Origin: Polaribacter huanghezhanensis
GTDB lineage: Bacteria > Bacteroidota > Bacteroidia > Flavobacteriales > Flavobacteriaceae
Length of the DNA: 64,000 nucleotides
Direction: 5' to 3'
Assembly: GCF_030444335.1 (NCBI RefSeq)
Contig: NZ_CP128595.1
Location: 1,116,001 to 1,180,000 of the forward strand
The translations under genes were made by a program, and so were the position numbers. Position 1 is the first letter of the stretch; the number at the start of each line of letters is the position of its first letter. Positions 1 through 64,000 of the stretch are shown piece by piece. The notes beneath the pieces were generated by a model. That model was not told the DNA's origin and searched no databases. It saw only the letters and a list, made by a program, of their open reading frames with translations.

Positions 1-845
1 CGTAAATGACCGTAATTCCAAGAACTTAAACTGGTAACTATTGCCCATTTTTTCCATCCAACATTTACATCAAAATGCTGAGTTTGTTCGTTGTTTGCGC
101 TCGAAAAACGAGTAATGGCTTTTCCTGTTATTAAGGTTTTATCTGACAGTGATTCTTGTGGAGTTAAGGTTTGAAAACTCATAACACCACCAATTGCATC
201 ACTACCATAAATTACCGAACCTGGACCAAATAAAACTTCTGTTTTTTCTGTAGCAAACGGATCAATATTAATTACATTTTGTAGGTTCCCGCCTCTAAAA
301 ATTGCGGTATTCATTCGCACTCCATCAACAGTATATAAAAGACGGTTTGTAGCAAAACCTCTAATCATTGGGCTTCCGCCTCCTTGTTGACTTTTTTGAA
401 CATACACTTTCCCGGAAACACTTAATAAATCTGCAGCAGTTTGCGGATTTTGAAAAGCAATATCTTTCGCAGAAATTGTCGCTATTTTTATGGGGATGTT
501 GCTAGACGATTGTCGCCATCTTGAGGCAGAAATCACCACTTGATCTAGACTTATATTTGTTGCTTCTAATTGAATTTTAAAATTAGATTGTTGGATTTGA
601 TCATAACTTTTTACAAGTGTTTTATAACCGAGCAAACGTATTTCTATGTTTTCTAATCCGTTTAGTTCTGAAATAGCTGCTTGTCCTTTTGCATTTGTTG
701 TTGCAAATGTATGAGTTGATATATGAGATAAAGTAACAAATTCTAACGGGCTTCCATCTTCAGCATCTGTTATGGTTACTATTTGAGCATTGGCAATAGC
801 AATTATACCAATAAATAACCAATATGATAATATCATTTTTTTCAT
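1..845 (-). CDS. TonB-dependent outer membrane receptor, N-terminal part (cut by window edge)
   Basis: This is the first 281 residues of a TonB-dependent receptor, an outer membrane channel that imports a ligand using TonB energy; its C-terminal barrel lies outside the window. I translated it from the ATG at 845. A signal peptide ends near residue 21 (AIANAQ). A carboxypeptidase-regulatory-like repeat follows at about residues 22-105. The plug domain starts with LDQVVISASRW and contains GGSPMIRGFATNR, YTVDGVRMN and FGPGSVIYGSDAIGGV. The plug resembles those of heme/hemoglobin-type receptors, but the ligand cannot be told from this part. It lies 48 bp downstream of polA on the same strand and may be read through from it. 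Family assignment is secure; substrate is unknown. Confidence 0.9.
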   Translation of the reverse strand, partial: MKKMILSYWLFIGIIAIANAQIVTITDAEDGSPLEFVTLSHISTHTFATTNAKGQAAISELNGLENIEIRLLGYKTLVKSYDQIQQSNFKIQLEATNISLDQVVISASRWRQSSSNIPIKIATISAKDIAFQNPQTAADLLSVSGKVYVQKSQQGGGSPMIRGFATNRLLYTVDGVRMNTAIFRGGNLQNVINIDPFATEKTEVLFGPGSVIYGSDAIGGVMSFQTLTPQESLSDKTLITGKAITRFSSANNEQTQHFDVNVGWKKWAIVTSLSSWNYGHL

Positions 846-893
846 TATAAAATTTTCTTCAGAAGTTAATTGATTTTTTTATTTTCAAAAGGA

Positions 894-3764
894 TTAATGC
901 GCTTCCAACCAATTTTTGCCAATTCCGATTTCAACATCTAACGGAACAGCCATTTTAAAAGCATTTTCCATTTCTTCTTTGATAATTGGTTTGATGATTT
1001 TTAACTCGTCTTTATGTGCGTCAAAAACCAATTCATCATGCACTTGTAACAACATTTTAGACTTGAAATTTTCTTTTTCAAAACGTCTGTAGATGTTTAT
1101 CATTGCGAGTTTAATAATATCTGCAGCAGAACCTTGAATGGGCGCATTTACTGCATTTCGTTCCGCCGCATTTCGTACCACCGCGTTTCTAGAATTGATG
1201 TCTTTTAAATAACGACGTCTTTTTAAAACTGTTTCTACATAACCATTATCTCTAGCAAAATCGACCAAAGAAGACATGTAACTTCTTAACTTTGGATAAG
1301 TTTCGTAATAGGTGTCAATCAATTCTTTTGCTTCACTTCTAGACAAATCTGTTTGATTGCTCAAACCAAAAGCTGAAACCCCATAAATAATTCCGAAATT
1401 TACTGTTTTTGCATTACTACGTTGTTCGCGAGTAACTTCATCCAAAGGAACATTAAATACTTTTGCAGCCGTTGAAGCGTGAATATCTTCGCCGTTTTTA
1501 AAAGCTTGAATCATCGTTTCTTCTTCACTTAAAGAAGCGATAATTCGCAATTCAATTTGAGAATAATCTGCCGCTAATAATACATGATTTTTATCACGCG
1601 GAATAAATGCTTTCCTGACTTCTCGTCCACGTTCTGTCCGAATCGGAATGTTCTGTAAATTAGGATTGTTAGAACTCAATCGGCCAGTTGCAGCAACTGC
1701 TTGTGCATAGACTGTATGAATTCTTCCTGTTTTTGGATTTACTTCATTTGGCAGCGCATCAACATAGGTGCTTTGCAGTTTTTTATACTGACGAAATTCT
1801 AAAATATCTCTAATAATTTGATGCTCTTTTGCCAAGTAACTTAAAATATCTTCTGAAGTTGCATACTGACCCGTTTTGGTTTTTTTAGGTTTATCAACCA
1901 ATTTTAGTTTTTCAAACAACACAATTCCCAATTGCTTTGGCGATGCTAAATTAAATTCTTCTCCAGCTTGTTCGTACACACTTTTTTCTAAACGATTAAT
2001 ATCTTTTGTCAACTCAGCAGACAATCCATTTAAAAATTCAGAATTGATATTGATTCCTTCAATTTCCATTGCAGTAAGTACAGAAACCAATGGAGTTTCA
2101 ATTTCGTTAAACAATTTGGTGACATTTCCGCTTTCTAATTCTTTGGTAAAATGTTCTTTTAATTGCAAAGTGATATCTGCATCTTCTACCGCATATTCTG
2201 TTTGTTCTGCAATAGGAACAACACGCATTGTAAGTTGATTTTTTCCTTTTTTACCAATCAATTCTGTAATCGAAACGGGTTGATAATTCAAGTACGTTTC
2301 TGCCAACATATCCATATTATGGCGCATGTCTGGGTTGATTAAATAATGCGCAATCATCGTGTCAAACAATTTCCCTTTTACAGGCATTTGATAATTCGAT
2401 AATACTTTAATATCATATTTTAAATTATGACCAATTTTTTCAATTTCTTCAGATTCAAAAAACGGGCGGAATTCTTCTAAAATAGTTGCTGTTTCCTCTT
2501 GGTTTTCTGGAAACGATACATAATATCCTTTTCCGATTTCGTATGAAAATGCGATTCCGATAAGCTCAACTTCCAAGGCTTTTAAACCTGTAGTTTCGGT
2601 ATCAAAACAAACCGATGTTTGTTGCATTAATTTTTTTAGCAACATTTTTCTAGCCAAAGGCGAATCGATATGTTGGTAAAAATGATTGGTTGTTGCGATG
2701 GTTTTAAATCCTGATGCAACTTCGGCTTCAGAAACACTTCCAGTTCCTGGAGCAGCAAACAAATCGAATTGTCCATCTGCATTTGCATTCGAAGATTTTT
2801 TCACAACTTTTGGTTGTTCTTCAGTTTCTGATTCAGTAGTTTTTGTCGATTTTTCTACAGAATTTACTTTTTCTGCATTTTCAACAGCAAACGTTCTAGT
2901 AAAGTTGACCAATAAATTTCTAAACTCTAATTCGTTAAAAAGCGCTGTAACTTTTTCAATATCTGGTTGGTCGAGTTCAAAATCTTTCGCATTAAAAGTT
3001 ACAGGAACATCCAACATAATTGTGGCTAACTTTTTAGAGAGCAAACCTAATTCTTTAGCACCTTCTACTTTCTCTTTCATTTTTCCTTTTAGCTCGTGTG
3101 TGTTTGCTAGCAAGTTTTCCATAGAACCGTATGCTGCTAAAAACTTTTTTGCCGTTTTTTCTCCAACGCCAGGTAAACCTGGAATGTTATCAGAAGAATC
3201 ACCCATCATTCCTAAAAAATCAATGACTTGTAATGGATCTGTAACTTCAAATTTTTCTTGTACTTCCGGAACACCCCAAATATCATAACCACCACCAAAA
3301 CGCGGTTTGTACATAAAAATATTTTCTGAAACCAACTGTGCAAAATCTTTATCAGGAGTTACCATAAAAGTTTGATATCCTTCTTTTTCTGCTTGTTTAG
3401 AAAGTGTTCCGATGACATCATCAGCTTCAAAACCTTCTTTTACCATAATTGGTATGTGCATGGCTTTTAAGATTTCTTGAATATACGGAACCGCAATTTT
3501 TATGGCCTCTGGAGTTTCGTCTCTATTGGCTTTGTAGGCTTCAAACATCTCTACTCTGTCTGCACTTCCGCCTTTGTCAAAACAAACAGCTAAATGATCT
3601 GGTCTTTCGCGTTTTATGACATCCAATAACGAATTCATAAAACCCATAATTGCAGAGGTATCCATTCCTTTGCTATTAATTCTTGGGTTTTTAATTAAGG
3701 CGTAATAACCACGAAAAATTAATGCAAAAGCATCTACTAAAAAAACTCTTTTTTGATCTGACAT
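894..3764 (-). CDS. polA: DNA polymerase I
   Basis: DNA polymerase I fills gaps and removes RNA primers during replication and repair. The 956 residues match the family length, and all three domains are present. The 5'-3' exonuclease is at about 1-290 (FLVDAFALIFRGYYAL at the start, GDSSDNIPGLPGVGEKTA in the helix-hairpin-helix region). The 3'-5' proofreading domain has an intact DxE motif, FDTETTG, near residue 386. The polymerase domain has motif A DYSQIELRI near 732, motif B RSNAKTVNFGIIYG and motif C VHDELVFD near 906. A linker of about 70 residues rich in Glu, Lys and Ser separates the first two domains. The start Met (MSDQKRVFLVDAF) agrees with the family. Proofreading looks active, unlike in some bacterial homologues. 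Confidence 0.98.
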   Translation of the reverse strand: MSDQKRVFLVDAFALIFRGYYALIKNPRINSKGMDTSAIMGFMNSLLDVIKRERPDHLAVCFDKGGSADRVEMFEAYKANRDETPEAIKIAVPYIQEILKAMHIPIMVKEGFEADDVIGTLSKQAEKEGYQTFMVTPDKDFAQLVSENIFMYKPRFGGGYDIWGVPEVQEKFEVTDPLQVIDFLGMMGDSSDNIPGLPGVGEKTAKKFLAAYGSMENLLANTHELKGKMKEKVEGAKELGLLSKKLATIMLDVPVTFNAKDFELDQPDIEKVTALFNELEFRNLLVNFTRTFAVENAEKVNSVEKSTKTTESETEEQPKVVKKSSNANADGQFDLFAAPGTGSVSEAEVASGFKTIATTNHFYQHIDSPLARKMLLKKLMQQTSVCFDTETTGLKALEVELIGIAFSYEIGKGYYVSFPENQEETATILEEFRPFFESEEIEKIGHNLKYDIKVLSNYQMPVKGKLFDTMIAHYLINPDMRHNMDMLAETYLNYQPVSITELIGKKGKNQLTMRVVPIAEQTEYAVEDADITLQLKEHFTKELESGNVTKLFNEIETPLVSVLTAMEIEGININSEFLNGLSAELTKDINRLEKSVYEQAGEEFNLASPKQLGIVLFEKLKLVDKPKKTKTGQYATSEDILSYLAKEHQIIRDILEFRQYKKLQSTYVDALPNEVNPKTGRIHTVYAQAVAATGRLSSNNPNLQNIPIRTERGREVRKAFIPRDKNHVLLAADYSQIELRIIASLSEEETMIQAFKNGEDIHASTAAKVFNVPLDEVTREQRSNAKTVNFGIIYGVSAFGLSNQTDLSRSEAKELIDTYYETYPKLRSYMSSLVDFARDNGYVETVLKRRRYLKDINSRNAVVRNAAERNAVNAPIQGSAADIIKLAMINIYRRFEKENFKSKMLLQVHDELVFDAHKDELKIIKPIIKEEMENAFKMAVPLDVEIGIGKNWLEAH

Positions 3765-4035
3765 TGTAAAAATATTGAAGTGATAAATCTACAAAAACTT
3801 ATGCGTTTAACGCCAATTATTTAAAATGCAATTTGTAAAAAAATGATGGATTAAAATCTTTTTGAAAGCTCTATGTAATCTAGCGGTAACAAGCATTAAA
3901 AAAAACGAAGTACATAAACCGAAAGAGAAATTTGTTTTTTAGTGGTTCATTAAAAAACAATTGATAATTGTAATTCTGATTTAAATATAAGAGAAATTTT
4001 AACACGACGTTAAAATTCATTCAGCAACTATCCGT

Positions 4036-4043
4036 TATATTTG
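4036..4043 (+). promoter_or_regulatory. Putative -7 box for the metallophosphoesterase gene, in a 303-bp gene-free gap
   Basis: The gap 3765-4067 between divergent polA and the metallophosphoesterase gene holds no gene that I can see. It contains TATATTTG, a match to the Bacteroidota -7 consensus TAnnTTTG, 24 bp before the ATG at 4068. No clear TTTG was found at the -33 distance. Nothing else notable was seen in the gap. Confidence 0.5.
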
Positions 4044-4067
4044 TGAGATTTTTTTAAACAAGTATAT

Positions 4068-5291
4068 ATGTCGCGTTGGTTTATTCGAGTACTCATTATT
4101 TTACTCATAATTTTTGTTATAGAATTTTATGCTTTCCAAGCGATAAAAACCATTACAAAGAATAAAACCATTCGCTATTCTTGGTTGGTTGTTAGTTTGG
4201 CTGTGTACATAAATTTCTTTTACGTTTTTTTAACGTATGATAGAACTGAAGGTCAAACGTCGCAATTTCAATGGGCAGTTGGTTTTATGTTGACTGTTTT
4301 AATTCCGAAATTGGTCATCATTTTGGTGCTTTTTGGGGAAGACATTTATAGATGGATTTTAAAATTGTTTTCTGCAATTTCAAGCAATGAAACGCGTCCA
4401 TTAGCGAGTAGAAGAAAATTTATTTCTCAACTCGCTTTAGGCTTGGCGGCAATTCCATTTGCTTCCTTTATTTACGGGATGATTCAAGGAAAATACAATT
4501 ACAAAGTCTTAAAATACCAATTGCGTTTTAAAGATTTACCTGAAGCATTTGACGGATACACGATTACTCAAATTTCAGACATTCATTCTGGGAGTTTTAC
4601 CAACAAAGAAAAAATACAATATGGTGTAGATTTAATCAATCAACAAAAATCGGATTTGATGTTGTTTACAGGTGATATAATAAATAATAAAGCACATGAA
4701 ATGGACAATTGGATTGACGTTTTTGATAAATTAGAAGCCAAAGAAGGAAAGTTTTCAATTTTAGGAAACCATGATTATGGAGATTATAACGATTGGGAAA
4801 GTTCAGCAGCGAAAGCAGCAAATTTTGAAGCAGTAAAAGATGTTCATCAAAAAATTGGTTTCGATTTGTTGTGCAATGAAAACAGGTATTTAGAAAAAAA
4901 TGGACAAAAAATTGCGTTGATTGGTGTAGAAAATTGGGGAAAAGGATTTAATCAAGCTGGAGATTTGCAGCGAGCGGCTACTGGCATCCAAAAAGAAGAT
5001 TTTAAAATATTAATGTCGCACGATCCAAGTCATTGGGAATATAAAGTAAAAAACGATGATTTTAATTATCAACTCACGTTAAGTGGACACACACATGGTT
5101 TGCAAATGGGAATTGAAATTCCGGGTTGGATAAAATGGAGTCCATCAAAATATGTGTATAAACAATGGGCTGGTTTGTATCAAGAATTTGGAAGATATAT
5201 CAATGTAAATCGCGGATTTGGATATCATGCTTTTCCGGGTAGAGTTGGAATTTGGCCAGAAATTACTGTTATTGAATTGAAAAAAGCTTGA
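4068..5291 (+). CDS. Membrane-anchored metallophosphoesterase (YkuE/YaeI type)
   Basis: This is a calcineurin-like phosphoesterase of 407 residues attached to the inner membrane. The first 140 residues carry about four hydrophobic segments; the fourth follows SRRKFISQLALG, which looks like the remnant of a twin-arginine signal as in YkuE relatives. The catalytic domain, about 150-400, has the metal-binding motifs in order: DIHSG, GDIINN, GNHDYGDY, SHDPSHW and GHTHGLQMG. The family hydrolyses phosphodiesters; some relatives act on lipid precursors such as UDP-diacylglucosamine, but the substrate here is unknown. It is followed after 86 bp by a thioredoxin-like gene that has its own promoter-like sequence. 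Confidence 0.9.
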   Translation: MSRWFIRVLIILLIIFVIEFYAFQAIKTITKNKTIRYSWLVVSLAVYINFFYVFLTYDRTEGQTSQFQWAVGFMLTVLIPKLVIILVLFGEDIYRWILKLFSAISSNETRPLASRRKFISQLALGLAAIPFASFIYGMIQGKYNYKVLKYQLRFKDLPEAFDGYTITQISDIHSGSFTNKEKIQYGVDLINQQKSDLMLFTGDIINNKAHEMDNWIDVFDKLEAKEGKFSILGNHDYGDYNDWESSAAKAANFEAVKDVHQKIGFDLLCNENRYLEKNGQKIALIGVENWGKGFNQAGDLQRAATGIQKEDFKILMSHDPSHWEYKVKNDDFNYQLTLSGHTHGLQMGIEIPGWIKWSPSKYVYKQWAGLYQEFGRYINVNRGFGYHAFPGRVGIWPEITVIELKKA

Positions 5292-5314
5292 TAATCAGTA
5301 GATTTAATCAAAAA

Positions 5315-5335
5315 TGTTATATTTGTAATATAACA
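5315..5335 (+). promoter_or_regulatory. -7 box embedded in a 21-bp inverted repeat
   Basis: TATATTTG at 5318-5325 fits the Bacteroidota -7 box. It lies inside a perfect inverted repeat TGTTATAT / ATATAACA with a 5-nt spacer. The thioredoxin-like gene starts at 5378, so the transcript would have a leader of about 45 nt. The repeat may be an operator overlapping the promoter; no regulator is identified. Confidence 0.45.
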
Positions 5336-5377
5336 AATAGTTGACTAATATGTTTTTCCCCCTAAAACTTATGGATT

Positions 5378-5671
5378 ATGACAAAATTTGGAGAGTTAAT
5401 TAATGTAAAAAAACCAGTTTTAATAGACTTTTATTTTGATTGGAACGATGAAGAAAACAACCTTGATACGTTGAAGGATGTAGCTGCTGCGTTAGGAGAT
5501 AAAGCGAAAGTGATTAAAATAGATATTAAAAAGAACGAAATTCTTGCAGATACGTTGCGTGTAAAAGGAAATCCAACTTTTATGATTTATAAAAATGGCG
5601 AAATGAAATGGCGCCAAACGGGTGAGCAAGATGCCAATACTTTGATTGGTTTGGTGCAACAATACGTTTAA
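5378..5671 (+). CDS. Thioredoxin-fold protein without the CXXC active site
   Basis: This 97-residue protein has the thioredoxin fold: VLIDFYFDW near residue 14 corresponds to the strand before the active site, and GNPTFMIYKNGE near residue 64 holds the cis-proline. The WCGPC active site is replaced by WNDEEN, so no redox cysteine is present; the protein has no cysteine at all. It cannot be a disulfide reductase and may act as a scaffold or chaperone-like partner. No signal peptide is visible, so it is probably cytoplasmic. Its stop overlaps the stop of the convergent deacetylase gene in a shared TTAA. Confidence 0.85.
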   Translation: MTKFGELINVKKPVLIDFYFDWNDEENNLDTLKDVAAALGDKAKVIKIDIKKNEILADTLRVKGNPTFMIYKNGEMKWRQTGEQDANTLIGLVQQYV

Positions 5672-6351
5672 GCAATTGTTTTAAAAACAAATCCTTTCTC
5701 AGAAAAATAGTCCAACACTTTTGGCAATACGTATATTAGTTTTTCTACTGCTTTTTTGCTGTCATGAAAAACAATAATGCTTCCGTTTGTAGTGTTTTTT
5801 AATACGTTTTCTAAGCATTTCTCTTTAGAAATAGAAGTATCAAAATCTGCACTCAACACATCCCACATAATAATTGTATAGCCTTTTTTTAGGATTTCTT
5901 TTGCCTGTGATTTTTTTATTTTTCCGTACGGCGGACGAAAAAGCTTTGAGCCTGGAGTTTTAGAGTTTGCAGATTTCTCAACAGAGCCTGTGCTGAGCGA
6001 AGTCGAAGTACTCGAAATGACATTCTCACACGAAACAACATTTTCTAAATAGTTAATTTTTTTATGCTTTAAACCATTTAAATGATTTTGCGTGTGGTTG
6101 CCAACAACATGTTTTTCTGCTATAATTTTGTTAAAAATTTCAGGATGATTTTGTATGTTTTTACCAATACAAAAAAAGGTAGCTTTTGCATTGTGCTTTT
6201 TTAATTTTGACAAAACAAATTCGGTGATTTCTGGTGTTGGACCATCATCAAAAGTGAGAAAAATTTCTTTTTTATCCGAAGAAAAACACCACGTATAATT
6301 CTTAAAAATTTGTTGAATTATGCGTGGCGTTTTTGTAAGATAAAATTTCAT
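5668..6351 (-). CDS. Polysaccharide deacetylase family protein (NodB homology)
   Basis: The 227-residue protein belongs to the NodB/polysaccharide deacetylase family, which removes N- or O-acetyl groups from cell-surface or peptidoglycan sugars. Visible motifs are LTFDDGPTPEIT near residue 30 (motif 1, the DD metal/base pair), GNHTQNHLN (motif 2, HxxxH), FRPPYGKI (motif 3), WDVLSADFD (motif 4) and IVFHDSKKA (motif 5). All catalytic positions are present. Between motifs 2 and 3 there is a Ser/Thr-rich stretch (VISSTSTSLSTGSVE) that is encoded by a copy of the genome's palindromic repeat, translated in frame. A surface loop probably tolerates it. No signal peptide is visible. Confidence 0.92.
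   Translation of the reverse strand: MKFYLTKTPRIIQQIFKNYTWCFSSDKKEIFLTFDDGPTPEITEFVLSKLKKHNAKATFFCIGKNIQNHPEIFNKIIAEKHVVGNHTQNHLNGLKHKKINYLENVVSCENVISSTSTSLSTGSVEKSANSKTPGSKLFRPPYGKIKKSQAKEILKKGYTIIMWDVLSADFDTSISKEKCLENVLKNTTNGSIIVFHDSKKAVEKLIYVLPKVLDYFSEKGFVFKTIA
5981..6022 (-). repeat. Intergenic-type palindromic repeat inserted in frame in the deacetylase gene
   Basis: On the minus strand the sequence runs from TGTCATTTCGAGTACTTCG to CTCAGCACAGGCTCTGT. The TGTCA end and the core of alternating CTCG and GACTTCGCTC match the repeats seen between genes at 34.8, 41.9, 43.4 and 44.2 kb. Its length keeps the reading frame open, encoding the Ser/Thr-rich loop of the deacetylase. Confidence 0.75.
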
Positions 6352-6355
6352 AAAC

Positions 6356-9300
6356 TTACTCTTCCATTAAATGGTCAAATAACTTCATAGAACTCATAAA
6401 ATCTTGCTGTAGTTTTTTAACATAGACAGTGTCTTTATCACTTGTAGCAACTTGTTCTAAAACACCTCTTTTATACATTAATAAAACGTTTTGTAATTCA
6501 TCTATAATTACACTATTAAACTTGTTATCAAAAGTACTGTACCAAAGTAATTTTTGTTGCAGTATTTTAATAAGTGTTTCAGCAGTTTTTCTTGCTTTTT
6601 CTTGCTTGCCAATTTGATAGTAAATTTCTGGATATCCTAAAGCAATGCTATAATGATCAAATTTTTCAATTGGCATTTTTTCTAAAGATAAATCTAGAAT
6701 TTCTTCTGCTTTTTCAAAGTTTTTTTCATCAGCAAAAGTTTCTGCCAAACGCAACATATTATTACGTAACGAGATGGCATTTTTACGTGTCTGCTCATCA
6801 ATATAAATTTTACCACTATTGATGTTTCTCCATTCTAATTTCTGAATATTGTTGTACATTTTTTCAGAATCGATTCTTCCCATATCAAACATATTTCGCT
6901 CTCTAATCTTATTTCCAGCAGCATCAACTTCAATCATTGGTGTTTTTATTGGAACCAATTTAAATGCCATTCCGTCTAATTGTAAAAAATCTTTTAACCA
7001 AATATATTCTCCATCATCATTTGCGCCACCTGTAAAATAAATAGGTTGTTTCCAATCAAAATTTGCTAGAATGTCTAACATTAAAATTCGATTTTTCGTC
7101 AAGCCTCTTGCATCAACAGTAATGTCAATATAATCAACCATTTTATCAGCATCTTTTGCATCAACAATTCCGCTTTTTAATGCATTTTCTTTGTTGACAG
7201 GAATTCTAATTTTGTTGGTTGGGTATGTTTTTAGCTTTTCTTCTCCTGTATCATAATAAGTAACAGGATTGTCGCTTGCTATCCATCTCATAAAATTTTT
7301 AATTCCGATAATTGAATCTTTAAATTGAGGATGAGGTACATGATAGGCAACATCTAAAGAACCCGTTTTGTATTTATCATGCGTTAATTGCGATGGAATT
7401 GGCGGAGCTTCATACGTTGCTCTTTTCATTTGATCGATGTACCAATCTGTAGCAAATAAACTGGTGTTTACTAATTTAATATCTCTTCGAATTCCTTCTA
7501 CTTCTTGCATATACCAAAGCGGAAAAGTATCGTTATCGCCAATAGTAAACATAATAGCATTGGGATCACAAGATTCTAAATAGGCTTGTGCGTTTAAACG
7601 AGTTGTATACCGATTAGATCTATCGTGATCATCCCAGTTTTCTGTTGCCATTAAAGTAGGAACAGCTAATAATGAAATTAGAAAAACTGAAGTTGCAATC
7701 ATTTTTTTGTTTCCTAAATGTTTTAAATATTGATACAAGGCAAATACGCCAAAACCAATCCAAATAGCAAAAATGTAAAAGGAACCAACGACGGCATAAT
7801 CTCGTTCTCTAACTTCAAAAGATTTTGGATTTGTGTAAAAGATAACAGCAAAACCGGTAAATGCAAAGAATAAAAAGAGGGCATAGAAATTTTTCTTATC
7901 AAATTTTATTTGATATAACAAGCCGATAATTCCTAGGATTAGTGGTAAAAAATAATATTTATTTCTTCCTTTATTTTCTTTAACATCGTCTGGTAAATTT
8001 TTTTGAGAACCCAATCTGGCTTCGTCAATAAAATTAATTCCGCTAATCCAGTTTCCGTTAAATATATCTAACTGTCCTTGTTTGTCGTTTTGTTTCCCCA
8101 CAAAATTCCACATAAAATAACGCCCATACATATAACCAAATTGAAAACTGAACATAAAATGCAAGTTTTCTCCAAAAGTTGGTCTTCGTTTAGATTTTGC
8201 AGGAATGCCAACAATGGTTTTGTAATTTGCCTCTCTTTCCGGATCTACCATTCTTGGGATAAATCCTTTGTGTTTTGACGAATAATTAGGCACGGTGTTT
8301 TTGTAGTTGTTTACAATAACATATTTTTCGTTTTTTAAATCCTTTTCATATTTAGGTTTCCCATCTACATAAGGTTTGGTTTTATCTAAATCGTCTGTAT
8401 TGTATTTGATAGAGTAATAGGTGTCGTAAAAAACATTGGCATCGCCATATTGTTCTCTATTATAATATGCTAGTAACTCTCTTGCGCTTGACGGATTATT
8501 TTCGTTGATAGTCGTATCCGCATTTGCTCTAATTGGCAACATTAACCACGATGAAAAGCCCATCATGATAAATAAAATAGATAAAATAAGTGTGTTTAAA
8601 TGTACTTTATTGTTTTTGCGCGTATATTTTATTCCAAAGTAAAAAGCTGCAAGGAGTATAATTGCTGCAATAATACTTCCAGAATTAAATGGTAACCCTA
8701 TTGAGTTTACAAAAAATATTTCTGTTGAACTGAAAAATTGTAAGGTGTACGGAAATAAAAATTTAAAGACAAAAGCTAAAATTATTACAGAAATAACGGT
8801 TGCAATTGCGGTGGTTTTTATGGTTATTGTATGATATGTTTTAAAGAAATACAATAGTACAATTGCAGGAATCACCAATAATGATAAGATGTGCACTCCA
8901 AATGATAAACCTACGACAAAACTAATAAGAAGTAACCATTTATTTCCTCTTGGTAAATGCATTTCGTTTTCCCACTTTAAACCCAGCCAAAACAAAACTG
9001 CCATTAAGAAGGAAGACATTGCGTAGACTTCCCCTTCTACAGCACTAAACCAGAAACTATCAGAAAAAGTATAGGCTAAAGCACCAACAACTCCAGAACC
9101 AAGAATAGCAATAGTGTTAGATAAAGATGATTCATCCTCTTTAGAGGTCATTTTTTTAGCCAAATTGGTAATGGTCCAAAACATAAATAAAATGGTAAAT
9201 GCACTTGCTAAAGCAGACATAAAGTTCACCATTTTAGCAATTCCACTTAATTCGCTAGTAAACATTGCAAAAAAGGCTCCTAACATTTGAAATAATGGTG

Positions 9301-9469
9301 CCCCTGGCGGATGACCAACTTCTAATTTTACTGCGGTAGAGATATATTCCCCACAATCCCAAGCACTCACTGTTGGCTCTCTTGTTAAGGTGTATGTTGT
9401 TAATGCAATAGCAAAAATAACCCAACCAGTAATTGTGTTCCATTTTTTGTATGTAGAATCTGTCATCAT
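6356..9469 (-). CDS. DUF2723 membrane protein, GT-C glycosyltransferase-like
   Basis: This large integral membrane protein of 1037 residues has the DUF2723 (protein O-mannosyltransferase-like, GT-C fold) domain. The diagnostic start is present: a first membrane segment followed by SAWDCGEYISTAVKLEVGHP near residue 35, where the acidic residues are the presumed catalytic site in the first periplasmic loop. About a dozen hydrophobic segments fill residues 15-600. The C-terminal 400 residues are soluble and end in helical repeat-like sequence (TPR-like). The family probably transfers sugars from polyprenyl carriers to proteins or glycans; donor and acceptor are unknown. It ends 4 bp before the deacetylase start and may share its transcript. 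The start MMTDSTYKKW is chosen because a membrane helix follows directly. Confidence 0.9.
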   Translation of the reverse strand: MMTDSTYKKWNTITGWVIFAIALTTYTLTREPTVSAWDCGEYISTAVKLEVGHPPGAPLFQMLGAFFAMFTSELSGIAKMVNFMSALASAFTILFMFWTITNLAKKMTSKEDESSLSNTIAILGSGVVGALAYTFSDSFWFSAVEGEVYAMSSFLMAVLFWLGLKWENEMHLPRGNKWLLLISFVVGLSFGVHILSLLVIPAIVLLYFFKTYHTITIKTTAIATVISVIILAFVFKFLFPYTLQFFSSTEIFFVNSIGLPFNSGSIIAAIILLAAFYFGIKYTRKNNKVHLNTLILSILFIMMGFSSWLMLPIRANADTTINENNPSSARELLAYYNREQYGDANVFYDTYYSIKYNTDDLDKTKPYVDGKPKYEKDLKNEKYVIVNNYKNTVPNYSSKHKGFIPRMVDPEREANYKTIVGIPAKSKRRPTFGENLHFMFSFQFGYMYGRYFMWNFVGKQNDKQGQLDIFNGNWISGINFIDEARLGSQKNLPDDVKENKGRNKYYFLPLILGIIGLLYQIKFDKKNFYALFLFFAFTGFAVIFYTNPKSFEVRERDYAVVGSFYIFAIWIGFGVFALYQYLKHLGNKKMIATSVFLISLLAVPTLMATENWDDHDRSNRYTTRLNAQAYLESCDPNAIMFTIGDNDTFPLWYMQEVEGIRRDIKLVNTSLFATDWYIDQMKRATYEAPPIPSQLTHDKYKTGSLDVAYHVPHPQFKDSIIGIKNFMRWIASDNPVTYYDTGEEKLKTYPTNKIRIPVNKENALKSGIVDAKDADKMVDYIDITVDARGLTKNRILMLDILANFDWKQPIYFTGGANDDGEYIWLKDFLQLDGMAFKLVPIKTPMIEVDAAGNKIRERNMFDMGRIDSEKMYNNIQKLEWRNINSGKIYIDEQTRKNAISLRNNMLRLAETFADEKNFEKAEEILDLSLEKMPIEKFDHYSIALGYPEIYYQIGKQEKARKTAETLIKILQQKLLWYSTFDNKFNSVIIDELQNVLLMYKRGVLEQVATSDKDTVYVKKLQQDFMSSMKLFDHLMEE

Positions 9470-9588
9470 TAAATTTAAAGATATGTGGCGAATTTAGTAA
9501 TTTATAAGTAATTTTAAGTTTCTAGAAGATGGTAACTAGCAATTTAGTGTAATAAAAATTTGTTAAAAATAAAAAAACAAAGAAAATA

Positions 9589-9619
9589 TTTGTAGTATTA
9601 AAAGTTTGAATTAAATTTG
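9589..9619 (+). promoter_or_regulatory. Promoter of tRNA-Gln
   Basis: TTTG at 9589-9592 and TAAATTTG at 9612-9619 are separated by 19 bp, matching the Bacteroidota promoter consensus TTTG-N19-TAnnTTTG. The tRNA begins 11 bp downstream. Confidence 0.8.
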
Positions 9620-9629
9620 CAGCCGAAAT

Positions 9630-9701
9630 TGGCCTATGGTGTAATTGGTAACACACCGGTTTTTGGTACCGACATTCAAGGTTCGAGTCCTTGTAGGCCA
9701 A
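9630..9701 (+). tRNA. tRNA-Gln (anticodon TTG)
   Basis: The sequence folds as a standard cloverleaf. The acceptor stem is TGGCCTA/TAGGCCA with discriminator A. The D arm is GTGT...ACAC, the anticodon loop TTTTGGT gives anticodon TTG, and the T arm is CAAGG-TTCGAGT-CCTTG. The first pair of the anticodon stem (position 27-43) is a C-A mismatch. CCA is not encoded. It has its own promoter and terminator, so it is a single-gene transcript. Confidence 0.96.
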
Positions 9702-9702
9702 C

Positions 9703-9733
9703 AAAAAACCTCACTATCTATAGTGAGGTTTTT
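9703..9733 (+). terminator. Terminator after tRNA-Gln
   Basis: The inverted repeat ACCTCACTA / TAGTGAGGT with a TCTA loop is followed by five T and preceded by six A. It could stop the tRNA transcript and, in the other direction, the universal stress protein transcript. Confidence 0.88.
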
Positions 9734-9753
9734 CATTTTATGTTTTTTATCTT

Positions 9754-10581
9754 TTAAATTAAGAAAGTAATAACTGGTTTTAAAGAGCTTTTAGAAAGAC
9801 TTTTGCTAATGCTTTTGTTGAATAATCTAAAAAGTCCACTTCTTTCATGAGTAGAAAGCGCAATTAAATCGGCATTTATTTCTTTAGAAAAATTTAAGAT
9901 ACCATTTTCTACAGAATCATCATTGTATACATTAATAGAATGTTTAGGGTCTTGATAGGCGCTTAAAAAACTTTCCATTTTTTGTCTCGCCTTTTTTGTG
10001 CTTTTAAATCGATTCATTGTATTTACATTCAATAAATGTATTTTACTTTCAAATTTTTGTGAAAAATTTAATAAAACTTCGAAAGATTTTCTGTCTTCTT
10101 CATTAAAGTTAGATGCAAAAACCAATTCTTTAATATTAAAGTCTTGAGGGTCGTTTTTAACAACTAAAATGGGCGCTTTAGATTCGCGAACCACCCTTTT
10201 AATATTCGAGCTAATTAATAATTCGTCAAAAATTGTTCTCTCTTTAGAGCCCATTAGAATTAAATCAGCGTTTATTTTTTTGCTAAATTTTAAAATACCT
10301 TCAGCTGGTTTCTCAAAACGTATTGCATACTTCACTTTTGTGTCGGTGCTAAAAAACTCTTTTTTAAGCTTGCTGATTTTTTCTTTTATTTTTTGAATAT
10401 AGAACATACTTTGTGGTATGCCAAAATTACTACCAGAACCCATGTCTACATGACCCTTTGGGAGTTCTAATAAATGTAAAAGATGTACTTCGATTTCGGT
10501 TTCATTTGTTATTTTTGAAACTAACTTCATTGCATACTCAGACTGTACAGAAAAATCTATAGGAACTAGAATTTTTTTCAT
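9754..10581 (-). CDS. Universal stress protein with two UspA domains
   Basis: The 275-residue protein consists of two tandem UspA domains. The first begins MKKILVPIDFSVQSEYAM and holds DLILMGSKERT followed by SNIKRVVRESKAPILVV near residues 105-143. The second ends with ADLIALSTHERSG near residue 240. The ATP-binding GxxG..S/T signature is only partly kept in the first domain (MGSKERTIFDELLISSN) and the second, so nucleotide binding is uncertain. Such proteins are cytoplasmic and act in stress survival by unclear mechanisms. It is a single gene divergent from rimP. Confidence 0.9.
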   Translation of the reverse strand: MKKILVPIDFSVQSEYAMKLVSKITNETEIEVHLLHLLELPKGHVDMGSGSNFGIPQSMFYIQKIKEKISKLKKEFFSTDTKVKYAIRFEKPAEGILKFSKKINADLILMGSKERTIFDELLISSNIKRVVRESKAPILVVKNDPQDFNIKELVFASNFNEEDRKSFEVLLNFSQKFESKIHLLNVNTMNRFKSTKKARQKMESFLSAYQDPKHSINVYNDDSVENGILNFSKEINADLIALSTHERSGLFRLFNKSISKSLSKSSLKPVITFLI

Positions 10582-10650
10582 CTTGAAAAATTTTAAAAAA
10601 CACTACAAGAGGTTCATAAATATACAAAAAAAATATTTAACCCTAAGCTA

Positions 10651-10682
10651 TTTGGGTATTTATTAATAAGTTAGTATATTTG
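10651..10682 (+). promoter_or_regulatory. Promoter of the rimP-nusA-infB operon
   Basis: TTTG at 10651-10654 and TATATTTG at 10675-10682 are 20 bp apart, a near-perfect Bacteroidota promoter. Transcription should begin near 10688, giving a leader of about 55 nt that contains the hairpin at 10712. Confidence 0.8.
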
Positions 10683-10711
10683 CACCGAAAATAACGTAAA
10701 AGAAGAATGAA

Positions 10712-10735
10712 GGGGGCTATAAGCCCCTCTTTTTA
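10712..10735 (+). promoter_or_regulatory. Terminator-like leader hairpin ahead of rimP (possible attenuator)
   Basis: GGGGCT-ATA-AGCCCC forms a 6-bp G+C stem directly followed by TCTTTTT. It lies between the promoter and the ATG at 10744, in the transcript leader, so it is not the terminator of an upstream gene. It could cause premature termination sensitive to NusA, whose gene is in this operon. Regulation is inferred from position only. Confidence 0.55.
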
Positions 10736-10743
10736 TATCAAAA

Positions 10744-11205
10744 ATGAATAAAAAAAAAGTACAAGATTTATTAGAGGAAGCATTGGCAGAAAACCAATCT
10801 TTATATTTAATTGAATTGTCTTTTTTACCAGGAAACAAAATTCAGGTTGTCGTTGATGGTGATGAAGGAATTTCTTTAAGCGAATGTATTAGAATCAATA
10901 AAAGTATTGAGAGTAGCTTTGATAGAGAAGAAGAAGATTTTGCGTTAGAAGTTACTTCTCCAGATATTGCAGAGCCATTAAAAGTTAAAAGACAGTATCT
11001 TAAAAACCTTAATAGAATAATAACTGTTAAGTTAAATGATAAAAAAATTGAAGGAACTTTAATAGAAGTAAATAAAGAAGATATAGTATTGTCTTGGAAA
11101 GCAAGAGAACCAAAGCCTGTTGGTAAAGGAAAAGTGACTGTTGATAAAACAGAAAAAATAGCTTATCAAGATATAATTGAAGCAAAAGTGAAGATAATTT
11201 TTTAA
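10744..11205 (+). CDS. rimP: Ribosome maturation factor RimP
   Basis: RimP helps assemble the 30S ribosomal subunit. The 153 residues show the N-terminal alpha/beta domain with GNKIQVVVDGDEGISLSEC near residue 30 and YALEV-like FALEVTSPDIAEPLK near 62, followed by the C-terminal SH3-like domain from about residue 85. Length and order fit the family. It is the first gene of the rimP-nusA-infB operon found in most bacteria and is followed by nusA after 12 bp. Confidence 0.95.
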   Translation: MNKKKVQDLLEEALAENQSLYLIELSFLPGNKIQVVVDGDEGISLSECIRINKSIESSFDREEEDFALEVTSPDIAEPLKVKRQYLKNLNRIITVKLNDKKIEGTLIEVNKEDIVLSWKAREPKPVGKGKVTVDKTEKIAYQDIIEAKVKIIF

Positions 11206-11217
11206 TAAAAGAGTTGA

Positions 11218-12474
11218 ATGGAAAATATAGATTTAATTGATTCATTTTCAGAGTTTAAAGACAATAAAAGTATAGACAGAGTAACATTAATGTCTATTTT
11301 AGAAGAAGTTTTTAGAGCTGCACTGAAACGTAAATTTGGATCAGATGATAATTTTGATATCATTATCAATCCAGATAAAGGAGATTTAGAGATTTGGAGA
11401 AATAGAGTTGTGGTTGCAGATGAAATGTCAGAAGACGATAATGAAGAAATAGAACTAACTGAAGCTAGAAAAATTGAACCAGATTTTGAGATTGGTGAAG
11501 ATGTATCTGAAGAAGTAAAATTAATTGATTTAGGTAGAAGAGCTATTTTAGCATTGCGTCAGAATTTGATTTCAAAAATTCAAGAGCACGATAGCACAAA
11601 CATCTTTAAACAATTTAAAGATTTAGAAGGAGAAATTTATAGTGCAGAAGTGCATCATATTCGTCATAATGCAGTAATTTTACTTGATGATGAAGGAAAC
11701 GAATTGGTATTGCCTAAAAGTGAACAAATTCGTTCAGACTTTTTTAGAAAAGGAGATTCTGTTAGAGGTGTTATTAAAACGGTAGAATTAAGAGGAACAA
11801 AACCGGCGATCATTTTATCAAGAACATCTCCAGAGTTTTTAGTGAAATTATTTGAACAAGAAATTCCAGAAGTTTTTGACGGATTGATTACCATTGAAGG
11901 TGTTGCAAGAATTCCTGGCGAAAAAGCAAAAGTAGCTGTAGATTCTTATGACGATAGAATAGATCCTGTTGGAGCTTGTGTTGGAATGAAAGGATCTCGT
12001 ATTCATGGAATTGTTCGTGAATTAGGAAATGAAAACATTGATGTCATAAATTATACAAAAAACGAACAATTATATATAGCTAGAGCATTAAGTCCAGCAA
12101 AAATTGTTTCAATGGAAATCAAACCAGCAGAAGAGGTTATAGATGGTAAAAAAGGACGTGTAAATGTATTCTTAAAACCAGAAGAAGTTTCTAAAGCAAT
12201 TGGTAAAGGCGGTGTAAACATTCGTTTAGCTAGTCAATTGACTGGTTATGAAATTGATGTGCAACGAGAAGGGATAGAAGATGAAGATGTTGAATTAACA
12301 GAATTTGGTGATGAAATCGAAGGATGGGTAATTGACGAATTGAAAAAAATAGGTTTAGATACTGCAAGAAGCGTCTTAGAAAAAGATGTAGCAGAATTAC
12401 TGAAAAGAACAGATTTGGAAGAGGAAACAATTCTAGAAGTTCAAAGAATATTAAAAGACGAATTTGAAGATTAA
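11218..12474 (+). CDS. nusA: Transcription termination/antitermination factor NusA
   Basis: NusA binds RNA polymerase and nascent RNA and controls pausing, termination and antitermination. The 418 residues hold the N-terminal polymerase-binding domain (1-125), an S1 domain (about 130-200, with GEIYSAEVHHIRHNAVIL) and two KH domains (GACVGMKGSRIHGIVREL near 260, and KAIGKGGVNIRLASQLTG near 330). It lacks the C-terminal acidic repeats of the E. coli protein, as is usual in this phylum. It lies between rimP and infB on one transcript. Confidence 0.97.
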   Translation: MENIDLIDSFSEFKDNKSIDRVTLMSILEEVFRAALKRKFGSDDNFDIIINPDKGDLEIWRNRVVVADEMSEDDNEEIELTEARKIEPDFEIGEDVSEEVKLIDLGRRAILALRQNLISKIQEHDSTNIFKQFKDLEGEIYSAEVHHIRHNAVILLDDEGNELVLPKSEQIRSDFFRKGDSVRGVIKTVELRGTKPAIILSRTSPEFLVKLFEQEIPEVFDGLITIEGVARIPGEKAKVAVDSYDDRIDPVGACVGMKGSRIHGIVRELGNENIDVINYTKNEQLYIARALSPAKIVSMEIKPAEEVIDGKKGRVNVFLKPEEVSKAIGKGGVNIRLASQLTGYEIDVQREGIEDEDVELTEFGDEIEGWVIDELKKIGLDTARSVLEKDVAELLKRTDLEEETILEVQRILKDEFED

Positions 12475-12565
12475 TAGATCAATCTGAAAAGCATAAATTA
12501 TTCTGAGAATATAACTATACAGTGTATAAAGTGTGTTTTCTTTAAAAGCAAAATAGTAAAAATAT

Positions 12566-15331
12566 ATGGCTGAAGGCAAAACAATGAGGCTTAATAAAGT
12601 TTTAAGAGAATTAAACATCTCTCTAGATAGAGCAGTAGAACATTTATCAAAAAATGGGCACGAAATAGACGCGCGTCCAACTACTAAAATATCTGGTGAT
12701 GTGTATCAAGTTTTACTGGATGGTTTTCAAACAGACAAAACTAAAAAAGCAGCTTCAAAAGAGGTAGGAGAAGAAAAGAGAAAAGAAAAAGAAGCCATAA
12801 GATTAGAGTTAGAAGCTAAACTTGAGAAAAAACGTTTAGAAGAAGAAGCTAAAAGAGAAGTCTTAAAAGCGAAAGCTGAAAAAGTGGAGGTTAAAACTGT
12901 TGGTAAGATTGATATCAATCCGCCTGCTACTAAAAAGCAACCAAAACCAGAAGCCGAAAAACCTGTTGAGAAGCCAGCTGTAAAAGAAGAGAAACCTGTT
13001 GAAAAGAAAACAGAAGAGAAAGAACAACCAAAGGCAGAAGAAAAAGTAAAAGAAGAAAAACCTGTTGTAAAAGAAGTAAAAGAAATTAAGGAGGTTAAAA
13101 AAGTAGTAAAAGAAGAAGTTGCTCCTGTTGTAGAAGAAGAAATTACCGCAGAAAATGCCGAAAAACTTACGACGCAATATAAAAAATTAGACGGGCCAAG
13201 AATTACGGGTCAAAAAATTGACTTAAAGCAATTCGAAAAGCCTAAAAAGAAGAAGCCAGAAACAAAACCGGCGGCTAAAAATGCTGCTGCTGATAAAAAG
13301 AAAAGAAAAAGAATTGTTAAGCCAGCAAATAACGCTAGAAACAATCCTGGAAGATCTGCTGGCGGAAATAATAGAGGAGGGTTTAAGGGAAGAGGTCCTG
13401 CAAGACCAGCTGTAAAGAAAGAAGAACCAACAGAGGCAGAAGTTCAAAAGCAAGTACGTGAAACGTTAGAAAGGCTTCAAGGAAAATCTAGTAAAGGAAA
13501 AGGAGCAAAATATAGAAGAGATAAAAGAGATCAACACAGACATCAGTCAGAAGTAGATCAAGAACTAGCTGCTGCAGAAAGTAAAATCTTAAAAGCAACA
13601 GAATTTGTTACCGTAAGTGAAGTTGCAACTATGATGGATGTTCCTGTTACTGATATCATTTCGGCATGTATGTCTTTAGGGATGATGGTAACAATGAATC
13701 AGCGTTTAGATGCTGAAACATTGGTAATTGTTGCAGAAGAATTTAACTACAAGGTAGAATTTGTTGGAGCAGAAGTTGAAGAAGCTGTAGTTGAAGTTGA
13801 AGATAAACCAGAAGATTTAGAAACGCGTGCGCCAATTATTACGGTGATGGGTCACGTAGATCACGGTAAAACATCTTTATTAGATTATATTAGAAAAGCA
13901 AATGTTATTGAAGGAGAATCTGGAGGAATTACACAACATATTGGTGCGTATTCTGTAAAGGTTGGAGATCAAAAAATAGCATTTTTAGATACTCCTGGTC
14001 ACGAAGCCTTTACGGCAATGCGTGCTCGTGGAGCTCAAGTTACAGATTTAGTAATTATTGTAGTTGCAGCAGACGATGATGTGATGCCGCAAACTAAAGA
14101 GGCAATTTCTCATGCGCAAGCAGCAGGAGTTCCAATCATATTTGCAATCAATAAGATTGATAAACCAAATGCAAATCCAGATAATGTAAAAACACAATTG
14201 TCTGCGATGAATTTATTAATAGAAGAATGGGGAGGAAATATTCAATCGCAAGATATTTCTGCTAAAACCGGAGAAGGAATTCCAGAGTTATTAGAAAAAG
14301 TTTTATTAGAAGCAGAGGTTTTAGAATTAAAAGCAAATCCAAATAAATTAGCAACTGGTGCAGTTGTTGAAGCTTTATTAGATAAAGGTAGAGGGTATGT
14401 TACTACAATTTTAGTACAAGCCGGAACTTTAAAAATAGGCGATTACATGCTAGCTGGTAAAAACAGTGGTAAAGTAAAAGCCATGTTCGATGATAAAGGA
14501 ACCAACTTAACAGAAGCAAAACCATCAACACCAGTATCTATATTAGGTTTAGATGGCGCGCCACAAGCTGGAGATAAATTCAATGTGTTTGAAGACGAAA
14601 GAGAAGCAAAACAAATTGCATCTAAACGTTCTCAATTACAAAGAGAGCAATCTGTAAGAACTCAGAAAACATTAACGTTAGACGAAATTGGAAGAAGAAT
14701 TGCTTTAGGAGACTTTAAGGAATTAAACATCATCTTAAAAGGAGATGTAGATGGTTCTGTAGAAGCATTAACAGATTCTTTCCAGAAATTATCTACAGAT
14801 GAAATTCAAGTAAATATCATTCATAAAGGAGTTGGAGCCATTACAGAATCTGATGTGTTATTAGCATCAGCATCTGATGCAATTGTAATTGGATTTAACG
14901 TTCGCCCACAAGTAAATGCAAGAGTTATAGCAGATAAAGAAGAGGTAGATATTAGAAACTACTCAATTATTTACGATGCAATTAACGATCTTAAAGATGC
15001 GATGGAAGGAATGCTTTCTCCAGACATGAAAGAAGAAATTACCGGAAATGTTGAAATTAGAGAAGTGTATAAAATTTCTAAAGTTGGTAATATTGCAGGT
15101 TGTATGGTGATGTCTGGTAAAATCTTAAGAAGCTCTTTAATTAGAATTATTAGAGATGGAATTGTTGTTCATTCAGGAACTTTAGAAGCATTAAAGCGAT
15201 TTAAGGATGATGTGAAAGAAGTTGCTAAAGGATATGATTGTGGTATTCAAATAAAAGGATACAATGATATCAAACAAGGTGATGTTATTGAAGCATACCA
15301 CGAAGTGGCTGTGAAGAAAAAATTGAAATAA
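12566..15331 (+). CDS. infB: Translation initiation factor IF-2
   Basis: IF-2 is the GTPase that brings initiator tRNA to the 30S subunit. The 921 residues begin with an IF2N domain ([19 protein letters not shown]). A long Lys/Glu-rich low-complexity linker runs over about residues 60-330, followed by a second IF2N-like segment. The G domain starts near residue 428 with G1 [10 protein letters not shown], then G3 [11 protein letters not shown]4 FAINKID and G5 SAKTGEGI. Domains II-IV complete the C-terminus. The linker shows Lys/Glu bias but no frame break. It ends the rimP-nusA-infB operon, with a strong terminator 17 bp after the stop. Confidence 0.98.
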
Positions 15332-15348
15332 CAATCAATTATAAGCAT

Positions 15349-15380
15349 AAAAAAAGGAGCGAATATTCGCTCCTTTTTTT
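15349..15380 (+). terminator. Bidirectional terminator between infB and the SPOR gene
   Basis: The inverted repeat AAGGAGCGAAT/ATTCGCTCCTT is flanked by A and T runs, serving both convergent genes. Confidence 0.9.
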
Positions 15381-15397
15381 GTTTGTACTTTTATCTT

Positions 15398-15757
15398 TTA
15401 TCTAGGAACAATAATTGCCGATGGAAATTTCTTTTTAATTTCATTTAAAATCTTATCAGCTTCCAATCTAGTTTTGTAATCCCCAACTTGCACTTTCCAT
15501 TCTGGAGATTCAAATAAAATATAGGTTTTAATTGTTGGACGCTCTATTCTAAATTTACTTTGCGTAGTTTTAATTGCAGTTTCATGTCCGCTTTCTAACT
15601 GAATTCTAAACCCATAGCCATTTTTTTTGTTGTACTCTATCTTCTTTTTAATAAGAGATTTTACCTCGTTACTCGTGTTTGTTTGCCCATTTACATTCGT
15701 TATTCCAATAATAATTGTAAATAAAAAATACACAAAAATTGATTTCATATTCATCAT
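15398..15757 (-). CDS. Exported SPOR-domain protein
   Basis: This small protein of 119 residues has a signal peptide (about residues 1-24, IIGITNVNGQ) and a single SPOR domain ending in WKVQVGDYKTRLEADKIL and KKFPSAIIVPR. SPOR domains bind denuded glycan strands of septal peptidoglycan. It is typical of small flavobacterial SPOR proteins near infB. Any of three near-adjacent Met codons could be the start; the signal peptide is intact from each. It is convergent with infB. Confidence 0.85.
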   Translation of the reverse strand: MMNMKSIFVYFLFTIIIGITNVNGQTNTSNEVKSLIKKKIEYNKKNGYGFRIQLESGHETAIKTTQSKFRIERPTIKTYILFESPEWKVQVGDYKTRLEADKILNEIKKKFPSAIIVPR

Positions 15758-15880
15758 TTAAAAACTTTTTTACAAAAGTAACAACTTGTTTCATACAAGT
15801 TTAGTATTCACCTTTATTTAGAATCGATATAAATTATGAATTAACATTATATTAGCATTTCAAAATTTGGAGATAAATGC

Positions 15881-15888
15881 TACTTTTG
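15881..15888 (+). promoter_or_regulatory. Putative -7 box of the act-cox operon
   Basis: TACTTTTG matches TAnnTTTG and lies 83 bp before actA. No good -33 TTTG is seen at the right spacing. The remaining gap to 15970 shows nothing else. Confidence 0.5.
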
Positions 15889-15970
15889 TGGAGCTGTTCA
15901 AACATCTGTTTATTTAGATTTTGAATTTAATATAAGCATCAAACTAGATAGAAAATTTATATTTTATAAT

Positions 15971-17257
15971 ATGAAAAGTGTGGAAAAACACAGTAAATTA
16001 ACCAGATTACTACTAAAAAGTTTTACTTTCCTTTTAATTTTTTCAATGAGTCTTTCTATGCATGCGCAAGCAACTGTAGATGCGGCAAGACAATCAGAAG
16101 GTAGAAAATTGTTTAAATCATTATGTTCTTCGTGTCATAAACTTGATAAAAAGTTTATTGGGCCGGCTTTAGGTAAGATTGAAGAACAAAAAGATGCAGC
16201 TTGGTTAAAATCTTGGATTAAAGATAACAATGCTTTTAGAGCTTCTGGGAATGCAGATGCTATTGCAATTTTTGAGGAGTTCAATGGTGCAGCAATGACA
16301 ACCTTTCCTCAGTTAACAGATAAAAATATCGAAGACATTCTTTATTATACTACTGTTGGCGAGCCTAAAAAAGCGGCACCTGCAGGAGGTAATGCTACTG
16401 TTGTCGTAGAAAAAGAAGCTTCTCCGTGGTTAACTAGAATTCTAATTGCAATTATTGTAATTGGTCTTTTAATTATTGCTAACTTATTAAAAGTGATTAG
16501 CCTATTAAAAGGAGCGCCAAAAACGCCAGGGTTACTAGCAAATGTACAAGAGTTGTGGGTTGGGTTTAAAAGAAATACATTTTTACATGTGTTACTTACC
16601 ATCTTTTTAGCCTTAACAACTGCTTATGTGTTATTTGGAACATTATTTCAAATTGGTGTTGATGAAGGATATCAACCAATTCAGCCAATTGCTTTTTCGC
16701 ATGCTATTCATGCAGGTGATAATAAAATAGATTGTCAATATTGTCACTCATCAGCAAAGCATAGTAAAACTTCAGGGATTCCATCAGCAAATGTTTGTAT
16801 GAATTGTCATAAAAATATTTCAGAAGTTGCAGATGATACTAAGATTGAATCTATGAATATGGGTAAAAAAGAATTAGACAAAGAAATTCAAAAATTATAT
16901 ACAGCTGCTGGTTGGGATGCAGATAATTTAACATATACAGGAAAAACACAGCCTATTAAATGGGTTAGAGTTCATAATTTACCAGATTTTGCATATTTTA
17001 ATCACTCACAACACGTAACAGCAGGTAATCAAAAATGCCAAACATGTCATGGTCCGGTTGAGACGATGGATGAAGTATATCAGTTTTCTCCATTAACAAT
17101 GGGTTGGTGTATCAATTGTCATAAACAAACAAAGGTAGATTTAAAAGGAAATGCATATTACACTAAAATCCACGAAGAGTTGTCTAAAAAATATGGTGTT
17201 GAGTCTGTAACAGTTGCTCAATTAGGTGGAAAAGAATGTGGTAAATGTCACTATTAA
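15971..17257 (+). CDS. actA: Alternative complex III multiheme cytochrome c subunit ActA
   Basis: ActA is the multiheme cytochrome of alternative complex III, the quinol oxidoreductase that replaces cytochrome bc1 in this phylum. The 428 residues start with a signal or anchor segment (about 12-32), followed by a monoheme cytochrome c-like region with CSSCH near residue 52. A second pair of membrane segments lies at about 155-215. Five further heme motifs follow: CQYCH, CMNCH, CQTCH, CINCH and CGKCH at the very C-terminus. The total is therefore six CXXCH. Extra histidines that could be distal ligands occur in FSHAIHAG and FNHSQHVTAG. It is the first gene of the actABCDEF-coxBA operon. Confidence 0.95.
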   Translation: MKSVEKHSKLTRLLLKSFTFLLIFSMSLSMHAQATVDAARQSEGRKLFKSLCSSCHKLDKKFIGPALGKIEEQKDAAWLKSWIKDNNAFRASGNADAIAIFEEFNGAAMTTFPQLTDKNIEDILYYTTVGEPKKAAPAGGNATVVVEKEASPWLTRILIAIIVIGLLIIANLLKVISLLKGAPKTPGLLANVQELWVGFKRNTFLHVLLTIFLALTTAYVLFGTLFQIGVDEGYQPIQPIAFSHAIHAGDNKIDCQYCHSSAKHSKTSGIPSANVCMNCHKNISEVADDTKIESMNMGKKELDKEIQKLYTAAGWDADNLTYTGKTQPIKWVRVHNLPDFAYFNHSQHVTAGNQKCQTCHGPVETMDEVYQFSPLTMGWCINCHKQTKVDLKGNAYYTKIHEELSKKYGVESVTVAQLGGKECGKCHY

Positions 17258-17286
17258 TAATTAGAAAGTAAAAAACAAGTATATAC

Positions 17287-20200
17287 ATGGCTTCAAACAA
17301 AAAATACTGGCAAAGTGTTGAGGAACTTAAAGAAGGTTCTATTGTTGAAACGCTAAGTAAAAATGAATTTGTAGAAGAAATTCCAACAGATGAATTTTTA
17401 GGAGATAAAGAAACTTTAGAAGCATCATCTACAACAAGAAGAGATTTCTTAAAATATGTAGGATTTACAACTGCAGCTGCATCTTTAGCTGCTTGTGAGG
17501 GCCCTGTTAGAAAATCTATTCCGTATGTGATAAAACCAGATGATATTACAGTTGGTCTTGCAGATTGGTATGCAACAACAATTGCAGATGGTTATGACTT
17601 CGCAAATATTTTGGTAAAGACGAGAGAAGGTCGTCCTATTTTAGTAATGCCAAATAAAGAAGCTAACGGAAAAACAAATGCGCGTGTTCAAGCTTCGGTT
17701 TTATCTTTATATGATAATCAATTACGTTTAAAAGAACCTCAAAACAGAGAATCTTTTTTAACTTGGGAGGACGCAAATACTCAAATAGCTAAAAAATTAA
17801 ATGATTTAAAAACTGCAAATGAAGCTGTTGTTTTATTAACAGGAACATTGGCAAGTCCATCTACAGAAAAAATTATCTCAGAATTTACAACTGCATTTCC
17901 AAATGTAAAACATGTTGTATATGATGCAGTATCAGAATCTGGAGCTTTAGATGCATTTGAAGCTTTTTACGGAACACGTTCTTTACCAACATATCATTTT
18001 GATATAGCAAAAGTGATTGTTTCTGTTGGAGCAGATTTCTTAGGAGATTGGCAAGGTGGTTATGATAAAAGTTATACAGAAGGTAGAAAACCTGCAGAAG
18101 GTAAAATGTCTCGTCATATTCAGTTTGAATCTAACATGACATTAACTGGAGCAAATGCAGATAAAAGAGTTCTTTTAAAACCCTCTGAACAAGTTTTTGC
18201 TTTAATCAATTTATACAATCACGTAACTAGTTCTAGTTTATCTTCTAAAGCAACACCTGTTGATGCAGAAATAAAGAAAGCAGCTGATCAGTTAAAGAAA
18301 GCTGGTGCAAACGGAGTTGTAGTTACTGGTTTAAATGATAAAAATGCTCAAATAATTGCAATGGCAATTAACATTGCATTGCAAAGTAGGGTAATGGATG
18401 CGGCTACAACGAATACTATCAGAGAAGGAAACGATGCTGATGTTGCTGAATTCGTTGCTGATATGAAATCAGGAAAAGTAAAAGGGTTAATTACACACAA
18501 TGTAAATCCGGTGTACTCTTTACCAAACGGAAGTGATTTTGCGAAACAAATCGGTAAATTAAAATTATCGGTTGCGTTATCTGAACAATTTGATGAAACA
18601 GCAAGTGCAACAGAATTTGCATTACCAATGTCTCATTTCTTAGAATCTTGGGGCGATGTTAGTTTAACTTCAGGTGTTCATAGTTTGGTGCAACCAACAA
18701 TTCAGACTTTATTTAATTCTCGTCAATTACAAGATGTATTGTTAAATTGGTCTGGAAACTCAACTTCTTATTACGATTATTTAAAAGCTTTTTGGGCTTC
18801 AAATATATTAAAAGGAAAATCATGGAGTCAAGCATTGCATGATGGAACATTTAAAAAAGCTGCTTCTAATTCAGTTGCTGCAAAATCTGTAGATATTTCA
18901 GCAGCAGTTTCTAGCTTAAATAAAAAAACAACCTCTTCTAGTATGGAGTTAAACTTGTTTACGTCAATCGCTTTAGGTGATGGTAAACAAGCAAACAATC
19001 CATGGTTACAAGAATTGCCAGATCCATTAACAAGAGCAGCTTGGGATAATTATATTACCATGTCTATGCCAGATGCTAGAGAATTAGGTTTTTCTAATCC
19101 GGTGCAAGATAATGGAGCAATCGACGGGCAATATGCAAATATTACTGTAAATGGAGTGACAGTTTCTAATATTCCAGTGATGGTTCAACCAGGACAAGCA
19201 AATGGTTCTATTGGTTTAGCTTTAGGATATGGAAGAACTCAAAACTTAAAAGATGCAATGGTTGTTGGAGTAAATGCATTTCCATTATACTTCAATTCAA
19301 ATTATATACAAACAGGTGTTTCTATAGAAAAAGCGAGCGGAACACATAAGTTTGCATGTACACAAGTACAAAAAACAATTGCAGGAAGACACGACATTTT
19401 AAAACAAGCTACTTTAGCGCAATTAAATGATCATTCTTTAGATCCAAAAGAGACTTGGAATAAACCAGCAATGGCATCATTAAATCACAAAGAAGTAGAA
19501 GCAAATTCTGTAGATCTTTGGGATGCACAAGATCGTAGCATTGGTCATCATTTTAATTTATCAATCGATTTAACATCTTGTACAGGATGTGGAGCTTGTG
19601 TAGTTGCATGTCATGCAGAAAATAATGTTCCGGTTGTTGGGAAACACGAAGTAAGAGTTGGTAGAGATATGCACTGGTTGCGTATTGACAGATATTATTC
19701 TTCTGAAGCTAGTGAAGTGGGTTCAAAAGAAGGAAAAATAACAATAGCGGAGTTTTCTAAAAAATATCCAAATATTGCAGACAAAGATTTAGAAAGAAAA
19801 TATGCTGAAAAAGTTCTTGAATTAAGTGGTGGAGATTTATTTGCTACTATAGAAACTACAGCAGAAAATCCTACGGTTGCTTTTCAACCAATGATGTGTC
19901 AACACTGTAATCACGCACCGTGTGAAACGGTTTGTCCTGTTGCAGCAACATCTCACGGTCGTCAAGGTCAAAATCAAATGGCATATAACCGTTGTGTAGG
20001 AACAAGATATTGTGCAAACAACTGTCCATATAGAGTTCGTCGTTTCAACTGGTTTCAATACAGTAATAATAACGAGTTTGACTTTAACATGAATGATGAA
20101 TACGGTAAAATGGTGTTAAATCCAGATGTTGTAGTTCGTTCTAGAGGAGTTATGGAAAAATGTTCTATGTGTATTCAAATGACTCAAGCTACCATCTTAA

Positions 20201-20421
20201 AAGCAAAAAATGAAGGTAGAAAAATTGATAAAAATGAATTTTCTACAGCATGTTCAGCAGCTTGTACAACAGGAGCAATGGTATTTGGAGATATCAATAA
20301 TCCGGAGGATACAGTTGCACAATTAAAAGATGATAAAAGAGCTTTCCACGTGTTAGATTATATTGGTACAAAACCAAATGTAGTGTATCAAGTAAAGGTT
20401 AATAATACAAACGAAGCGTAA
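17287..20421 (+). CDS. actB: Alternative complex III iron-sulfur subunit ActB (molybdopterin oxidoreductase-like)
   Basis: ActB (1044 residues) fuses a molybdopterin-oxidoreductase-like domain, which is not expected to hold the cofactor in ACIII, to an iron-sulfur domain. Near residue 50 TTRRDFLKYVGF is a twin-arginine motif, followed by SLAAC, a lipobox, so it is probably exported folded and lipidated. The ferredoxin-like domain (about 755-1000) has CTGCGACVVACH, CQHCNHAPCETVCPV, CVGTRYCANNCPY and CSMC...CSAACTTGA, enough for four clusters. It passes electrons within ACIII. It is 29 bp downstream of actA. Confidence 0.96.
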   Translation: MASNKKYWQSVEELKEGSIVETLSKNEFVEEIPTDEFLGDKETLEASSTTRRDFLKYVGFTTAAASLAACEGPVRKSIPYVIKPDDITVGLADWYATTIADGYDFANILVKTREGRPILVMPNKEANGKTNARVQASVLSLYDNQLRLKEPQNRESFLTWEDANTQIAKKLNDLKTANEAVVLLTGTLASPSTEKIISEFTTAFPNVKHVVYDAVSESGALDAFEAFYGTRSLPTYHFDIAKVIVSVGADFLGDWQGGYDKSYTEGRKPAEGKMSRHIQFESNMTLTGANADKRVLLKPSEQVFALINLYNHVTSSSLSSKATPVDAEIKKAADQLKKAGANGVVVTGLNDKNAQIIAMAINIALQSRVMDAATTNTIREGNDADVAEFVADMKSGKVKGLITHNVNPVYSLPNGSDFAKQIGKLKLSVALSEQFDETASATEFALPMSHFLESWGDVSLTSGVHSLVQPTIQTLFNSRQLQDVLLNWSGNSTSYYDYLKAFWASNILKGKSWSQALHDGTFKKAASNSVAAKSVDISAAVSSLNKKTTSSSMELNLFTSIALGDGKQANNPWLQELPDPLTRAAWDNYITMSMPDARELGFSNPVQDNGAIDGQYANITVNGVTVSNIPVMVQPGQANGSIGLALGYGRTQNLKDAMVVGVNAFPLYFNSNYIQTGVSIEKASGTHKFACTQVQKTIAGRHDILKQATLAQLNDHSLDPKETWNKPAMASLNHKEVEANSVDLWDAQDRSIGHHFNLSIDLTSCTGCGACVVACHAENNVPVVGKHEVRVGRDMHWLRIDRYYSSEASEVGSKEGKITIAEFSKKYPNIADKDLERKYAEKVLELSGGDLFATIETTAENPTVAFQPMMCQHCNHAPCETVCPVAATSHGRQGQNQMAYNRCVGTRYCANNCPYRVRRFNWFQYSNNNEFDFNMNDEYGKMVLNPDVVVRSRGVMEKCSMCIQMTQATILKAKNEGRKIDKNEFSTACSAACTTGAMVFGDINNPEDTVAQLKDDKRAFHVLDYIGTKPNVVYQVKVNNTNEA

Positions 20422-20442
20422 TTAAAAATTAAGATATAGCAG

Positions 20443-21837
20443 ATGTCTCATTACGAAGCACCCATTAGGGAACCATTAATATTAGGTGATAAAAGTTACC
20501 ACGATATTACTGAAGATATTGCAAGACCTATTGAAGGAAAGGCAAATAAAAATTGGTATATAGCATTTTATATTTCTTTAGCAGCAATGTTATGGGGATT
20601 TGGATGTATTTTCTATACTGTAGGAACAGGAATTGGAGTTTGGGGATTGAACAAGAACATAGGATGGGCTTGGGATATTACAAACTTTGTATGGTGGGTT
20701 GGTATTGGTCATGCCGGTACGTTAATTTCTGCTGTACTTTTATTATTCCGCCAAAAATGGAGAATGGCAATTAACCGTTCTGCTGAAGCAATGACAATCT
20801 TTGCTGTTTTTCAAGCAGGATTATTTCCAATTATCCACATGGGAAGACCATGGAACGGATATTGGGTGTTGCCAATTCCAAATCAATTTGGATCATTATG
20901 GGTAAACTTTAACTCACCATTACTTTGGGATGTATTTGCAATTTCAACCTATTTATCAGTATCATTGGTTTTCTGGTGGACAGGTTTATTACCGGATTTT
21001 GCAATGATTAGAGATAGAGCAGTAAAGCCTTTTCAAAAGAAAATCTATTCGTTATTATCTTTTGGATGGTCTGGAAGAGCAAAAGACTGGCAACGTTTTG
21101 AAGAAGTATCTTTAGTATTGGCAGGTTTAGCAACTCCATTAGTACTTTCTGTACACACAATTGTATCGATGGATTTTGCAACATCAATCAATCCAGGATG
21201 GCACTCAACAATTTTTCCACCATATTTCGTAGCTGGTGCAATCTTTTCTGGATTTGCAATGGTACAAACCTTGTTGGGAATTATGCGTAAAGTAACCAAC
21301 TTAGAAAACTACATTACTCGTTTACATATAGAATATATGAATATGGTAATCATCTTAACAGGTGGTATTGTAGCTGTTGCATATGCGTCAGAATTCTTTA
21401 TTGCTTGGTACACAGGTTCTCCTTACGAGAATTACACATATATGTCTGTTGGAGCAGCAACGGGTCCTTATGCTTGGGCATTTTGGTCTTTGATATTATT
21501 TAATATTGCAATTCCACAGTTATTATGGATTAAGAAGTTTAGAAGAAGTTTTATTATTTCTTTTATCATTTCTATTGCCATTAATATTGGAATGTGGTTT
21601 GAGCGTTTTGATATTATCGCAATTGTATTAAGTAAAGGTCATTTACCATCAACTTGGTGGCGTTTTGAACCAACATTTGTAGATATAGGAATCTTTATTG
21701 GAACTATTGGATTCTTCTTTGTATTGTTTCTACTGTATGCAAGAACTTTCCCAGTAATTGCACAAGCAGAGGTAAAAACGATTTTGAAATCTTCAGGAGA
21801 AAATTATAAAAAATTAAGAGACGGAAATCATGAGTAA
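20443..21837 (+). CDS. actC: Alternative complex III membrane subunit ActC (NrfD/PsrC family)
   Basis: ActC is an integral membrane protein of 464 residues with about ten hydrophobic segments, of the NrfD/PsrC family that forms the quinol site of ACIII. Recognisable pieces are GIGHAGTLISAVLLLFRQKWR in the second or third helix region, HMGRPWNGYW and SVHTIVSMDFATSINPGWHS. It overlaps actD by 8 bp, which suggests translational coupling. Confidence 0.95.
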   Translation: MSHYEAPIREPLILGDKSYHDITEDIARPIEGKANKNWYIAFYISLAAMLWGFGCIFYTVGTGIGVWGLNKNIGWAWDITNFVWWVGIGHAGTLISAVLLLFRQKWRMAINRSAEAMTIFAVFQAGLFPIIHMGRPWNGYWVLPIPNQFGSLWVNFNSPLLWDVFAISTYLSVSLVFWWTGLLPDFAMIRDRAVKPFQKKIYSLLSFGWSGRAKDWQRFEEVSLVLAGLATPLVLSVHTIVSMDFATSINPGWHSTIFPPYFVAGAIFSGFAMVQTLLGIMRKVTNLENYITRLHIEYMNMVIILTGGIVAVAYASEFFIAWYTGSPYENYTYMSVGAATGPYAWAFWSLILFNIAIPQLLWIKKFRRSFIISFIISIAINIGMWFERFDIIAIVLSKGHLPSTWWRFEPTFVDIGIFIGTIGFFFVLFLLYARTFPVIAQAEVKTILKSSGENYKKLRDGNHE

Positions 21838-22354
21838 TAAAGTTATACACGCATTTTATAATGATGATGAAGTTGTTCTTGACGCTGTTAAGAAAGTAAA
21901 AGCAGCACATCATCATATTGAAGAAGTATTTTGTCCTTTTCCGGTTCATGGATTAGACAAAGCCATGGGTTTAGCACCAACACGTATTGCTATTGCATCA
22001 TTTATGTATGGAGTATTAGGTTTGGGTACTGCAATTTGGATGACTAATTATATGATGATTCAAGATTGGCCACAAGATATTGGAGGGAAACCAAACTTTT
22101 CTTGGTGGTTAAATATGCCAGCATTTGTGCCAATTTTATTTGAATTAACAGTTTTCTTTGCAGCTCATTTAATGGTAATTACTTTTTACATGAGAAGTAG
22201 AATTTGGCCATTTAAAGAAGCTGAAAACCCAGATCCAAGAACTACAGATGATCATTTTTTAATGGAAATTCCTGTTCATAATAATGAAGAAGAATTAATA
22301 GCATTATTAAAAGAAACGGGCGCTGTAGAAATAAACGTAGTAGAAAAGCACTAA
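21830..22354 (+). CDS. actD: Alternative complex III subunit ActD (DUF3341)
   Basis: ActD (174 residues, DUF3341) is a small membrane subunit of ACIII. A soluble N-terminus with HHHIEEVFCPFPVHGLD precedes two membrane segments at about 50-75 and 97-120, and the C-terminus is acidic. Its start lies within the end of actC. Known ACIII complexes contain this subunit; its mechanistic role is structural. Confidence 0.93.
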   Translation: MSNKVIHAFYNDDEVVLDAVKKVKAAHHHIEEVFCPFPVHGLDKAMGLAPTRIAIASFMYGVLGLGTAIWMTNYMMIQDWPQDIGGKPNFSWWLNMPAFVPILFELTVFFAAHLMVITFYMRSRIWPFKEAENPDPRTTDDHFLMEIPVHNNEEELIALLKETGAVEINVVEKH

Positions 22355-22364
22355 TAAAGAGACG

Positions 22365-22919
22365 ATGAAGAATTTTACAAAAATAATTTTCGCTTTAATA
22401 GCACTAGTAACAATTGTTTCTTGTGGAGACAAACGTACGCGAAGTGTACAATACATGCCAGATATGTATGTAGCTGTTCCTTATGAACCAAATGGAGCTA
22501 ATGGATTAAATGACAATCCAAATGGTTCTAATTTAAAACCAGTTGAAGGAACAATCGCTAGAGGACAAGTGCCTTATGATTACCCAAATACTACTGAAGG
22601 ATATAATGCTGCATTAAAAGAATTAAAATCTCCATTAGAAGATACTGAGGCAAATATGACAAACGGGAAAAAAATGTTTGGAATTTACTGTGCAACTTGT
22701 CATGGAGTTAAAGGAGATGGAAATGGTGTTTTAGTTCAAAGAGATAAGTTTAGTGGAGTTCCAAATTATAAAGATAGAGCTATTACAGAAGGAAGTATTT
22801 ATCACGTAATTATGTATGGTAGAGGAATTATGGGTTCTCATGCATCTCAATTAACCGTAAAAGAACGTTGGCAAGTTGTTCACTATGTAGAAAAACTAAG
22901 AAACGATTTATTAAAATAA
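22365..22919 (+). CDS. actE: Alternative complex III monoheme cytochrome c subunit ActE
   Basis: ActE is a 184-residue lipoprotein cytochrome c. The signal sequence ends in LVTIVSCGDK, where Cys20 is the lipidated residue. A single heme motif, CATCHG, occurs near residue 109, with a likely axial methionine in YGRGIMGSHASQL. It is thought to be the point where electrons leave ACIII toward the oxidase. It lies 10 bp after actD. Confidence 0.94.
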   Translation: MKNFTKIIFALIALVTIVSCGDKRTRSVQYMPDMYVAVPYEPNGANGLNDNPNGSNLKPVEGTIARGQVPYDYPNTTEGYNAALKELKSPLEDTEANMTNGKKMFGIYCATCHGVKGDGNGVLVQRDKFSGVPNYKDRAITEGSIYHVIMYGRGIMGSHASQLTVKERWQVVHYVEKLRNDLLK

Positions 22920-22945
22920 GTCTTTAAAAGATAGAATTAAAAGAT

Positions 22946-24349
22946 ATGTATCAATTCTCAGGTAAATTAAAAACATTCTCAATTGCTTTAATGATTATTG
23001 GAGCATTGGGTGTTGGATATAGCTTTTTAACTGCACCAAAAACAGTTGAAGATGCTAAAGAAATTATAGCAAGTCAACATGATGGTCATGAAACAGAAGT
23101 AACTACTCATAAAGCTCCAGTAGATTCACACGCAAAAACAGATGAGCATGAAACAACAGAGGTTCATGCAGATGAGGAACATGCAGATGAGGAACATGCA
23201 GAACATGTATTTCACGCCTTGCAAAACAGACCTTGGGCTGCGAGTTATGTAGCTTTATTTTTCTTTTTAGGAATTTCATTATTAGTATTGGCATTTTATG
23301 CAATACAAAGAGTAGCACAAGCAGGTTGGTCTATTGTTCTTTTTAGAGTGATGGAAGCAATTTCAGCAAACTTAGTTCCTGCAAGTATTTTAATGTTTGT
23401 TCTTATTATGACTTCTGTAGGTCATATAAATCATTTATTTCCTTGGATGGCAGAAGGAACTGTAGATCCTACAAGTCCAAATTATGATGCAATTATTGAT
23501 GCGAAGTCTTGGTGGTTAAATATCCCAGGATGGGCAATTAGAAGTATTGTATACTTATTAGGATGGAACGTGTATCGTTTCTTTACAAGAAAATTATCGA
23601 TAGCAGAAGACACTGCAAATGATGAAAATAAAACATATAAGAAAAACTACCACGCGTCTGTTATCTTTTTAGTATTCTTTATGATTACTGAATCTATGAT
23701 GTCTTGGGATTGGATTATGGGATTAGACCCACACTGGTTCTCAACTTTATTTGGATGGTATGTGTTAGCTACTTTATTAGTAAGTGCTTTAACAGTTATC
23801 GCATTTGTAACGATTTACTTACGCTCTAAAGGACATCTACCATTTGTAAATGATAGCCATTTACACGATTTAGCTAAATATATATTTGGATTTAGTGTAT
23901 TCTGGACGTACTTATGGTTTGCACAATTTATGCTAATTTGGTATGCAGACATGTCAGAAGAAACCGTTTATTTCATTGCAAGGTTTAATGAATATAAATT
24001 GCCATTTTTAGGAATGCTTGTGATGAACTTTGTATTTCCAATACTGATATTAATGAATAGTGACTTTAAAAGTAAAGCATGGTTTGTTGTCATTGGCGGA
24101 TTGGTAGTTTTAACAGGGCATTACATAGATGTATTTGTAATGATTATGCCAGCAACAGTTGGCGATCAATGGTTTATTGGAATACCAGAATTAAGTGCAT
24201 TAGCATTTTTTATTGGACTCTTTATATTTGTTACTTTCAGAGCATTTGCTAATGCAGCACCTTTAGCAAAAGGCAATCCATTTTTGCACGAAAGTGAACA
24301 TTACCACTATTACAATATTGAACACGAAGGAGAAGAAAATCATCATTAA
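22946..24349 (+). CDS. actF: Alternative complex III membrane subunit ActF
   Basis: ActF (467 residues) is the second large membrane subunit of ACIII, a relative of ActC with about ten hydrophobic segments. Typical stretches are VPASILMFVLI, SMMSWDWIMGLDPHWFSTLF and HLHDLAKYIFGFSVFW. Between the first two helices (about residues 30-92) there is a His/Asp/Glu-rich loop containing two exact copies of the five codons for ADEEH. The loop may be species specific and could bind metal, but this is not shown. The gene is 26 bp after actE and the same distance before coxB. Confidence 0.93.
   Translation: MYQFSGKLKTFSIALMIIGALGVGYSFLTAPKTVEDAKEIIASQHDGHETEVTTHKAPVDSHAKTDEHETTEVHADEEHADEEHAEHVFHALQNRPWAASYVALFFFLGISLLVLAFYAIQRVAQAGWSIVLFRVMEAISANLVPASILMFVLIMTSVGHINHLFPWMAEGTVDPTSPNYDAIIDAKSWWLNIPGWAIRSIVYLLGWNVYRFFTRKLSIAEDTANDENKTYKKNYHASVIFLVFFMITESMMSWDWIMGLDPHWFSTLFGWYVLATLLVSALTVIAFVTIYLRSKGHLPFVNDSHLHDLAKYIFGFSVFWTYLWFAQFMLIWYADMSEETVYFIARFNEYKLPFLGMLVMNFVFPILILMNSDFKSKAWFVVIGGLVVLTGHYIDVFVMIMPATVGDQWFIGIPELSALAFFIGLFIFVTFRAFANAAPLAKGNPFLHESEHYHYYNIEHEGEENHH
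23168..23197 (+). repeat. 15-bp perfect tandem duplication in actF
   Basis: GCAGATGAGGAACAT occurs twice in a row, encoding ADEEH-ADEEH in the His/acid-rich loop. The identity down to the third codon position points to a recent duplication. Confidence 0.9.
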
Positions 24350-24375
24350 TAATTAAATAATTAAGACAAAATAAT

Positions 24376-25383
24376 ATGCTAGCTTTATTTTATATTTTTA
24401 TAGCTGTTGCAATCGGTGTAAGCTTTTGGCAAATCACAAGAATTTTAGATTTAAGATCAGTAATTGCTTCAGACAAAGATAATGATACACAAGGAAAAAT
24501 ATTTCTTTGGTTCACAGCATTCTTTTATGCAATGATGATTTATTGCTTAATTTTTATGAATGTATTAATGTTGCCAGAATCTGCTTCTTTTGAAGGAGAA
24601 CATGATGATAATTTATTCGATATTACATTTATTTTAATCGGAGTCGTTCAGTTTATAATGCAATTTTTATTATTCTATTTTGCATATAAATACAGAGGGA
24701 AAAAAGATAAGAAAGCGTTATTTTATGCTGATAGCCATAAGTTAGAAGCAATTTGGACCATTACACCAGCAGTCGTTTTAGTTGTTTTAATTGGTTACGG
24801 ATTATGGCAATGGAATAACGTAATGGATTTATCTAATGAAGAAGATCCATTAATTATAGAAGTTTACGGAAGACAATTTAACTGGCAAGCACGTTATGCA
24901 GGAGATGACAATGCACTTGGTAGAGGAAACGTAAATTATATCAAAGGAATTAACACAATGGGTGTTGATATGTCTGATTTAAATGCGCAAGACGATAAGC
25001 AGGTTACAGAAATTCATTTGCCAAAAGGGCGTAAAGTGATTTTTAAATTCCGTTCTCAAGATGTTTTACACTCAGCTTATATGCCACACTTTAGAGCACA
25101 AATGAACTGTGTTCCAGGAATGGTTACCCAATTTGGTTTTACACCAAAGTTTACCACCGAAGAAATGCGTCAGCAATCAGAAGTAATTGCTAAAACAGCA
25201 GATATTAATAAAATACGTGCTGCAAAAGGCGAGGACCACTACGAATTTGATTTTATACTATTGTGTAATAAAATTTGTGGAGCTTCGCATTTTAATATGC
25301 AAATGAAAATAGTTGTTCAAGAAGAAGACGCTTTTAATAAGTGGATTGCAGAACAACCAACATTAGCAGAAGTTATTAAATAA
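24376..25383 (+). CDS. coxB: Cytochrome c oxidase subunit II
   Basis: Subunit II of an aa3-type oxidase accepts electrons at the CuA centre. The 335 residues have hydrophobic segments near 1-22, 37-62, 75-100 and 125-145, then the periplasmic cupredoxin domain. CuA ligands are visible in VLHSAYMPHF (first His) and CNKICGASHFNM (two Cys, His, Met). The usual Glu between the cysteines is Lys; it binds copper by its backbone, so function is plausible. No heme motif is present, so this is not a caa3 enzyme. It follows actF, as in the ACIII-oxidase supercomplex known in Flavobacterium. Confidence 0.95.
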   Translation: MLALFYIFIAVAIGVSFWQITRILDLRSVIASDKDNDTQGKIFLWFTAFFYAMMIYCLIFMNVLMLPESASFEGEHDDNLFDITFILIGVVQFIMQFLLFYFAYKYRGKKDKKALFYADSHKLEAIWTITPAVVLVVLIGYGLWQWNNVMDLSNEEDPLIIEVYGRQFNWQARYAGDDNALGRGNVNYIKGINTMGVDMSDLNAQDDKQVTEIHLPKGRKVIFKFRSQDVLHSAYMPHFRAQMNCVPGMVTQFGFTPKFTTEEMRQQSEVIAKTADINKIRAAKGEDHYEFDFILLCNKICGASHFNMQMKIVVQEEDAFNKWIAEQPTLAEVIK

Positions 25384-25415
25384 GATATTTTAAAGTAGAT
25401 AATAAAAAAGAAGAT

Positions 25416-27185
25416 ATGTCAGAACATCATCATAAAGAAACATTTGTAACAAAATACATCTTTAGCCAAGATCACAAAATGATTTCTAAACAGTTTTTAA
25501 TAACTGGTATGTTTATGGGAGTTATTGGAGTGTTTATGTCAATGTTATTTCGTTTGCAAATTGCATGGCCAGAAAAATCATTTTCAATTATTGAAGCTTT
25601 TCTAGGAACTCATCAAACAGATGGAGTTATGAGCCCAGATATATACTTAGCCATAGTTACAATTCACGGTACAATCATGGTGTTTTTTGTACTTACTGCT
25701 GGTTTAAGTGGTACATTTTCTAACTTATTAATTCCTTTACAGATTGGTGCTAGAGATATGGCGTCAGGATTTTTAAATATGATTTCTTACTGGTTATTCT
25801 TTATTTCTAGTATAATAATGCTAGTTTCTTTATTTGTAGAAGCTGGACCTGCATCAGCGGGATGGACCATCTACCCACCATTAAGTGCATTGCCACAAGC
25901 AATTCCAGGATCTGGATTAGGAATGACTTTATGGCTTACATCTATGGCGATATTTATTGCTTCTTCTTTAATAGGATCTTTAAATTATATCGTTACTGTT
26001 TTTAACTTAAGAACAAAAGGAATGAAAATGACAAGATTGCCTTTAACAATGTGGGCTTTCTTTGTTACTGCTATAATTGGAGTTGTATCTTTTCCTGTAT
26101 TATTATCTGCAGCACTTTTATTGATTATGGACAGAAGTTTTGGTACTTCATTCTTCTTGTCAGATATTTTTATCAGTGGAGAAGTTTTACATTATCAAGG
26201 AGGTTCACCAGTTTTATTTGAACATTTATTCTGGTTCTTAGGACATCCAGAAGTATATATCGTTATTCTACCTGCAATGGGAATTGTTTCCGAAATTATT
26301 GCGGTAAACTCACGAAAACCAATATTTGGTTACAGAGCAATGATTGGTTCAATTTTAGCAATTGCATTTTTATCAACTATTGTTTGGGGTCACCACATGT
26401 TTATTTCCGGGATGAATCCTTTCTTAGGATCCGTATTTACATTTACAACCTTATTAATTGCAATTCCATCAGCAGTAAAAGCTTTTAACTGGATAACAAC
26501 GCTGTGGAAAGGAAATTTACAGATGAATACGGGGATGTTATTCTCTATCGGATTTGTTTCTACTTTCGTTACTGGAGGTTTAACTGGTTTGGTTTTGGGA
26601 GATTCGGCATTAGATATTAATGTTCATGATACGTATTTTGTAGTTGCTCACTTTCATTTAGTAATGGGAGTATCTGCAATCTTTGGAATGTTTGCTGGTG
26701 TGTATCACTGGTTTCCAAAAATGTATGGCAGAATGATGAATAAAGTATTAGGATATTGGCATTTCTGGTTGACAATTACTGCTGCGTACGGGGTATTTTT
26801 CCCAATGCACTTTATTGGTTTAGCAGGATTACCAAGAAGATATTATACCAATACAAATTTTCCAATGTTTGATGATGTAGCAGATGTAAATGTTGTCATT
26901 ACATTATTTGCAATCTTAGGAGGTTTGGCACAGCTAATTTTCTTAGCAAATTTCTTTATCTCTATTTATAGAGGTAAAAAAGCAACACAAAACCCTTGGA
27001 AAGCAAATACATTAGAGTGGACAACGCCAATTGAAGCTATTCACGGAAACTGGCCAGGTAAAATTCCAGAAGTACACCGTTGGCCTTACGATTACAGTAA
27101 AGTTGATGAGAATGGAGAGTATACTCATGGCGAAGACTTTGTATTACAAACAACACCATTAAAAGATGGAGAAGATCCATCTTAA
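25416..27185 (+). CDS. coxA: Cytochrome c oxidase subunit I
   Basis: Subunit I (589 residues) is the catalytic heme-copper subunit. Heme and CuB ligands are in HGTIMVFFVLTAG near residue 83, GHPEVYIVILP near 276, WGHHMFISGMNP near 325 and HFHLVMG near 413. About twelve membrane helices are present. The GHPEVY motif carries the His-Tyr pair of the active site. It ends the operon and is followed by a terminator; no subunit III gene follows here. Confidence 0.97.
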   Translation: MSEHHHKETFVTKYIFSQDHKMISKQFLITGMFMGVIGVFMSMLFRLQIAWPEKSFSIIEAFLGTHQTDGVMSPDIYLAIVTIHGTIMVFFVLTAGLSGTFSNLLIPLQIGARDMASGFLNMISYWLFFISSIIMLVSLFVEAGPASAGWTIYPPLSALPQAIPGSGLGMTLWLTSMAIFIASSLIGSLNYIVTVFNLRTKGMKMTRLPLTMWAFFVTAIIGVVSFPVLLSAALLLIMDRSFGTSFFLSDIFISGEVLHYQGGSPVLFEHLFWFLGHPEVYIVILPAMGIVSEIIAVNSRKPIFGYRAMIGSILAIAFLSTIVWGHHMFISGMNPFLGSVFTFTTLLIAIPSAVKAFNWITTLWKGNLQMNTGMLFSIGFVSTFVTGGLTGLVLGDSALDINVHDTYFVVAHFHLVMGVSAIFGMFAGVYHWFPKMYGRMMNKVLGYWHFWLTITAAYGVFFPMHFIGLAGLPRRYYTNTNFPMFDDVADVNVVITLFAILGGLAQLIFLANFFISIYRGKKATQNPWKANTLEWTTPIEAIHGNWPGKIPEVHRWPYDYSKVDENGEYTHGEDFVLQTTPLKDGEDPS

Positions 27186-27199
27186 GAATTATAAAAATT

Positions 27200-27232
27200 A
27201 AAAAAGCCTTTCCAATTTGGAAAGGCTTTTTT
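27200..27232 (+). terminator. Terminator of the act-cox operon
   Basis: The stem AGCCTTTCC/GGAAAGGCT with an AATTT loop is followed by six T, 14 bp after the coxA stop. Confidence 0.92.
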
Positions 27233-27300
27233 GTATCTTAGAGTTTTTGTAATATGTGTTTAGTGTAACATTTATTACCTAATGAAAATTTAAATTCAGT

Positions 27301-27308
27301 TATCTTTG
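27301..27308 (+). promoter_or_regulatory. Putative -7 box of ruvB with a very short leader
   Basis: TATCTTTG fits TAnnTTTG and ends 5 bp before the ruvB ATG at 27314. If used, the mRNA would be leaderless or nearly so. No clear -33 element is seen. Confidence 0.45.
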
Positions 27309-27313
27309 TAAGT

Positions 27314-28336
27314 ATGAATGAACACTTAAATCCTGAAAACACAAATCTTTCAAATGAAGAATTGGATGTAGAAAAAAAACTACGCCCTCTTTCGTTTGAT
27401 GATTTTACAGGTCAAGATCAAGCAATAGAAAATCTTAAAATATTTGTGGAAGCAGCAAATCAAAGAGATGAAGCTTTAGATCACACCTTGTTTCACGGAC
27501 CTCCAGGTTTAGGGAAAACCACCTTAGCACACATTTTAGCAAATGAATTAAATGTCGGAATTAAAGTTACTTCCGGGCCTGTTTTAGACAAACCAGGAGA
27601 CTTAGCAGGTTTGCTAACCAATCTTGATGAAAGAGATGTATTGTTTATTGATGAAATTCATCGTTTAAGTCCGATTGTAGAAGAATATTTGTATTCTGCA
27701 ATGGAAGATTATAAAATTGATATTATGATTGAATCTGGCCCAAATGCCAGAACAGTACAAATCAATTTAGAACCATTTACATTAATTGGCGCAACAACTC
27801 GTTCTGGATTATTAACGTCTCCAATGAGAGCACGTTTCGGAATTAGTAGTCGATTAAATTATTATAAAAAAGAATTATTAACAACCATTGTTCAACGTAG
27901 TGCAGAAATATTAAAAGTTCCTATTTCCATGGAAGCAGCAATAGAAATTGCTGGTAGAAGCAGAGGAACTCCAAGAATTGCAAATGCGCTGTTACGAAGA
28001 GTAAGAGATTTTGCTCAAATCAAAGGAGATGGAACCATTACCATAGAAATTGCACAATATGCATTAAAAGCACTTCGTGTAGATGCTTTTGGGTTGGATG
28101 AAATGGATACTAAAATATTAACTACTTTAATTGATAAATTTAAAGGCGGACCTGTAGGAATTTCTACACTAGCAACAGCAGTTGGAGAAAATGCAGAAAC
28201 GATTGAAGAAGTATACGAGCCTTTTTTAATACAAGAAGGATTTATTATGAGAACGCCAAGAGGAAGAGAAGTTACAGAAGCGGCTTACAATCATCTTGGG
28301 AAAGAAAAAGGAATCAATCAAGGAGAATTGTTTTAG
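27314..28336 (+). CDS. ruvB: Holliday junction branch migration helicase RuvB
   Basis: RuvB is the AAA+ motor that drives branch migration of Holliday junctions with RuvA. The 340 residues have Walker [14 protein letters not shown] near residue 60, Walker [10 protein letters not shown] near 111, sensor 1 [11 protein letters not shown] and the arginine-finger region [10 protein letters not shown] near 175. The C-terminal winged helix contains [14 protein letters not shown] and RTPRGREVT. Length and motifs are typical. It is a single gene here. Confidence 0.97.
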
Positions 28337-28341
28337 CTTTT

Positions 28342-28397
28342 AGAGACAAGAGACAAGAGACAAGAGACAAGAGACAAGAGACAAGAGACAAGAGACA
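28342..28397 (+). repeat. Heptanucleotide tandem repeat, eight perfect copies
   Basis: AGAGACA is repeated eight times without a mismatch, beginning 6 bp after the ruvB stop. The rest of the ruvB-SulP gap (28398-28508) shows no gene. A 7-bp unit can change copy number by slippage; no reading frame crosses it, so an effect would be on mRNA or spacing only. Confidence 0.95.
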
Positions 28398-28508
28398 TGA
28401 TTTTTAGTTGTGTTTCGAGGGTGAAAAAAGGATAAATAAACTCAAGAGTTAGAAAAATTATAGAATACTATTTTTTATACTAATTTCTCTTTTCTTGATT
28501 TGGGAAAA

Positions 28509-30236
28509 ATGAATATTAAAAAAATAATACCCATATTAGAATGGTTACCAAACTATACAACTTCTAGGTTTAAAGGAGATTTTATAGCAGGAATTACTGT
28601 GGGAATTATTTTAATTCCGCAAGGAATTGCCTACGCGTTAATTGCTGGTTTACCGCCAATTTATGGGTTGTATGCCGCCTTGGTTCCGCAAACAATGTAT
28701 GCTGTTTTTGGCTCGTCTAGACAAGTGGCAATCGGCCCAGTTGCAATGGATTCGTTGATTGTTGCTGCTGGAGTTTCAACATTGGCTTTAACAGGTTCTG
28801 ATAGTTATATTGCAATCGCTATTTTATTAGCATTGGTCGTTGGCGCAATTCAATTTTTAATGGGCGTTTTTCGTTTAGGTTTTATTGTTAATTTTTTATC
28901 GAAACCCGTTATTACCGGATTTACATCTGCCGCCGCGCTAATTATTGGATTCAATCAATTTAGAAACTTATTTGGAGTCGATTTTGTACGCAGCAATCAA
29001 ATACAATATGTGATAAAAGATGTGTGGAATAATATTTCCACCTTAAACACACATACTACAATTTTAGGTTTTGTTGCCATCATCATTATACTATCACTTC
29101 GAAAAATAAACAAAAAAATTCCGAATGCGCTAATTGTTGTCATCTTCGGAATACTTTCAATTAAATATTTAGGAAAAAGTTTGTTTGATGTAGCAATTAT
29201 CAAAGAAGTTCCATCTGGTTTGCCATCATTTAGTATTCCTGAAATTGATTTTCAACAAATTAGAGAATTATTACCAATTGCTTTAACCTTAGTTTTAGTT
29301 GGGTTTTTAGAAACCATTTCTATCGGAAAATCTTTAGAAGCAAAACAAGACGAATATAGAATACGACCAAATCAAGAATTAATTGCTTTAGGATTAGGAA
29401 ATATGGCAGGTTCGTTATTTAAAGCATATCCAACAGCATCAAGTTTTTCGCGTTCGGCAATTAATCAAGAGTCTGGTGGAACAACCGGAATGGCAGCCTT
29501 AGTTTCCGTTGCAATGGTTGTAATTACCTTATTGTTTTTAACACCCATTTTTTATTTTTTACCTAAAACAGTGTTGGCAGCTATTATAATTGTTGCTGTT
29601 TTTGGTTTGGTAAAAGTAAAAGAAGGGATTCATTTATGGAAAGCAAATAAATTAGACTTCTCTTTATTACTAACAACGTTTTTAGCAACACTATTTTTAG
29701 GAATAGAATACGGAATTTTTGTCGGAGTTGGAATGTCAATAATCATTTTAATTTTTAGAACTTCTAAACCTTATATTGCAGTTTTAGGTGCCGTTCCAGA
29801 CTCAGATTTTTATAAAAATAGTGAACGATTTAAGAATGTAATTATCGAAGAAGATGTTTTAGTCATTCGATTTGACGCACAATTATTCTTTGCAAATGCG
29901 AGTTATTTTAGAGACAATTTAGACGATTTGGCAGAGAAAAAAGGCAAGGCATTAAAGTTGATTGTTATAGATGCTGAAAGTATCAATAGAATTGATAGCA
30001 CTGGAGTAGAAATGCTAATTGAACGCATTAATTTTTACAAGAAAAAAGGAATTACGGTTTATTTTGCAGGAGTAAAAGGCCCCGTTAGAGATACCTTGTT
30101 TAGAGCAGGAATCTTAAATAGTATAGACATCAATCACTTTTTTATGAACATTTTTACAGCAGTAAAGTTTTATAAAACGGGCGATAGAGAACATCAAATA
30201 AAATATGCTGAATATATTCATCATACCTATAAATAA
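28509..30236 (+). CDS. SulP family anion transporter with STAS domain
   Basis: This 575-residue SulP permease has the conserved start of the family (GDFIAGITVGIILIPQGIAY and GLPPIYGLYAALVPQ), ten or more membrane segments to about residue 430 and a C-terminal STAS domain (about 440-555) with the switch motif DAESINRIDSTGVEML. SulP proteins move sulfate, bicarbonate or related anions. Followed by sulfur genes within 15 bp, it may carry sulfate, sulfite or thiosulfate. The ATG at 28509 is chosen over a TTG nine bases earlier, because GGGAAAA lies just before it. Confidence 0.92.
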   Translation: MNIKKIIPILEWLPNYTTSRFKGDFIAGITVGIILIPQGIAYALIAGLPPIYGLYAALVPQTMYAVFGSSRQVAIGPVAMDSLIVAAGVSTLALTGSDSYIAIAILLALVVGAIQFLMGVFRLGFIVNFLSKPVITGFTSAAALIIGFNQFRNLFGVDFVRSNQIQYVIKDVWNNISTLNTHTTILGFVAIIIILSLRKINKKIPNALIVVIFGILSIKYLGKSLFDVAIIKEVPSGLPSFSIPEIDFQQIRELLPIALTLVLVGFLETISIGKSLEAKQDEYRIRPNQELIALGLGNMAGSLFKAYPTASSFSRSAINQESGGTTGMAALVSVAMVVITLLFLTPIFYFLPKTVLAAIIIVAVFGLVKVKEGIHLWKANKLDFSLLLTTFLATLFLGIEYGIFVGVGMSIIILIFRTSKPYIAVLGAVPDSDFYKNSERFKNVIIEEDVLVIRFDAQLFFANASYFRDNLDDLAEKKGKALKLIVIDAESINRIDSTGVEMLIERINFYKKKGITVYFAGVKGPVRDTLFRAGILNSIDINHFFMNIFTAVKFYKTGDREHQIKYAEYIHHTYK

Positions 30237-30251
30237 AGAAGAAAGTAAATT

Positions 30252-31664
30252 ATGAGAGTTGAACAAATTTACACAGGTTGTTTAGCGCAAGGTGCGTATT
30301 ATGTAGAAAGTAACGGAGAAGTTGCAATTATAGATCCCTTAAGAGAAGTATCTCCATATATGGAGAGAGCAGCAAAAGACAATGCAAAAATTAAATATAT
30401 TTTTGAAACACATTTTCATGCAGACTTTGTAAGCGGACATGTAACGCTTGCAAAAAATACAGGTGCAAAAATTGTATTTGGACCAAATGCAGAAACGAAT
30501 TACGAAGCTTATATAGCTAAAGATAATGAAGAATTTAAAATTGGTGATATCACCATTATCGCGCTTCATACTCCAGGGCACACTATGGAAAGTACGTCGT
30601 ATTTGTTAAGAGATAAAAACGGAAAAGATTATGCGTTGTTTAGTGGCGATACCTTATTTCTAGGGGATGTTGGAAGACCAGATTTAGCACAAAAAACAGG
30701 AACTTTAACAGAAGAAGATTTAGCAGGATTTCTGTTTGATAGTTTGCGTACTAAAATTATGCCTTTAGCAGATGAAGTGATTGTCTATCCAGCGCATGGA
30801 GCAGGTTCTGCTTGTGGTAAAAACTTGAGTAAAGAAACTGTTGGTACTATTGGCAATCAAAAAGAAACCAATTATGCGTTACGAGCTGATATGACCAAAG
30901 AAGAATTTGTAAAAGAAGTTACGGATGGATTATTGCCTCCGCCAGCGTATTTTCCTTTAAACGTAAAATTAAACAAAGAAGGGTATCAACATATTGATGA
31001 AATTATTACCAAAGGAACAACCGCACTTTCTGTTGAGGATTTTGAAAAAATTGCCAACGAAACGGATGCATTAATTTTAGATGTGCGTCATCAATCAGAA
31101 TTTATGAAAGGGTTTATTCCGCGTTCAATTTTTATCGGAATTGATGGTGGATTTGCACCTTGGGTTGGCGCCTTGATTAAAGATATTGAGCAACCTATTT
31201 TAATCGTTGCTCCAAAAGGAAGAGAAGAAGAAGTAATTATTCGTCTTTCTCGTGTTGGTTTTGACAATACATTAGGGTATTTAGACGGAAGTTTTTCTGC
31301 TTGGAAAAATGCAGGAAAAGAAGTTGATACATTAAAATCTGTTTCTGCCGAAATTTTAGAAAAAGAAATAAACGAAAATAATGTTTCGGTTTTTGATGTC
31401 CGTAAACCTGGAGAACATGCAAATGAACATATTTTAGACGTACCAAGTACGCCGTTAGATTACTTAAATAGTCATATTAATGAGTTTCCAACAGACAAAA
31501 ATTTTTATGTACATTGTGCAGGCGGTTATCGTTCTGTGATTGCTTCATCAATTTTAAAAGCGAGAGGAATGCATAATGTTATTGATGTCGCTGGCGGATA
31601 TAAAGCGATTAAAAAAACTGGAATTATACGGGCAGAAACTGTTTGTCCATCAACTTTAAAATAA
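30252..31664 (+). CDS. Metallo-beta-lactamase fold hydrolase with two rhodanese domains (persulfide dioxygenase-like)
   Basis: The 470-residue protein joins an ETHE1-like metallo-beta-lactamase domain (1-240) to two rhodanese domains (about 265-355 and 365-460). The metal site is in THFHADFVSGH near residue 54, TPGHTMES, GDTLFLGDVGRPDL and YPAHGAGSACG. The first rhodanese lacks a catalytic cysteine (LIVAPKGREEEV). The second has FYVHCAGGYRS near 421, an active-site-like loop. ETHE1 relatives oxidise glutathione or other persulfides to sulfite, and rhodaneses move sulfane sulfur. It lies in an apparent operon with the SulP gene and a rhodanese lipoprotein, suggesting reactive-sulfur handling. 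Confidence 0.92.
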   Translation: MRVEQIYTGCLAQGAYYVESNGEVAIIDPLREVSPYMERAAKDNAKIKYIFETHFHADFVSGHVTLAKNTGAKIVFGPNAETNYEAYIAKDNEEFKIGDITIIALHTPGHTMESTSYLLRDKNGKDYALFSGDTLFLGDVGRPDLAQKTGTLTEEDLAGFLFDSLRTKIMPLADEVIVYPAHGAGSACGKNLSKETVGTIGNQKETNYALRADMTKEEFVKEVTDGLLPPPAYFPLNVKLNKEGYQHIDEIITKGTTALSVEDFEKIANETDALILDVRHQSEFMKGFIPRSIFIGIDGGFAPWVGALIKDIEQPILIVAPKGREEEVIIRLSRVGFDNTLGYLDGSFSAWKNAGKEVDTLKSVSAEILEKEINENNVSVFDVRKPGEHANEHILDVPSTPLDYLNSHINEFPTDKNFYVHCAGGYRSVIASSILKARGMHNVIDVAGGYKAIKKTGIIRAETVCPSTLK

Positions 31665-31669
31665 AAAAA

Positions 31670-32062
31670 ATGAAAAAAATTATCGTAGTTTGTTTGTTCT
31701 TAGGATTTCTTTCTTGCAAAAGTCAAGAAAAAAAAGAAGCAATAGTTGTAGATGTAAACGTAGAAAAATTTCAACAACTTATTTCTGAAAAAGGAGTACA
31801 ATTAATTGATGTTAGAACTCCGGCAGAGTTTAATGATGGACATATAAAAAATGCCAAGTTGATTAATTATATGGCGGCAGATTTTAAAGAAAAAGCTTTT
31901 GAAGGATTAGATAAATCAAAACCAGTTTTAGTGTATTGTGCGTCTGGTGGTAGAAGTGCTAAATCCGCAAAAATATATAAAGAAGCAGGATTTACCAAAG
32001 TGTATAATCTTTTAGGAGGTTTTAGAGCTTGGTCTGCTAAAAAATTAGAAATAGAAAAATAA
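31670..32062 (+). CDS. Rhodanese-domain lipoprotein
   Basis: This short protein (130 residues) has a lipoprotein signal MKKIIVVCLFLGFLSCKSQ, with Cys lipidation at residue 16, and one rhodanese domain containing LIDVRTPAEFNDGHIKNA and the active-site loop VYCASGGRSAKSA. The catalytic Cys is present. It is probably periplasmic and transfers sulfane sulfur. The ATG at 31670 is used because it gives a clean signal; a start at 31643 would overlap the upstream gene. It lies 5 bp after the fusion gene. Confidence 0.92.
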   Translation: MKKIIVVCLFLGFLSCKSQEKKEAIVVDVNVEKFQQLISEKGVQLIDVRTPAEFNDGHIKNAKLINYMAADFKEKAFEGLDKSKPVLVYCASGGRSAKSAKIYKEAGFTKVYNLLGGFRAWSAKKLEIEK

Positions 32063-32095
32063 ATGCACACTAAATATTAACTTAAATTAAAAGAT

Positions 32096-32305
32096 ATGAC
32101 TAAAAATGTTGGAACTCTTGACAAGGTAATTAGAGTTGTTTTAGCTTTAATTGCTGCTTACTTTGCGTATAGCCAAGAATTTGAAATAGCTTGGGTTGCT
32201 TATGTTCTTTGGGCAGTTGCTATCGTTTTGTTGATTACTGCTTTAACAAGTAGATGTCCTTTATTTTCTATATTCGGAATTAATTCCTGTAAAGTTAAAA
32301 AGTAA
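32096..32305 (+). CDS. DUF2892 (YgaP transmembrane-like) small membrane protein
   Basis: A 69-residue protein with two hydrophobic segments (about 12-30 and 33-52) begins with NVGTLDKVIRVVLALIAAYF and has CPLFSIFGINSC near the end, the DUF2892 signature. In E. coli YgaP this domain is fused to a rhodanese; here the two are separate neighbours, 33 bp apart. The two cysteines near the C-terminus may carry sulfur. It closes the sulfur cassette. Confidence 0.9.
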   Translation: MTKNVGTLDKVIRVVLALIAAYFAYSQEFEIAWVAYVLWAVAIVLLITALTSRCPLFSIFGINSCKVKK

Positions 32306-32308
32306 AAG

Positions 32309-32336
32309 AAACCCGATGCTTTGCATCGGGTTTTTT
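32309..32336 (+). terminator. Terminator of the sulfur cassette
   Basis: ACCCGATGC/GCATCGGGT forms a stem with a short T loop followed by six T; the other strand can also serve the convergent TonB receptor gene. Confidence 0.9.
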
Positions 32337-32361
32337 GTTTCTTTTTCAATATAAATTCCCT

Positions 32362-34719
32362 CTAAAATTTTAATGTAACTCCAACTAAAAAATTGCGTGT
32401 TGCTTGCGGGTAATACCCTGCGCCATCTAAAGTTGTGGTTTTATTTGGCACAGACCAAGTATCATCATAGGTATAATAATAACCTCTATCTACATATTCT
32501 TTATTAAAGATATTGTTGATCAATCCCGTAAAAACAACTTCACTAAAAACACTTTTTGGTTTTAAAACATAAGTAAAGTTAATGTCTGAAGTAAAATAAC
32601 TTTTTAAGACGTCATTAGCTGAAACAGCGCTGTTTAAATTGCTCATAAATTGTTTGCCAACATATTTAGACAAGAACGAAAATTGTAGATTTTCTGTTGG
32701 AGAATACACCAATGCATTTCCAGCAATAATAGCAGGAGAAAACGAAATAGTTGTATTTCCTAAAGCGGTTAAATTGCCGTTTATTGAAGAAACAAAAGCA
32801 GCATTTTTATTATCGCTAAAAGCAATATTTGGTCTGATATTAAACTGATTAGATACTTTAATATCGGCATCAATTTCTAAACCTAAACGATAACTTTTTC
32901 CGCTTGTTGCTCTAACCGGAGCGCCAACGCCATCAATTGCTCCAGTTAATACCAATTGATTTTTATACAACATATAATACACGTTGGTATTTAAGGTAAT
33001 CGATTCGTCTTTTAAGCGCCAACCCAACTCGTAATCGTTTAAATTTTCTGGAGTTGTAATTCCATTTTCAAAATCGTTTCTATTGGGTTCTTTATTGGCA
33101 ACTGCAAAAGAAAAATACAGATGTTGATTTTCATTTAATTGATACGTCGCTCCAAATTTTGGATTGAAAAAACCAAAATTTTCATTTATTGCAATCGGAT
33201 TTCTATCCGATGTTAATCCATTGGTTTTAAAAGTGACATTTCTGTATTGTACATCGGCATAAAAACTGATGTGCTCACCAACTTTAAAAGTAGCCTTAGA
33301 AAACATGCTAAAATCATTTTTCTTAGAATTACTTTCGTAGTATTTATCTCTAATAGTTGCTGTTGCTGCAAATTGTTTTGCCCAAATTACTTCTCCGAAA
33401 TGCTTGTTTGAATAGTTGCTATAAGAAAATCCAGAGATAATTTCTAATCCTTCTTTTTTATAAGTAGCATTAAAATTAGCCACATAAAAGGTATTGTCTA
33501 ACCAACGACGAACAATCAAATCTGTTTTACCATTGTTTGTAGCAACCACTATATTTGCATAATCAGAAGGTTTTTTATCAGCTTTGTATTGCTCAAAATA
33601 ACCTTGACCTTTGGTAAAGTTCAATCCAATATTTGTAGACCAATTTTCAGTCAATTTCTCGTTCCAATGCAATTGATAATGATCTTGTTGGTAGTTGTCA
33701 ATCTCATTTTCGTACGTATACGGATTTTGTCTTCTGTTAGCGGCTAATTGTGCAGCATCAATTCCTGCCCAAGCTTGATAGGTTTTTTCTTTTCCGCCAA
33801 AAGTGATTGCTTTAATCAAGGTGTTTTCATCAATATAAGAAGCTTGTAAAAAGTACGATTTTAAATCTGTAAAAGCCCTATCAATATAACCATCAGAATA
33901 AATTTTTGACAAACGACCAGCAATTTCTATATGCTCATTTATTTTTCCTGTGCTAAATTTTACCGTATGTTTTTTAGTGTTGAAAGAACCAAAAGAATTT
34001 GAAATTTCTGCAAACGGTTTTTCTGATATCGCATCGGTTAAAATATTTAAACTTGCACCAAATGCCGCCGTTCCGTTTGTTGATGTTCCAACGCCACGCT
34101 GCAATTGCAAACTTTGTGTAGAAGAAGCGAAATCGCCCATATTTACCCAAAAAGTTCCTTGACTTTCAGCATCGTTATACGGAATTCCGTTAATGGTAAC
34201 ATTGACGCGTTCTGCGTTAGAACCACGCACATTAATGTAGGTATAACCAATTCCTGCGCCAGCATCCGAAGAGGTAACAACAGAAGGTAAATAGTTCAAT
34301 AAAATAGGAATGTCTTGTCCTAAATTACGTTTCTCGATTTCCTTTTTTGATAAATTGGAATGTGTTACGGGCGAGTTTGCTTTTACACGAACTGCAGCAA
34401 CCAACACCTCATCTAATACATTTTCTTCTGGTTGTAAATCAAAGTTTACAACCACATTTTGATTGCTAATTGTCACCGTTTTTGATGTTGATTTGTAGCC
34501 AATAAAACGGACTTCAATCTTGTAAGTTCCTTCAGGAATCTTCAATTGATACTTTCCATCAAAATCAGAGGAAGTTCCTTTATTTGCATTTTTGATAAAA
34601 ACAGTAGCGCTAACTAATGGCTCTTTGTTTTCATCGACAATTTTTCCAGAGATTATAAAACTCTGGGAGTTTACAAGCATGCTTGTAAACAAGAATAAAA
34701 AAAAGATGTTTTTTTTCAT
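32362..34719 (-). CDS. TonB-dependent receptor under a TPP riboswitch, likely thiamin or precursor uptake
   Basis: The 785-residue receptor has a signal peptide (about 1-18, SMLVNSQSF), a carboxypeptidase-regulatory repeat at 20-95 (KIVDENKEPLVSATVFIKN), a plug domain from about 105 (DEVLVAAVRV; YINVRGSNAERVNVTING; QRGVGTSTNGTAAFGASL) and a 22-strand-type barrel ending RNFLVGVTLKF. The Phe C-terminus is typical for outer-membrane barrels. A TPP riboswitch lies in its leader, and such receptors in Bacteroidota import thiamin or thiamin phosphates. Substrate is inferred from this regulation only. It is convergent with the sulfur cassette. Confidence 0.92.
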   Translation of the reverse strand: MKKNIFFLFLFTSMLVNSQSFIISGKIVDENKEPLVSATVFIKNANKGTSSDFDGKYQLKIPEGTYKIEVRFIGYKSTSKTVTISNQNVVVNFDLQPEENVLDEVLVAAVRVKANSPVTHSNLSKKEIEKRNLGQDIPILLNYLPSVVTSSDAGAGIGYTYINVRGSNAERVNVTINGIPYNDAESQGTFWVNMGDFASSTQSLQLQRGVGTSTNGTAAFGASLNILTDAISEKPFAEISNSFGSFNTKKHTVKFSTGKINEHIEIAGRLSKIYSDGYIDRAFTDLKSYFLQASYIDENTLIKAITFGGKEKTYQAWAGIDAAQLAANRRQNPYTYENEIDNYQQDHYQLHWNEKLTENWSTNIGLNFTKGQGYFEQYKADKKPSDYANIVVATNNGKTDLIVRRWLDNTFYVANFNATYKKEGLEIISGFSYSNYSNKHFGEVIWAKQFAATATIRDKYYESNSKKNDFSMFSKATFKVGEHISFYADVQYRNVTFKTNGLTSDRNPIAINENFGFFNPKFGATYQLNENQHLYFSFAVANKEPNRNDFENGITTPENLNDYELGWRLKDESITLNTNVYYMLYKNQLVLTGAIDGVGAPVRATSGKSYRLGLEIDADIKVSNQFNIRPNIAFSDNKNAAFVSSINGNLTALGNTTISFSPAIIAGNALVYSPTENLQFSFLSKYVGKQFMSNLNSAVSANDVLKSYFTSDINFTYVLKPKSVFSEVVFTGLINNIFNKEYVDRGYYYTYDDTWSVPNKTTTLDGAGYYPQATRNFLVGVTLKF

Positions 34720-34816
34720 TTTAAAAAAATTTAAAACGAATAAAAAGAGGTAATTATTCTTGTGATTAATAGTGAATAATTAATTTAGAACTTTCTAAAA
34801 ACATAGTTTTTAAATG

Positions 34817-34872
34817 TCTCCTCGAGCGGAGTCGAGAGGTAATTAGGTTCTCGACTCCGCTCGAACTGACAA
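34817..34872. repeat. Paired palindromic repeat in the riboswitch-receptor leader
   Basis: TCGAGCGGAGTCGAGA and its complement TCTCGACTCCGCTCGA lie 11 bp apart, and the right arm ends in CTGACA. The family recurs elsewhere in the window. It sits between the riboswitch aptamer and the receptor gene, where the expression platform would normally be. Confidence 0.85.
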
Positions 34873-34897
34873 CTATCGTTTGTTAGTGAAGTTCGAT

Positions 34898-34966
34898 TTT
34901 CCTAAACAGCATTACCTGTTCTAGGTTCAATGGGTATGATCTCAGCCTTGCAGCACCCCTTTATGA
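34898..34966 (-). promoter_or_regulatory. TPP riboswitch (THI element)
   Basis: Read on the minus strand, the conserved core is visible: AGGGGTGC, then GGCTGAGATCATACCC, then TGAACCTAGAACAGGTAAT and GCTGTTTAGGAA. These match the invariant blocks of the thiamin pyrophosphate aptamer (CUGAGA, ACCC, GAACCUG-like, and GG-UAAU-GC). It should repress the downstream TonB receptor when TPP is abundant. A clear terminator-type expression platform is not obvious downstream. Confidence 0.93.
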
Positions 34967-34974
34967 GAACATTG

Positions 34975-35009
34975 CAAAAGTAGATTAGATTTTTGAAATG
35001 TGAAACAAA
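34975..35009 (-). promoter_or_regulatory. Promoter of the riboswitch-TonB receptor transcript
   Basis: On the minus strand TTTG (35006-35009) and TACTTTTG (34975-34982) are 23 bp apart, so the transcript starts right at the aptamer. The gap 34720-35023 therefore holds a promoter, the riboswitch and a repeat; no gene is visible. Confidence 0.6.
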
Positions 35010-35023
35010 AAAAAGCAATTAAT

Positions 35024-35308
35024 TTAAAGTTCTTTTACCTCAGGTTTTTTATAAAATTTAGAAAAGGTATAAATTTTTTCAGGACCATTAACTAATTCAA
35101 TAAACTCCACTTCTAAAGCCTTACAAATGTCAATAAATTTATGAAGAGACATTCTACAATGTCCATTTTCTAATTTATGATAAGCATTTTGGCTTACGTT
35201 TAACATGCTTGCCATGTTATCTTGGGTCAACCCTTTTTTAAACCTGATGCTTTTTATTCTTTGTCTAATGTTTTTTAATTCTTCAGTAGTGCTGCTAGTA
35301 TTATCCAT
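35024..35308 (-). CDS. XRE-family helix-turn-helix regulator
   Basis: This 94-residue protein has a single Cro/C1-type DNA-binding domain at about residues 14-72: IRFKKGLTQDNMASMLNVS is helices 1-2 and QNAYHKLENGHCRMSL is the recognition region. It has no sensor domain, so it may respond through oligomerisation or a partner. It is divergent from the peptide-export cassette, and the shared gap is rich in inverted repeats, which makes it a candidate regulator of the cassette. This link is inferred from position. Confidence 0.9.
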   Translation of the reverse strand: MDNTSSTTEELKNIRQRIKSIRFKKGLTQDNMASMLNVSQNAYHKLENGHCRMSLHKFIDICKALEVEFIELVNGPEKIYTFSKFYKKPEVKEL

Positions 35309-35340
35309 AGCTGATAGTAAGTTACTTTACTTTTTCAGAG

Positions 35341-35370
35341 CAAAAGTACTTTTTTTTTTTTTGAAAACAA
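35341..35370 (-). promoter_or_regulatory. Promoter of the XRE regulator
   Basis: On the minus strand TTG (35368-35370) and TACTTTTG (35341-35348) are 19 bp apart, matching the flavobacterial TTG-N17-23-TAnnTTTG pattern. The inverted-repeat block begins directly next to the -33 element. Confidence 0.65.
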
Positions 35371-35461
35371 CTCACTGTTTTCCGTGATATTTATAGCAAA
35401 ATAGACTAACGGAAAACAGTGAGACATATTTGCTATAAACTATAGCTTATAGCTATAGTTT
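35371..35461. promoter_or_regulatory. Interleaved inverted repeats between regulator and cassette (candidate operator)
   Basis: Three inverted repeats are packed into 91 bp. Arm A is CTCACTGTTTTCCGT (35371-35385) with its exact complement at 35409-35423. Arm B is TTTATAGCAAA (35390-35400) with its complement at 35429-35439. The pairs interleave as A-B-A'-B'. A third perfect repeat, AAACTATAGCT/AGCTATAGTTT, spans 35437-35461 and ends 9 bp before the tandem -7 boxes. The block abuts the XRE promoter on one side and the cassette promoter on the other. The wider gene-free gap is 35309-35614. Confidence 0.7.
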
Positions 35462-35470
35462 CAAGAAAGA

Positions 35471-35486
35471 TATGTTTGTAGCTTTG
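35471..35486 (+). promoter_or_regulatory. Tandem -7 boxes ahead of the peptide-export cassette
   Basis: TATGTTTG and TAGCTTTG are directly adjacent, and both match TAnnTTTG. No clean TTTG lies at the -33 distance; instead the perfect 11-bp inverted repeat occupies that position, which would let a bound protein block or assist polymerase. Confidence 0.5.
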
Positions 35487-35512
35487 GTTAGATATCATAC
35501 CTAAACAAAAAA

Positions 35513-35532
35513 CCCAACATAAAAATGTTGGG
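35513..35532 (+). promoter_or_regulatory. Leader hairpin without T run
   Basis: CCCAACAT-AAAA-ATGTTGGG is a perfect 8-bp stem with a 4-nt loop in the leader of the fusion gene. It is followed by AAAG, so it is not a normal terminator. Confidence 0.6.
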
Positions 35533-35541
35533 AAAGAACAA

Positions 35542-35573
35542 ATTCTCTCGCGAAGAATAGACAATGAATGTCA
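35542..35573 (+). promoter_or_regulatory. Leader element copy 1 (short form)
   Basis: ATTCTCTCGCGAAGAATAG is shared with the two precursor-gene leaders. Here it is followed by GACA-ATGAA-TGTC, so the second stem is kept with a different loop, but the third pairing of the full form is absent. It lies 42 bp before the ATG of the fusion gene. Confidence 0.7.
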
Positions 35574-35614
35574 TTTTTGTTCGCAGCAAAAATAGTAAAT
35601 TATACCTAAAATAA

Positions 35615-37201
35615 ATGGAAAAAGAATTAAAACAAATCATTGAATCTTTTCTTGGTTTTAATAAAATTATTTTTAACAAAGAAGAATTGCATTTGCAATT
35701 ATTAACCCATCCATATTTTCCAAGTATCAACGCCATAACTGATTTATTTGATCATTTTAAAATTGAAAATATTGCAGCAGAATTGCCTCAAGAAATTTCT
35801 ATAATTGCTGAATTACCAGATACTTTTTTGGCTCATATAAAAGAAGAAAATATTAAAAAAATTGTTTTAGTAGTAAAAAAAAACAATGATTTAAAATTAA
35901 TTTACAGTGCTAAAACAACGAAGAATTTATCACACAAAGAATTTGTTGGTTTGTGGACAGGCGTTGTTGTGGCGATAGAAAAAAATGAAAACGTTGTTAG
36001 AAATAATTCTAATAGTAAATCTATATTAAAACCACTGGCTCTTGGAGTTTTTGTTTTGGTAGTTGCTGGAGTTTTAATTATAAAGACTTTAAGTGTAGTT
36101 GGTTATGGTTATTTGTCGATTTCGATAATAGGTTTTTATATAAGTATATTGCTTGTGCAAAAAGAGTTAGGGTTGCACTCTAAAAGTTTAGATAGGTTTT
36201 GTGAAGCATCAGAAAATAATAGCTGTGATGATGTGCTAAACTCAAAAGGCGCAACAATTTTTGGTGTTTTTAAATTAAGTGATGTTGGTCTTGTCTATTT
36301 TTCAAGCATCATTCTATCAATATTTCTATTTAGTTTAACAAAATCAGAAACAAGTAATCAATTCTTTTATAATTTGAGTGTTTTGTCTTTGCTGTTTATT
36401 CCATATTCAATTTATTATCAATGGCGCGTAATAAAAAAATGGTGTCCATTATGTTTAATTGTTTTAGGAGTGTTGTTTATACAAGGATTAATAGTGTTGT
36501 TTTTTGCAAATATATCTTTCGCATTTAATAGTACAGAAATAATAGTATCTTTATTTAGTTTCTTGGCATTAAGTATTTTTTGGACTGAATTAAAAACAGG
36601 ATTTAAAAAGAAACAAGAGTTTAACGTTTTACAGTTAGAACATTATAAATTTAAGAGAAACTCTAGTTTGTTTATTACTGCTTTAAAATCTTCTGATAAA
36701 AAAGAAATGACCATTGCAGGAATTCATGAAATTGTTTTAGGAAATAAAAATGCAAAATTAAAGATTGTTTTGGTAACAAATCCTACATGTTTCTTTTGTA
36801 AAGAAGCACATCAAATTTTCCATGAGATTCTTAAAAACAGAAAAGAGGACATTCAATTAATGATACGGTTTAATGTCAACACTTCAAATCCAGAAACAAA
36901 TGTAGGATTGGAAATCTCAAATCAATTGTTAGAGATTTATGCCAATCAGAATGAAGAAAAAACACTAGAAGTATTAGATGAAATATATTCAGATACAGAA
37001 CCAGAAGTTTGGTTGCAAAAATGGAAATCTACAACATTTTTAAATTATGTTTCTGAATTAGAAAAAGCAAAAGAATGGTGTACAAATAATGCGGTTAACT
37101 TTACACCAGCAGTATTTATAAATGGGTATTTATTCCCAAAAGAATACAACAAAAAAGACATTTCTTTTTTTATTGATGACATCATAGAAGAAGAAATATA
37201 A
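35615..37201 (+). CDS. C39-like / VKOR / thioredoxin fusion, disulfide-forming protein of the peptide cassette
   Basis: This 528-residue membrane protein has three parts. Residues 1-125 resemble the C39 peptidase domain of bacteriocin exporters (HPYFPSINAITDLFDHF, LSHKEFVGLWTGVVVAIE) but lack the catalytic Cys and His. Residues 135-335 form a vitamin K epoxide reductase-like domain with several membrane helices, loop cysteines C196 and C204, and the CPLC motif at 277-280. Residues 355-528 form a DsbA-like thioredoxin domain with CFFC at 392-395 and a cis-proline in FTPAVFING. VKOR-thioredoxin fusions oxidise protein thiols using quinone. The neighbouring precursors have four cysteines each, which suggests that they are the substrates. 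The degenerate C39 domain may bind the leader. Confidence 0.88.
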   Translation: MEKELKQIIESFLGFNKIIFNKEELHLQLLTHPYFPSINAITDLFDHFKIENIAAELPQEISIIAELPDTFLAHIKEENIKKIVLVVKKNNDLKLIYSAKTTKNLSHKEFVGLWTGVVVAIEKNENVVRNNSNSKSILKPLALGVFVLVVAGVLIIKTLSVVGYGYLSISIIGFYISILLVQKELGLHSKSLDRFCEASENNSCDDVLNSKGATIFGVFKLSDVGLVYFSSIILSIFLFSLTKSETSNQFFYNLSVLSLLFIPYSIYYQWRVIKKWCPLCLIVLGVLFIQGLIVLFFANISFAFNSTEIIVSLFSFLALSIFWTELKTGFKKKQEFNVLQLEHYKFKRNSSLFITALKSSDKKEMTIAGIHEIVLGNKNAKLKIVLVTNPTCFFCKEAHQIFHEILKNRKEDIQLMIRFNVNTSNPETNVGLEISNQLLEIYANQNEEKTLEVLDEIYSDTEPEVWLQKWKSTTFLNYVSELEKAKEWCTNNAVNFTPAVFINGYLFPKEYNKKDISFFIDDIIEEEI

Positions 37202-37202
37202 T

Positions 37203-37254
37203 ATTCTCTCGCGAGGAATAGACATAAACCTTGAGTGTCTTAAAATGATCAAGG
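37203..37254 (+). promoter_or_regulatory. Leader element copy 2 (full form, possible pseudoknot) ahead of precursor 1
   Basis: The element starts 1 bp after the stop of the fusion gene. Hairpin 1 is ATTCT (37203-37207) with GGAAT (37215-37219), one pair being U-G. Stem S1 is AGACA (37220-37224) with TGTCT (37236-37240). CCTTGA in the S1 loop (37229-37234) can pair with TCAAGG (37249-37254), giving an H-type pseudoknot with connecting lengths of 4, 1 and 8 nt. The whole 83-nt leader differs from copy 3 at about ten positions. Confidence 0.65.
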
Positions 37255-37284
37255 CTATAAATAAACAGTTAAAATTTTTTAATT

Positions 37285-37476
37285 ATGAAAAAACAAATTT
37301 TAAATTTAGGAAAAAGCTTAAGTAAAGCAGAGCAAAAATCAATTAATGGTGGCGGTTTTATTACAAAGTGTACTGAAGTAGGAGCGTTTTGTGATTGGAT
37401 AAGTGGATCTGGCTATGGTACGGGTACTTGTCAGTATAATAGTAGTACAAACGAGCTCATGTGCGAACCAAATTAA
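37285..37476 (+). CDS. Double-glycine leader precursor peptide 1 (four-cysteine core)
   Basis: This 63-residue precursor has a leader of the Bacteroidota GG type: MKKQILNLGKSLSKAEQKSI followed by NGG at residues 21-23, the cleavage site for C39 peptidases. The core of 40 residues contains four cysteines (in TKCTEVGAFCDW, GTCQY and LMCEPN), Gly/Ser-rich spacers and no strong hydrophobic stretch. Two disulfides are possible. It lies between the VKOR-thioredoxin and transporter genes and is followed by its own terminator. The activity (antimicrobial, signal or toxin) is unknown; no immunity gene is evident. Confidence 0.88.
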   Translation: MKKQILNLGKSLSKAEQKSINGGGFITKCTEVGAFCDWISGSGYGTGTCQYNSSTNELMCEPN

Positions 37477-37528
37477 CTTTTTTATGATTGATTCTATTGT
37501 TTATGAAAGAGACCAATTATAAAAATGA

Positions 37529-37564
37529 ACAGAACATAGTAAGATTACTATGTTCTGTTTTTTT
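37529..37564 (+). terminator. Terminator after precursor 1
   Basis: ACAGAACATAGTAA and its complement TTACTATGTTCTGT form a 14-bp perfect inverted repeat followed by a run of T. The precursor can therefore be made in excess of the transporter, which is expressed from read-through or another promoter in 37565-37677. Confidence 0.9.
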
Positions 37565-37677
37565 AGCCAATCAAAATGTAACTGAATAAACTTTTGTGAC
37601 AAAATAGGGTATATAAGAAAAATAAAATATAGAAACACTTAGTTAGGCTTATAAACCAATGTAATTAAAATATAATT

Positions 37678-39864
37678 TTGAAAAAATTCCCTCATTACAA
37701 ACAAACCGAAGCCAAAGATTGTGGCCCTACGTGTATTAAAATGATTGCCAAATACTATGGTAAAATTATTAATACACAGCAGTTGCGCACGTTAAGTGAA
37801 ACCACTAGAGAGGGAAGTAGTTTAATGGGTTTAAGTGATGCCGTAGAATCTTTAGGGCTTAAATCTTTAGGTGTAAAACTCACTTATGAAAAATTACTAG
37901 AAGCTCCATTACCATGTATTGTTCATTGGAATAAAAACCACTTTGTAGTAGTTTATAAAATCAAGAAAAACACGGTTTATGTTTCTGACCCAGCACATGG
38001 ATTAATTACTTACACAAAACAAGAGTTTATAACGCGATGGATAGGAAATAACGCTACAGATACAACCGAAGAAGGAATTGTGTTGTTAGTTGAGCCAACG
38101 CCACTATTTTATCAATCAGAATATGATAAGGACGAGAAATTTGGATTCAGCTTTATTTTTAAATACCTATTTAAATATAAAAAATTTATTGTTCAACTTA
38201 TTATCGGCTTATTAGCAGGTAGTTTATTGCAATTAATTCTTCCTTTTTTAACACAAAGTATTGTTGATGTTGGTATAAAAAATCAAGATTTAAACTTTGT
38301 CTATTTAGTGCTTTTTGCTCAGTTATTTTTATTTGTAGGAAAAGCTTCTTTAGAGATTATAAGAAGTTGGATTTTATTGCATTTAAGTACACGAATAAAT
38401 ATTTCATTGATTTCAGATTTCTTTATCAAGCTAATGAAATTACCAATTTCATTTTTTGATGTTCGTATGACTGGCGATTTATTACAGCGAATAAATGACC
38501 ACAAACGAATAGAGAGGATTTTAACCACTTCTTCACTTACCATATTATTTTCTTTCTTTAATTTGATTGTCTTCAGTTTTGTTTTAGGCTATTATAGTTT
38601 ACAGATTTTAGGAGTTTTTGCAATAGGAAGTGTGCTGTATTTTGGTTGGGTGTTGTTTTTCTTTAAGAAACGAAAGGAACTAGATTATAAACGCTTTTCT
38701 CAAGTCAGTCAAGAGCAAAGTAAAGTGATTGAATTGATCAACGGAATGCAAGAAATAAAACTGCACAATGCAGAAAGAAGGATGCGTTGGAATTGGGAAT
38801 ATGTGCAAGCTCGGTTGTTTAAAATCGCCACCAAAAGTTTAGCATTAGAACAAACACAAAGCGTGGGTTCAAACTTTATCAATGAACTTAAAAATATGTT
38901 CATTACTATATTATCAGCCAAGTTAGTTATTGATGGAGAAATTACCTTGGGGATGATGATGGCAATCAGTTATATCGTTGGGCAATTAAACGGACCAATA
39001 ACTCAGCTAATCAACTTTATGAGAGAAGTACAAGACGCTAAAATATCTTTAGACCGGTTGGGTGAAATTCATAACAAAGAAGATGAAGAGAAACCAGGAG
39101 ATGAAAAAATAACCACGATTCCAGAAAATGCAGCGATCAATTTAAATAATATTTCTTTTAGATATGTTGGCGGACTTGAACCTGTTTTAAAAGACTTGAC
39201 TCTAGAAATACCAGCGAATAAAATTACTGCAATTGTTGGTGTAAGTGGAAGTGGAAAAACAACGTTGATGAAATTATTGTTGCGCTTTTATGAGATTGAT
39301 AAAGGAGAAATTATGGTCAATAAATTCAACTTGAAAAATATTTCTCAAAAAGTATGGAGAGCCAATTGTGGGGTTGTAATGCAAGAAGGATATATTTTTA
39401 ATGATACCATTGCTAAAAACATTGCAGTTGGAGAAGATTATGTAGATTCAAAAAAGCTAGCTCATGCAATTGATGTTGCTAATATTTCTGATTACATAGA
39501 AGGACTTCCTTTAGGATACAATACAAAAATTGGTAGTGAAGGTTCTGGTTTAAGCACAGGACAAAAACAAAGATTATTAATTGCAAGATCTGTATATAAA
39601 AACCCAAAATATTTGTTTTTTGATGAAGCAACGTCTGCTTTAGATGCTAATAACGAAAAAGTAATTATGGGAAAATTAAATACTTTTTTTGCGGATAAAA
39701 CAGCAGTAGTTATTGCACACAGATTAAGTACAGTAAAAAATGCACACCAAATAGTTGTATTAGATAAAGGAAGAATTGTTGAAACAGGAAACCATAAAGA
39801 ATTGATTGCCTTAAAAGGAAATTATTATCATTTGGTAAAGAACCAATTAGATTTAGGAAAATAA
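37678..39864 (+). CDS. C39-peptidase ABC exporter for GG-leader peptides
   Basis: This 728-residue protein both cleaves and exports GG-leader peptides. The C39 peptidase (1-140) has catalytic Cys15 in EAKDCGPTC, His in WNKNHFVVVY and Asp in VSDPAHG. Six membrane helices follow (about 160-440). The ATPase has Walker A VSGSGKTT near 521, signature LSTGQKQRL near 625 (LSGGQ variant) and Walker B YLFFDEATSALD near 645. The start is a TTG: an in-frame stop lies 12 bp upstream, and the next ATG is past the catalytic cysteine. It is one base before the HlyD gene, so they are probably coupled. Confidence 0.95.
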   Translation: MKKFPHYKQTEAKDCGPTCIKMIAKYYGKIINTQQLRTLSETTREGSSLMGLSDAVESLGLKSLGVKLTYEKLLEAPLPCIVHWNKNHFVVVYKIKKNTVYVSDPAHGLITYTKQEFITRWIGNNATDTTEEGIVLLVEPTPLFYQSEYDKDEKFGFSFIFKYLFKYKKFIVQLIIGLLAGSLLQLILPFLTQSIVDVGIKNQDLNFVYLVLFAQLFLFVGKASLEIIRSWILLHLSTRINISLISDFFIKLMKLPISFFDVRMTGDLLQRINDHKRIERILTTSSLTILFSFFNLIVFSFVLGYYSLQILGVFAIGSVLYFGWVLFFFKKRKELDYKRFSQVSQEQSKVIELINGMQEIKLHNAERRMRWNWEYVQARLFKIATKSLALEQTQSVGSNFINELKNMFITILSAKLVIDGEITLGMMMAISYIVGQLNGPITQLINFMREVQDAKISLDRLGEIHNKEDEEKPGDEKITTIPENAAINLNNISFRYVGGLEPVLKDLTLEIPANKITAIVGVSGSGKTTLMKLLLRFYEIDKGEIMVNKFNLKNISQKVWRANCGVVMQEGYIFNDTIAKNIAVGEDYVDSKKLAHAIDVANISDYIEGLPLGYNTKIGSEGSGLSTGQKQRLLIARSVYKNPKYLFFDEATSALDANNEKVIMGKLNTFFADKTAVVIAHRLSTVKNAHQIVVLDKGRIVETGNHKELIALKGNYYHLVKNQLDLGK

Positions 39865-39865
39865 A

Positions 39866-41155
39866 ATGCCAGAAAATAATCAAGATATAGAAGTACGTAG
39901 TGAAGAAGTACAAGAGATTTTAACTCAAGTGCCCAATTGGATGATACGTTGGGGTAATACGTTGTTTTTTTTATTGATTGTAATGGTTTTATTTATTTCT
40001 TGGTTTGTAAAATATCCAGATGTAATTTCTACACAGGTTATGATTACAACTACCATTCCACCAGAAAAAATTTATGCAAAAACAAGTGGGCAAATTGAAG
40101 TTTTATTAAAGAATGATGGAGATAAAATAGAAAAGAATGAAACCATTGCAATTATAGAGAATAGTGCTAATTATAAAGATGTTTTTTTATTAAAAAGTAT
40201 TTTAGATACTTTATCAATTAATACAAATAATTTTTCGTTTCCAATAAACAGTATTCCATATTTAGTGTTGGGTGATATTACAACTAGCTATGCAACTTTC
40301 GAAAATAATTATTCAGAGTATTATTTAAATAATAAATTAAATCCTTATAAGAATCAATCTTTTGCAAATCAATTTTCATTAGTTGAAGCGAAAGGCAGGT
40401 TTCAGGTTTTAAAATCACAAAAAGAATTAAATTTAAGAGAGTTACAATTTAAACAGAAAGATTTAGCTAGACAAAAACAACTGTTTGAAAAAGGAGTGAT
40501 TTCTGCAAAAGATTATGAACAGAAACAAATTGAAATTTTACAAGCGGAGAAATCCTATAAAAGTTTAGAATCTTCAATTTCACAAACCAGAGAGTTGATT
40601 AATAATTCTCAGAAAGATTTAAAGAGTACATCTATAGAAAAAACATTGAACGATACTCGATTGCTAAAAAAAACAATACAATCTTATTATCAGCTAAAAA
40701 AATCAATTAAAGATTGGGAAAAACAATTTGTATTAAAATCATCTATAAAAGGAAAAGTAACTTTTTTATCATTTTGGAGTGAAAATCAAACAGTACAAAC
40801 AGGGAATTTAGTTTTTACAATTATCCCAATTAAAAATTCAAGTTATGTTGGTAAGATAAATGCACCAGCAGCAAATTCAGGAAAAATAAAGAAAGGACAA
40901 AGAGTACAGATTAAATTAGCAAACTTCCCTTCAGATGAATTTGGAGAAATTAATGGTCGTGTTAAAACTATTTCTATAGTTCCTGATGAAAAAGGCAATT
41001 ATTTAATAGATGTAGCTTTGCCAAAAAAATTAATAACAACCTATGGTAGAACAATAGAATTTAAACAAGAAATGAAAGGAACAGCAGAAATAGTTACAGA
41101 AGATTTACGATTGATAGAGCGGTTCTTTTATCAACTAAAAAATATATTGAAATAA
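39866..41155 (+). CDS. HlyD-family periplasmic adaptor of the peptide exporter
   Basis: The 429-residue adaptor links the ABC exporter to an outer-membrane channel. It has a membrane anchor at about 32-52 (FFLLIVMVLFISWFVKY), a lipoyl-like half motif near 75 (IYAKTSGQIEVLLKNDGDKI), a coiled-coil hairpin at about 160-270 (RFQVLKSQKELNLRELQFKQ; AKDYEQKQIEILQAEKSYK) and a second half near 290 (LKSSIKGKVTFLSFW). An outer-membrane TolC partner is not encoded here and must come from elsewhere. It ends just before leader element copy 3. Confidence 0.93.
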   Translation: MPENNQDIEVRSEEVQEILTQVPNWMIRWGNTLFFLLIVMVLFISWFVKYPDVISTQVMITTTIPPEKIYAKTSGQIEVLLKNDGDKIEKNETIAIIENSANYKDVFLLKSILDTLSINTNNFSFPINSIPYLVLGDITTSYATFENNYSEYYLNNKLNPYKNQSFANQFSLVEAKGRFQVLKSQKELNLRELQFKQKDLARQKQLFEKGVISAKDYEQKQIEILQAEKSYKSLESSISQTRELINNSQKDLKSTSIEKTLNDTRLLKKTIQSYYQLKKSIKDWEKQFVLKSSIKGKVTFLSFWSENQTVQTGNLVFTIIPIKNSSYVGKINAPAANSGKIKKGQRVQIKLANFPSDEFGEINGRVKTISIVPDEKGNYLIDVALPKKLITTYGRTIEFKQEMKGTAEIVTEDLRLIERFFYQLKNILK

Positions 41156-41159
41156 AAAT

Positions 41160-41211
41160 ATTCTCTCGCGAAGAATAGACACAAACCTTGAGTGTCTTAA
41201 AACGATCAAGG
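41160..41211 (+). promoter_or_regulatory. Leader element copy 3 (full form, possible pseudoknot) ahead of precursor 2
   Basis: It begins 5 bp after the hlyD-like stop. Hairpin 1 is ATTCT/AGAAT (41160-41164, 41172-41176), S1 AGACA/TGTCT (41177-41181, 41193-41197), and S2 CCTTGA/TCAAGG (41186-41191, 41206-41211). The three differences from copy 2 within the element are one U-A to U-G change in hairpin 1 and two loop transitions, so every proposed stem is kept. Confidence 0.65.
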
Positions 41212-41241
41212 CTATATAATAAATATTTAAATTTTTTAATT

Positions 41242-41442
41242 ATGAAAAAACAAATTTTAAATTTAGGAAAAGCTTTAAGTAAATTAGAGCAGAAGAAAAT
41301 TAATGGTGGTGGTGGCCCTGGTTGCACTGCTGATGTACACTATTCTCAATGTAATGATGCAGATTCAGGAACTGTTTTTTACCCATATTATATTAATGGT
41401 GTTCCAACAGATTATGGTGATTGTTGTATATATCAAATATAA
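41242..41442 (+). CDS. Double-glycine leader precursor peptide 2 (four-cysteine core)
   Basis: The 66-residue precursor shares the leader of precursor 1 with only three changes in 24 residues (MKKQILNLGKALSKLEQKKI, then NGGG), and then diverges completely. The 43-residue core has cysteines in PGCTADVHYSQCND and DCCIYQI, four in all, with aromatic residues in the middle (VFYPYYING). The ATG at 41242 is chosen because it aligns with precursor 1; a longer frame from 41188 would translate the leader RNA element. It is the last gene of the cassette and is followed by a terminator. Confidence 0.88.
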   Translation: MKKQILNLGKALSKLEQKKINGGGGPGCTADVHYSQCNDADSGTVFYPYYINGVPTDYGDCCIYQI

Positions 41443-41451
41443 TTTTTTTAA

Positions 41452-41479
41452 GAAAGGAGAGGTAAAAATCTCCTTTTTT
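41452..41479 (+). terminator. Terminator of the peptide cassette
   Basis: AAAGGAGA/TCTCCTTT with a short loop is followed by T. It overlaps the last bases of the convergent arfB gene. Confidence 0.85.
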
Positions 41480-41882
41480 ATTCCAAACCAGGTTTCTTAC
41501 GCAATGCTTTTTTTACAGAAACCTTCTTTTTGTTTTCTGCTTTTTTTTTGATAGAAGCTTTGCTTGGTTTTGTCGGTTTTCGTTTTTTTGGTATGATTAA
41601 TCCTTGGGTAGTAATGGCTAAAAAACGTTGAATTGCCAACTCTTTGTTTTTATGTTGACTTCTACTTTCATAACAAGTAAGGATTAATATATTTTCTTTT
41701 GTAAGTCGAGTTGCTAAGTTTTTAAAAAGTAAATTTTTTTCTTCTTCAGAAAATTGGAGTGAGTTTTCTACATCAAAAAACAATTCGATTTTAGACGACA
41801 CTTTATTTACATGTTGTCCGCCAGCGCCACTACTTCTTGTTGCTTTAAAATTGAGTTCTTTTATGAGTTTTTCTGTGTTCAT
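41478..41882 (-). CDS. arfB: Ribosome-rescue peptidyl-tRNA hydrolase ArfB (YaeJ family)
   Basis: This 134-residue protein has the class I release-factor GGQ motif in RSSGAGGQHVNKVSSKIELFF-type context near residue 20, and a long basic C-terminal tail (KKRKPTKPSKASIKKK and onward) that enters the mRNA channel of stalled ribosomes. It has no stop-codon recognition domain, so it is a rescue factor, not RF1/RF2. It is separated from the NadR-like gene by 79 bp made up largely of repeat sequence. Confidence 0.92.
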   Translation of the reverse strand: MNTEKLIKELNFKATRSSGAGGQHVNKVSSKIELFFDVENSLQFSEEEKNLLFKNLATRLTKENILILTCYESRSQHKNKELAIQRFLAITTQGLIIPKKRKPTKPSKASIKKKAENKKKVSVKKALRKKPGLE

Positions 41883-41888
41883 TTTATT

Positions 41889-41960
41889 GTCTCCTTGAGC
41901 CTTTCGTCTACGCTCAAGACAAACTAAAGTTGAAAGGTCTCGACTGCGCTCGACCTGACA
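41889..41960. repeat. Palindromic repeat between arfB and the NadR-like gene
   Basis: The gap contains TGTCTCCTTGAGCCTTTCG and then TCTCGACTGCGCTCGACCTG with a terminal TGACA, members of the same family as at 34.8 and 44.2 kb. Confidence 0.75.
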
Positions 41961-41961
41961 T

Positions 41962-42567
41962 TTATTGTTTTTCTAGACTTTTAGAAAAAGAAGTTAGGTT
42001 TTTTCTATTTGCAATGAGTTGATCAATTGCTTTAACAGCATTTTTTAATCGAGTTTCTTTATTACCTTCTAACAAAATATAAGGTCGATTGTGTTTTTTT
42101 AAGGCGTTTTCAAAAGCATCAAACATTTCTCTTCGCAAACCTGGCCGGTCTCGTAAATCATCTTCTTCCCAAGGTGTATCTATAAAGGTTAATAAATACA
42201 AATCATACGTGTTATTTTTTGCTGCTTTGTCTAACAATGGATCTACAAATCCACCATAATATTCTTCAGAATATACTTTGGTTTCTAATAAATCGGTATC
42301 GCAAATTAAAACACGATCGGCTTTTTTAGCCAGTTTATTTTCTAATTTCATTTGCCCGATTGCAATCGGAATTATATCGTTGGCTTCACATGTTTTACGT
42401 TCGTTATTCCATTTTTTTTGCAAATATTCTCTTGCAAATTCTGGTGCCCAAACCGTATTGTAGTGTCGAGCAAGTTGTTTAGAAAGAGTTGTTTTTCCTG
42501 TTGATTCTGGGCCGAATAAAACAATTTTTATGATGTTTGCTGGTTGTTGTCTAAGCTTATCTTCCAT
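41962..42567 (-). CDS. NadR-like P-loop kinase (nicotinamide riboside kinase-like)
   Basis: The 201-residue protein resembles the kinase domain of NadR: P-loop FGPESTGKTTLSKQLA near residue 17, then APEFAREYL, CDTDLLETKVYSEEYYG and IDTPWEEDDLRDRPG (lid region). The N-terminal adenylyltransferase domain of NadR is absent. It would phosphorylate nicotinamide riboside delivered by the PnuC-like transporter, whose gene overlaps its start by 40 bp. Because a TPP-controlled receptor lies nearby, a vitamin kinase acting on thiamin is a second possibility. Confidence 0.88.
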   Translation of the reverse strand: MEDKLRQQPANIIKIVLFGPESTGKTTLSKQLARHYNTVWAPEFAREYLQKKWNNERKTCEANDIIPIAIGQMKLENKLAKKADRVLICDTDLLETKVYSEEYYGGFVDPLLDKAAKNNTYDLYLLTFIDTPWEEDDLRDRPGLRREMFDAFENALKKHNRPYILLEGNKETRLKNAVKAIDQLIANRKNLTSFSKSLEKQ

Positions 42568-43232
42568 GCGTTATACCCTTGAAATGCTAAAATTAAAAAA
42601 ATAGTGTATTGTATTCCTGTAAAACCATATCCTTTTACAAAATACAAAGGAACAGAAACAATATTAGTTACGATCCAAAAAGTCCAATTTTCTATTTTTT
42701 TATTTGCCATTAACCACATGGCAACAAAAGCAGAAGCGGTTGTAAAAGTATCTATATAAGGAGTTACACTTCTAAAATTCTCTAAAGAATTTAAATGTAA
42801 AAACACATGTTTTATGCTTTCAAGAATGCCTAGCTGAGTATCAATAACATCATATTTTCCATAAATAAACAATACAAAAGCTGCTGTAAAAACAAAAATA
42901 CCGAAGGCTTTCAATTTATCTTTGTTATTAGTTCTCGAAATAGGAATATGATGATTTTTATCATCTGTTATTTTGTTCCACAGATACCAACCATACAAAC
43001 TCATAATAGTGTAATAAATATTGATGATTAAATCACCATACAAATTCCATTGAGATAATAAGTACACATAAATTCCAGTGCTGATAATTCCAGTTGGAAA
43101 CACCAAAATATTTTCTTTTTTTGCGTAAAAAACACTAATGATTCCAAATGAAGCTGCTACAATTTCTAGAAATATATTTAGAAAAGTTGCTGTTTGATAA
43201 GGCTCTAAAAAAAAGTCAAAAATTTCTGACAT
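42528..43232 (-). CDS. pnuC: PnuC-family vitamin transporter
   Basis: This membrane protein of 234 residues has seven to eight hydrophobic segments. The family signature is visible in YYTIMSLYGWYLWNK, and QWNLYGDLIINIYY precedes it. PnuC moves nicotinamide riboside; close relatives (PnuT) move thiamin. The overlap with the NadR-like kinase favours nicotinamide riboside, while the nearby TPP-controlled receptor leaves thiamin open. The ATG at 43232 is chosen: an in-frame upstream start at 43289 would add residues encoded by repeat sequence. Confidence 0.88.
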   Translation of the reverse strand: MSEIFDFFLEPYQTATFLNIFLEIVAASFGIISVFYAKKENILVFPTGIISTGIYVYLLSQWNLYGDLIINIYYTIMSLYGWYLWNKITDDKNHHIPISRTNNKDKLKAFGIFVFTAAFVLFIYGKYDVIDTQLGILESIKHVFLHLNSLENFRSVTPYIDTFTTASAFVAMWLMANKKIENWTFWIVTNIVSVPLYFVKGYGFTGIQYTIFLILAFQGYNAWKISLDNNQQTS

Positions 43233-43395
43233 TGATGTGTTTTGAAACGTAAAAATAATACAATTTGTCAGTTCGAGTGGTTTTTTCAATAGAAATGAGA
43301 AAAAAATTGCACCTGCCTGCCGGTAGGTAAATCGAGAACTATTTTAAGGATTTGTTATTTCTTAGAAAGTATGAATTTAAATGGAGTTATTCTGG

Positions 43396-43443
43396 ATTCC
43401 TGCCAGAGTTTATCTTGAGCGAAGCCGAAAGGCAGGAATGACA
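43396..43443. repeat. Hybrid palindromic repeat between pnuC and the GGGP synthase gene
   Basis: ATTCCTGCC and GGCAGGAAT form the outer arms around TTGAGCGAAGCCGAAA, and TGACA ends the element. It combines the arms of the attcctgcc-type repeat at 46.3 kb with the gagcgaag core of the other family. A further fragment (GTCAGTTCGAGTGG) lies at 43267. Confidence 0.75.
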
Positions 43444-43449
43444 AGCAAG

Positions 43450-44172
43450 TTATTTTTTCAAATCGTTAAAAAAAGTAATATCTTTTTCAAAAGCAGTTCC
43501 AATCACAACCAAATCAGCCCCAGCATTAAAGGCTATTTCAAGTTGCTTTTTTGATTTAATTCCACCGCCAACGATTAAAGGAATATTTAATTGAGATTTA
43601 CATTTCTTAATAATATTTGCGTCCACAAGCACTGCGGCACCACTTCCAGCTTCAAGATAAATTAGTTTTTTGCCAGAAAATTCTCCAGCCAATGCTGTAT
43701 TTAAAATTAAATCAATATTATCCTGAGAAATCGGTTTTGTATTGCTTACTTTTTGAACAGCAGTTTCTTTTTTGCCATCAATTAAAATGTAACCAGTCGG
43801 AATAATTTCTAAATTTGATGCTTGTAAAATGGGAGCCGCTTTGATATGTTGTTCAATTAAATATTCAGGGTTTCGCCCAGAGAGTAAACTTAAAAACAAG
43901 ATTCCGTCTGCCAAATTTGTAATCTGATTTACATCGCCAGGAAAAAGAACGATTGGCAATTTGGTTATTTTTTTAATCTCTGAAACAACTTTTTCCGTTT
44001 GTCTATTTTTATCTGTGCTTCCACCAACAAAAATATGTGTAGCAACAGATTGATGTACTTTTTCAAAAAAAGAAGAAAGATTATTAATCTCTATTTTCTC
44101 AGGATCAATTAAAACAGCGAGTAGCTTTTTGCCTTCTTTTTTTGCTGATACAATGTTTTTGTAAATGTTCAT
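43450..44172 (-). CDS. Geranylgeranylglyceryl/heptaprenylglyceryl phosphate synthase family protein
   Basis: The 240-residue TIM-barrel enzyme condenses a polyprenyl diphosphate with glycerol 1-phosphate. Motifs are AVLIDPEKIE near residue 20, HIFVGGSTD (glycerol phosphate binding), PIVLFPGDVNQIT, IYLEAGSGAAVLV and PLIVGGGIKSKKQLE (phosphate grip). Bacteroidota carry a group II member whose lipid product is still little understood. It is followed in other genomes by the same neighbours. It is 97 bp after the phosphopantetheinyl transferase gene, separated by repeats. Confidence 0.93.
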   Translation of the reverse strand: MNIYKNIVSAKKEGKKLLAVLIDPEKIEINNLSSFFEKVHQSVATHIFVGGSTDKNRQTEKVVSEIKKITKLPIVLFPGDVNQITNLADGILFLSLLSGRNPEYLIEQHIKAAPILQASNLEIIPTGYILIDGKKETAVQKVSNTKPISQDNIDLILNTALAGEFSGKKLIYLEAGSGAAVLVDANIIKKCKSQLNIPLIVGGGIKSKKQLEIAFNAGADLVVIGTAFEKDITFFNDLKK

Positions 44173-44189
44173 TTAGAAATATCAATTAG

Positions 44190-44269
44190 TTCTCGACTGC
44201 GCTCGAACTGACAGCACTTTGCGGTTCTTTGACTTTGCAACTCTGCCACTTTGAGCCTTTGCAACTTTT
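44190..44269. repeat. Palindromic and ACTTTGCAACT-like repeats
   Basis: TCTCGACTGCGCTCGAACTG with following ACA matches the repeat family. It is followed by several copies of a loose ACTTTGC/GCAACT motif up to the stop of the transferase gene. Confidence 0.65.
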
Positions 44270-44893
44270 TTAAAAAGCATACACACAGGTAAAACCTTCA
44301 AACTCTAAAAAGTAAACCTGATAGGTATTTGTTTCATCATTATAATCAATTGTTCCACTTGTAGTTTCATCTTCAAACTTAAAATCTTCAATATAAATAT
44401 GTTCAAGAAAACGGAGTTTTTTCTTTCCGTAAATTTTATACAAACTTTCCTTTGCGCCCCAAACAATGGTTAATTTACTAATTAATGCATCTGCATTTGC
44501 AATAGTTTTGTATTCTTGAAAAGGTGTGAATTTATGTGCGATTTTTAAAATTTTATCACGCTGCATTTCAATGTCGATTCCGACAGGAATATCAGAAACA
44601 ATAATTCCAGTAAAAGTAAACGAATGAGTTATTGAAATGAATTTTCCGTTTTTTAAATGCGGTTTTCCAAATTCATCATAGATTAAATCTGCATCGACCA
44701 AACCAACTTCTTTGAGTAAATGCCGAATGCTTAAAAACCCTCTTTGATGCAATTCAGATTTCATAGAATCTAAACGTTCTTGGTTTTTGTCTGTTAAATG
44801 AATGCCAAAGGATAATTCTTTAAAAGATTCTTCGATCTTCCAAATCAATACTTTAGTAGCATTATTAACAATTATCGTTTTGTAAAGAGGCAT
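44270..44893 (-). CDS. 4'-phosphopantetheinyl transferase superfamily protein
   Basis: The 207-residue protein attaches phosphopantetheine to carrier proteins (Sfp-type). The conserved blocks are FGKPHLKNGKFISITHSF, VGIDIEMQRDKI (metal-binding D and E) and VWGAKESLYKIYGKKKLRF near residue 150. Its carrier substrate could be acyl carrier protein or a peptide or polyketide synthase; the context (GGGP synthase, ahcY) does not decide. It is divergent from ahcY. Confidence 0.9.
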   Translation of the reverse strand: MPLYKTIIVNNATKVLIWKIEESFKELSFGIHLTDKNQERLDSMKSELHQRGFLSIRHLLKEVGLVDADLIYDEFGKPHLKNGKFISITHSFTFTGIIVSDIPVGIDIEMQRDKILKIAHKFTPFQEYKTIANADALISKLTIVWGAKESLYKIYGKKKLRFLEHIYIEDFKFEDETTSGTIDYNDETNTYQVYFLEFEGFTCVYAF

Positions 44894-44913
44894 AAATTTT
44901 AAAAGTTATTATG

Positions 44914-44921
44914 TAACTTTG
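44914..44921 (+). promoter_or_regulatory. Putative -7 box of ahcY
   Basis: TAACTTTG matches TAnnTTTG, 36 bp before the ATG at 44958. No clear -33 TTTG is seen. Confidence 0.5.
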
Positions 44922-44957
44922 CAGTTCTAAATTATGATATAAAACAAATATACTAAT

Positions 44958-46271
44958 ATGAGTACAAAAACAGCTTACATACCAAACAAAGTTAAGGATA
45001 TTTCTTTAGCCGCTTGGGGAAGAAAAGAAATGGACTTGGCAGAGGCAGAAATGCCAGGATTAATGTCGTTAAGAGAAGAGTATAAAAACTCTCAACCTTT
45101 AAAAGGAGCAAGAATTGCAGGATGTTTACACATGACAATTCAGACTGCTGTTTTAATTGAAACTTTACAAGCTTTAGGAGCAGAAGTAACGTGGAGTTCT
45201 TGTAATATTTTTTCTACACAAGATCAGGCTGCTGCTGCAATTGCTGCTGCAGGAACTGCTGTGTACGCATGGAAAGATATGACAGAAGAAGAATTTGACT
45301 GGTGTATAGAGCAAACGTTATTCTTTGGAGAAGATAAAAAACCATTAAACTTAATTTTAGATGATGGTGGAGATTTAACAAACATGGTGTTGGATCGTTA
45401 CCCAGAATTAGCTGCAGGAATCAATGGTTTATCAGAAGAAACTACAACAGGAGTTCACCGTTTATACGATAGAGTAAAAGCAGGAACGTTACCAATGCCA
45501 GCAATTAATGTAAACGATTCTGTTACCAAATCTAAGTTTGATAACAAATACGGATGTAAAGAATCTGCAGTGGATGCAATCAGAAGAGCAACCGATATTA
45601 TGTTGGCAGGAAAACGTGTAACTGTTTGTGGTTATGGTGATGTTGGAAAAGGAACGGCTGCATCTTTTAAAGGAGCAGGTTCTATTGTAACGGTTACAGA
45701 AATTGATCCTATTTGTGCTTTACAAGCTGCAATGGACGGATTTGAAGTAAAGAAATTAGAAACTGTTGTTGCAAATTCTGATATCATTATTACAACTACA
45801 GGAAACAAAGATATTATTCAAGGGCGTCATTTTGAAGCAATGAAAGACAAAGTTATTGTTTGTAACATTGGACATTTCGATAACGAAATTGACATGGCTT
45901 GGTTAAATGGAAATCACGGAAAAACAAAAGACACCATCAAACCACAAGTTGATAAATACAATATCAACGGAAAAGATATTATCATTTTAGCAGAAGGACG
46001 TTTGGTAAATTTAGGTTGTGCAACTGGACATCCAAGTTTTGTAATGTCTAATTCATTTACAAACCAAACGTTGGCTCAAATTGAATTGTGGACAAACAGA
46101 GATGCTTACGAAAACGAAGTGTATATGTTACCAAAACATTTAGATGAAAAAGTAGCAAAATTACACTTGGCAAAAATCGGAGTTGAGTTAACAGAATTAC
46201 GTTCTGATCAAGCTTCTTATATTGGTGTAACTGTTGATGGTCCTTACAAATCAGAACATTATAGATACTAA
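44958..46271 (+). CDS. ahcY: Adenosylhomocysteinase
   Basis: This enzyme (437 residues) splits S-adenosylhomocysteine into adenosine and homocysteine, keeping methylation running. Typical motifs are [19 protein letters not shown] near residue 50, [33 protein letters not shown], the NAD-binding [19 protein letters not shown] near residue 220, [12 protein letters not shown] and the C-terminal [18 protein letters not shown]. All catalytic positions visible to me are present. It is a single gene with its own promoter and terminator. Confidence 0.98.
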
Positions 46272-46275
46272 TTTT

Positions 46276-46303
46276 TGTCATTCCTGCGAAGGCAGGAATC
46301 TCA
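46276..46303. repeat. Palindromic repeat after ahcY
   Basis: TGTCATTCCTGC GAAG GCAGGAATCTCA contains ATTCCTGC with its complement GCAGGAAT and a 4-nt loop, headed by TGTCA. It starts a 443-bp gene-free stretch (46272-46714). Confidence 0.8.
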
Positions 46304-46315
46304 TTATAAAGATTC

Positions 46316-46350
46316 GAAAAACCCTTACATTTATTTGTGAGGGTTTTTTT
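46316..46350 (+). terminator. Terminator of ahcY
   Basis: AACCCTTACA/TGTGAGGGTT with one T-G pair is followed by seven T. Confidence 0.88.
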
Positions 46351-46356
46351 GTTTTC

Positions 46357-46681
46357 TGTCATTCCGAAATGAGAGAAGAATAAACGATGGAGGAATCTCA
46401 CAATAATAAAGAGAATTTCTTTTTGGGCGTTTTAACAGGCTATCCACTTTATCTTTTTATAACTGTCATTGCGCATCACGCTTTTTCTGCGTGATGCGGC
46501 AATCTCATTTTGAGGAAGAGATTACTTCGTTCCTCTCGTAATGACGATTTTTAAAAAAAGTTATAAAAAGGATGCCGTTTCTATCCTTAACGCATGGGTT
46601 ATATAATTTTTAAAAAGTAGTGTCACATCGAGTGAATTTGATTTTTCATCAAATTTGTATCGAGATGTTTCTCAATGATTA
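46357..46681. repeat. Cluster of TGTCA-headed repeats in a gene-free stretch
   Basis: Three more elements are present. The first, headed TGTCATTCCGAAATGAGAG, ends near 46402. The second spans 46464-46546: TGTCATTGCG leads a long hairpin (GCATCACGC/GCGTGATGC) and AATGACG closes it. The third, TGTCACATCGAGTG, runs to about 46681 and contains AAATTTGAT-type arms. No gene or RNA gene was recognised. Confidence 0.75.
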
Positions 46682-46714
46682 CTTTTCAGTACCTTTCAAA
46701 AAAATAAACGCTGA

Positions 46715-47185
46715 ATGAAAGCAGTAAACACTAAAATCTTAGAAAACAGATTAGCACTTTTAGAAAGTTATATTCCAAGTTTTGAAGACACAAATACGAA
46801 AGTTTCAAAAGTACCTGTTGCGTGGCATTTAGACCATAGTTTAAAAGTGATAAATACGGTCATCATAAACATGCAAAAATCAGACCCTGCTTTGTATGAA
46901 AACAATTTTAAGTTTCTAGGAAAAGTGTTTTTAAAACTTGGCTTTTTCCCAAGAGGAAAAGCAAGAGCACCAAAATATGTAAAACCACCAGAAGTTATTT
47001 TAAAATCAGCTATTAGTACACAGTTAGCAGAAGCAAAACAACACATAAAAGCAATTCAAGATTTGGATGAAAACGCTTATTTTAAACATCCTTTGTTTGG
47101 AAACACAAATAAGTTTAGAGTGGCTCGTTTTTTAGATACACATACAAATCATCATTTAAAAATTGTAAAAAGCATGTTGAAGTAG
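46715..47185 (+). CDS. DUF1569 family protein (DinB-like fold)
   Basis: The 156-residue protein contains WHLDHSLKVINTVI near residue 32, PRGKARAPKYVKPPEV and HTNHHLKIVKSMLK at the end, which fit DUF1569. These have a DinB-like four-helix bundle whose three histidines (His33, His36 and one of the C-terminal His) could bind a metal. The reaction is unknown. It lies alone after the repeat stretch; no operon partner. Confidence 0.85.
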   Translation: MKAVNTKILENRLALLESYIPSFEDTNTKVSKVPVAWHLDHSLKVINTVIINMQKSDPALYENNFKFLGKVFLKLGFFPRGKARAPKYVKPPEVILKSAISTQLAEAKQHIKAIQDLDENAYFKHPLFGNTNKFRVARFLDTHTNHHLKIVKSMLK

Positions 47186-47268
47186 GTTTCTTTACTTACT
47201 GATTTCACAATAGTTCTATTACCTTCTCATTTTTTGTATATTTATAACATCAATAAAATCAACGAATT

Positions 47269-48702
47269 ATGAAACGTATCTTTCTTTTACTATTTCTAAT
47301 TAGCTATTCAATTGCACAAGCACAAACCAATACCGTAGTTTTTGAGCTTACAGACAATCTAAAAACGTACAATTCTCAAAATTGTTTAACCAACAAAACA
47401 GATTATAGCAAAGTGTTTTTAGGTTTTGTAAAAGGAGATGAATCAGATATAAAAAATTTCAAACTTGTTATTTCATTAAGTAACGAAATTAGATATACTT
47501 TTAATAGTTATAGCGAATTAAGAAATACAGATCCGCTAAGTTGGTTAGAAGGAAATAAAGCGTTTCAACAATTTAAATATATCAATTTTGCTATACAAAT
47601 TGTATTGCCAAACAATAAAAAAGAAACTCAAAATTTTAGTGTTTGTTTAAGAGAAATTTCTACAAACACCATTGTAACAAGATCGCTTACCAATACAACA
47701 AAAAACAAAGATTATATAGAAATTCCTATTTCGTTTGCAACCGATAGAAACGATACAAAAGATACTGATTTAAACGAACGATTTGGTGGTAAAAGAGGAG
47801 AACTTCAATATGGAAGAACCATTGTTAGTATTCCGTACACACATAAATTGGGTGAAATAGAAAGACCGTCTTATTGGAGATTAGAATTTTCTGAAGATCC
47901 AAAAAAACACATCATGATGCAGTCTTTGCAAAAGCAACATAAAGACGCTTTTTTCAATCAAATGAAAACAAGAATTGCCAAAAACGGGAAAAGCACTTTT
48001 TTATTTGTACATGGTTATAATGTCTCGTTTGCTGATGCCGCAATGAGAACTGCACAAATTACGTTCGATTTGCGTTTTAGCGGAGAACCTGTTTTTTACA
48101 GTTGGCCATCGCAAGGTTCAACAGCTGGTTATATGGTTGATGAAGCAAATATTGAGTGGGCAAGATTGAATATGAAAAACTTCTTAAAAGATTATTTAAC
48201 CCGAACAGAAGCCGACGATATTTACTTGGTTGCACACAGTATGGGAAATCGTGGATTGACAAAAGCATTGATTGAATTGATGAATGAAAACCCAGAATTA
48301 AAAGATAAAATTACAGAAGTTATTTTAGCGGCTCCAGATATTGATGCAGATGTTTTTAGGAGAGATATTGCGCCACAAATGGTAAAGAAAATTGCAAAAC
48401 CAATTACTTTATATGTTTCTTCTGATGATTTAGCTTTATTAGCATCAAGAAAAGTACACGGAAGTAAACGCGCTGGCGATGCAGGAAAAGGAGTTGTAAT
48501 TGTAAAAGGAGTAGAAACCATTGATGCTTCTGGAGTGGACACTAGTTTTATGAGACATTCTTATTTTGCAACAACAAGCTCCATCATTGCTGATATTTTA
48601 GATTTGATGAAATCAGGAAAACGTGCTCCGTTTAGAGAAACTTTAGAAAAAGTAAGTAGAGAAAATGTGATTTATTGGAAAGTAAAACAAGGGAAAAATT
48701 AA
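47269..48702 (+). CDS. Exported alpha/beta hydrolase (DUF900 family)
   Basis: The 477-residue protein has a signal peptide (about 1-19, SYSIAQAQ), a non-conserved region to about 180, and a DUF900 alpha/beta hydrolase domain. The oxyanion strand is FLFVHGYNVSF near 246, followed by FYSWPSQGSTAGY, and the nucleophile is in VAHSMGNRG near residue 325; the Asp and His are probably in DIDADVF and RHSYFA. The substrate is unknown. Its stop shares TTAA with the stop of the convergent yifB gene. Confidence 0.9.
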   Translation: MKRIFLLLFLISYSIAQAQTNTVVFELTDNLKTYNSQNCLTNKTDYSKVFLGFVKGDESDIKNFKLVISLSNEIRYTFNSYSELRNTDPLSWLEGNKAFQQFKYINFAIQIVLPNNKKETQNFSVCLREISTNTIVTRSLTNTTKNKDYIEIPISFATDRNDTKDTDLNERFGGKRGELQYGRTIVSIPYTHKLGEIERPSYWRLEFSEDPKKHIMMQSLQKQHKDAFFNQMKTRIAKNGKSTFLFVHGYNVSFADAAMRTAQITFDLRFSGEPVFYSWPSQGSTAGYMVDEANIEWARLNMKNFLKDYLTRTEADDIYLVAHSMGNRGLTKALIELMNENPELKDKITEVILAAPDIDADVFRRDIAPQMVKKIAKPITLYVSSDDLALLASRKVHGSKRAGDAGKGVVIVKGVETIDASGVDTSFMRHSYFATTSSIIADILDLMKSGKRAPFRETLEKVSRENVIYWKVKQGKN

Positions 48703-50234
48703 CCCAACCAACCATCTCTATCTAAACTTCTATATTGAATGGCTTCTGCAATATGAGTTGGAGAAATATTTTTTGCAGCGTCTAAATCTGCAATCGTTCT
48801 TGCCACTTTTAAAATCCGATCATAAGCTCTGGCAGATAAATTTAATTTTTCCATCGCCGTTTTTAATAAAGACATGCTTTCATCAGACAATTCACAGAAT
48901 TTTCTGATTTGTTTTACATTCATTTGTGCATTGTAATGCAAGTTCTCAAAAGTTGTAAAACGCTCAGACTGAATTTCTCTTGCCGCCGTAACACGTTTTC
49001 TTATTTCAACAGAAGATTCTCCTTTTCGTTCTTCTGTCAACTTTTCAAACGGAACAGGAGTTACTTCTATATGAATATCAATTCGGTCTAATAAAGGTCC
49101 AGAAATTTTACTTAAATACCGCTGCATTTCTTGTGGAGAAGAGGTCATTGGAGAGTTTGGATCGTTAAAATATCCTGACGGACTTGGATTCATGCTCGCA
49201 ACCAACATAAAACTACTCGGATAGGTAACTGTAAATTTTGCTCTAGAAATGGTAACTTCTCTATCTTCTAACGGTTGTCGCATAACTTCTAAAACGGTTC
49301 GTTTAAATTCTGGTAATTCATCTAAAAACAAAACTCCGTTATGAGATAAAGAAATTTCTCCAGGTTGAGGATATTGTCCGCCGCCAACCAAAGCAACATC
49401 AGAAATGGTGTGATGTGGACTTCTAAACGGACGTTGATATAACAATCCGTTGTTCTTTGTTTTTCCAACTACAGAATGAATTTTGGTGGTCTCCAACGCT
49501 TCGTGTAAGGTCATTGGTGGTAAAATGGAAGGCAATCGTTTTGCCAACATTGTTTTTCCTGATCCAGGCGGACCAATGAGAATAATATTATGTCCGCCAG
49601 CAGCGGCAATTTCCATACAACGCTTTATAGATTCTTGTCCTTTTACATCAGAAAAATCAAACTCTGGGAAATCGATATTTTTATAAAATTCGGCTCTTGT
49701 ATCTACAATTGTTGGCTGAATTTTTTCATCACCATTAAAATGATTGATAACTTCCATAATGTTATCAACCCCTAAAACTTCTAAATCATCTACAATTGCA
49801 GCTTCTTTAGCGTTTGCTTTCGGTAAAATAAAATATTTAAAACCTTCTTCTTTGGCTTTTATCGCAATTGGTAAAGCGCCTTTTATAGGTTGTAAACTTC
49901 CGTCTAAAGACAATTCGCCCATAATAACATACTCGTCAATCGTTGTCGATTTTATTTGATCGGAAGCTGCTAAAATTCCGAGAGCCAAAGTTAAATCGTA
50001 CGCTGCGCCTTCTTTTCTAATATCGGCGGGTGCCATGTTGATAATGATTTTTTTCCCAGGAAGCTTGTAATTATTGTTTTTCAGTGCAGCAGAAATCCTA
50101 AAAGAGCTTTCTCTAACAGCGTTATCTGGCAATCCAACCAAATGATACCCAATTCCTTTATCAATATTTACTTCAACGGTAATGGTGGTAGCTTCTATGC
50201 CGAAGACGGCGCTACCATAAACTTTAACTAGCAT
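48699..50234 (-). CDS. YifB/ComM family Mg chelatase-like AAA ATPase
   Basis: This 511-residue AAA+ protein combines an N-terminal Lon-protease-like domain (MLVKVYGSAVFGIEATTI through GELSLDGSLQPIKGALP) with a Mg-chelatase-type ATPase: Walker A LIGPPGSGKTMLAKRLP near residue 213 and Walker B GVLFLDELPEFKR near 299. ComM-like members act as branch-migration helicases in natural transformation. The start at 50234 matches the family; an in-frame start 48 bp upstream adds only basic residues. It ends convergently with the DUF900 gene. Confidence 0.92.
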   Translation of the reverse strand: MLVKVYGSAVFGIEATTITVEVNIDKGIGYHLVGLPDNAVRESSFRISAALKNNNYKLPGKKIIINMAPADIRKEGAAYDLTLALGILAASDQIKSTTIDEYVIMGELSLDGSLQPIKGALPIAIKAKEEGFKYFILPKANAKEAAIVDDLEVLGVDNIMEVINHFNGDEKIQPTIVDTRAEFYKNIDFPEFDFSDVKGQESIKRCMEIAAAGGHNIILIGPPGSGKTMLAKRLPSILPPMTLHEALETTKIHSVVGKTKNNGLLYQRPFRSPHHTISDVALVGGGQYPQPGEISLSHNGVLFLDELPEFKRTVLEVMRQPLEDREVTISRAKFTVTYPSSFMLVASMNPSPSGYFNDPNSPMTSSPQEMQRYLSKISGPLLDRIDIHIEVTPVPFEKLTEERKGESSVEIRKRVTAAREIQSERFTTFENLHYNAQMNVKQIRKFCELSDESMSLLKTAMEKLNLSARAYDRILKVARTIADLDAAKNISPTHIAEAIQYRSLDRDGWLG

Positions 50235-50494
50235 TTTTTTCTTTTTATTAAAAGTAAGAAAAATTTTCAACTTTTTAAGCATATTAACATCTTGTTAAAT
50301 AATGTTAAAAATAAGTTGATATGTGTGTAAGCATCATACATTTACGATTTTCAACTTTTTAAAGTTTGTTCTTTGTAAATGTTAAAGAAATATTAAAATA
50401 AAAATTGCAGTTAAACCTTTACAAGTAATCAAAGTCTTAGCAACAGCTATTTACAAATAGCTTGTAAAAACAAAAATCAATCAATTAAAAAATA

Positions 50495-53236
50495 ATGATT
50501 AAATCACTTACAACAAAACTAGTAGTATTCGCTTTATTATTAGTTTCAACAAGTACTATTGCACAAAGTATTTCTGGGAAAATAGTAGATGAAGAAAAAA
50601 ATCCTTTAGAGTTTGCTTCTGTAGCAGTGCTTAATGCTGCCGATTCAACTTTAGTTAGTTATGCAAGCACAGACATTAAAGGGAATTTTAAAGTAGTTCA
50701 GATTTCTAACGGAAAAAGAATTTTTCAAATTAATTTATTAGGATATCAAGTATATCAGAAGAAAATTGATTTTGCTGGTAAATCTTTAGATTTTGGAACC
50801 ATCACGTTAAAGGAATTAGACAATACGTTAGATGAAGTAGTTATTTCAGCAGTAATTCCAATTACCATTAAAAAAGATACAATGGCATTTAATGCAAAAG
50901 CATTTAAAGTTAGAGTAGATGATACTGTAGAAGATTTATTAAAGAAATTACCTGGTGTAGAAGTTGATGCAGACGGAAAAGTAAAAGCACAGGGAGAAGA
51001 TGTTTCTAAAGTGTATGTTGATGGAAAGGAGTTTTTTAGCGGAGATCCTTCTGTTGCATTAAAAAACTTATCTGCAGATGCAATTAAGAAAATTGAGTTA
51101 ATTGATGAAAAGAGTGATAAAGCTAGAGTTACTGGAGTCGATGATTCTAGCCGTTCTAAAGTAATTAATTTAACCTTAAAAGATGATAGAAAAGTAAATG
51201 CTTTTGGTAAATTTCAAGGGGGTTATGGTTCAGACGATCGGTATTTAACAAGTTTAAATTATAACCGTTTTTCTCCAAAAATGCAAGTTTCAATTATCGC
51301 TAGAGCAAACAATGTAAACAGTTCAGGTTCAGATATTTCTGAAATTATGTCTTTTGGTGGAGGTAACGGAGGTTTTAGAATTAGTAGAGGCGGTGGCGGA
51401 GGAAGTTCTTCGGGATTTATTACTACCGGAATTGCTGGCTTTAATTTAGGGTATGAGCTAAAAAAGAAACAAAACTTAAATGCAGATTATTTTTATAATT
51501 ATGTAAACTCAGAATCTGGAAATGTGTTTTCTAAAAGAACAGAATTTGTTGGAACAGATAAATTGTATTCTGAAAGTAAATCTAATAGTACTAGTGAAAC
51601 AAAATCAAACAAAGCAAATTTTAGTTATATAGATAGATCTAGTGAATTAAAAACGGTTACGCTTAGAGGAAGATTAAATTCTAGTAATACAGCAGGAAAC
51701 AGTTTAAGTACTTTTGATGCTTTTGAAGCAAATGACCCAAATTCTAAGAAACTAGAAAATAAAGGAATTTCGAATAGTGATAACAAAAGTAGTAGTGCAA
51801 ACCTTGACCTTAAATATATTAAACGGTTTAACAAAATAAGCAAACGAAATATAGAATTTGAATTCGGTTTTTCTTCTGATAAAAGCGATAATGTGAGTGC
51901 AAATAAAAACACAAAGGATTATACAGATCCTTCAAAAACAGATGAAGTTTCTTTAAGTACTCAAAAAAGCAATAACACTGGAAGAGATATTGACTTTGGA
52001 GTACAATATACAGAGCCGTTAAACGATAAGCATTTTATTGAACTTGGTGCTGGATTAAAGGTTAAAAATAAAGATGAATACACCGATCAATCTCAGACGT
52101 TAAATGGTTCTAATAATGCTGGTTCTACATTTACTGCAGATTTATTTGAAGAAAAAAAAGCTACCTATGGTAATGTAGATTATAAATATAACAACGAAAA
52201 AACATCGGTAACAATTGGAACAGAATTTGAAGAACAAACACAAAATTTTGGATTGACAAATGTTTCTAATTTTGATAAAAGATACTCAAGTGTAAACCCA
52301 TCATTTAGATTTAGATACCGTCCTAAACAAGGAAGTTGGGTGTTTTTTAGATATAGAAAATCATTAGACTTACCTAGTTTAAGTAAAGTTTCTCCAGTAA
52401 TCAATAACTTTAATCCTTTGTATATTAGAAAAGGAAATCAAAACCTAACTCCAGAAACAAGTCATTCTCTATTTGGTATGTATGGCAATTACAACTTTGC
52501 AACCGGATTTAGTTTCTTTGCACATTTAAGTTATAATAGTACAAGTGATGCAATTGTAAATAAAGAAGATACAGATATTGCAACTCGAGTTAAAACAAGT
52601 AGTTATGTAAACCTAGGAAATCGAGATAATTTTAGCGGAGATATTAGTTTTGGAAATCGTTTAAAGAAATTAGGAGTCCGTTATAATTTAGGATTAAATT
52701 ATTCAACAAGTAATTATCAATCTGTAATTAATAATATTAACAATAAAACCAATTCTAAAAATACTTCGGTAAGAATTTCATTAGAAAATAATAAGAAAGA
52801 CTTTTTAGATATGTCTGTTGGAGCAAACATCAGCAAAAACAATACAACGTTTTCTGGTACAACTTCTAATAGAGAATATGTACAACAATCGTATTATGTA
52901 AAATCTGATTGGAACATCACAAAATCATTCAATTTTAACACACAATTTAAATACGATATTTATACAGATAGTAATTTTGGAACTGATCAATCTGTGCCAA
53001 TTTGGAACGCTTCAGTTTCGTACAATTTCTTAAAATCTAAAGCGATGAATATAAAGTTAACTGCCTTAGATTTATTAAACAAAAACGTTGGATTCTCTAG
53101 AAGTAGTTCTGATAACTATTTTGAAGAAACAACTAAAGATGTGTTAGGAACTTATTATATGGTTAGTTTAACGTATACACTCGGAACTCAACAAAAAAAC
53201 ACTAGAGGAAGAGGCGGAAGAAGAATGAGACATTAA
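50495..53236 (+). CDS. Outer-membrane beta-barrel protein with carboxypeptidase-regulatory repeat
   Basis: The 913-residue protein belongs to the TonB-receptor-like OMP family common in Bacteroidota. It has a signal peptide (about 1-23, STIAQSIS), a carboxypeptidase-regulatory domain at 25-105 (GKIVDEEKNPLEFASVAVL), a plug-like domain with DTVEDLLKKLPGVEVDADG and YVDGKEFFSGDP, and a long barrel with Gly/Ser-rich loops (RISRGGGGGSSSGF). The C-terminus is basic (GRGGRRMRH), unlike the usual aromatic end. The ligand is unknown. The 212 bp upstream (50283-50494) contain a TTAAC-ATCTT-GTTAA inverted repeat; no other site is clear. Confidence 0.88.
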   Translation: MIKSLTTKLVVFALLLVSTSTIAQSISGKIVDEEKNPLEFASVAVLNAADSTLVSYASTDIKGNFKVVQISNGKRIFQINLLGYQVYQKKIDFAGKSLDFGTITLKELDNTLDEVVISAVIPITIKKDTMAFNAKAFKVRVDDTVEDLLKKLPGVEVDADGKVKAQGEDVSKVYVDGKEFFSGDPSVALKNLSADAIKKIELIDEKSDKARVTGVDDSSRSKVINLTLKDDRKVNAFGKFQGGYGSDDRYLTSLNYNRFSPKMQVSIIARANNVNSSGSDISEIMSFGGGNGGFRISRGGGGGSSSGFITTGIAGFNLGYELKKKQNLNADYFYNYVNSESGNVFSKRTEFVGTDKLYSESKSNSTSETKSNKANFSYIDRSSELKTVTLRGRLNSSNTAGNSLSTFDAFEANDPNSKKLENKGISNSDNKSSSANLDLKYIKRFNKISKRNIEFEFGFSSDKSDNVSANKNTKDYTDPSKTDEVSLSTQKSNNTGRDIDFGVQYTEPLNDKHFIELGAGLKVKNKDEYTDQSQTLNGSNNAGSTFTADLFEEKKATYGNVDYKYNNEKTSVTIGTEFEEQTQNFGLTNVSNFDKRYSSVNPSFRFRYRPKQGSWVFFRYRKSLDLPSLSKVSPVINNFNPLYIRKGNQNLTPETSHSLFGMYGNYNFATGFSFFAHLSYNSTSDAIVNKEDTDIATRVKTSSYVNLGNRDNFSGDISFGNRLKKLGVRYNLGLNYSTSNYQSVINNINNKTNSKNTSVRISLENNKKDFLDMSVGANISKNNTTFSGTTSNREYVQQSYYVKSDWNITKSFNFNTQFKYDIYTDSNFGTDQSVPIWNASVSYNFLKSKAMNIKLTALDLLNKNVGFSRSSSDNYFEETTKDVLGTYYMVSLTYTLGTQQKNTRGRGGRRMRH

Positions 53237-53252
53237 ACCATAAAATTTTATA

Positions 53253-53288
53253 TAAAAAAAAAGCAGTTACTTTTGTAACTGCTTTTTT
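53253..53288. terminator. Bidirectional terminator between the barrel protein and the S10 peptidase
   Basis: AGCAGTTAC/GTAACTGCT with a TTTT loop is flanked by A and T runs on both sides. Confidence 0.92.
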
Positions 53289-53304
53289 TATGGTTTAAAT
53301 TTAA

Positions 53305-54795
53305 TTAATATTTTGCTGGTTTTCCGTTAGAAGCACTTGCTTTTATAAAGTCTCTAATATCGTCATTTGCAGCTTTTAAATCTGGTTTACGCAAGTACAT
53401 CATATGTCCACTTCTATATCCTTTAAATTGTATTCTGTTTTTTAATTTCCCGCTAGGATCAACTTGCCACATGGTGTATTTTGTATTAAAATATGTGGTC
53501 GCTCCATCGTAATAACCAGCCTGAAATAAAACGTGTAAATACGGATTTGTTGCCATTGCTTTTCGCAATTCTTCGCGCGTATTGTTATTTCTAAAATCCC
53601 AAGGATGAACGGGACCAAACATGTTGTATTTTACATCTGTTTTAAAATTTAGGTTCTCTTTAATATACAAATTGATGGCTGGCGTAAAAGAATGCAACCA
53701 AGAAGTTAATTCTGCATTGTAATCAGGAGAATCTCCAGCTTCTTTTTTGTCAATTCCCAAATATCTAGAATCTAATCTTCCAATAGTTTTACCATTTTTG
53801 TTTCTTAACAATTCTTTCCAAAAAAAACTATTCGGGATTTCTAAATTGTGCTGTAAAATTATTTTTTTAGACAGGCCTGTATAGTAAGCCATTTTTTCTG
53901 CAACCTGATTTTTTTCAGTTGCACTGATAAAACCACTTTTTGCAATTGCAGGCATTAAAGTATTGATTGCAAAGTCTTCAGATTCCGGTAAAATGGCTAA
54001 TAAATCTTTATTTTGTAATGCTGGTGATAACATTTTATGATACCAAGCTGCAGCAGTGAAATAGGGAAAATCAATTGAAGAAGACACTGCGTTATCGGAG
54101 TTTTTTGCTCCATAATCTGCTGGAGAAACTAAAATAACTCCGTTTAAATACATCCATTCGTTACTTTGTAATGCATTTGCCAAACCAGAAACTCTAGTTC
54201 CTCCGTAGCTTTCTCCAATAATATATTTGGGTGATGACCATCGATTGTTTCTAGAAACAAAAGTGGTAATCCATTCTGCTAAGTATTTTACATCAGCGTT
54301 TACACCAAAAAAATCTGCTTTATTTACTTTTTTACCTTTGCGTTCTACAATTCTAGAATACCCAGTGTTTACAGGATTTACAAAAACAATATCAGCAACA
54401 TCTAAAACAGAATATGGATTGCTTTTATATCCGTAAGGTTGTACGGGATATCCTTCGTCATCAATAGTTAAAATATTTGGACCAGTATAAGCTAAATGCA
54501 TCCAAACGGATGCGGAACCTGGCCCGCCATTAAACGAAATTAGCAAAGGTCTACTTGCTGTATTTACATTGTTAGTTCGTTTGTAATAGGTGTAAAACAA
54601 GGTTGCTTTTGGAATTCCTTCTTCGTCCCAAACAGGTTGAGTTCCTGTATACGCAGTGTAATTAATTTTTTGTCCTTTAATTGTTGTTGTATGATTTGTT
54701 ACAACGGTTGTGTCTGTAGGAATTGTTCTTTTTTGTGCATAAGAAGTAGTTGTAAAACACAAAAAAATTAAAATTGAGGCAAGTTTTATTTTCAT
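53305..54795 (-). CDS. S10-family serine carboxypeptidase-like protein
   Basis: The 496-residue protein has a signal peptide (about 1-20, TTTSYAQKR) and the S10 alpha/beta hydrolase fold: oxyanion motif SFNGGPGSASVW near residue 88, nucleophile in IIGESYGGTRVSG near 193 and the histidine in YRSGHMMYLRKPD near 465. Asp is probably in FQAGYYDGATTY. It probably cleaves C-terminal residues from peptides in the periplasm or outside. It is a single gene convergent with the beta-barrel gene. Confidence 0.9.
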   Translation of the reverse strand: MKIKLASILIFLCFTTTSYAQKRTIPTDTTVVTNHTTTIKGQKINYTAYTGTQPVWDEEGIPKATLFYTYYKRTNNVNTASRPLLISFNGGPGSASVWMHLAYTGPNILTIDDEGYPVQPYGYKSNPYSVLDVADIVFVNPVNTGYSRIVERKGKKVNKADFFGVNADVKYLAEWITTFVSRNNRWSSPKYIIGESYGGTRVSGLANALQSNEWMYLNGVILVSPADYGAKNSDNAVSSSIDFPYFTAAAWYHKMLSPALQNKDLLAILPESEDFAINTLMPAIAKSGFISATEKNQVAEKMAYYTGLSKKIILQHNLEIPNSFFWKELLRNKNGKTIGRLDSRYLGIDKKEAGDSPDYNAELTSWLHSFTPAINLYIKENLNFKTDVKYNMFGPVHPWDFRNNNTREELRKAMATNPYLHVLFQAGYYDGATTYFNTKYTMWQVDPSGKLKNRIQFKGYRSGHMMYLRKPDLKAANDDIRDFIKASASNGKPAKY

Positions 54796-54855
54796 TATTT
54801 GGTTACTTTTTGATAAAAGTAACCAAATAATCTGAATATAATTTTTAACTAAATA

Positions 54856-56841
54856 TTATTTGGGTGATTTTTTAAATCTTTCTACACCTTCTTTTAGCCA
54901 ATTGTAATAGGTATCTCTGTCTGTATATTGTTGTGCTTTATGCAAAATCTTTAAATCAGGGCTCATTAAAACGTAATAAGGTTGCGAAGCTGTTTTAAAA
55001 TTGACAGTTTGAAAAGTTGCCCATTTATCACCAACCGTTTCTATTTTTTTTAGGTTTCCGTTTTTCTTTATAAAGTTAAATTGCGCACCTTTTGGCAATT
55101 CTTTTCTATCATCAACATATAAAGAAATAAGCACATAATCTTCGTTGATAATCGTAAAGATGTCGTTTTCTACCCAAACATTTTCTTCCATCTTTCTGCA
55201 ATTCACACAAGCCCAACCTGTAAAATCTAATAAGATTGGTTTGTTGTTTTCTTTTGCATATTGCAATCCTTCATCAAAATCTTTAAAACAATTTAACCCT
55301 AACGGGCAATCGGTGTCTTTTTCGTAAACACTATAAAATTGTGGAGGCGGAAAGCCACTTAACAAACGCAAATCCCATGTAGGGTTTTTCATAGTGCCTG
55401 GAATTAAATACACCACAAAAGCAATTATTAAAACTCCAAAAGAAACTCTAGAAAAACTTATTTTTTTTATTTTAGCATCGTGCGGAAATTTAATTTTAGC
55501 AAATAAATACAAGGCTAATCCAACAAAAATTATAATCCAAATTCCGATAAATATTTCTCGTTTTAAAAGCCCCCAATGCTCAACCAAATCAGCATTTGAT
55601 AAGAATTTAAAAGCAAAAGCCAATTCTAGAAATCCTAAAACAACTTTTGTAGTATTTAGCCATCCGCCAGATTTTGGCAACGAATTTAACCAACCTGGAA
55701 ATAATGCAAATAATGCAAAAGGCAAGGCTAAAGCCAATCCAAATCCGCTCATTCCTGCGGTTAATTGCATGGCACCGCCATCCGAAGTTAACGATCCTGC
55801 TAATAAAGAACCTAAAATGGGGCCGGTACAAGAAAAGGAAACAATTGCTAATGTAAGTGCCATAAAAAAGATTCCAATAATTCCGCCAATTCCAGAAGCA
55901 GAGTCTAATTTATTTCCCCAAGAAGAAGGTAATGTTAGTTCGTAATAGCCAAAAAACGAAAATGCAAAAAAGGTTAAAATGGCAAAAAAGAAAATATTCA
56001 GCCAAACATTGGTTGAGATATTATTTAAAATTTCTGGATCTAAACTGTCTAAGAAATGAAAAGGAATACTTAGTAAAATGTAAATAATTACAATAAAGAA
56101 TCCATATAAAATGGCATTGCTAATTCCTTTTTTCTTGTTTTTTGATTGCTTGGTAAAAAATGAAACGGTTAATGGAATCATAGGGAAAACACAAGGTGTT
56201 AAAAGTGCTAATAATCCGCCAGCAAAGCCTAATAAGAAAATATTTAGCAAGCTTGAGTTTTCATCAGAATTTGATTCGTTTTCATTTTTTAAAATCTCTG
56301 TATTTTTTAAGTCTAATTGTAATTTAGCACTCAATAATTTGCTTTTTTTGTCTAAAACAACCTTCTCTTTTATGGAGGCTTTCCCTTTCAATGTAAATGT
56401 AAAATCTTCGTCTATTTGAATACAAACGCCATTAATTTCTTTACAAACCTGTCCGGTTAAATTTAAACTTATTTCATTAGTTGTTGTGTTGTTTAAAAAA
56501 ATGCGTTGCTTTAAAACAGCAGTGTTTTCAAAGTAAGATTCGTGTACTTCAAAAATGTCACTAAACTTTTTTATGGTGTCACTTTCTACTGCTTTACCAA
56601 CCAGTTTAAAATCAGCAATTTCATTGCCTTTTGTAATAATTATTGGTAAAGACCCACCTTCTTCTGTAAATTGAGAATACAAATGCCATCCAGGAATAAT
56701 GTCGGCAGATAAAATTAAATTGTATTCTGTTTCACTAATTTTTTCAAACGAAGAAGACCACGTTACAGGTGTTTCTGTTTGCGCATTTACAATGCTAGAA
56801 AAACTAAAAAAAAGGGCGAATAATAGCAGTAATTTCTTCAT
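54856..56841 (-). CDS. DsbD-like thiol:disulfide interchange protein
   Basis: This 661-residue protein moves reducing power to the periplasm. It has a signal peptide (about 1-20, SSIVNAQ), an N-terminal DsbD-alpha-like domain, eight membrane helices containing LLTPCVFPMIPLTVSFF near 215 and VSFSCTGPILGSLLAGS near 335, each with the single redox Cys, and a C-terminal thioredoxin domain with GWACVNCRKME near 545. It may serve the TlpA-like lipoprotein encoded 2.9 kb upstream. It is 19 bp after the M16 gene. Confidence 0.93.
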   Translation of the reverse strand: MKKLLLLFALFFSFSSIVNAQTETPVTWSSSFEKISETEYNLILSADIIPGWHLYSQFTEEGGSLPIIITKGNEIADFKLVGKAVESDTIKKFSDIFEVHESYFENTAVLKQRIFLNNTTTNEISLNLTGQVCKEINGVCIQIDEDFTFTLKGKASIKEKVVLDKKSKLLSAKLQLDLKNTEILKNENESNSDENSSLLNIFLLGFAGGLLALLTPCVFPMIPLTVSFFTKQSKNKKKGISNAILYGFFIVIIYILLSIPFHFLDSLDPEILNNISTNVWLNIFFFAILTFFAFSFFGYYELTLPSSWGNKLDSASGIGGIIGIFFMALTLAIVSFSCTGPILGSLLAGSLTSDGGAMQLTAGMSGFGLALALPFALFALFPGWLNSLPKSGGWLNTTKVVLGFLELAFAFKFLSNADLVEHWGLLKREIFIGIWIIIFVGLALYLFAKIKFPHDAKIKKISFSRVSFGVLIIAFVVYLIPGTMKNPTWDLRLLSGFPPPQFYSVYEKDTDCPLGLNCFKDFDEGLQYAKENNKPILLDFTGWACVNCRKMEENVWVENDIFTIINEDYVLISLYVDDRKELPKGAQFNFIKKNGNLKKIETVGDKWATFQTVNFKTASQPYYVLMSPDLKILHKAQQYTDRDTYYNWLKEGVERFKKSPK

Positions 56842-56860
56842 TTATTAGTTGGGTAAATTT

Positions 56861-59677
56861 TTATTTTTTAGGCTTAATTACAATTTCATATTGATCTGCT
56901 TTGTGTAAAACTTTTTTAGCAAATCGTTGTATGTCTTTTTTAGTGATTGATGTAACAATGTTTTCAAAGTTTTTAGGATCATTCATATTGTACCCTTCAT
57001 TTTCATAATTCATTAACAAACTCATTTCAAAACGATTGTAGTTTTTTTGTTCTTTTCTATCTTTCAAGTAATTTGTGAGTGCTTTATCTAAATCTACTTG
57101 TTGGATGTTTCCTTTTGCTATTTTTTTAATTTCTTTGTGTACAATAGCCACCAAAGCTTCTACTTTTTCCGGATTACAATCAAAGCCAACGGTAATTGTT
57201 GCTTGTTGTTTTGGTCTTTTAGTTACGCTTGCAAAAGCACTTGCTCCATAAGTACCTCCTTCTTGTTCTCTTAATGTTTCTGTAAAACGAAGTTGTAAAA
57301 TATCTCCAACTGCTTTAGCAATTAAAGAATTTTTTAAACTGTATTTGTAGTCGTTTTTATAAGAAACTCTAACGGTGCTTTTAGCATCTTCCATTTTTAA
57401 GTAAATATCTTTGTCAATATTTTTACTTATCCATGGAGTAGAATTGTCATTCCATTCTTCTCTTGCTTCATTTTTAGTTGGAATGCTAGCAATGTATTTT
57501 TCTAATAATGGTTTTAAAATAGCTGGTTGAACATCACCAATAATAAAAAAAGTAAAGTCTGCTGCATTATTAAATCGTGCTTTGTAAATAGATTGTACTT
57601 TCTCAAAAGAGATCTCTTTAACAAGCGATTTGTTAAACAATCTATGTTTAGGATTGTTTTTTCCGTACAAAGTAACTGTAATACTATCGCTAATTTTTTG
57701 AGAGATATTTTTACTTCTACTCACAATAAAATTATCTAAATTATTCATCAAAACTTTAAATCCATTTTCATCAAAACGGGGCTTTACAAAACGTAAGTAG
57801 ACCATTTGCAATAAAGTTTCTACATCTTTTGTAGATGATGAACCGCTTACACTTTCAGATAAATTTGACAAACGAATAAATGTATTTGCATTTTTACCAG
57901 CAAGTACTTTTTGTAAATCTGTTGCAGAATAATCTCCTAATCCAGAAAATTGTACTACACTACTCATTAACGTTGCCGAAGGTAAATCTTTGTCTTTAAC
58001 TAAAGATAATCCTCCATAACTAGTTGCATTTAATTGTACTTTGTTTTTGTTTTTATCAACAAATTTGTAATGTACATTAATACCGTTACTTAGTGTAAAA
58101 GTTGTAGAACCAATAGCATTGTTTTTTTCTTCTTTTACAATACTTCCTTTTTGAATATTTAACCCTGAGATAAGAGTTTTCCCACTAAACCCATCAGCAT
58201 ATGGCGTTAAAGTTGCATCGTTTTCTGAAGCATTTATAGTTGCTTCTACTTGAGGTTTTGTTAAATTATTTTCAGTCTCAACACCAGTAACTGTTATGTA
58301 TCTGTTGTTTTTTGTATATAGTTCTAGAAGCGCTTGATGTACTTCTTTTGGGTTTAAATTTTTTAGAATATCTTTTACAAGATCAAATTCTTTTTCGACG
58401 TCTATGATGGTTTTATTCTCTAAATAATCTTGCTGAATAGTTCTTGCAATTTGTCCATGAGAAACATCTTTTTTTCTTTTGATTTGATTTTCATAAGAAT
58501 TTACGATTTGTTTTAAATTTCTTGAAATTTCTTCATTTGTAAAACCAAATTTTACTGCTCTATTAATCTCGTCAAACACCGTTTTTAAAGCCTCGTTTTG
58601 TTTATTTGGTTTTGGAGTAATATTGGCAGAAAATGCATTTGATGATTTAGAAAAACTACCATAACTAATTCCAGCACCTAAAAAAGGAGCATCTGGTTTT
58701 TGAGAAATTTCTCTAATCCTTGCTGATAACATAGATGTTACCATGTTATTTAATGTCGCTTCTTTTAAACCTTCAACAGTTTCCTCTTTTAAAGATTTTG
58801 GATGTCTTATACCAAAACTAATTCTAGAAGTAGTAACTTCTTTGTCTGTTGCTAAAGAATATCCTAATTCTGTGTTTTCTGGGATGTTAACAATAAATCG
58901 TTTTTTAGGATTCTTAACTGCAGGAATTTTTGAAAATAATTTAATAATCTTTTTCTCTATTTCTGCAACATCAACATCACCAACTACAGCAATAGCTTGT
59001 AAATCTGTTCTGTACCAGTCATGATAAAAATCACGTAAAGCTTTGTATTTAAAATGATCAACAACATCCATTGAACCAATAGGTAAACGATGAGCGTATA
59101 TAGTATTGTTAAACATGGCTCCAAGATTTTGCTTCAAAACTCTCATTCCTCCACTTTGGCGTGTTCTCCATTCTTCTTTGATAACACCTCTTTCTGCATC
59201 AATTTCTGTATCTGTAAGCAGTAAATAATTAGACCAATCGTTTAAGATTAACAAACCAGTATCTATAAGTTCTGGAGTTGTCGGTACGTTGTTAATGTTA
59301 TAAACTGTTTCGTCAAAAGAGGTGTATGCATTGATGTCTCTACCAAAAATTAGTCCTTTTTTTTCTAAGGTGTTTAAAATTCCTTTTCCTTTAAAATGTT
59401 TTGTTCCGTTAAACGCCATGTGTTCCAGAAAATGGGCTAATCCTTGTTGATTGTCGTTCTCTAAAATTGAGCCTACATTTTGTATGATATAAAAACTAGC
59501 TACATTCTTGGTAACACTTGTTTTTTTAATATAGTAAGTCATTCCGTTTGCCAAAACTCCTTTTTTATAAGAAGCATCTTTTGGTAATGGATTGTTTAAA
59601 TGGATTTCTTGAGCAACTGTAATAGCGCTAATAAATAGTAGTGTTACGAGTGTAAATTGATTGAGTATCTGTTTCAT
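56861..59677 (-). CDS. M16-family zinc metalloprotease
   Basis: The 938-residue protease (pitrilysin/insulinase family) has a signal peptide (about 1-22, ISAITVAQ) and the inverted zinc motif HFLEHMAFNGT at residues 82-86, with the third ligand Glu in the ERGVIKEEWRTR region near 160. A second, non-catalytic M16 domain pair follows. It probably degrades periplasmic peptides. The ATG at 59677 is used rather than an upstream TTG. It lies in a block with the TlpA-like gene upstream and dsbD downstream, all on one strand. Confidence 0.93.
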   Translation of the reverse strand: MKQILNQFTLVTLLFISAITVAQEIHLNNPLPKDASYKKGVLANGMTYYIKKTSVTKNVASFYIIQNVGSILENDNQQGLAHFLEHMAFNGTKHFKGKGILNTLEKKGLIFGRDINAYTSFDETVYNINNVPTTPELIDTGLLILNDWSNYLLLTDTEIDAERGVIKEEWRTRQSGGMRVLKQNLGAMFNNTIYAHRLPIGSMDVVDHFKYKALRDFYHDWYRTDLQAIAVVGDVDVAEIEKKIIKLFSKIPAVKNPKKRFIVNIPENTELGYSLATDKEVTTSRISFGIRHPKSLKEETVEGLKEATLNNMVTSMLSARIREISQKPDAPFLGAGISYGSFSKSSNAFSANITPKPNKQNEALKTVFDEINRAVKFGFTNEEISRNLKQIVNSYENQIKRKKDVSHGQIARTIQQDYLENKTIIDVEKEFDLVKDILKNLNPKEVHQALLELYTKNNRYITVTGVETENNLTKPQVEATINASENDATLTPYADGFSGKTLISGLNIQKGSIVKEEKNNAIGSTTFTLSNGINVHYKFVDKNKNKVQLNATSYGGLSLVKDKDLPSATLMSSVVQFSGLGDYSATDLQKVLAGKNANTFIRLSNLSESVSGSSSTKDVETLLQMVYLRFVKPRFDENGFKVLMNNLDNFIVSRSKNISQKISDSITVTLYGKNNPKHRLFNKSLVKEISFEKVQSIYKARFNNAADFTFFIIGDVQPAILKPLLEKYIASIPTKNEAREEWNDNSTPWISKNIDKDIYLKMEDAKSTVRVSYKNDYKYSLKNSLIAKAVGDILQLRFTETLREQEGGTYGASAFASVTKRPKQQATITVGFDCNPEKVEALVAIVHKEIKKIAKGNIQQVDLDKALTNYLKDRKEQKNYNRFEMSLLMNYENEGYNMNDPKNFENIVTSITKKDIQRFAKKVLHKADQYEIVIKPKK

Positions 59678-59712
59678 AGCTTTTGTTTTTTTAAGCAATT
59701 TTTATAATTTAA

Positions 59713-61089
59713 TTATATTTTTAATTCGTTAAGTAAATCAACTAATTTATCATCAGAAGGTCTTGGTGCATTTGGAACCACAATATTACCTTTTGGGTCT
59801 AATAAGATGAATTTAGGAATTCCTTTTACATAATAATCTGCTACAAATTTTGATTTCCAAACGTTATCTGCAAATAACTGAATTCCCCCTAATTTTTTAT
59901 CTTTAATCATGTCTTTCCATTTTTGATGATCTTTTTTGTCATCAATAGAAATGCTTAAAAATTGAATATTTTTTCCATGATATTTCTTTTCAATCTTTTT
60001 TAAAGAAGGAATTTCTGCCAAACAAGGTCCACACCAAGTAGCCCAAATATCTATGTACGTGTATTTCCCTTTTAAATCATCTAAAGAAGTTGTGCCTCCA
60101 GCATTATTTTCATAATCAATAAACTTAGGAGAAGCTGCACCTTTTACTAGATTTTTTAAAACGCTGTATTTTTTTTCAATATCTGCGTTGTTCTTTTCGT
60201 TGGTAGTTCCAACAGCTTTATACGCTTTGTAAAACCCTTCAACATTATTGGTGTATGTAATAGGGTACTGTACAGCATTAAATGCTAAGTTGTTTTTTAT
60301 AGCTTGACTTTTTATGTCTTTACAAATTTTTAACATTGCCAAACTATTGTATTCATCATCTCCTTCAATTTTTAAGTCTTTTGCTTTGTTTTTATAATGA
60401 GCAGTAACTAATGACTTATAATTTGCTGAAAAGATAAAATCTTCTTCATTATCATAGGCAATATCATTTAAATCGGTTAAAAATTCTTCTGACGGAATAT
60501 AATCAGGTTTTTTTGCATAATAAGAATGATACGATTTAAATCTATTCAATTTTTCTAAATAAGAATAGTTGATATTTCTTTTTTCTTTCGTTTTAAAATT
60601 AGCCGAAACCTCTTTTGACTTTGCTAACAAGTTTTCTTGACGAGCTTTAATTTCTTTCATTACTTTTTTGTAATCAGCTTCGTCTTTTGTGTAAATTTCT
60701 GTTCCTTTTCCCATTAAATTTGATGAGATGTCTTCTTTTGCAAGAAGATAATTGCTAATTCCAGAACCTTTACCACTAATAATTAAAGAGTTTTTGTGCT
60801 CTTTCGCATTGTAATTAACTTTAATATTATTGCCTTTGTTTAGATAGAGTGTTGTTCTGTTTCTAGCTTCAGAAAGTAGAAATTCGCCAGTTTTTTTAAT
60901 AGTGTCATTAAAAGAGCCATCATCTGCCAAAGTAATTGTTTGCCTAGTAGACCTGTCTGTTATTCCGAAAAGAGTTATTTCTTTTACAGTTGAATTAGAT
61001 ATTTTACCTGAAATAATTGCGTAATCTGCTGTTTCTTTTTTACAAGAAGTTATTGCAAGTATTGCAATAAGAAATCCTATTTTTTTCAT
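59713..61089 (-). CDS. TlpA-like thioredoxin lipoprotein
   Basis: This 458-residue lipoprotein has the lipobox AILAITSCKKE and a C-terminal thioredoxin domain with YIDIWATWCGPCLAEIPS near residue 348 (active CPC, preceded by W). The N-terminal 300 residues hold a DUF4369-like beta domain and a helical region. It probably reduces periplasmic thiols. It lies 35 bp upstream of the M16 gene on the same strand, and the DsbD-like protein of the same block could supply its electrons. The 124 bp upstream show nothing clear. Confidence 0.92.
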   Translation of the reverse strand: MKKIGFLIAILAITSCKKETADYAIISGKISNSTVKEITLFGITDRSTRQTITLADDGSFNDTIKKTGEFLLSEARNRTTLYLNKGNNIKVNYNAKEHKNSLIISGKGSGISNYLLAKEDISSNLMGKGTEIYTKDEADYKKVMKEIKARQENLLAKSKEVSANFKTKEKRNINYSYLEKLNRFKSYHSYYAKKPDYIPSEEFLTDLNDIAYDNEEDFIFSANYKSLVTAHYKNKAKDLKIEGDDEYNSLAMLKICKDIKSQAIKNNLAFNAVQYPITYTNNVEGFYKAYKAVGTTNEKNNADIEKKYSVLKNLVKGAASPKFIDYENNAGGTTSLDDLKGKYTYIDIWATWCGPCLAEIPSLKKIEKKYHGKNIQFLSISIDDKKDHQKWKDMIKDKKLGGIQLFADNVWKSKFVADYYVKGIPKFILLDPKGNIVVPNAPRPSDDKLVDLLNELKI

Positions 61090-61213
61090 GAAGTGTACTT
61101 GTTTAAATGTAGATACATAATAAGTTTATAAATGTACAAAAATTCACTAATACTTAGTTTTTTGAAGTACATAAAAACAAATTATTTTTTAACTTTAACT
61201 TTTTAGATTTTTG

Positions 61214-62524
61214 CTATTTCAACAAAATTTTTAAGATTTTCTTAGTGTTATTATTTGTGATAAACCTGTTGTCTTGTCGTTTTTCTACAATCCAAATAAT
61301 ATCATTGTTAGAGCATAACAGCCAAGTGTTTTCTTTGTCGATTAACGAGAGTTTCTCATCTTTAAAGTATTTAGAAATTTTCTTTTTTCCTTGCATTCCT
61401 TTCGGATAAAAAAAGTCTCCATGTTGCCATCTTCTGAGAACTAATGGGAAAATAATTTTTTCTAAATCCACAAAAATTGCAGTCTTACTTTCTGAAGTTT
61501 TTTTTACAATTTTTTCAAAGGTTAAGTGTATCGGGACTGTAATTTCTAAAGTGTTTTCTGCAATTTGATATGCTGTATTTTTGTCTGTCTTTTTTATTTC
61601 TGATAATAATAAAAAACCCCTGTCCTTTAACAAGCGATGTGTTTTAGAAACCACTTCTTTACCAGATTGTGCAGTAAGTAAATGAGTTACATCGTTCCAT
61701 TCGGTAAACCCAAATTCTTTTAACAATTGATAAGCATATGCTTTCGAATTTGTAGTTTCTAGAAGTTGTGCAATATCAAATTTTAGATTTCCAGTTTCAG
61801 TTTTTTTAACTACTTTTTTTTTAAAATCAGCAATTGAAGCATCAATAATTTGTTGACTTTCTTGTAAATGTTCAGTTGTTTTTTGAAAACTTTCTAATAA
61901 GGTTGGATTGATTTCTTTTAAAATCGGAACAATTTGATGTCGAATTTTATTCCGAAGATATTTATTAGAAGCATTGCTTTTATCTTCTCTCCAATTGATA
62001 CTATTTTCTGTTGCGTACGTTTCAATTTCATCACGAGAAAAAATTAAAAACGGACGTACAATAGTATTATTTATTTCTGGAATTCCAGTGAACCCTTCTA
62101 AACCAGTTCCGCGTGTTAAATTGATGAGAAAAGTTTCTAAATTATCATCTGCATGATGCGCAGTAATCACAAAATCAAAAAGATGCGTTTTGGTTAATTC
62201 TTGAAACCAATCATACCGTAAATTCCGTGCAGCAACTTGTGTTGAGAGCTGATTTTTTGTTGCGTATTTTTCCGTTTCAAAACTTATAGAAAAGGTTTTT
62301 AAGTCTAATCTTTTTCCTAATTCTTTTACAAATTCTTCGTCTTTGCCACTTTCTTCTCCTCGTAAATGAAAGTTGCAATGTGCTAAAGAAATATCAAAAT
62401 TTAATTGGTAAAATAGGTGTGTTAATACAACACTATCAACTCCGCCAGAAATGGCAATCAATAGTTTTTTTCCTTTTAAAAAAGAAAATTTTTGATGGAT
62501 ATGTTGTTGTAATTTTCCTACCAT
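61214..62524 (-). CDS. tilS: tRNA(Ile)-lysidine synthase
   Basis: TilS modifies C34 of tRNA-Ile(CAU) to lysidine, so that it reads AUA. The 436 residues have the PP-loop motif LIAISGGVDSVVLTHL near residue 22, AHCNFHLRGEES, TAHHADDNLET near 118 and RPFLIFSRDEIE. The C-terminal substrate-binding domain follows from about 200. The length is typical. It ends 17 bp before the serine hydrolase gene's stop is reached upstream; the two may share a transcript. Confidence 0.96.
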   Translation of the reverse strand: MVGKLQQHIHQKFSFLKGKKLLIAISGGVDSVVLTHLFYQLNFDISLAHCNFHLRGEESGKDEEFVKELGKRLDLKTFSISFETEKYATKNQLSTQVAARNLRYDWFQELTKTHLFDFVITAHHADDNLETFLINLTRGTGLEGFTGIPEINNTIVRPFLIFSRDEIETYATENSINWREDKSNASNKYLRNKIRHQIVPILKEINPTLLESFQKTTEHLQESQQIIDASIADFKKKVVKKTETGNLKFDIAQLLETTNSKAYAYQLLKEFGFTEWNDVTHLLTAQSGKEVVSKTHRLLKDRGFLLLSEIKKTDKNTAYQIAENTLEITVPIHLTFEKIVKKTSESKTAIFVDLEKIIFPLVLRRWQHGDFFYPKGMQGKKKISKYFKDEKLSLIDKENTWLLCSNNDIIWIVEKRQDNRFITNNNTKKILKILLK

Positions 62525-62541
62525 TTGTTTGTAAAACTACT

Positions 62542-63843
62542 CTATTTTGTTGACTTTTTAATAGCTTGATAAAAAACTTGTTGCACTTTTGGTCTGATAT
62601 TTAAATTATAAATATTTCTATGATTTCTGTTTGGATACACTCTGTTTGATAAAAAAATAAAAACCAAATCGTTGGTTGGATCAGCCCAAACAAAAGTCCC
62701 AGTAAATCCAGAATGCCCAAAACTTTCTGCACTAACTTCTGGCGCTGGATACGCTTCACTAATCGACAAGGTATCATTGCCAATTAACGGTTTGTCAAAA
62801 CCCAATCCACGGCGATTGTCATTTTCTGGAAACTGTATTTTTGTAAATTCTTGTAAGGTGCTTTTAGAAATGTATTGTTTGTAATTATAATGTCCGTAAT
62901 TGGAATACATTTGCATCATTTTTGCCAAATCTAATGCGCTTCCAAATAAACCCGCGTTTCCAGAAATTCCGCCCATTAAAGCTGCATTTTCATCATGAAC
63001 CCAATTTTTTGTTAAGTCGTGTCTAAACAGCGAGTCTATTTCAGTCGGAATGATATTGTTTGTAAAATTCTTTGTTTTTGGCGTGAATCCCAAAGTAGTT
63101 GCACCCAGTGGTTTATAAAAATTTTCTTGTAAATAATCTGTGTAATTCTCGCCAGTGATGTTAGAAATAATTTTTGGAAATAATAAAAAAGCCAATCCAG
63201 AATACTTGTATTTTTTGACGTTAGAAACTTTAGATCTGTTGATTTGGCGATACATTTTGTTTTTAAATCGATCTTTTACAAAAATGTTGTCATACGCCTG
63301 ACTTGTAAACCTCTTTTTAGAAGTTGATTTTACAAATCGAGATTTGAATGATTTGTTTTTCTTTAAAACATCCTTCAAAAAAACGATGTACGGATTTAAT
63401 CCTGCTTGATGCGCTAATACCTCTCTAACAGTTAAGTTTTTTTTGTCGCTTCTTCCTTTCCAAGGTTTCCAGTAGTTGCTAAACGGAACATCTAAATCTA
63501 TTTTCCCTTCGTCGTACAATTTCATAATTGCGGGCAACGGGCCTAAAATTTTAGTTACAGAAGCAATGTCGTACAAATCATTTAATGCTACTTTTTGAAC
63601 GCTGTCGTATGTTTGAAATCCGTAGGCTTTATGAAAAATGATTTTATGATTTTTTGCAACCAAAATTTGTGCTCCAGGAAAGGCTTGTTTTTGGATGGCA
63701 TCTGTAATAATTGAATCTACTTTTTGATATATAAAAACCGAATCCATACCAACTTCAGACGGATTTCCATAGGTTAGTTTTTGAGCATTCAAAGAAAAAC
63801 TCAACACAAAGAAACTTAAAAGAAGAATTTTTCTGATCAACAT
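62542..63843 (-). CDS. Serine hydrolase of the beta-lactamase/PBP4-like class C family
   Basis: The 433-residue protein has a signal peptide (about 1-20, SFSLNAQ) and the beta-lactamase (class C) fold. The active Ser-x-x-Lys is in LYDIASVTKILG near residue 93, the Tyr motif is YSGLAF, and HSGFTGTFVW near 380 replaces KTG. Substrates of this family range from peptides to esters. Its ATG overlaps the TAA of the cut upstream gene in TAATG, so translation is probably coupled. Confidence 0.9.
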   Translation of the reverse strand: MLIRKILLLSFFVLSFSLNAQKLTYGNPSEVGMDSVFIYQKVDSIITDAIQKQAFPGAQILVAKNHKIIFHKAYGFQTYDSVQKVALNDLYDIASVTKILGPLPAIMKLYDEGKIDLDVPFSNYWKPWKGRSDKKNLTVREVLAHQAGLNPYIVFLKDVLKKNKSFKSRFVKSTSKKRFTSQAYDNIFVKDRFKNKMYRQINRSKVSNVKKYKYSGLAFLLFPKIISNITGENYTDYLQENFYKPLGATTLGFTPKTKNFTNNIIPTEIDSLFRHDLTKNWVHDENAALMGGISGNAGLFGSALDLAKMMQMYSNYGHYNYKQYISKSTLQEFTKIQFPENDNRRGLGFDKPLIGNDTLSISEAYPAPEVSAESFGHSGFTGTFVWADPTNDLVFIFLSNRVYPNRNHRNIYNLNIRPKVQQVFYQAIKKSTK

Positions 63844-64000
63844 TATTTCGACGCTTTTTTATTTTTTAACATCCAAACGTGAATCATTTTTTTTAAAGAA
63901 ACTTCTGGCTTTGGCAACGGAATTGTTCTGCCAAATTGCTTGCTTCGATTAAATTTAGAATAGGCAATTTTATGATACTTCCAATCATCTGGAAACAGTT
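63843..64000 (-). CDS. C-terminal 51 residues of an unrecognised protein (cut by window edge)
   Basis: An open frame runs from the window edge to a stop at 63843-63845 on the minus strand. It reads FPDDWKYHKIAYSKFNR, then KQFGRTIPLPKPEVSL and ends in a basic MIHVWMLKNKKASK. I do not recognise the family. The stop overlaps the start of the serine hydrolase gene, so this is a real gene end, not chance. Confidence 0.7.
   Translation of the reverse strand, partial: LFPDDWKYHKIAYSKFNRSKQFGRTIPLPKPEVSLKKMIHVWMLKNKKASK

Follow-up and report, generated by a model that had tools for sequence, protein, structure and literature searches.

Small riboswitches such as SAM-II, preQ1 and glutamine-II are organized around a compact H-type pseudoknot, and the glutamine-II (downstream-peptide) motif also sits ahead of short peptide genes; leaders of the glutamine-II and SAM-II type come from a phylum other than that of the element described here. 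Bacterial operons also contain 5' structures that stabilize the mRNA and intercistronic processing sites, which to our knowledge are single cases. The element analyzed here is a leader that heads genes or gene runs for small bacteriocin-like peptides, predicted to be secreted, in many Flavobacteriaceae. It would share with the glutamine-II and SAM-II leaders a small pseudoknot upstream of a bacterial coding region, but it carries an extra 5' hairpin with a mostly palindromic loop and has no Rfam match, and a weak test found no conserved expression platform in its leaders. Like the 5' stabilizers, it would put a stable structure at the 5' edge of a cistron whose product is presumably needed in larger amounts than those of its operon neighbors; unlike them, it is a covarying family whose copies precede one gene class across many genera.

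The window, i.e. the whole stretch of DNA analyzed, comprises 64,000 nt of Polaribacter huanghezhanensis (NZ_CP128595.1, assembly GCF_030444335.1, positions 1,116,001-1,180,000 of the forward strand), and all features given below lie on its plus strand. It contains a double-glycine peptide export operon, with matches to PF03412 (127.1 bits) and PF13437 (44.7 bits) and precursor leaders ending in GG. An ABC exporter containing a peptidase C39 domain starts at a TTG codon (37678-39864) and is followed by an HlyD-type adaptor (39866-41155). Two precursor genes encode a 63-aa peptide (precursor 1, 37285-37476) and a 66-aa peptide (precursor 2, 41242-41442) with double-glycine-type leaders (MKKQILNLGKSLSKAEQKSINGG and MKKQILNLGKALSKLEQKKINGG, respectively). 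In leader type, C39 exporter and HlyD protein the locus resembles the NF047798 'bacteriocin-like protein' systems, although precursor 1 scores 14.0 bits against this family, under the cut-off of 23.5, which was passed by one of ten precursors scanned. It goes beyond these systems in its element leader and in an adjacent fusion gene (35615-37201) that joins VKOR and thioredoxin domains to a C39-like N-terminus (21.1 bits, slightly under the Pfam cut-off of 22), and whose product is predicted to act in disulfide formation. Precursor 1 is followed by a terminator-like hairpin and T-run (37528-37564), for which the terminator scan lists the minus strand only and the plus-strand T-run was taken from the sequence; a short GGAGA/TCTCC hairpin with a T-run 3' of precursor 2 (41456-41479) was read from the sequence and is absent from the scan.

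A sequence-only reading of this region had noticed an 83-nt leader ahead of both precursors, with about ten differing sites, and indeed the distance from element start to ATG is 83 nt in each, with exactly 10 differences. Copy 1 (37202-37284, 82.5 bits) begins immediately 3' of the fusion gene stop codon and copy 2 (41159-41241, 79.5 bits) begins 3 nt past the HlyD stop codon, the ATGs lying at 37285 and 41242. Both constitute the 5' portion of a 157-nt direct repeat (87% identity, spacing 3957). The core ATTCTCTCGCGA occurs three times without mismatch in the window, and TCTCTCGCGANGAATAGACA is found three times in the entire 2.59-Mb genome when up to 3 mismatches are allowed. The third copy is shorter (35541-35614, 41.3 bits) and lies 5' of the fusion gene. 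As had been proposed for all three copies, it keeps the first hairpin (35542-35546/35554-35558, loop CTCGCGA) and a second stem, here the 4-bp GACA/TGTC (35560-35563/35569-35572), and is without S2. The short copy is probably a decayed or rearranged element. It is not a feature of the family, since of the 27 ORFs that immediately precede an element and encode 495-550 aa, not all of which are fusion genes judging from their N-termini, only the fusion gene of the window has the core in its own leader.

The two full leaders are predicted to fold as a hairpin, P0, followed by a compact H-type pseudoknot. In copy 1, P0 is formed by 37203-37207 and 37215-37219, which enclose the 7-nt loop CTCGCGA with the palindrome UCGCGA, and the pseudoknot spans 37220-37254, with S1 at 37220-37225/37235-37240, S2 at 37229-37234/37249-37254, L1 (AAA) at 37226-37228 and L3 at 37241-37248. 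The equivalent features of copy 2 are P0 at 41160-41164/41172-41176, again with the loop CTCGCGA, and a pseudoknot at 41177-41211 (S1 41177-41182/41192-41197; S2 41186-41191/41206-41211). Three of the 10 differences fall within the first 54 nt (positions 14, 24 and 45), and the sequence-only reading had assigned one to a U-A to U-G change and two to loops. The G/A difference at 37215 does exchange U-G in copy 1 for U-A in copy 2 within the first stem, and the T/C difference at 37246 does lie in L3, but the T/C difference at 37225 is the sixth pair of S1 and is outside any loop; in the A3 alignment described below, this pair is CG in 18 sequences, UG in 9, UA in 2, another combination in 4 and a gap in 1. 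Across the family, L1 (AAA) and L3 (UUAAAUGW) are conserved. An upstream ORF within L3 was considered and dropped by eye, the AUG of L3 often being CUG, UUG or ACG. A position profile suggested a candidate pairing of an upstream GAACA with a UGUUC at L3/S2.

Homologues were needed to reveal this structure, since single-sequence folding of the three leaders by a method without pseudoknots gave no significant stability (z scores of -0.41, -1.50 and -1.02). The A3 alignment holds 34 sequences, two from the window and 32 of 33 distinct candidates, with the aberrant L011 and the short copy of the window excluded; the collection left out five initial matches, and 17 retrieved loci were discarded by eye as chance hits. 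In A3, 95.3% of cells in paired columns are paired as compared to 36-49% when the columns are slid, 12 of 17 pairs show two-sided change, pseudoknot included (4 of 6 in S1 and 5 of 6 in S2), and none of 500 shuffles reached any of five measures. The A6 alignment (63 sequences) gave 94.2% against 29-51% slid, with two-sided change at 15 of 17 pairs, including 6 of 6 in each of S1 and S2. The largest alignment, A5, contains 129 of 139 distinct matches and shows 92.2% pairing (35-54% slid) with two-sided change at 16 of 17 pairs; its pairing percentages, 97.7% for S1 and 97.0% for S2, are inflated because each row had to satisfy, besides a score cut-off, a descriptor that tolerates at most one pairing failure in each of S1 and S2. 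A3, whose candidates were found via the 5' part of the element, is thus the fairer test. P0 pairs less consistently than S1 and S2 (64-84% of cells in A5) and is absent or degraded in several copies. Covariation is seen in all three helices, in agreement with the H-type pseudoknot that had been suggested for the two full copies. RNAalifold returned S1 alone from 121 leaders, as S1 and S2 cross and a nested fold can contain only one of them. The sequence-only reading had proposed a covariance model with a homologue search and a covariation check, and had named a lack of covariation in homologues as its refutation; the homologues covary. The covariation of S1 and S2 also answers its worry that only a DNA palindrome (CTCGCGAG) might be conserved.

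The element matched none of the Rfam 15 families. At the gathering threshold, Rfam 15 identified only tRNA and Flavo-1 in the window, both away from the element, and searches of 7 and 8 loci with E values up to 5 gave no hit overlapping the element on its own strand; the SAM-II, glutamine-II, guanidine-II and preQ1 families were included and did not match. The sequence-only reading had recognized no riboswitch class in the leader. In search listings of openly licensed PMC literature on the element, its clusters and novel structured RNAs, no entry names the element; an earlier mention of the leader in work on double-glycine precursor clusters is possible.

A genome survey with the model R1, in which S2 was left unpaired, detected the element in 49 of 397 sampled Flavobacteriaceae genomes, which represent 41 of 237 sampled genera. 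A double-glycine-type peptide gene lies downstream of 131 of 143 matches, as compared to 300 of 2800 random places (11%) scored by the same loose criterion; the 143 were drawn from 146 matches, three in L045 being the same places as L126. A pattern scan of named genomes, which overlaps the other genome set (e.g. G131, G320) and is not fully independent, found 88 of 91 places ahead of such a peptide (164 of 2800 at random). Among R2 loci the count is 41 of 45, with 46 inspected and L197 excluded as the script assigned it no orientation. The profile, distinct-match, head-of-run and named-genome analyses omit places that lie close to a locus end or carry a repeated sequence. Among the 12 matches that do not satisfy the peptide criterion, six resemble broken precursors, one is the short copy of the window, one is a precursor with GQ, and the rest are other ORFs, unclear cases or weak hits. 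Two phylum-level hits (L144, L149) have no peptide ORF as oriented and were not counted as elements. Together with the covariation and the absence of an Rfam match, this spread across genera and the mostly single type of downstream gene bear out the proposal of a structured RNA.

The element tends to head runs of double-glycine precursors, though not strictly once per run. In element-containing loci, 25 of the 122 precursors that have an element come immediately after another precursor and 97 do not, whereas 54 of the 66 precursors without one directly follow another precursor, at a median distance of 25.5 nt (Fisher 1.7e-16; the regular expression used admits a few false ORFs). An arrangement of one element per precursor run is more readily explained by an action on an mRNA segment than by control of a single start codon. 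We therefore tentatively favor, at somewhat short of even confidence, a cis-acting leader that would form a 5' boundary stabilizing the precursor segment of the mRNA and delimiting it from the operon's genes for the exporter and the disulfide enzyme. The element would be transcribed within longer operon mRNAs, its pseudoknot would block 5'-end-dependent decay or mark a processing end, and precursor output would be raised over that of the catalytic genes; the self-complementary P0 loop may in addition let two leaders pair. This boundary function is weakened by the 25 element-bearing precursors that directly follow another, as they show that the element is not strictly one per run, and by the conservation of L1 and L3, which exceeds the need of a mere barrier and fits a specific binder.

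Such a binder is central to a less probable explanation, a sensing leader, in which the element, as an orphan riboswitch or as the target of an RNA-binding protein, would switch precursor expression in response to a metabolite, peptide or regulator. The compactness of the H-type pseudoknot, the conservation of L1 and L3 and the dominance of one downstream gene class are consistent with this idea, and when folding is unconstrained S2b and L3 positions sometimes pair with the ribosome binding site (RBS), with a maximum of 23 counts for any one position in 121 leaders. However, no Rfam 15 family matches, and the element-less precursors inside runs (54 of 66) would escape translational control. 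The search for a switch itself, a weak test on 121 leaders, found no conserved sequestration of the RBS: the consensus nested fold contains S1 only and leaves the RBS unpaired, although single leaders pair it weakly, and the spacer between S2 and ATG, at 9% G+C, has too few G and C residues to form a terminator. Withholding the pseudoknot arms raises the mean predicted unpaired probability of the RBS from 0.50 to 0.53 and lowers the number of leaders with a value below 0.5 from 56 to 46 of 121. The RBS is thus not clearly free, which counts against the boundary function; the weak pairing in single leaders makes that function slightly less likely and a riboswitch slightly more so.

The distance from S2 to the AUG is narrow, 25-31 nt in 114 of 121 leaders with a mode of 28, which further weakens the boundary function as the element might act directly on translation of the first cistron. 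In F. johnsoniae, A residues at -3, -6, -12 and -13 favor translation, according to PMC6847099. In the element's leaders, A-3 (0.91) and A-12 (0.88) are strongly conserved and A-13 reaches 0.64, which with the AU-rich spacer is counted for the boundary function; A-6 is not enriched (0.32), which is counted against it. The spacing and the conserved A-3 and A-12 would suit a translation enhancer, whose pseudoknot abuts the upstream edge of the 30S subunit and positions or recruits it at the first precursor, but the 54 of 66 tandem precursors that do without the element argue against this, and we consider it improbable.

The palindrome at the P0 loop is real in another way than as a fixed DNA site, its sequence changing between copies while self-complementarity tends to persist. 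CGCG is present in 71 of 110 distinct P0 regions. The other 39 include 32 with a scored hairpin, 16 of which contain a 6-nt Watson-Crick palindrome (8 distinct in all, TTGCAA accounting for 7 of the 16), as compared to 4.3 in loop shuffles, with none of 5000 reaching 16. In a loop-only test, there are 14 palindromes against 2.2 expected (0 of 5000), and 20 4-nt palindromes against 11.6 (6 of 5000). The palindromes seen include UCGCGA, UUGCAA, CUGCAG, AUGCAU, UAGCUA, UGCGCA and UGGCCA. These per-loop shuffles were done because loop pairs treated as alignment columns, 84.4% paired against 47-59% slid, were matched on one of five measures by 213 of 500 shuffles, in a test that misaligns loops of other length.

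The palindrome in most P0 loops, together with the recurrence of the element at gene boundaries and the fact that the element can follow hairpins that lack a T-run, might also point to a role in transcription. The element could counteract termination or polarity, or it could act as DNA, as a hidden internal promoter or operator whose palindrome is bound by a dimeric protein. We regard this as the least probable explanation: pseudoknot covariation in S1 and S2 is needless for double-stranded DNA, the palindrome changes in a manner unlike one operator, and antitermination would not call for several copies in one operon. Neither a fixed sequence nor a box at a fixed distance was found; the position profile and TAnnTTTG counts revealed no fixed-distance promoter, this sigma-A box being unenriched in six 50-nt upstream windows (3, 5, 5, 2, 1 and 0 of 143; 3.1 expected). 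A hairpin upstream of the element, H0, occurs in 31 of 143 matches as compared to 0.4 expected in shuffles. It should not terminate forward transcription, and was ruled out as a forward terminator, because a T-tract follows in only 1 of 31, whereas an A-tract precedes it in 28 of 31. The missing promoter enrichment and these features of H0 also count for the boundary function. In the window, H0 (CCCAACAT/ATGTTGGG, then AAAGAACA) is located at 35513-35532, just 5' of the short copy, with an A-tract on its 5' side and no T-tract 3'; the scan lists a minus-strand terminator-like site there.

The changing yet mostly self-complementary P0 loop hints that leader mRNAs may pair with each other via kissing loops. 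The hairpin loops of HIV-1 DIS, the oskar 3'UTR and guanidine-II form palindromic kissing-loop dimers, as described in PMC7357161, and the element resembles them in that its short stem is capped by a loop with 6 self-complementary nt; in contrast to them, its palindrome is located in bacterial peptide-gene leaders and varies between copies. It is possible, if doubtful, that these leaders represent a dimerizing class of bacterial mRNA leader, in which messages for secreted peptides would pair through a palindromic kissing loop on a pseudoknot, in cis when the copies are in tandem or in trans when they lie on different transcripts, and thereby control message life or use.

A covarying RNA family that lacks an Rfam match and is tied to one gene class provides a handle on the expression of bacteriocin-like peptides, and the leader can serve as a genome-mining tag for finding double-glycine precursors. 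Should its palindromic loop indeed dimerize, the element would bring together bacterial mRNAs of the same type, which is unusual.

The precursors, the exporter and the fusion gene in the window form a small, operon-like cluster. In order, these are a gene fusing VKOR and thioredoxin domains, C39-like at its N-terminus (35615-37201), a first precursor gene of the double-glycine, bacteriocin-like type (37285-37476), a C39 ABC exporter gene (37678-39864), an HlyD adaptor gene (39866-41155) and a second precursor gene (41242-41442). An 83-nt leader stands ahead of both precursors (37202-37284 and 41159-41241) and begins 0 or 3 nt past the stop codon of the preceding gene, and the leader of the fusion gene holds a shorter copy (35541-35614). 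The genome (2.59 Mb, one contig) contains these three copies and no further ones, as judged with a 20-mer at up to 3 mismatches. An inverted repeat whose 23-nt arms are 87% complementary lies at 34815-34871, and by eye a related sequence is apparent near 41938.

When 299 genomes of the family were scanned with a sequence pattern, 37 contained matches, a good part of which were due to chance. The copies in which the rest of the element followed, 34 in number and two of them from the window, were aligned. In the resulting model, the 5-bp hairpin P0 with its 7-nt loop is followed directly by stem S1 (6 bp, AGACAY/RUGUCU), with loop L1 (AAA); stem S2 (6 bp, CYKUGA/UCAMRG) joins S1 without a spacer, and loop L3 spans 8 nt (UUAAAUGW). 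From this crossing arrangement of S1 and S2, a compact H-type pseudoknot is predicted. In the alignment 95.3% of 577 cells are paired and 12 of the 17 pairs show two-sided changes, and sliding the partners by 1-3 columns as a control left 36-49% paired. A 129-row set is 92.2% paired, a value inflated by the filtering of its rows on pairing, and P0 is its weakest helix (outer pair at 64%, the remaining four at 84%). Pairing reaches 94.2% in a 63-row set that includes five copies from g128, a genus that is probably Flavobacterium, where S2 is replaced wholesale (e.g. by CUUCAA/UUGAAG) with pairing preserved. The stability of singly folded leaders was not significant. The short copy keeps P0 and a 4-bp stem and is missing S2; among 27 ORFs of 495-550 aa lying immediately 5' of an element, the window's fusion gene is the sole one with such a core in its own leader, and the short copy is probably a decayed or rearranged element. 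Rfam searches of the window and of sets of 7 and 8 loci returned no family matching the element. The known flavobacterial Flavo-1 RNA (RF01705) lies at 46429-46604 on the minus strand (49.1 bits). Literature searches of openly licensed PMC papers, directed at the element, its clusters and novel structured RNAs, brought up no mention of it among the matches listed, and the main texts of PMC8632094 and PMC11109978 contain the terms flavobacter and bacteroid 0 times; an earlier mention in print is possible.

The element is common yet patchy and found mainly in Flavobacteriaceae, as the family, phylum, order and named-genome searches indicate. R1, a search model built without the S2 pairing, gave three matches in the window's genome and, at E up to 0.001, hit 49 of 397 genomes of the family, in 41 of 237 genera, with at most 13 candidates scored per genome and three genomes at 13. 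Across the phylum it matched 9 of 395 genomes, and two of these matches (L144 and L149) were unconvincing as elements. A second model, R2, matched 23 of 150 genomes in g128 and 18 of 346 across the order, three of the latter outside Flavobacteriaceae; two matches in family f2 (L203, L206) each precede a double-glycine peptide. An element-like match in family f60 (L195, genome G975) precedes a 114-aa ORF of a different kind. An exact pattern, run over 84,980 named species genomes, matched 81 stretches. The genera concerned include Tenacibaculum, Winogradskyella, Bizionia, Aquimarina, Dokdonia, Polaribacter and Lutibacter, and two Roseivirga MAGs matched as well. In the latter (L260, L277), the element and double-glycine peptides lie directly behind apparent ABC and HlyD gene ends; by record names these copies fall outside Flavobacteriales, and transfer or MAG contamination is possible.

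In most cases the gene that follows encodes a small peptide, defined here as an ATG ORF of <130 aa within 120 nt with G[GSAYKDE] in residues 13-36. Such a peptide follows 131 of 143 distinct R1 matches, mostly 19-25 nt from the model end, under a loose criterion that random places in the same loci pass in 300 of 2800 cases. It likewise follows 88 of 91 matches in the named-genome scan (random places, 164 of 2800) and 41 of 45 R2 loci. Six of the 12 exceptions among the R1 matches resemble broken precursors, whether frameshifted, start-less or other: L040:5421 (-), L089:10694 (-), L100:8265 (-), L110:6058 (-), L121:3251 and L140:10675 (-). Their position behind elements suggests fast precursor turnover. 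At L116:2496-2555, an element-like match precedes a 175-aa lipoprotein-like ORF rather than a double-glycine peptide. The nearest leader family in NCBIfam is NF047798 ('bacteriocin-like protein'), whose cut-off is exceeded by one of ten scanned precursors.

The P0 loop contains CGCG in 71 of 110 distinct P0 regions. A hairpin could be scored in 32 of the other 39, and in 16 of those 32 the loop holds another 6-nt Watson-Crick palindrome; loop shuffles give 4.3 (0 of 5000 reach 16). The palindromes are UUGCAA (7), CUGCAG (2), UAGCUA (2), AUGCAU, UUAUAA, CUCGAG and UCAUGA, with UAAUUA in a degenerate hairpin and, in g128, UGCGCA and UGGCCA (L170, L180). Hairpins as such have no need for a palindrome at the loop centre, and a protein operator would not vary in sequence in the way the P0 palindrome does. 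Self-complementarity kept through changes of sequence is exactly what a kissing-loop homodimer would need. Against a dimer stand the non-palindromic loops (UCGCAA in five copies, UCACGA, that of L205 and others), the lack of independence between related copies, and UUAUAA, which would be very weak and is computed, as the bare hexamer, at -0.6 kcal/mol versus -7.9 for UCGCGA.

A further hairpin of variable sequence, H0, ends 2-12 nt 5' of the element in 31 of 143 matches (0.4 expected from shuffles), and by eye GAAC lies in or across the spacer between them in 24 of the 31. H0 carries a 5' A-tract in 28 of 31 and a 3' T-tract in only one, and should therefore not terminate forward transcription; it reads as an intrinsic terminator solely on the opposite strand, and in the window the scan lists it as a minus-strand terminator (35513-35532). 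H0 may once have served the upstream gene as a terminator working in both directions. At L050 and L093, short stretches resembling the fusion-gene end were seen by eye 5' of H0, as if the gene had decayed and H0 and the element had been retained.

The distance from S2 to the AUG is 25-31 nt in 114 of 121 leaders, and this stretch has 9% G+C. No RBS pairing was seen in the consensus fold, and in single leaders the RBS is about half unpaired (mean 0.50, or 0.53 with the pseudoknot arms withheld). Adenines are conserved at -3 (0.91), -12 (0.88), -11 (0.81) and -13 (0.64), but not at -6 (0.32); A at -3, -6, -12 and -13 is described as a positive determinant in F. johnsoniae (PMC6847099). Across all loci, 97 of 122 element-bearing precursors lack another precursor directly in front of them, whereas one stands directly in front of 54 of the 66 element-less precursors (Fisher 1.7e-16). 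In the array L047, 22 tandem precursor ORFs have five model matches, one each behind a fusion, an ABC and an HlyD gene and two within a run. Such head-of-run placement would be explained by an effect on a segment of the mRNA but not by control of one start codon. In 129 of 143 cases the closest upstream ORF (at least 60 aa) shares the strand of the element, and some of these ORFs end no more than a few bases away. The sigma-A box TAnnTTTG, a consensus taken from PMC9723704, is not enriched within 300 nt upstream of the element.

The good conservation of L1 and L3 keeps a sensing leader alive as a rival explanation. We infer instead that the element is an mRNA boundary and stabiliser module. 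The transcript of the upstream gene would continue through H0, or beyond the stop codon, to take in P0 and then the pseudoknot; the latter is predicted to withstand 5'-end-dependent decay or to set a processed end, and the precursor segment would consequently outlive the catalytic genes.
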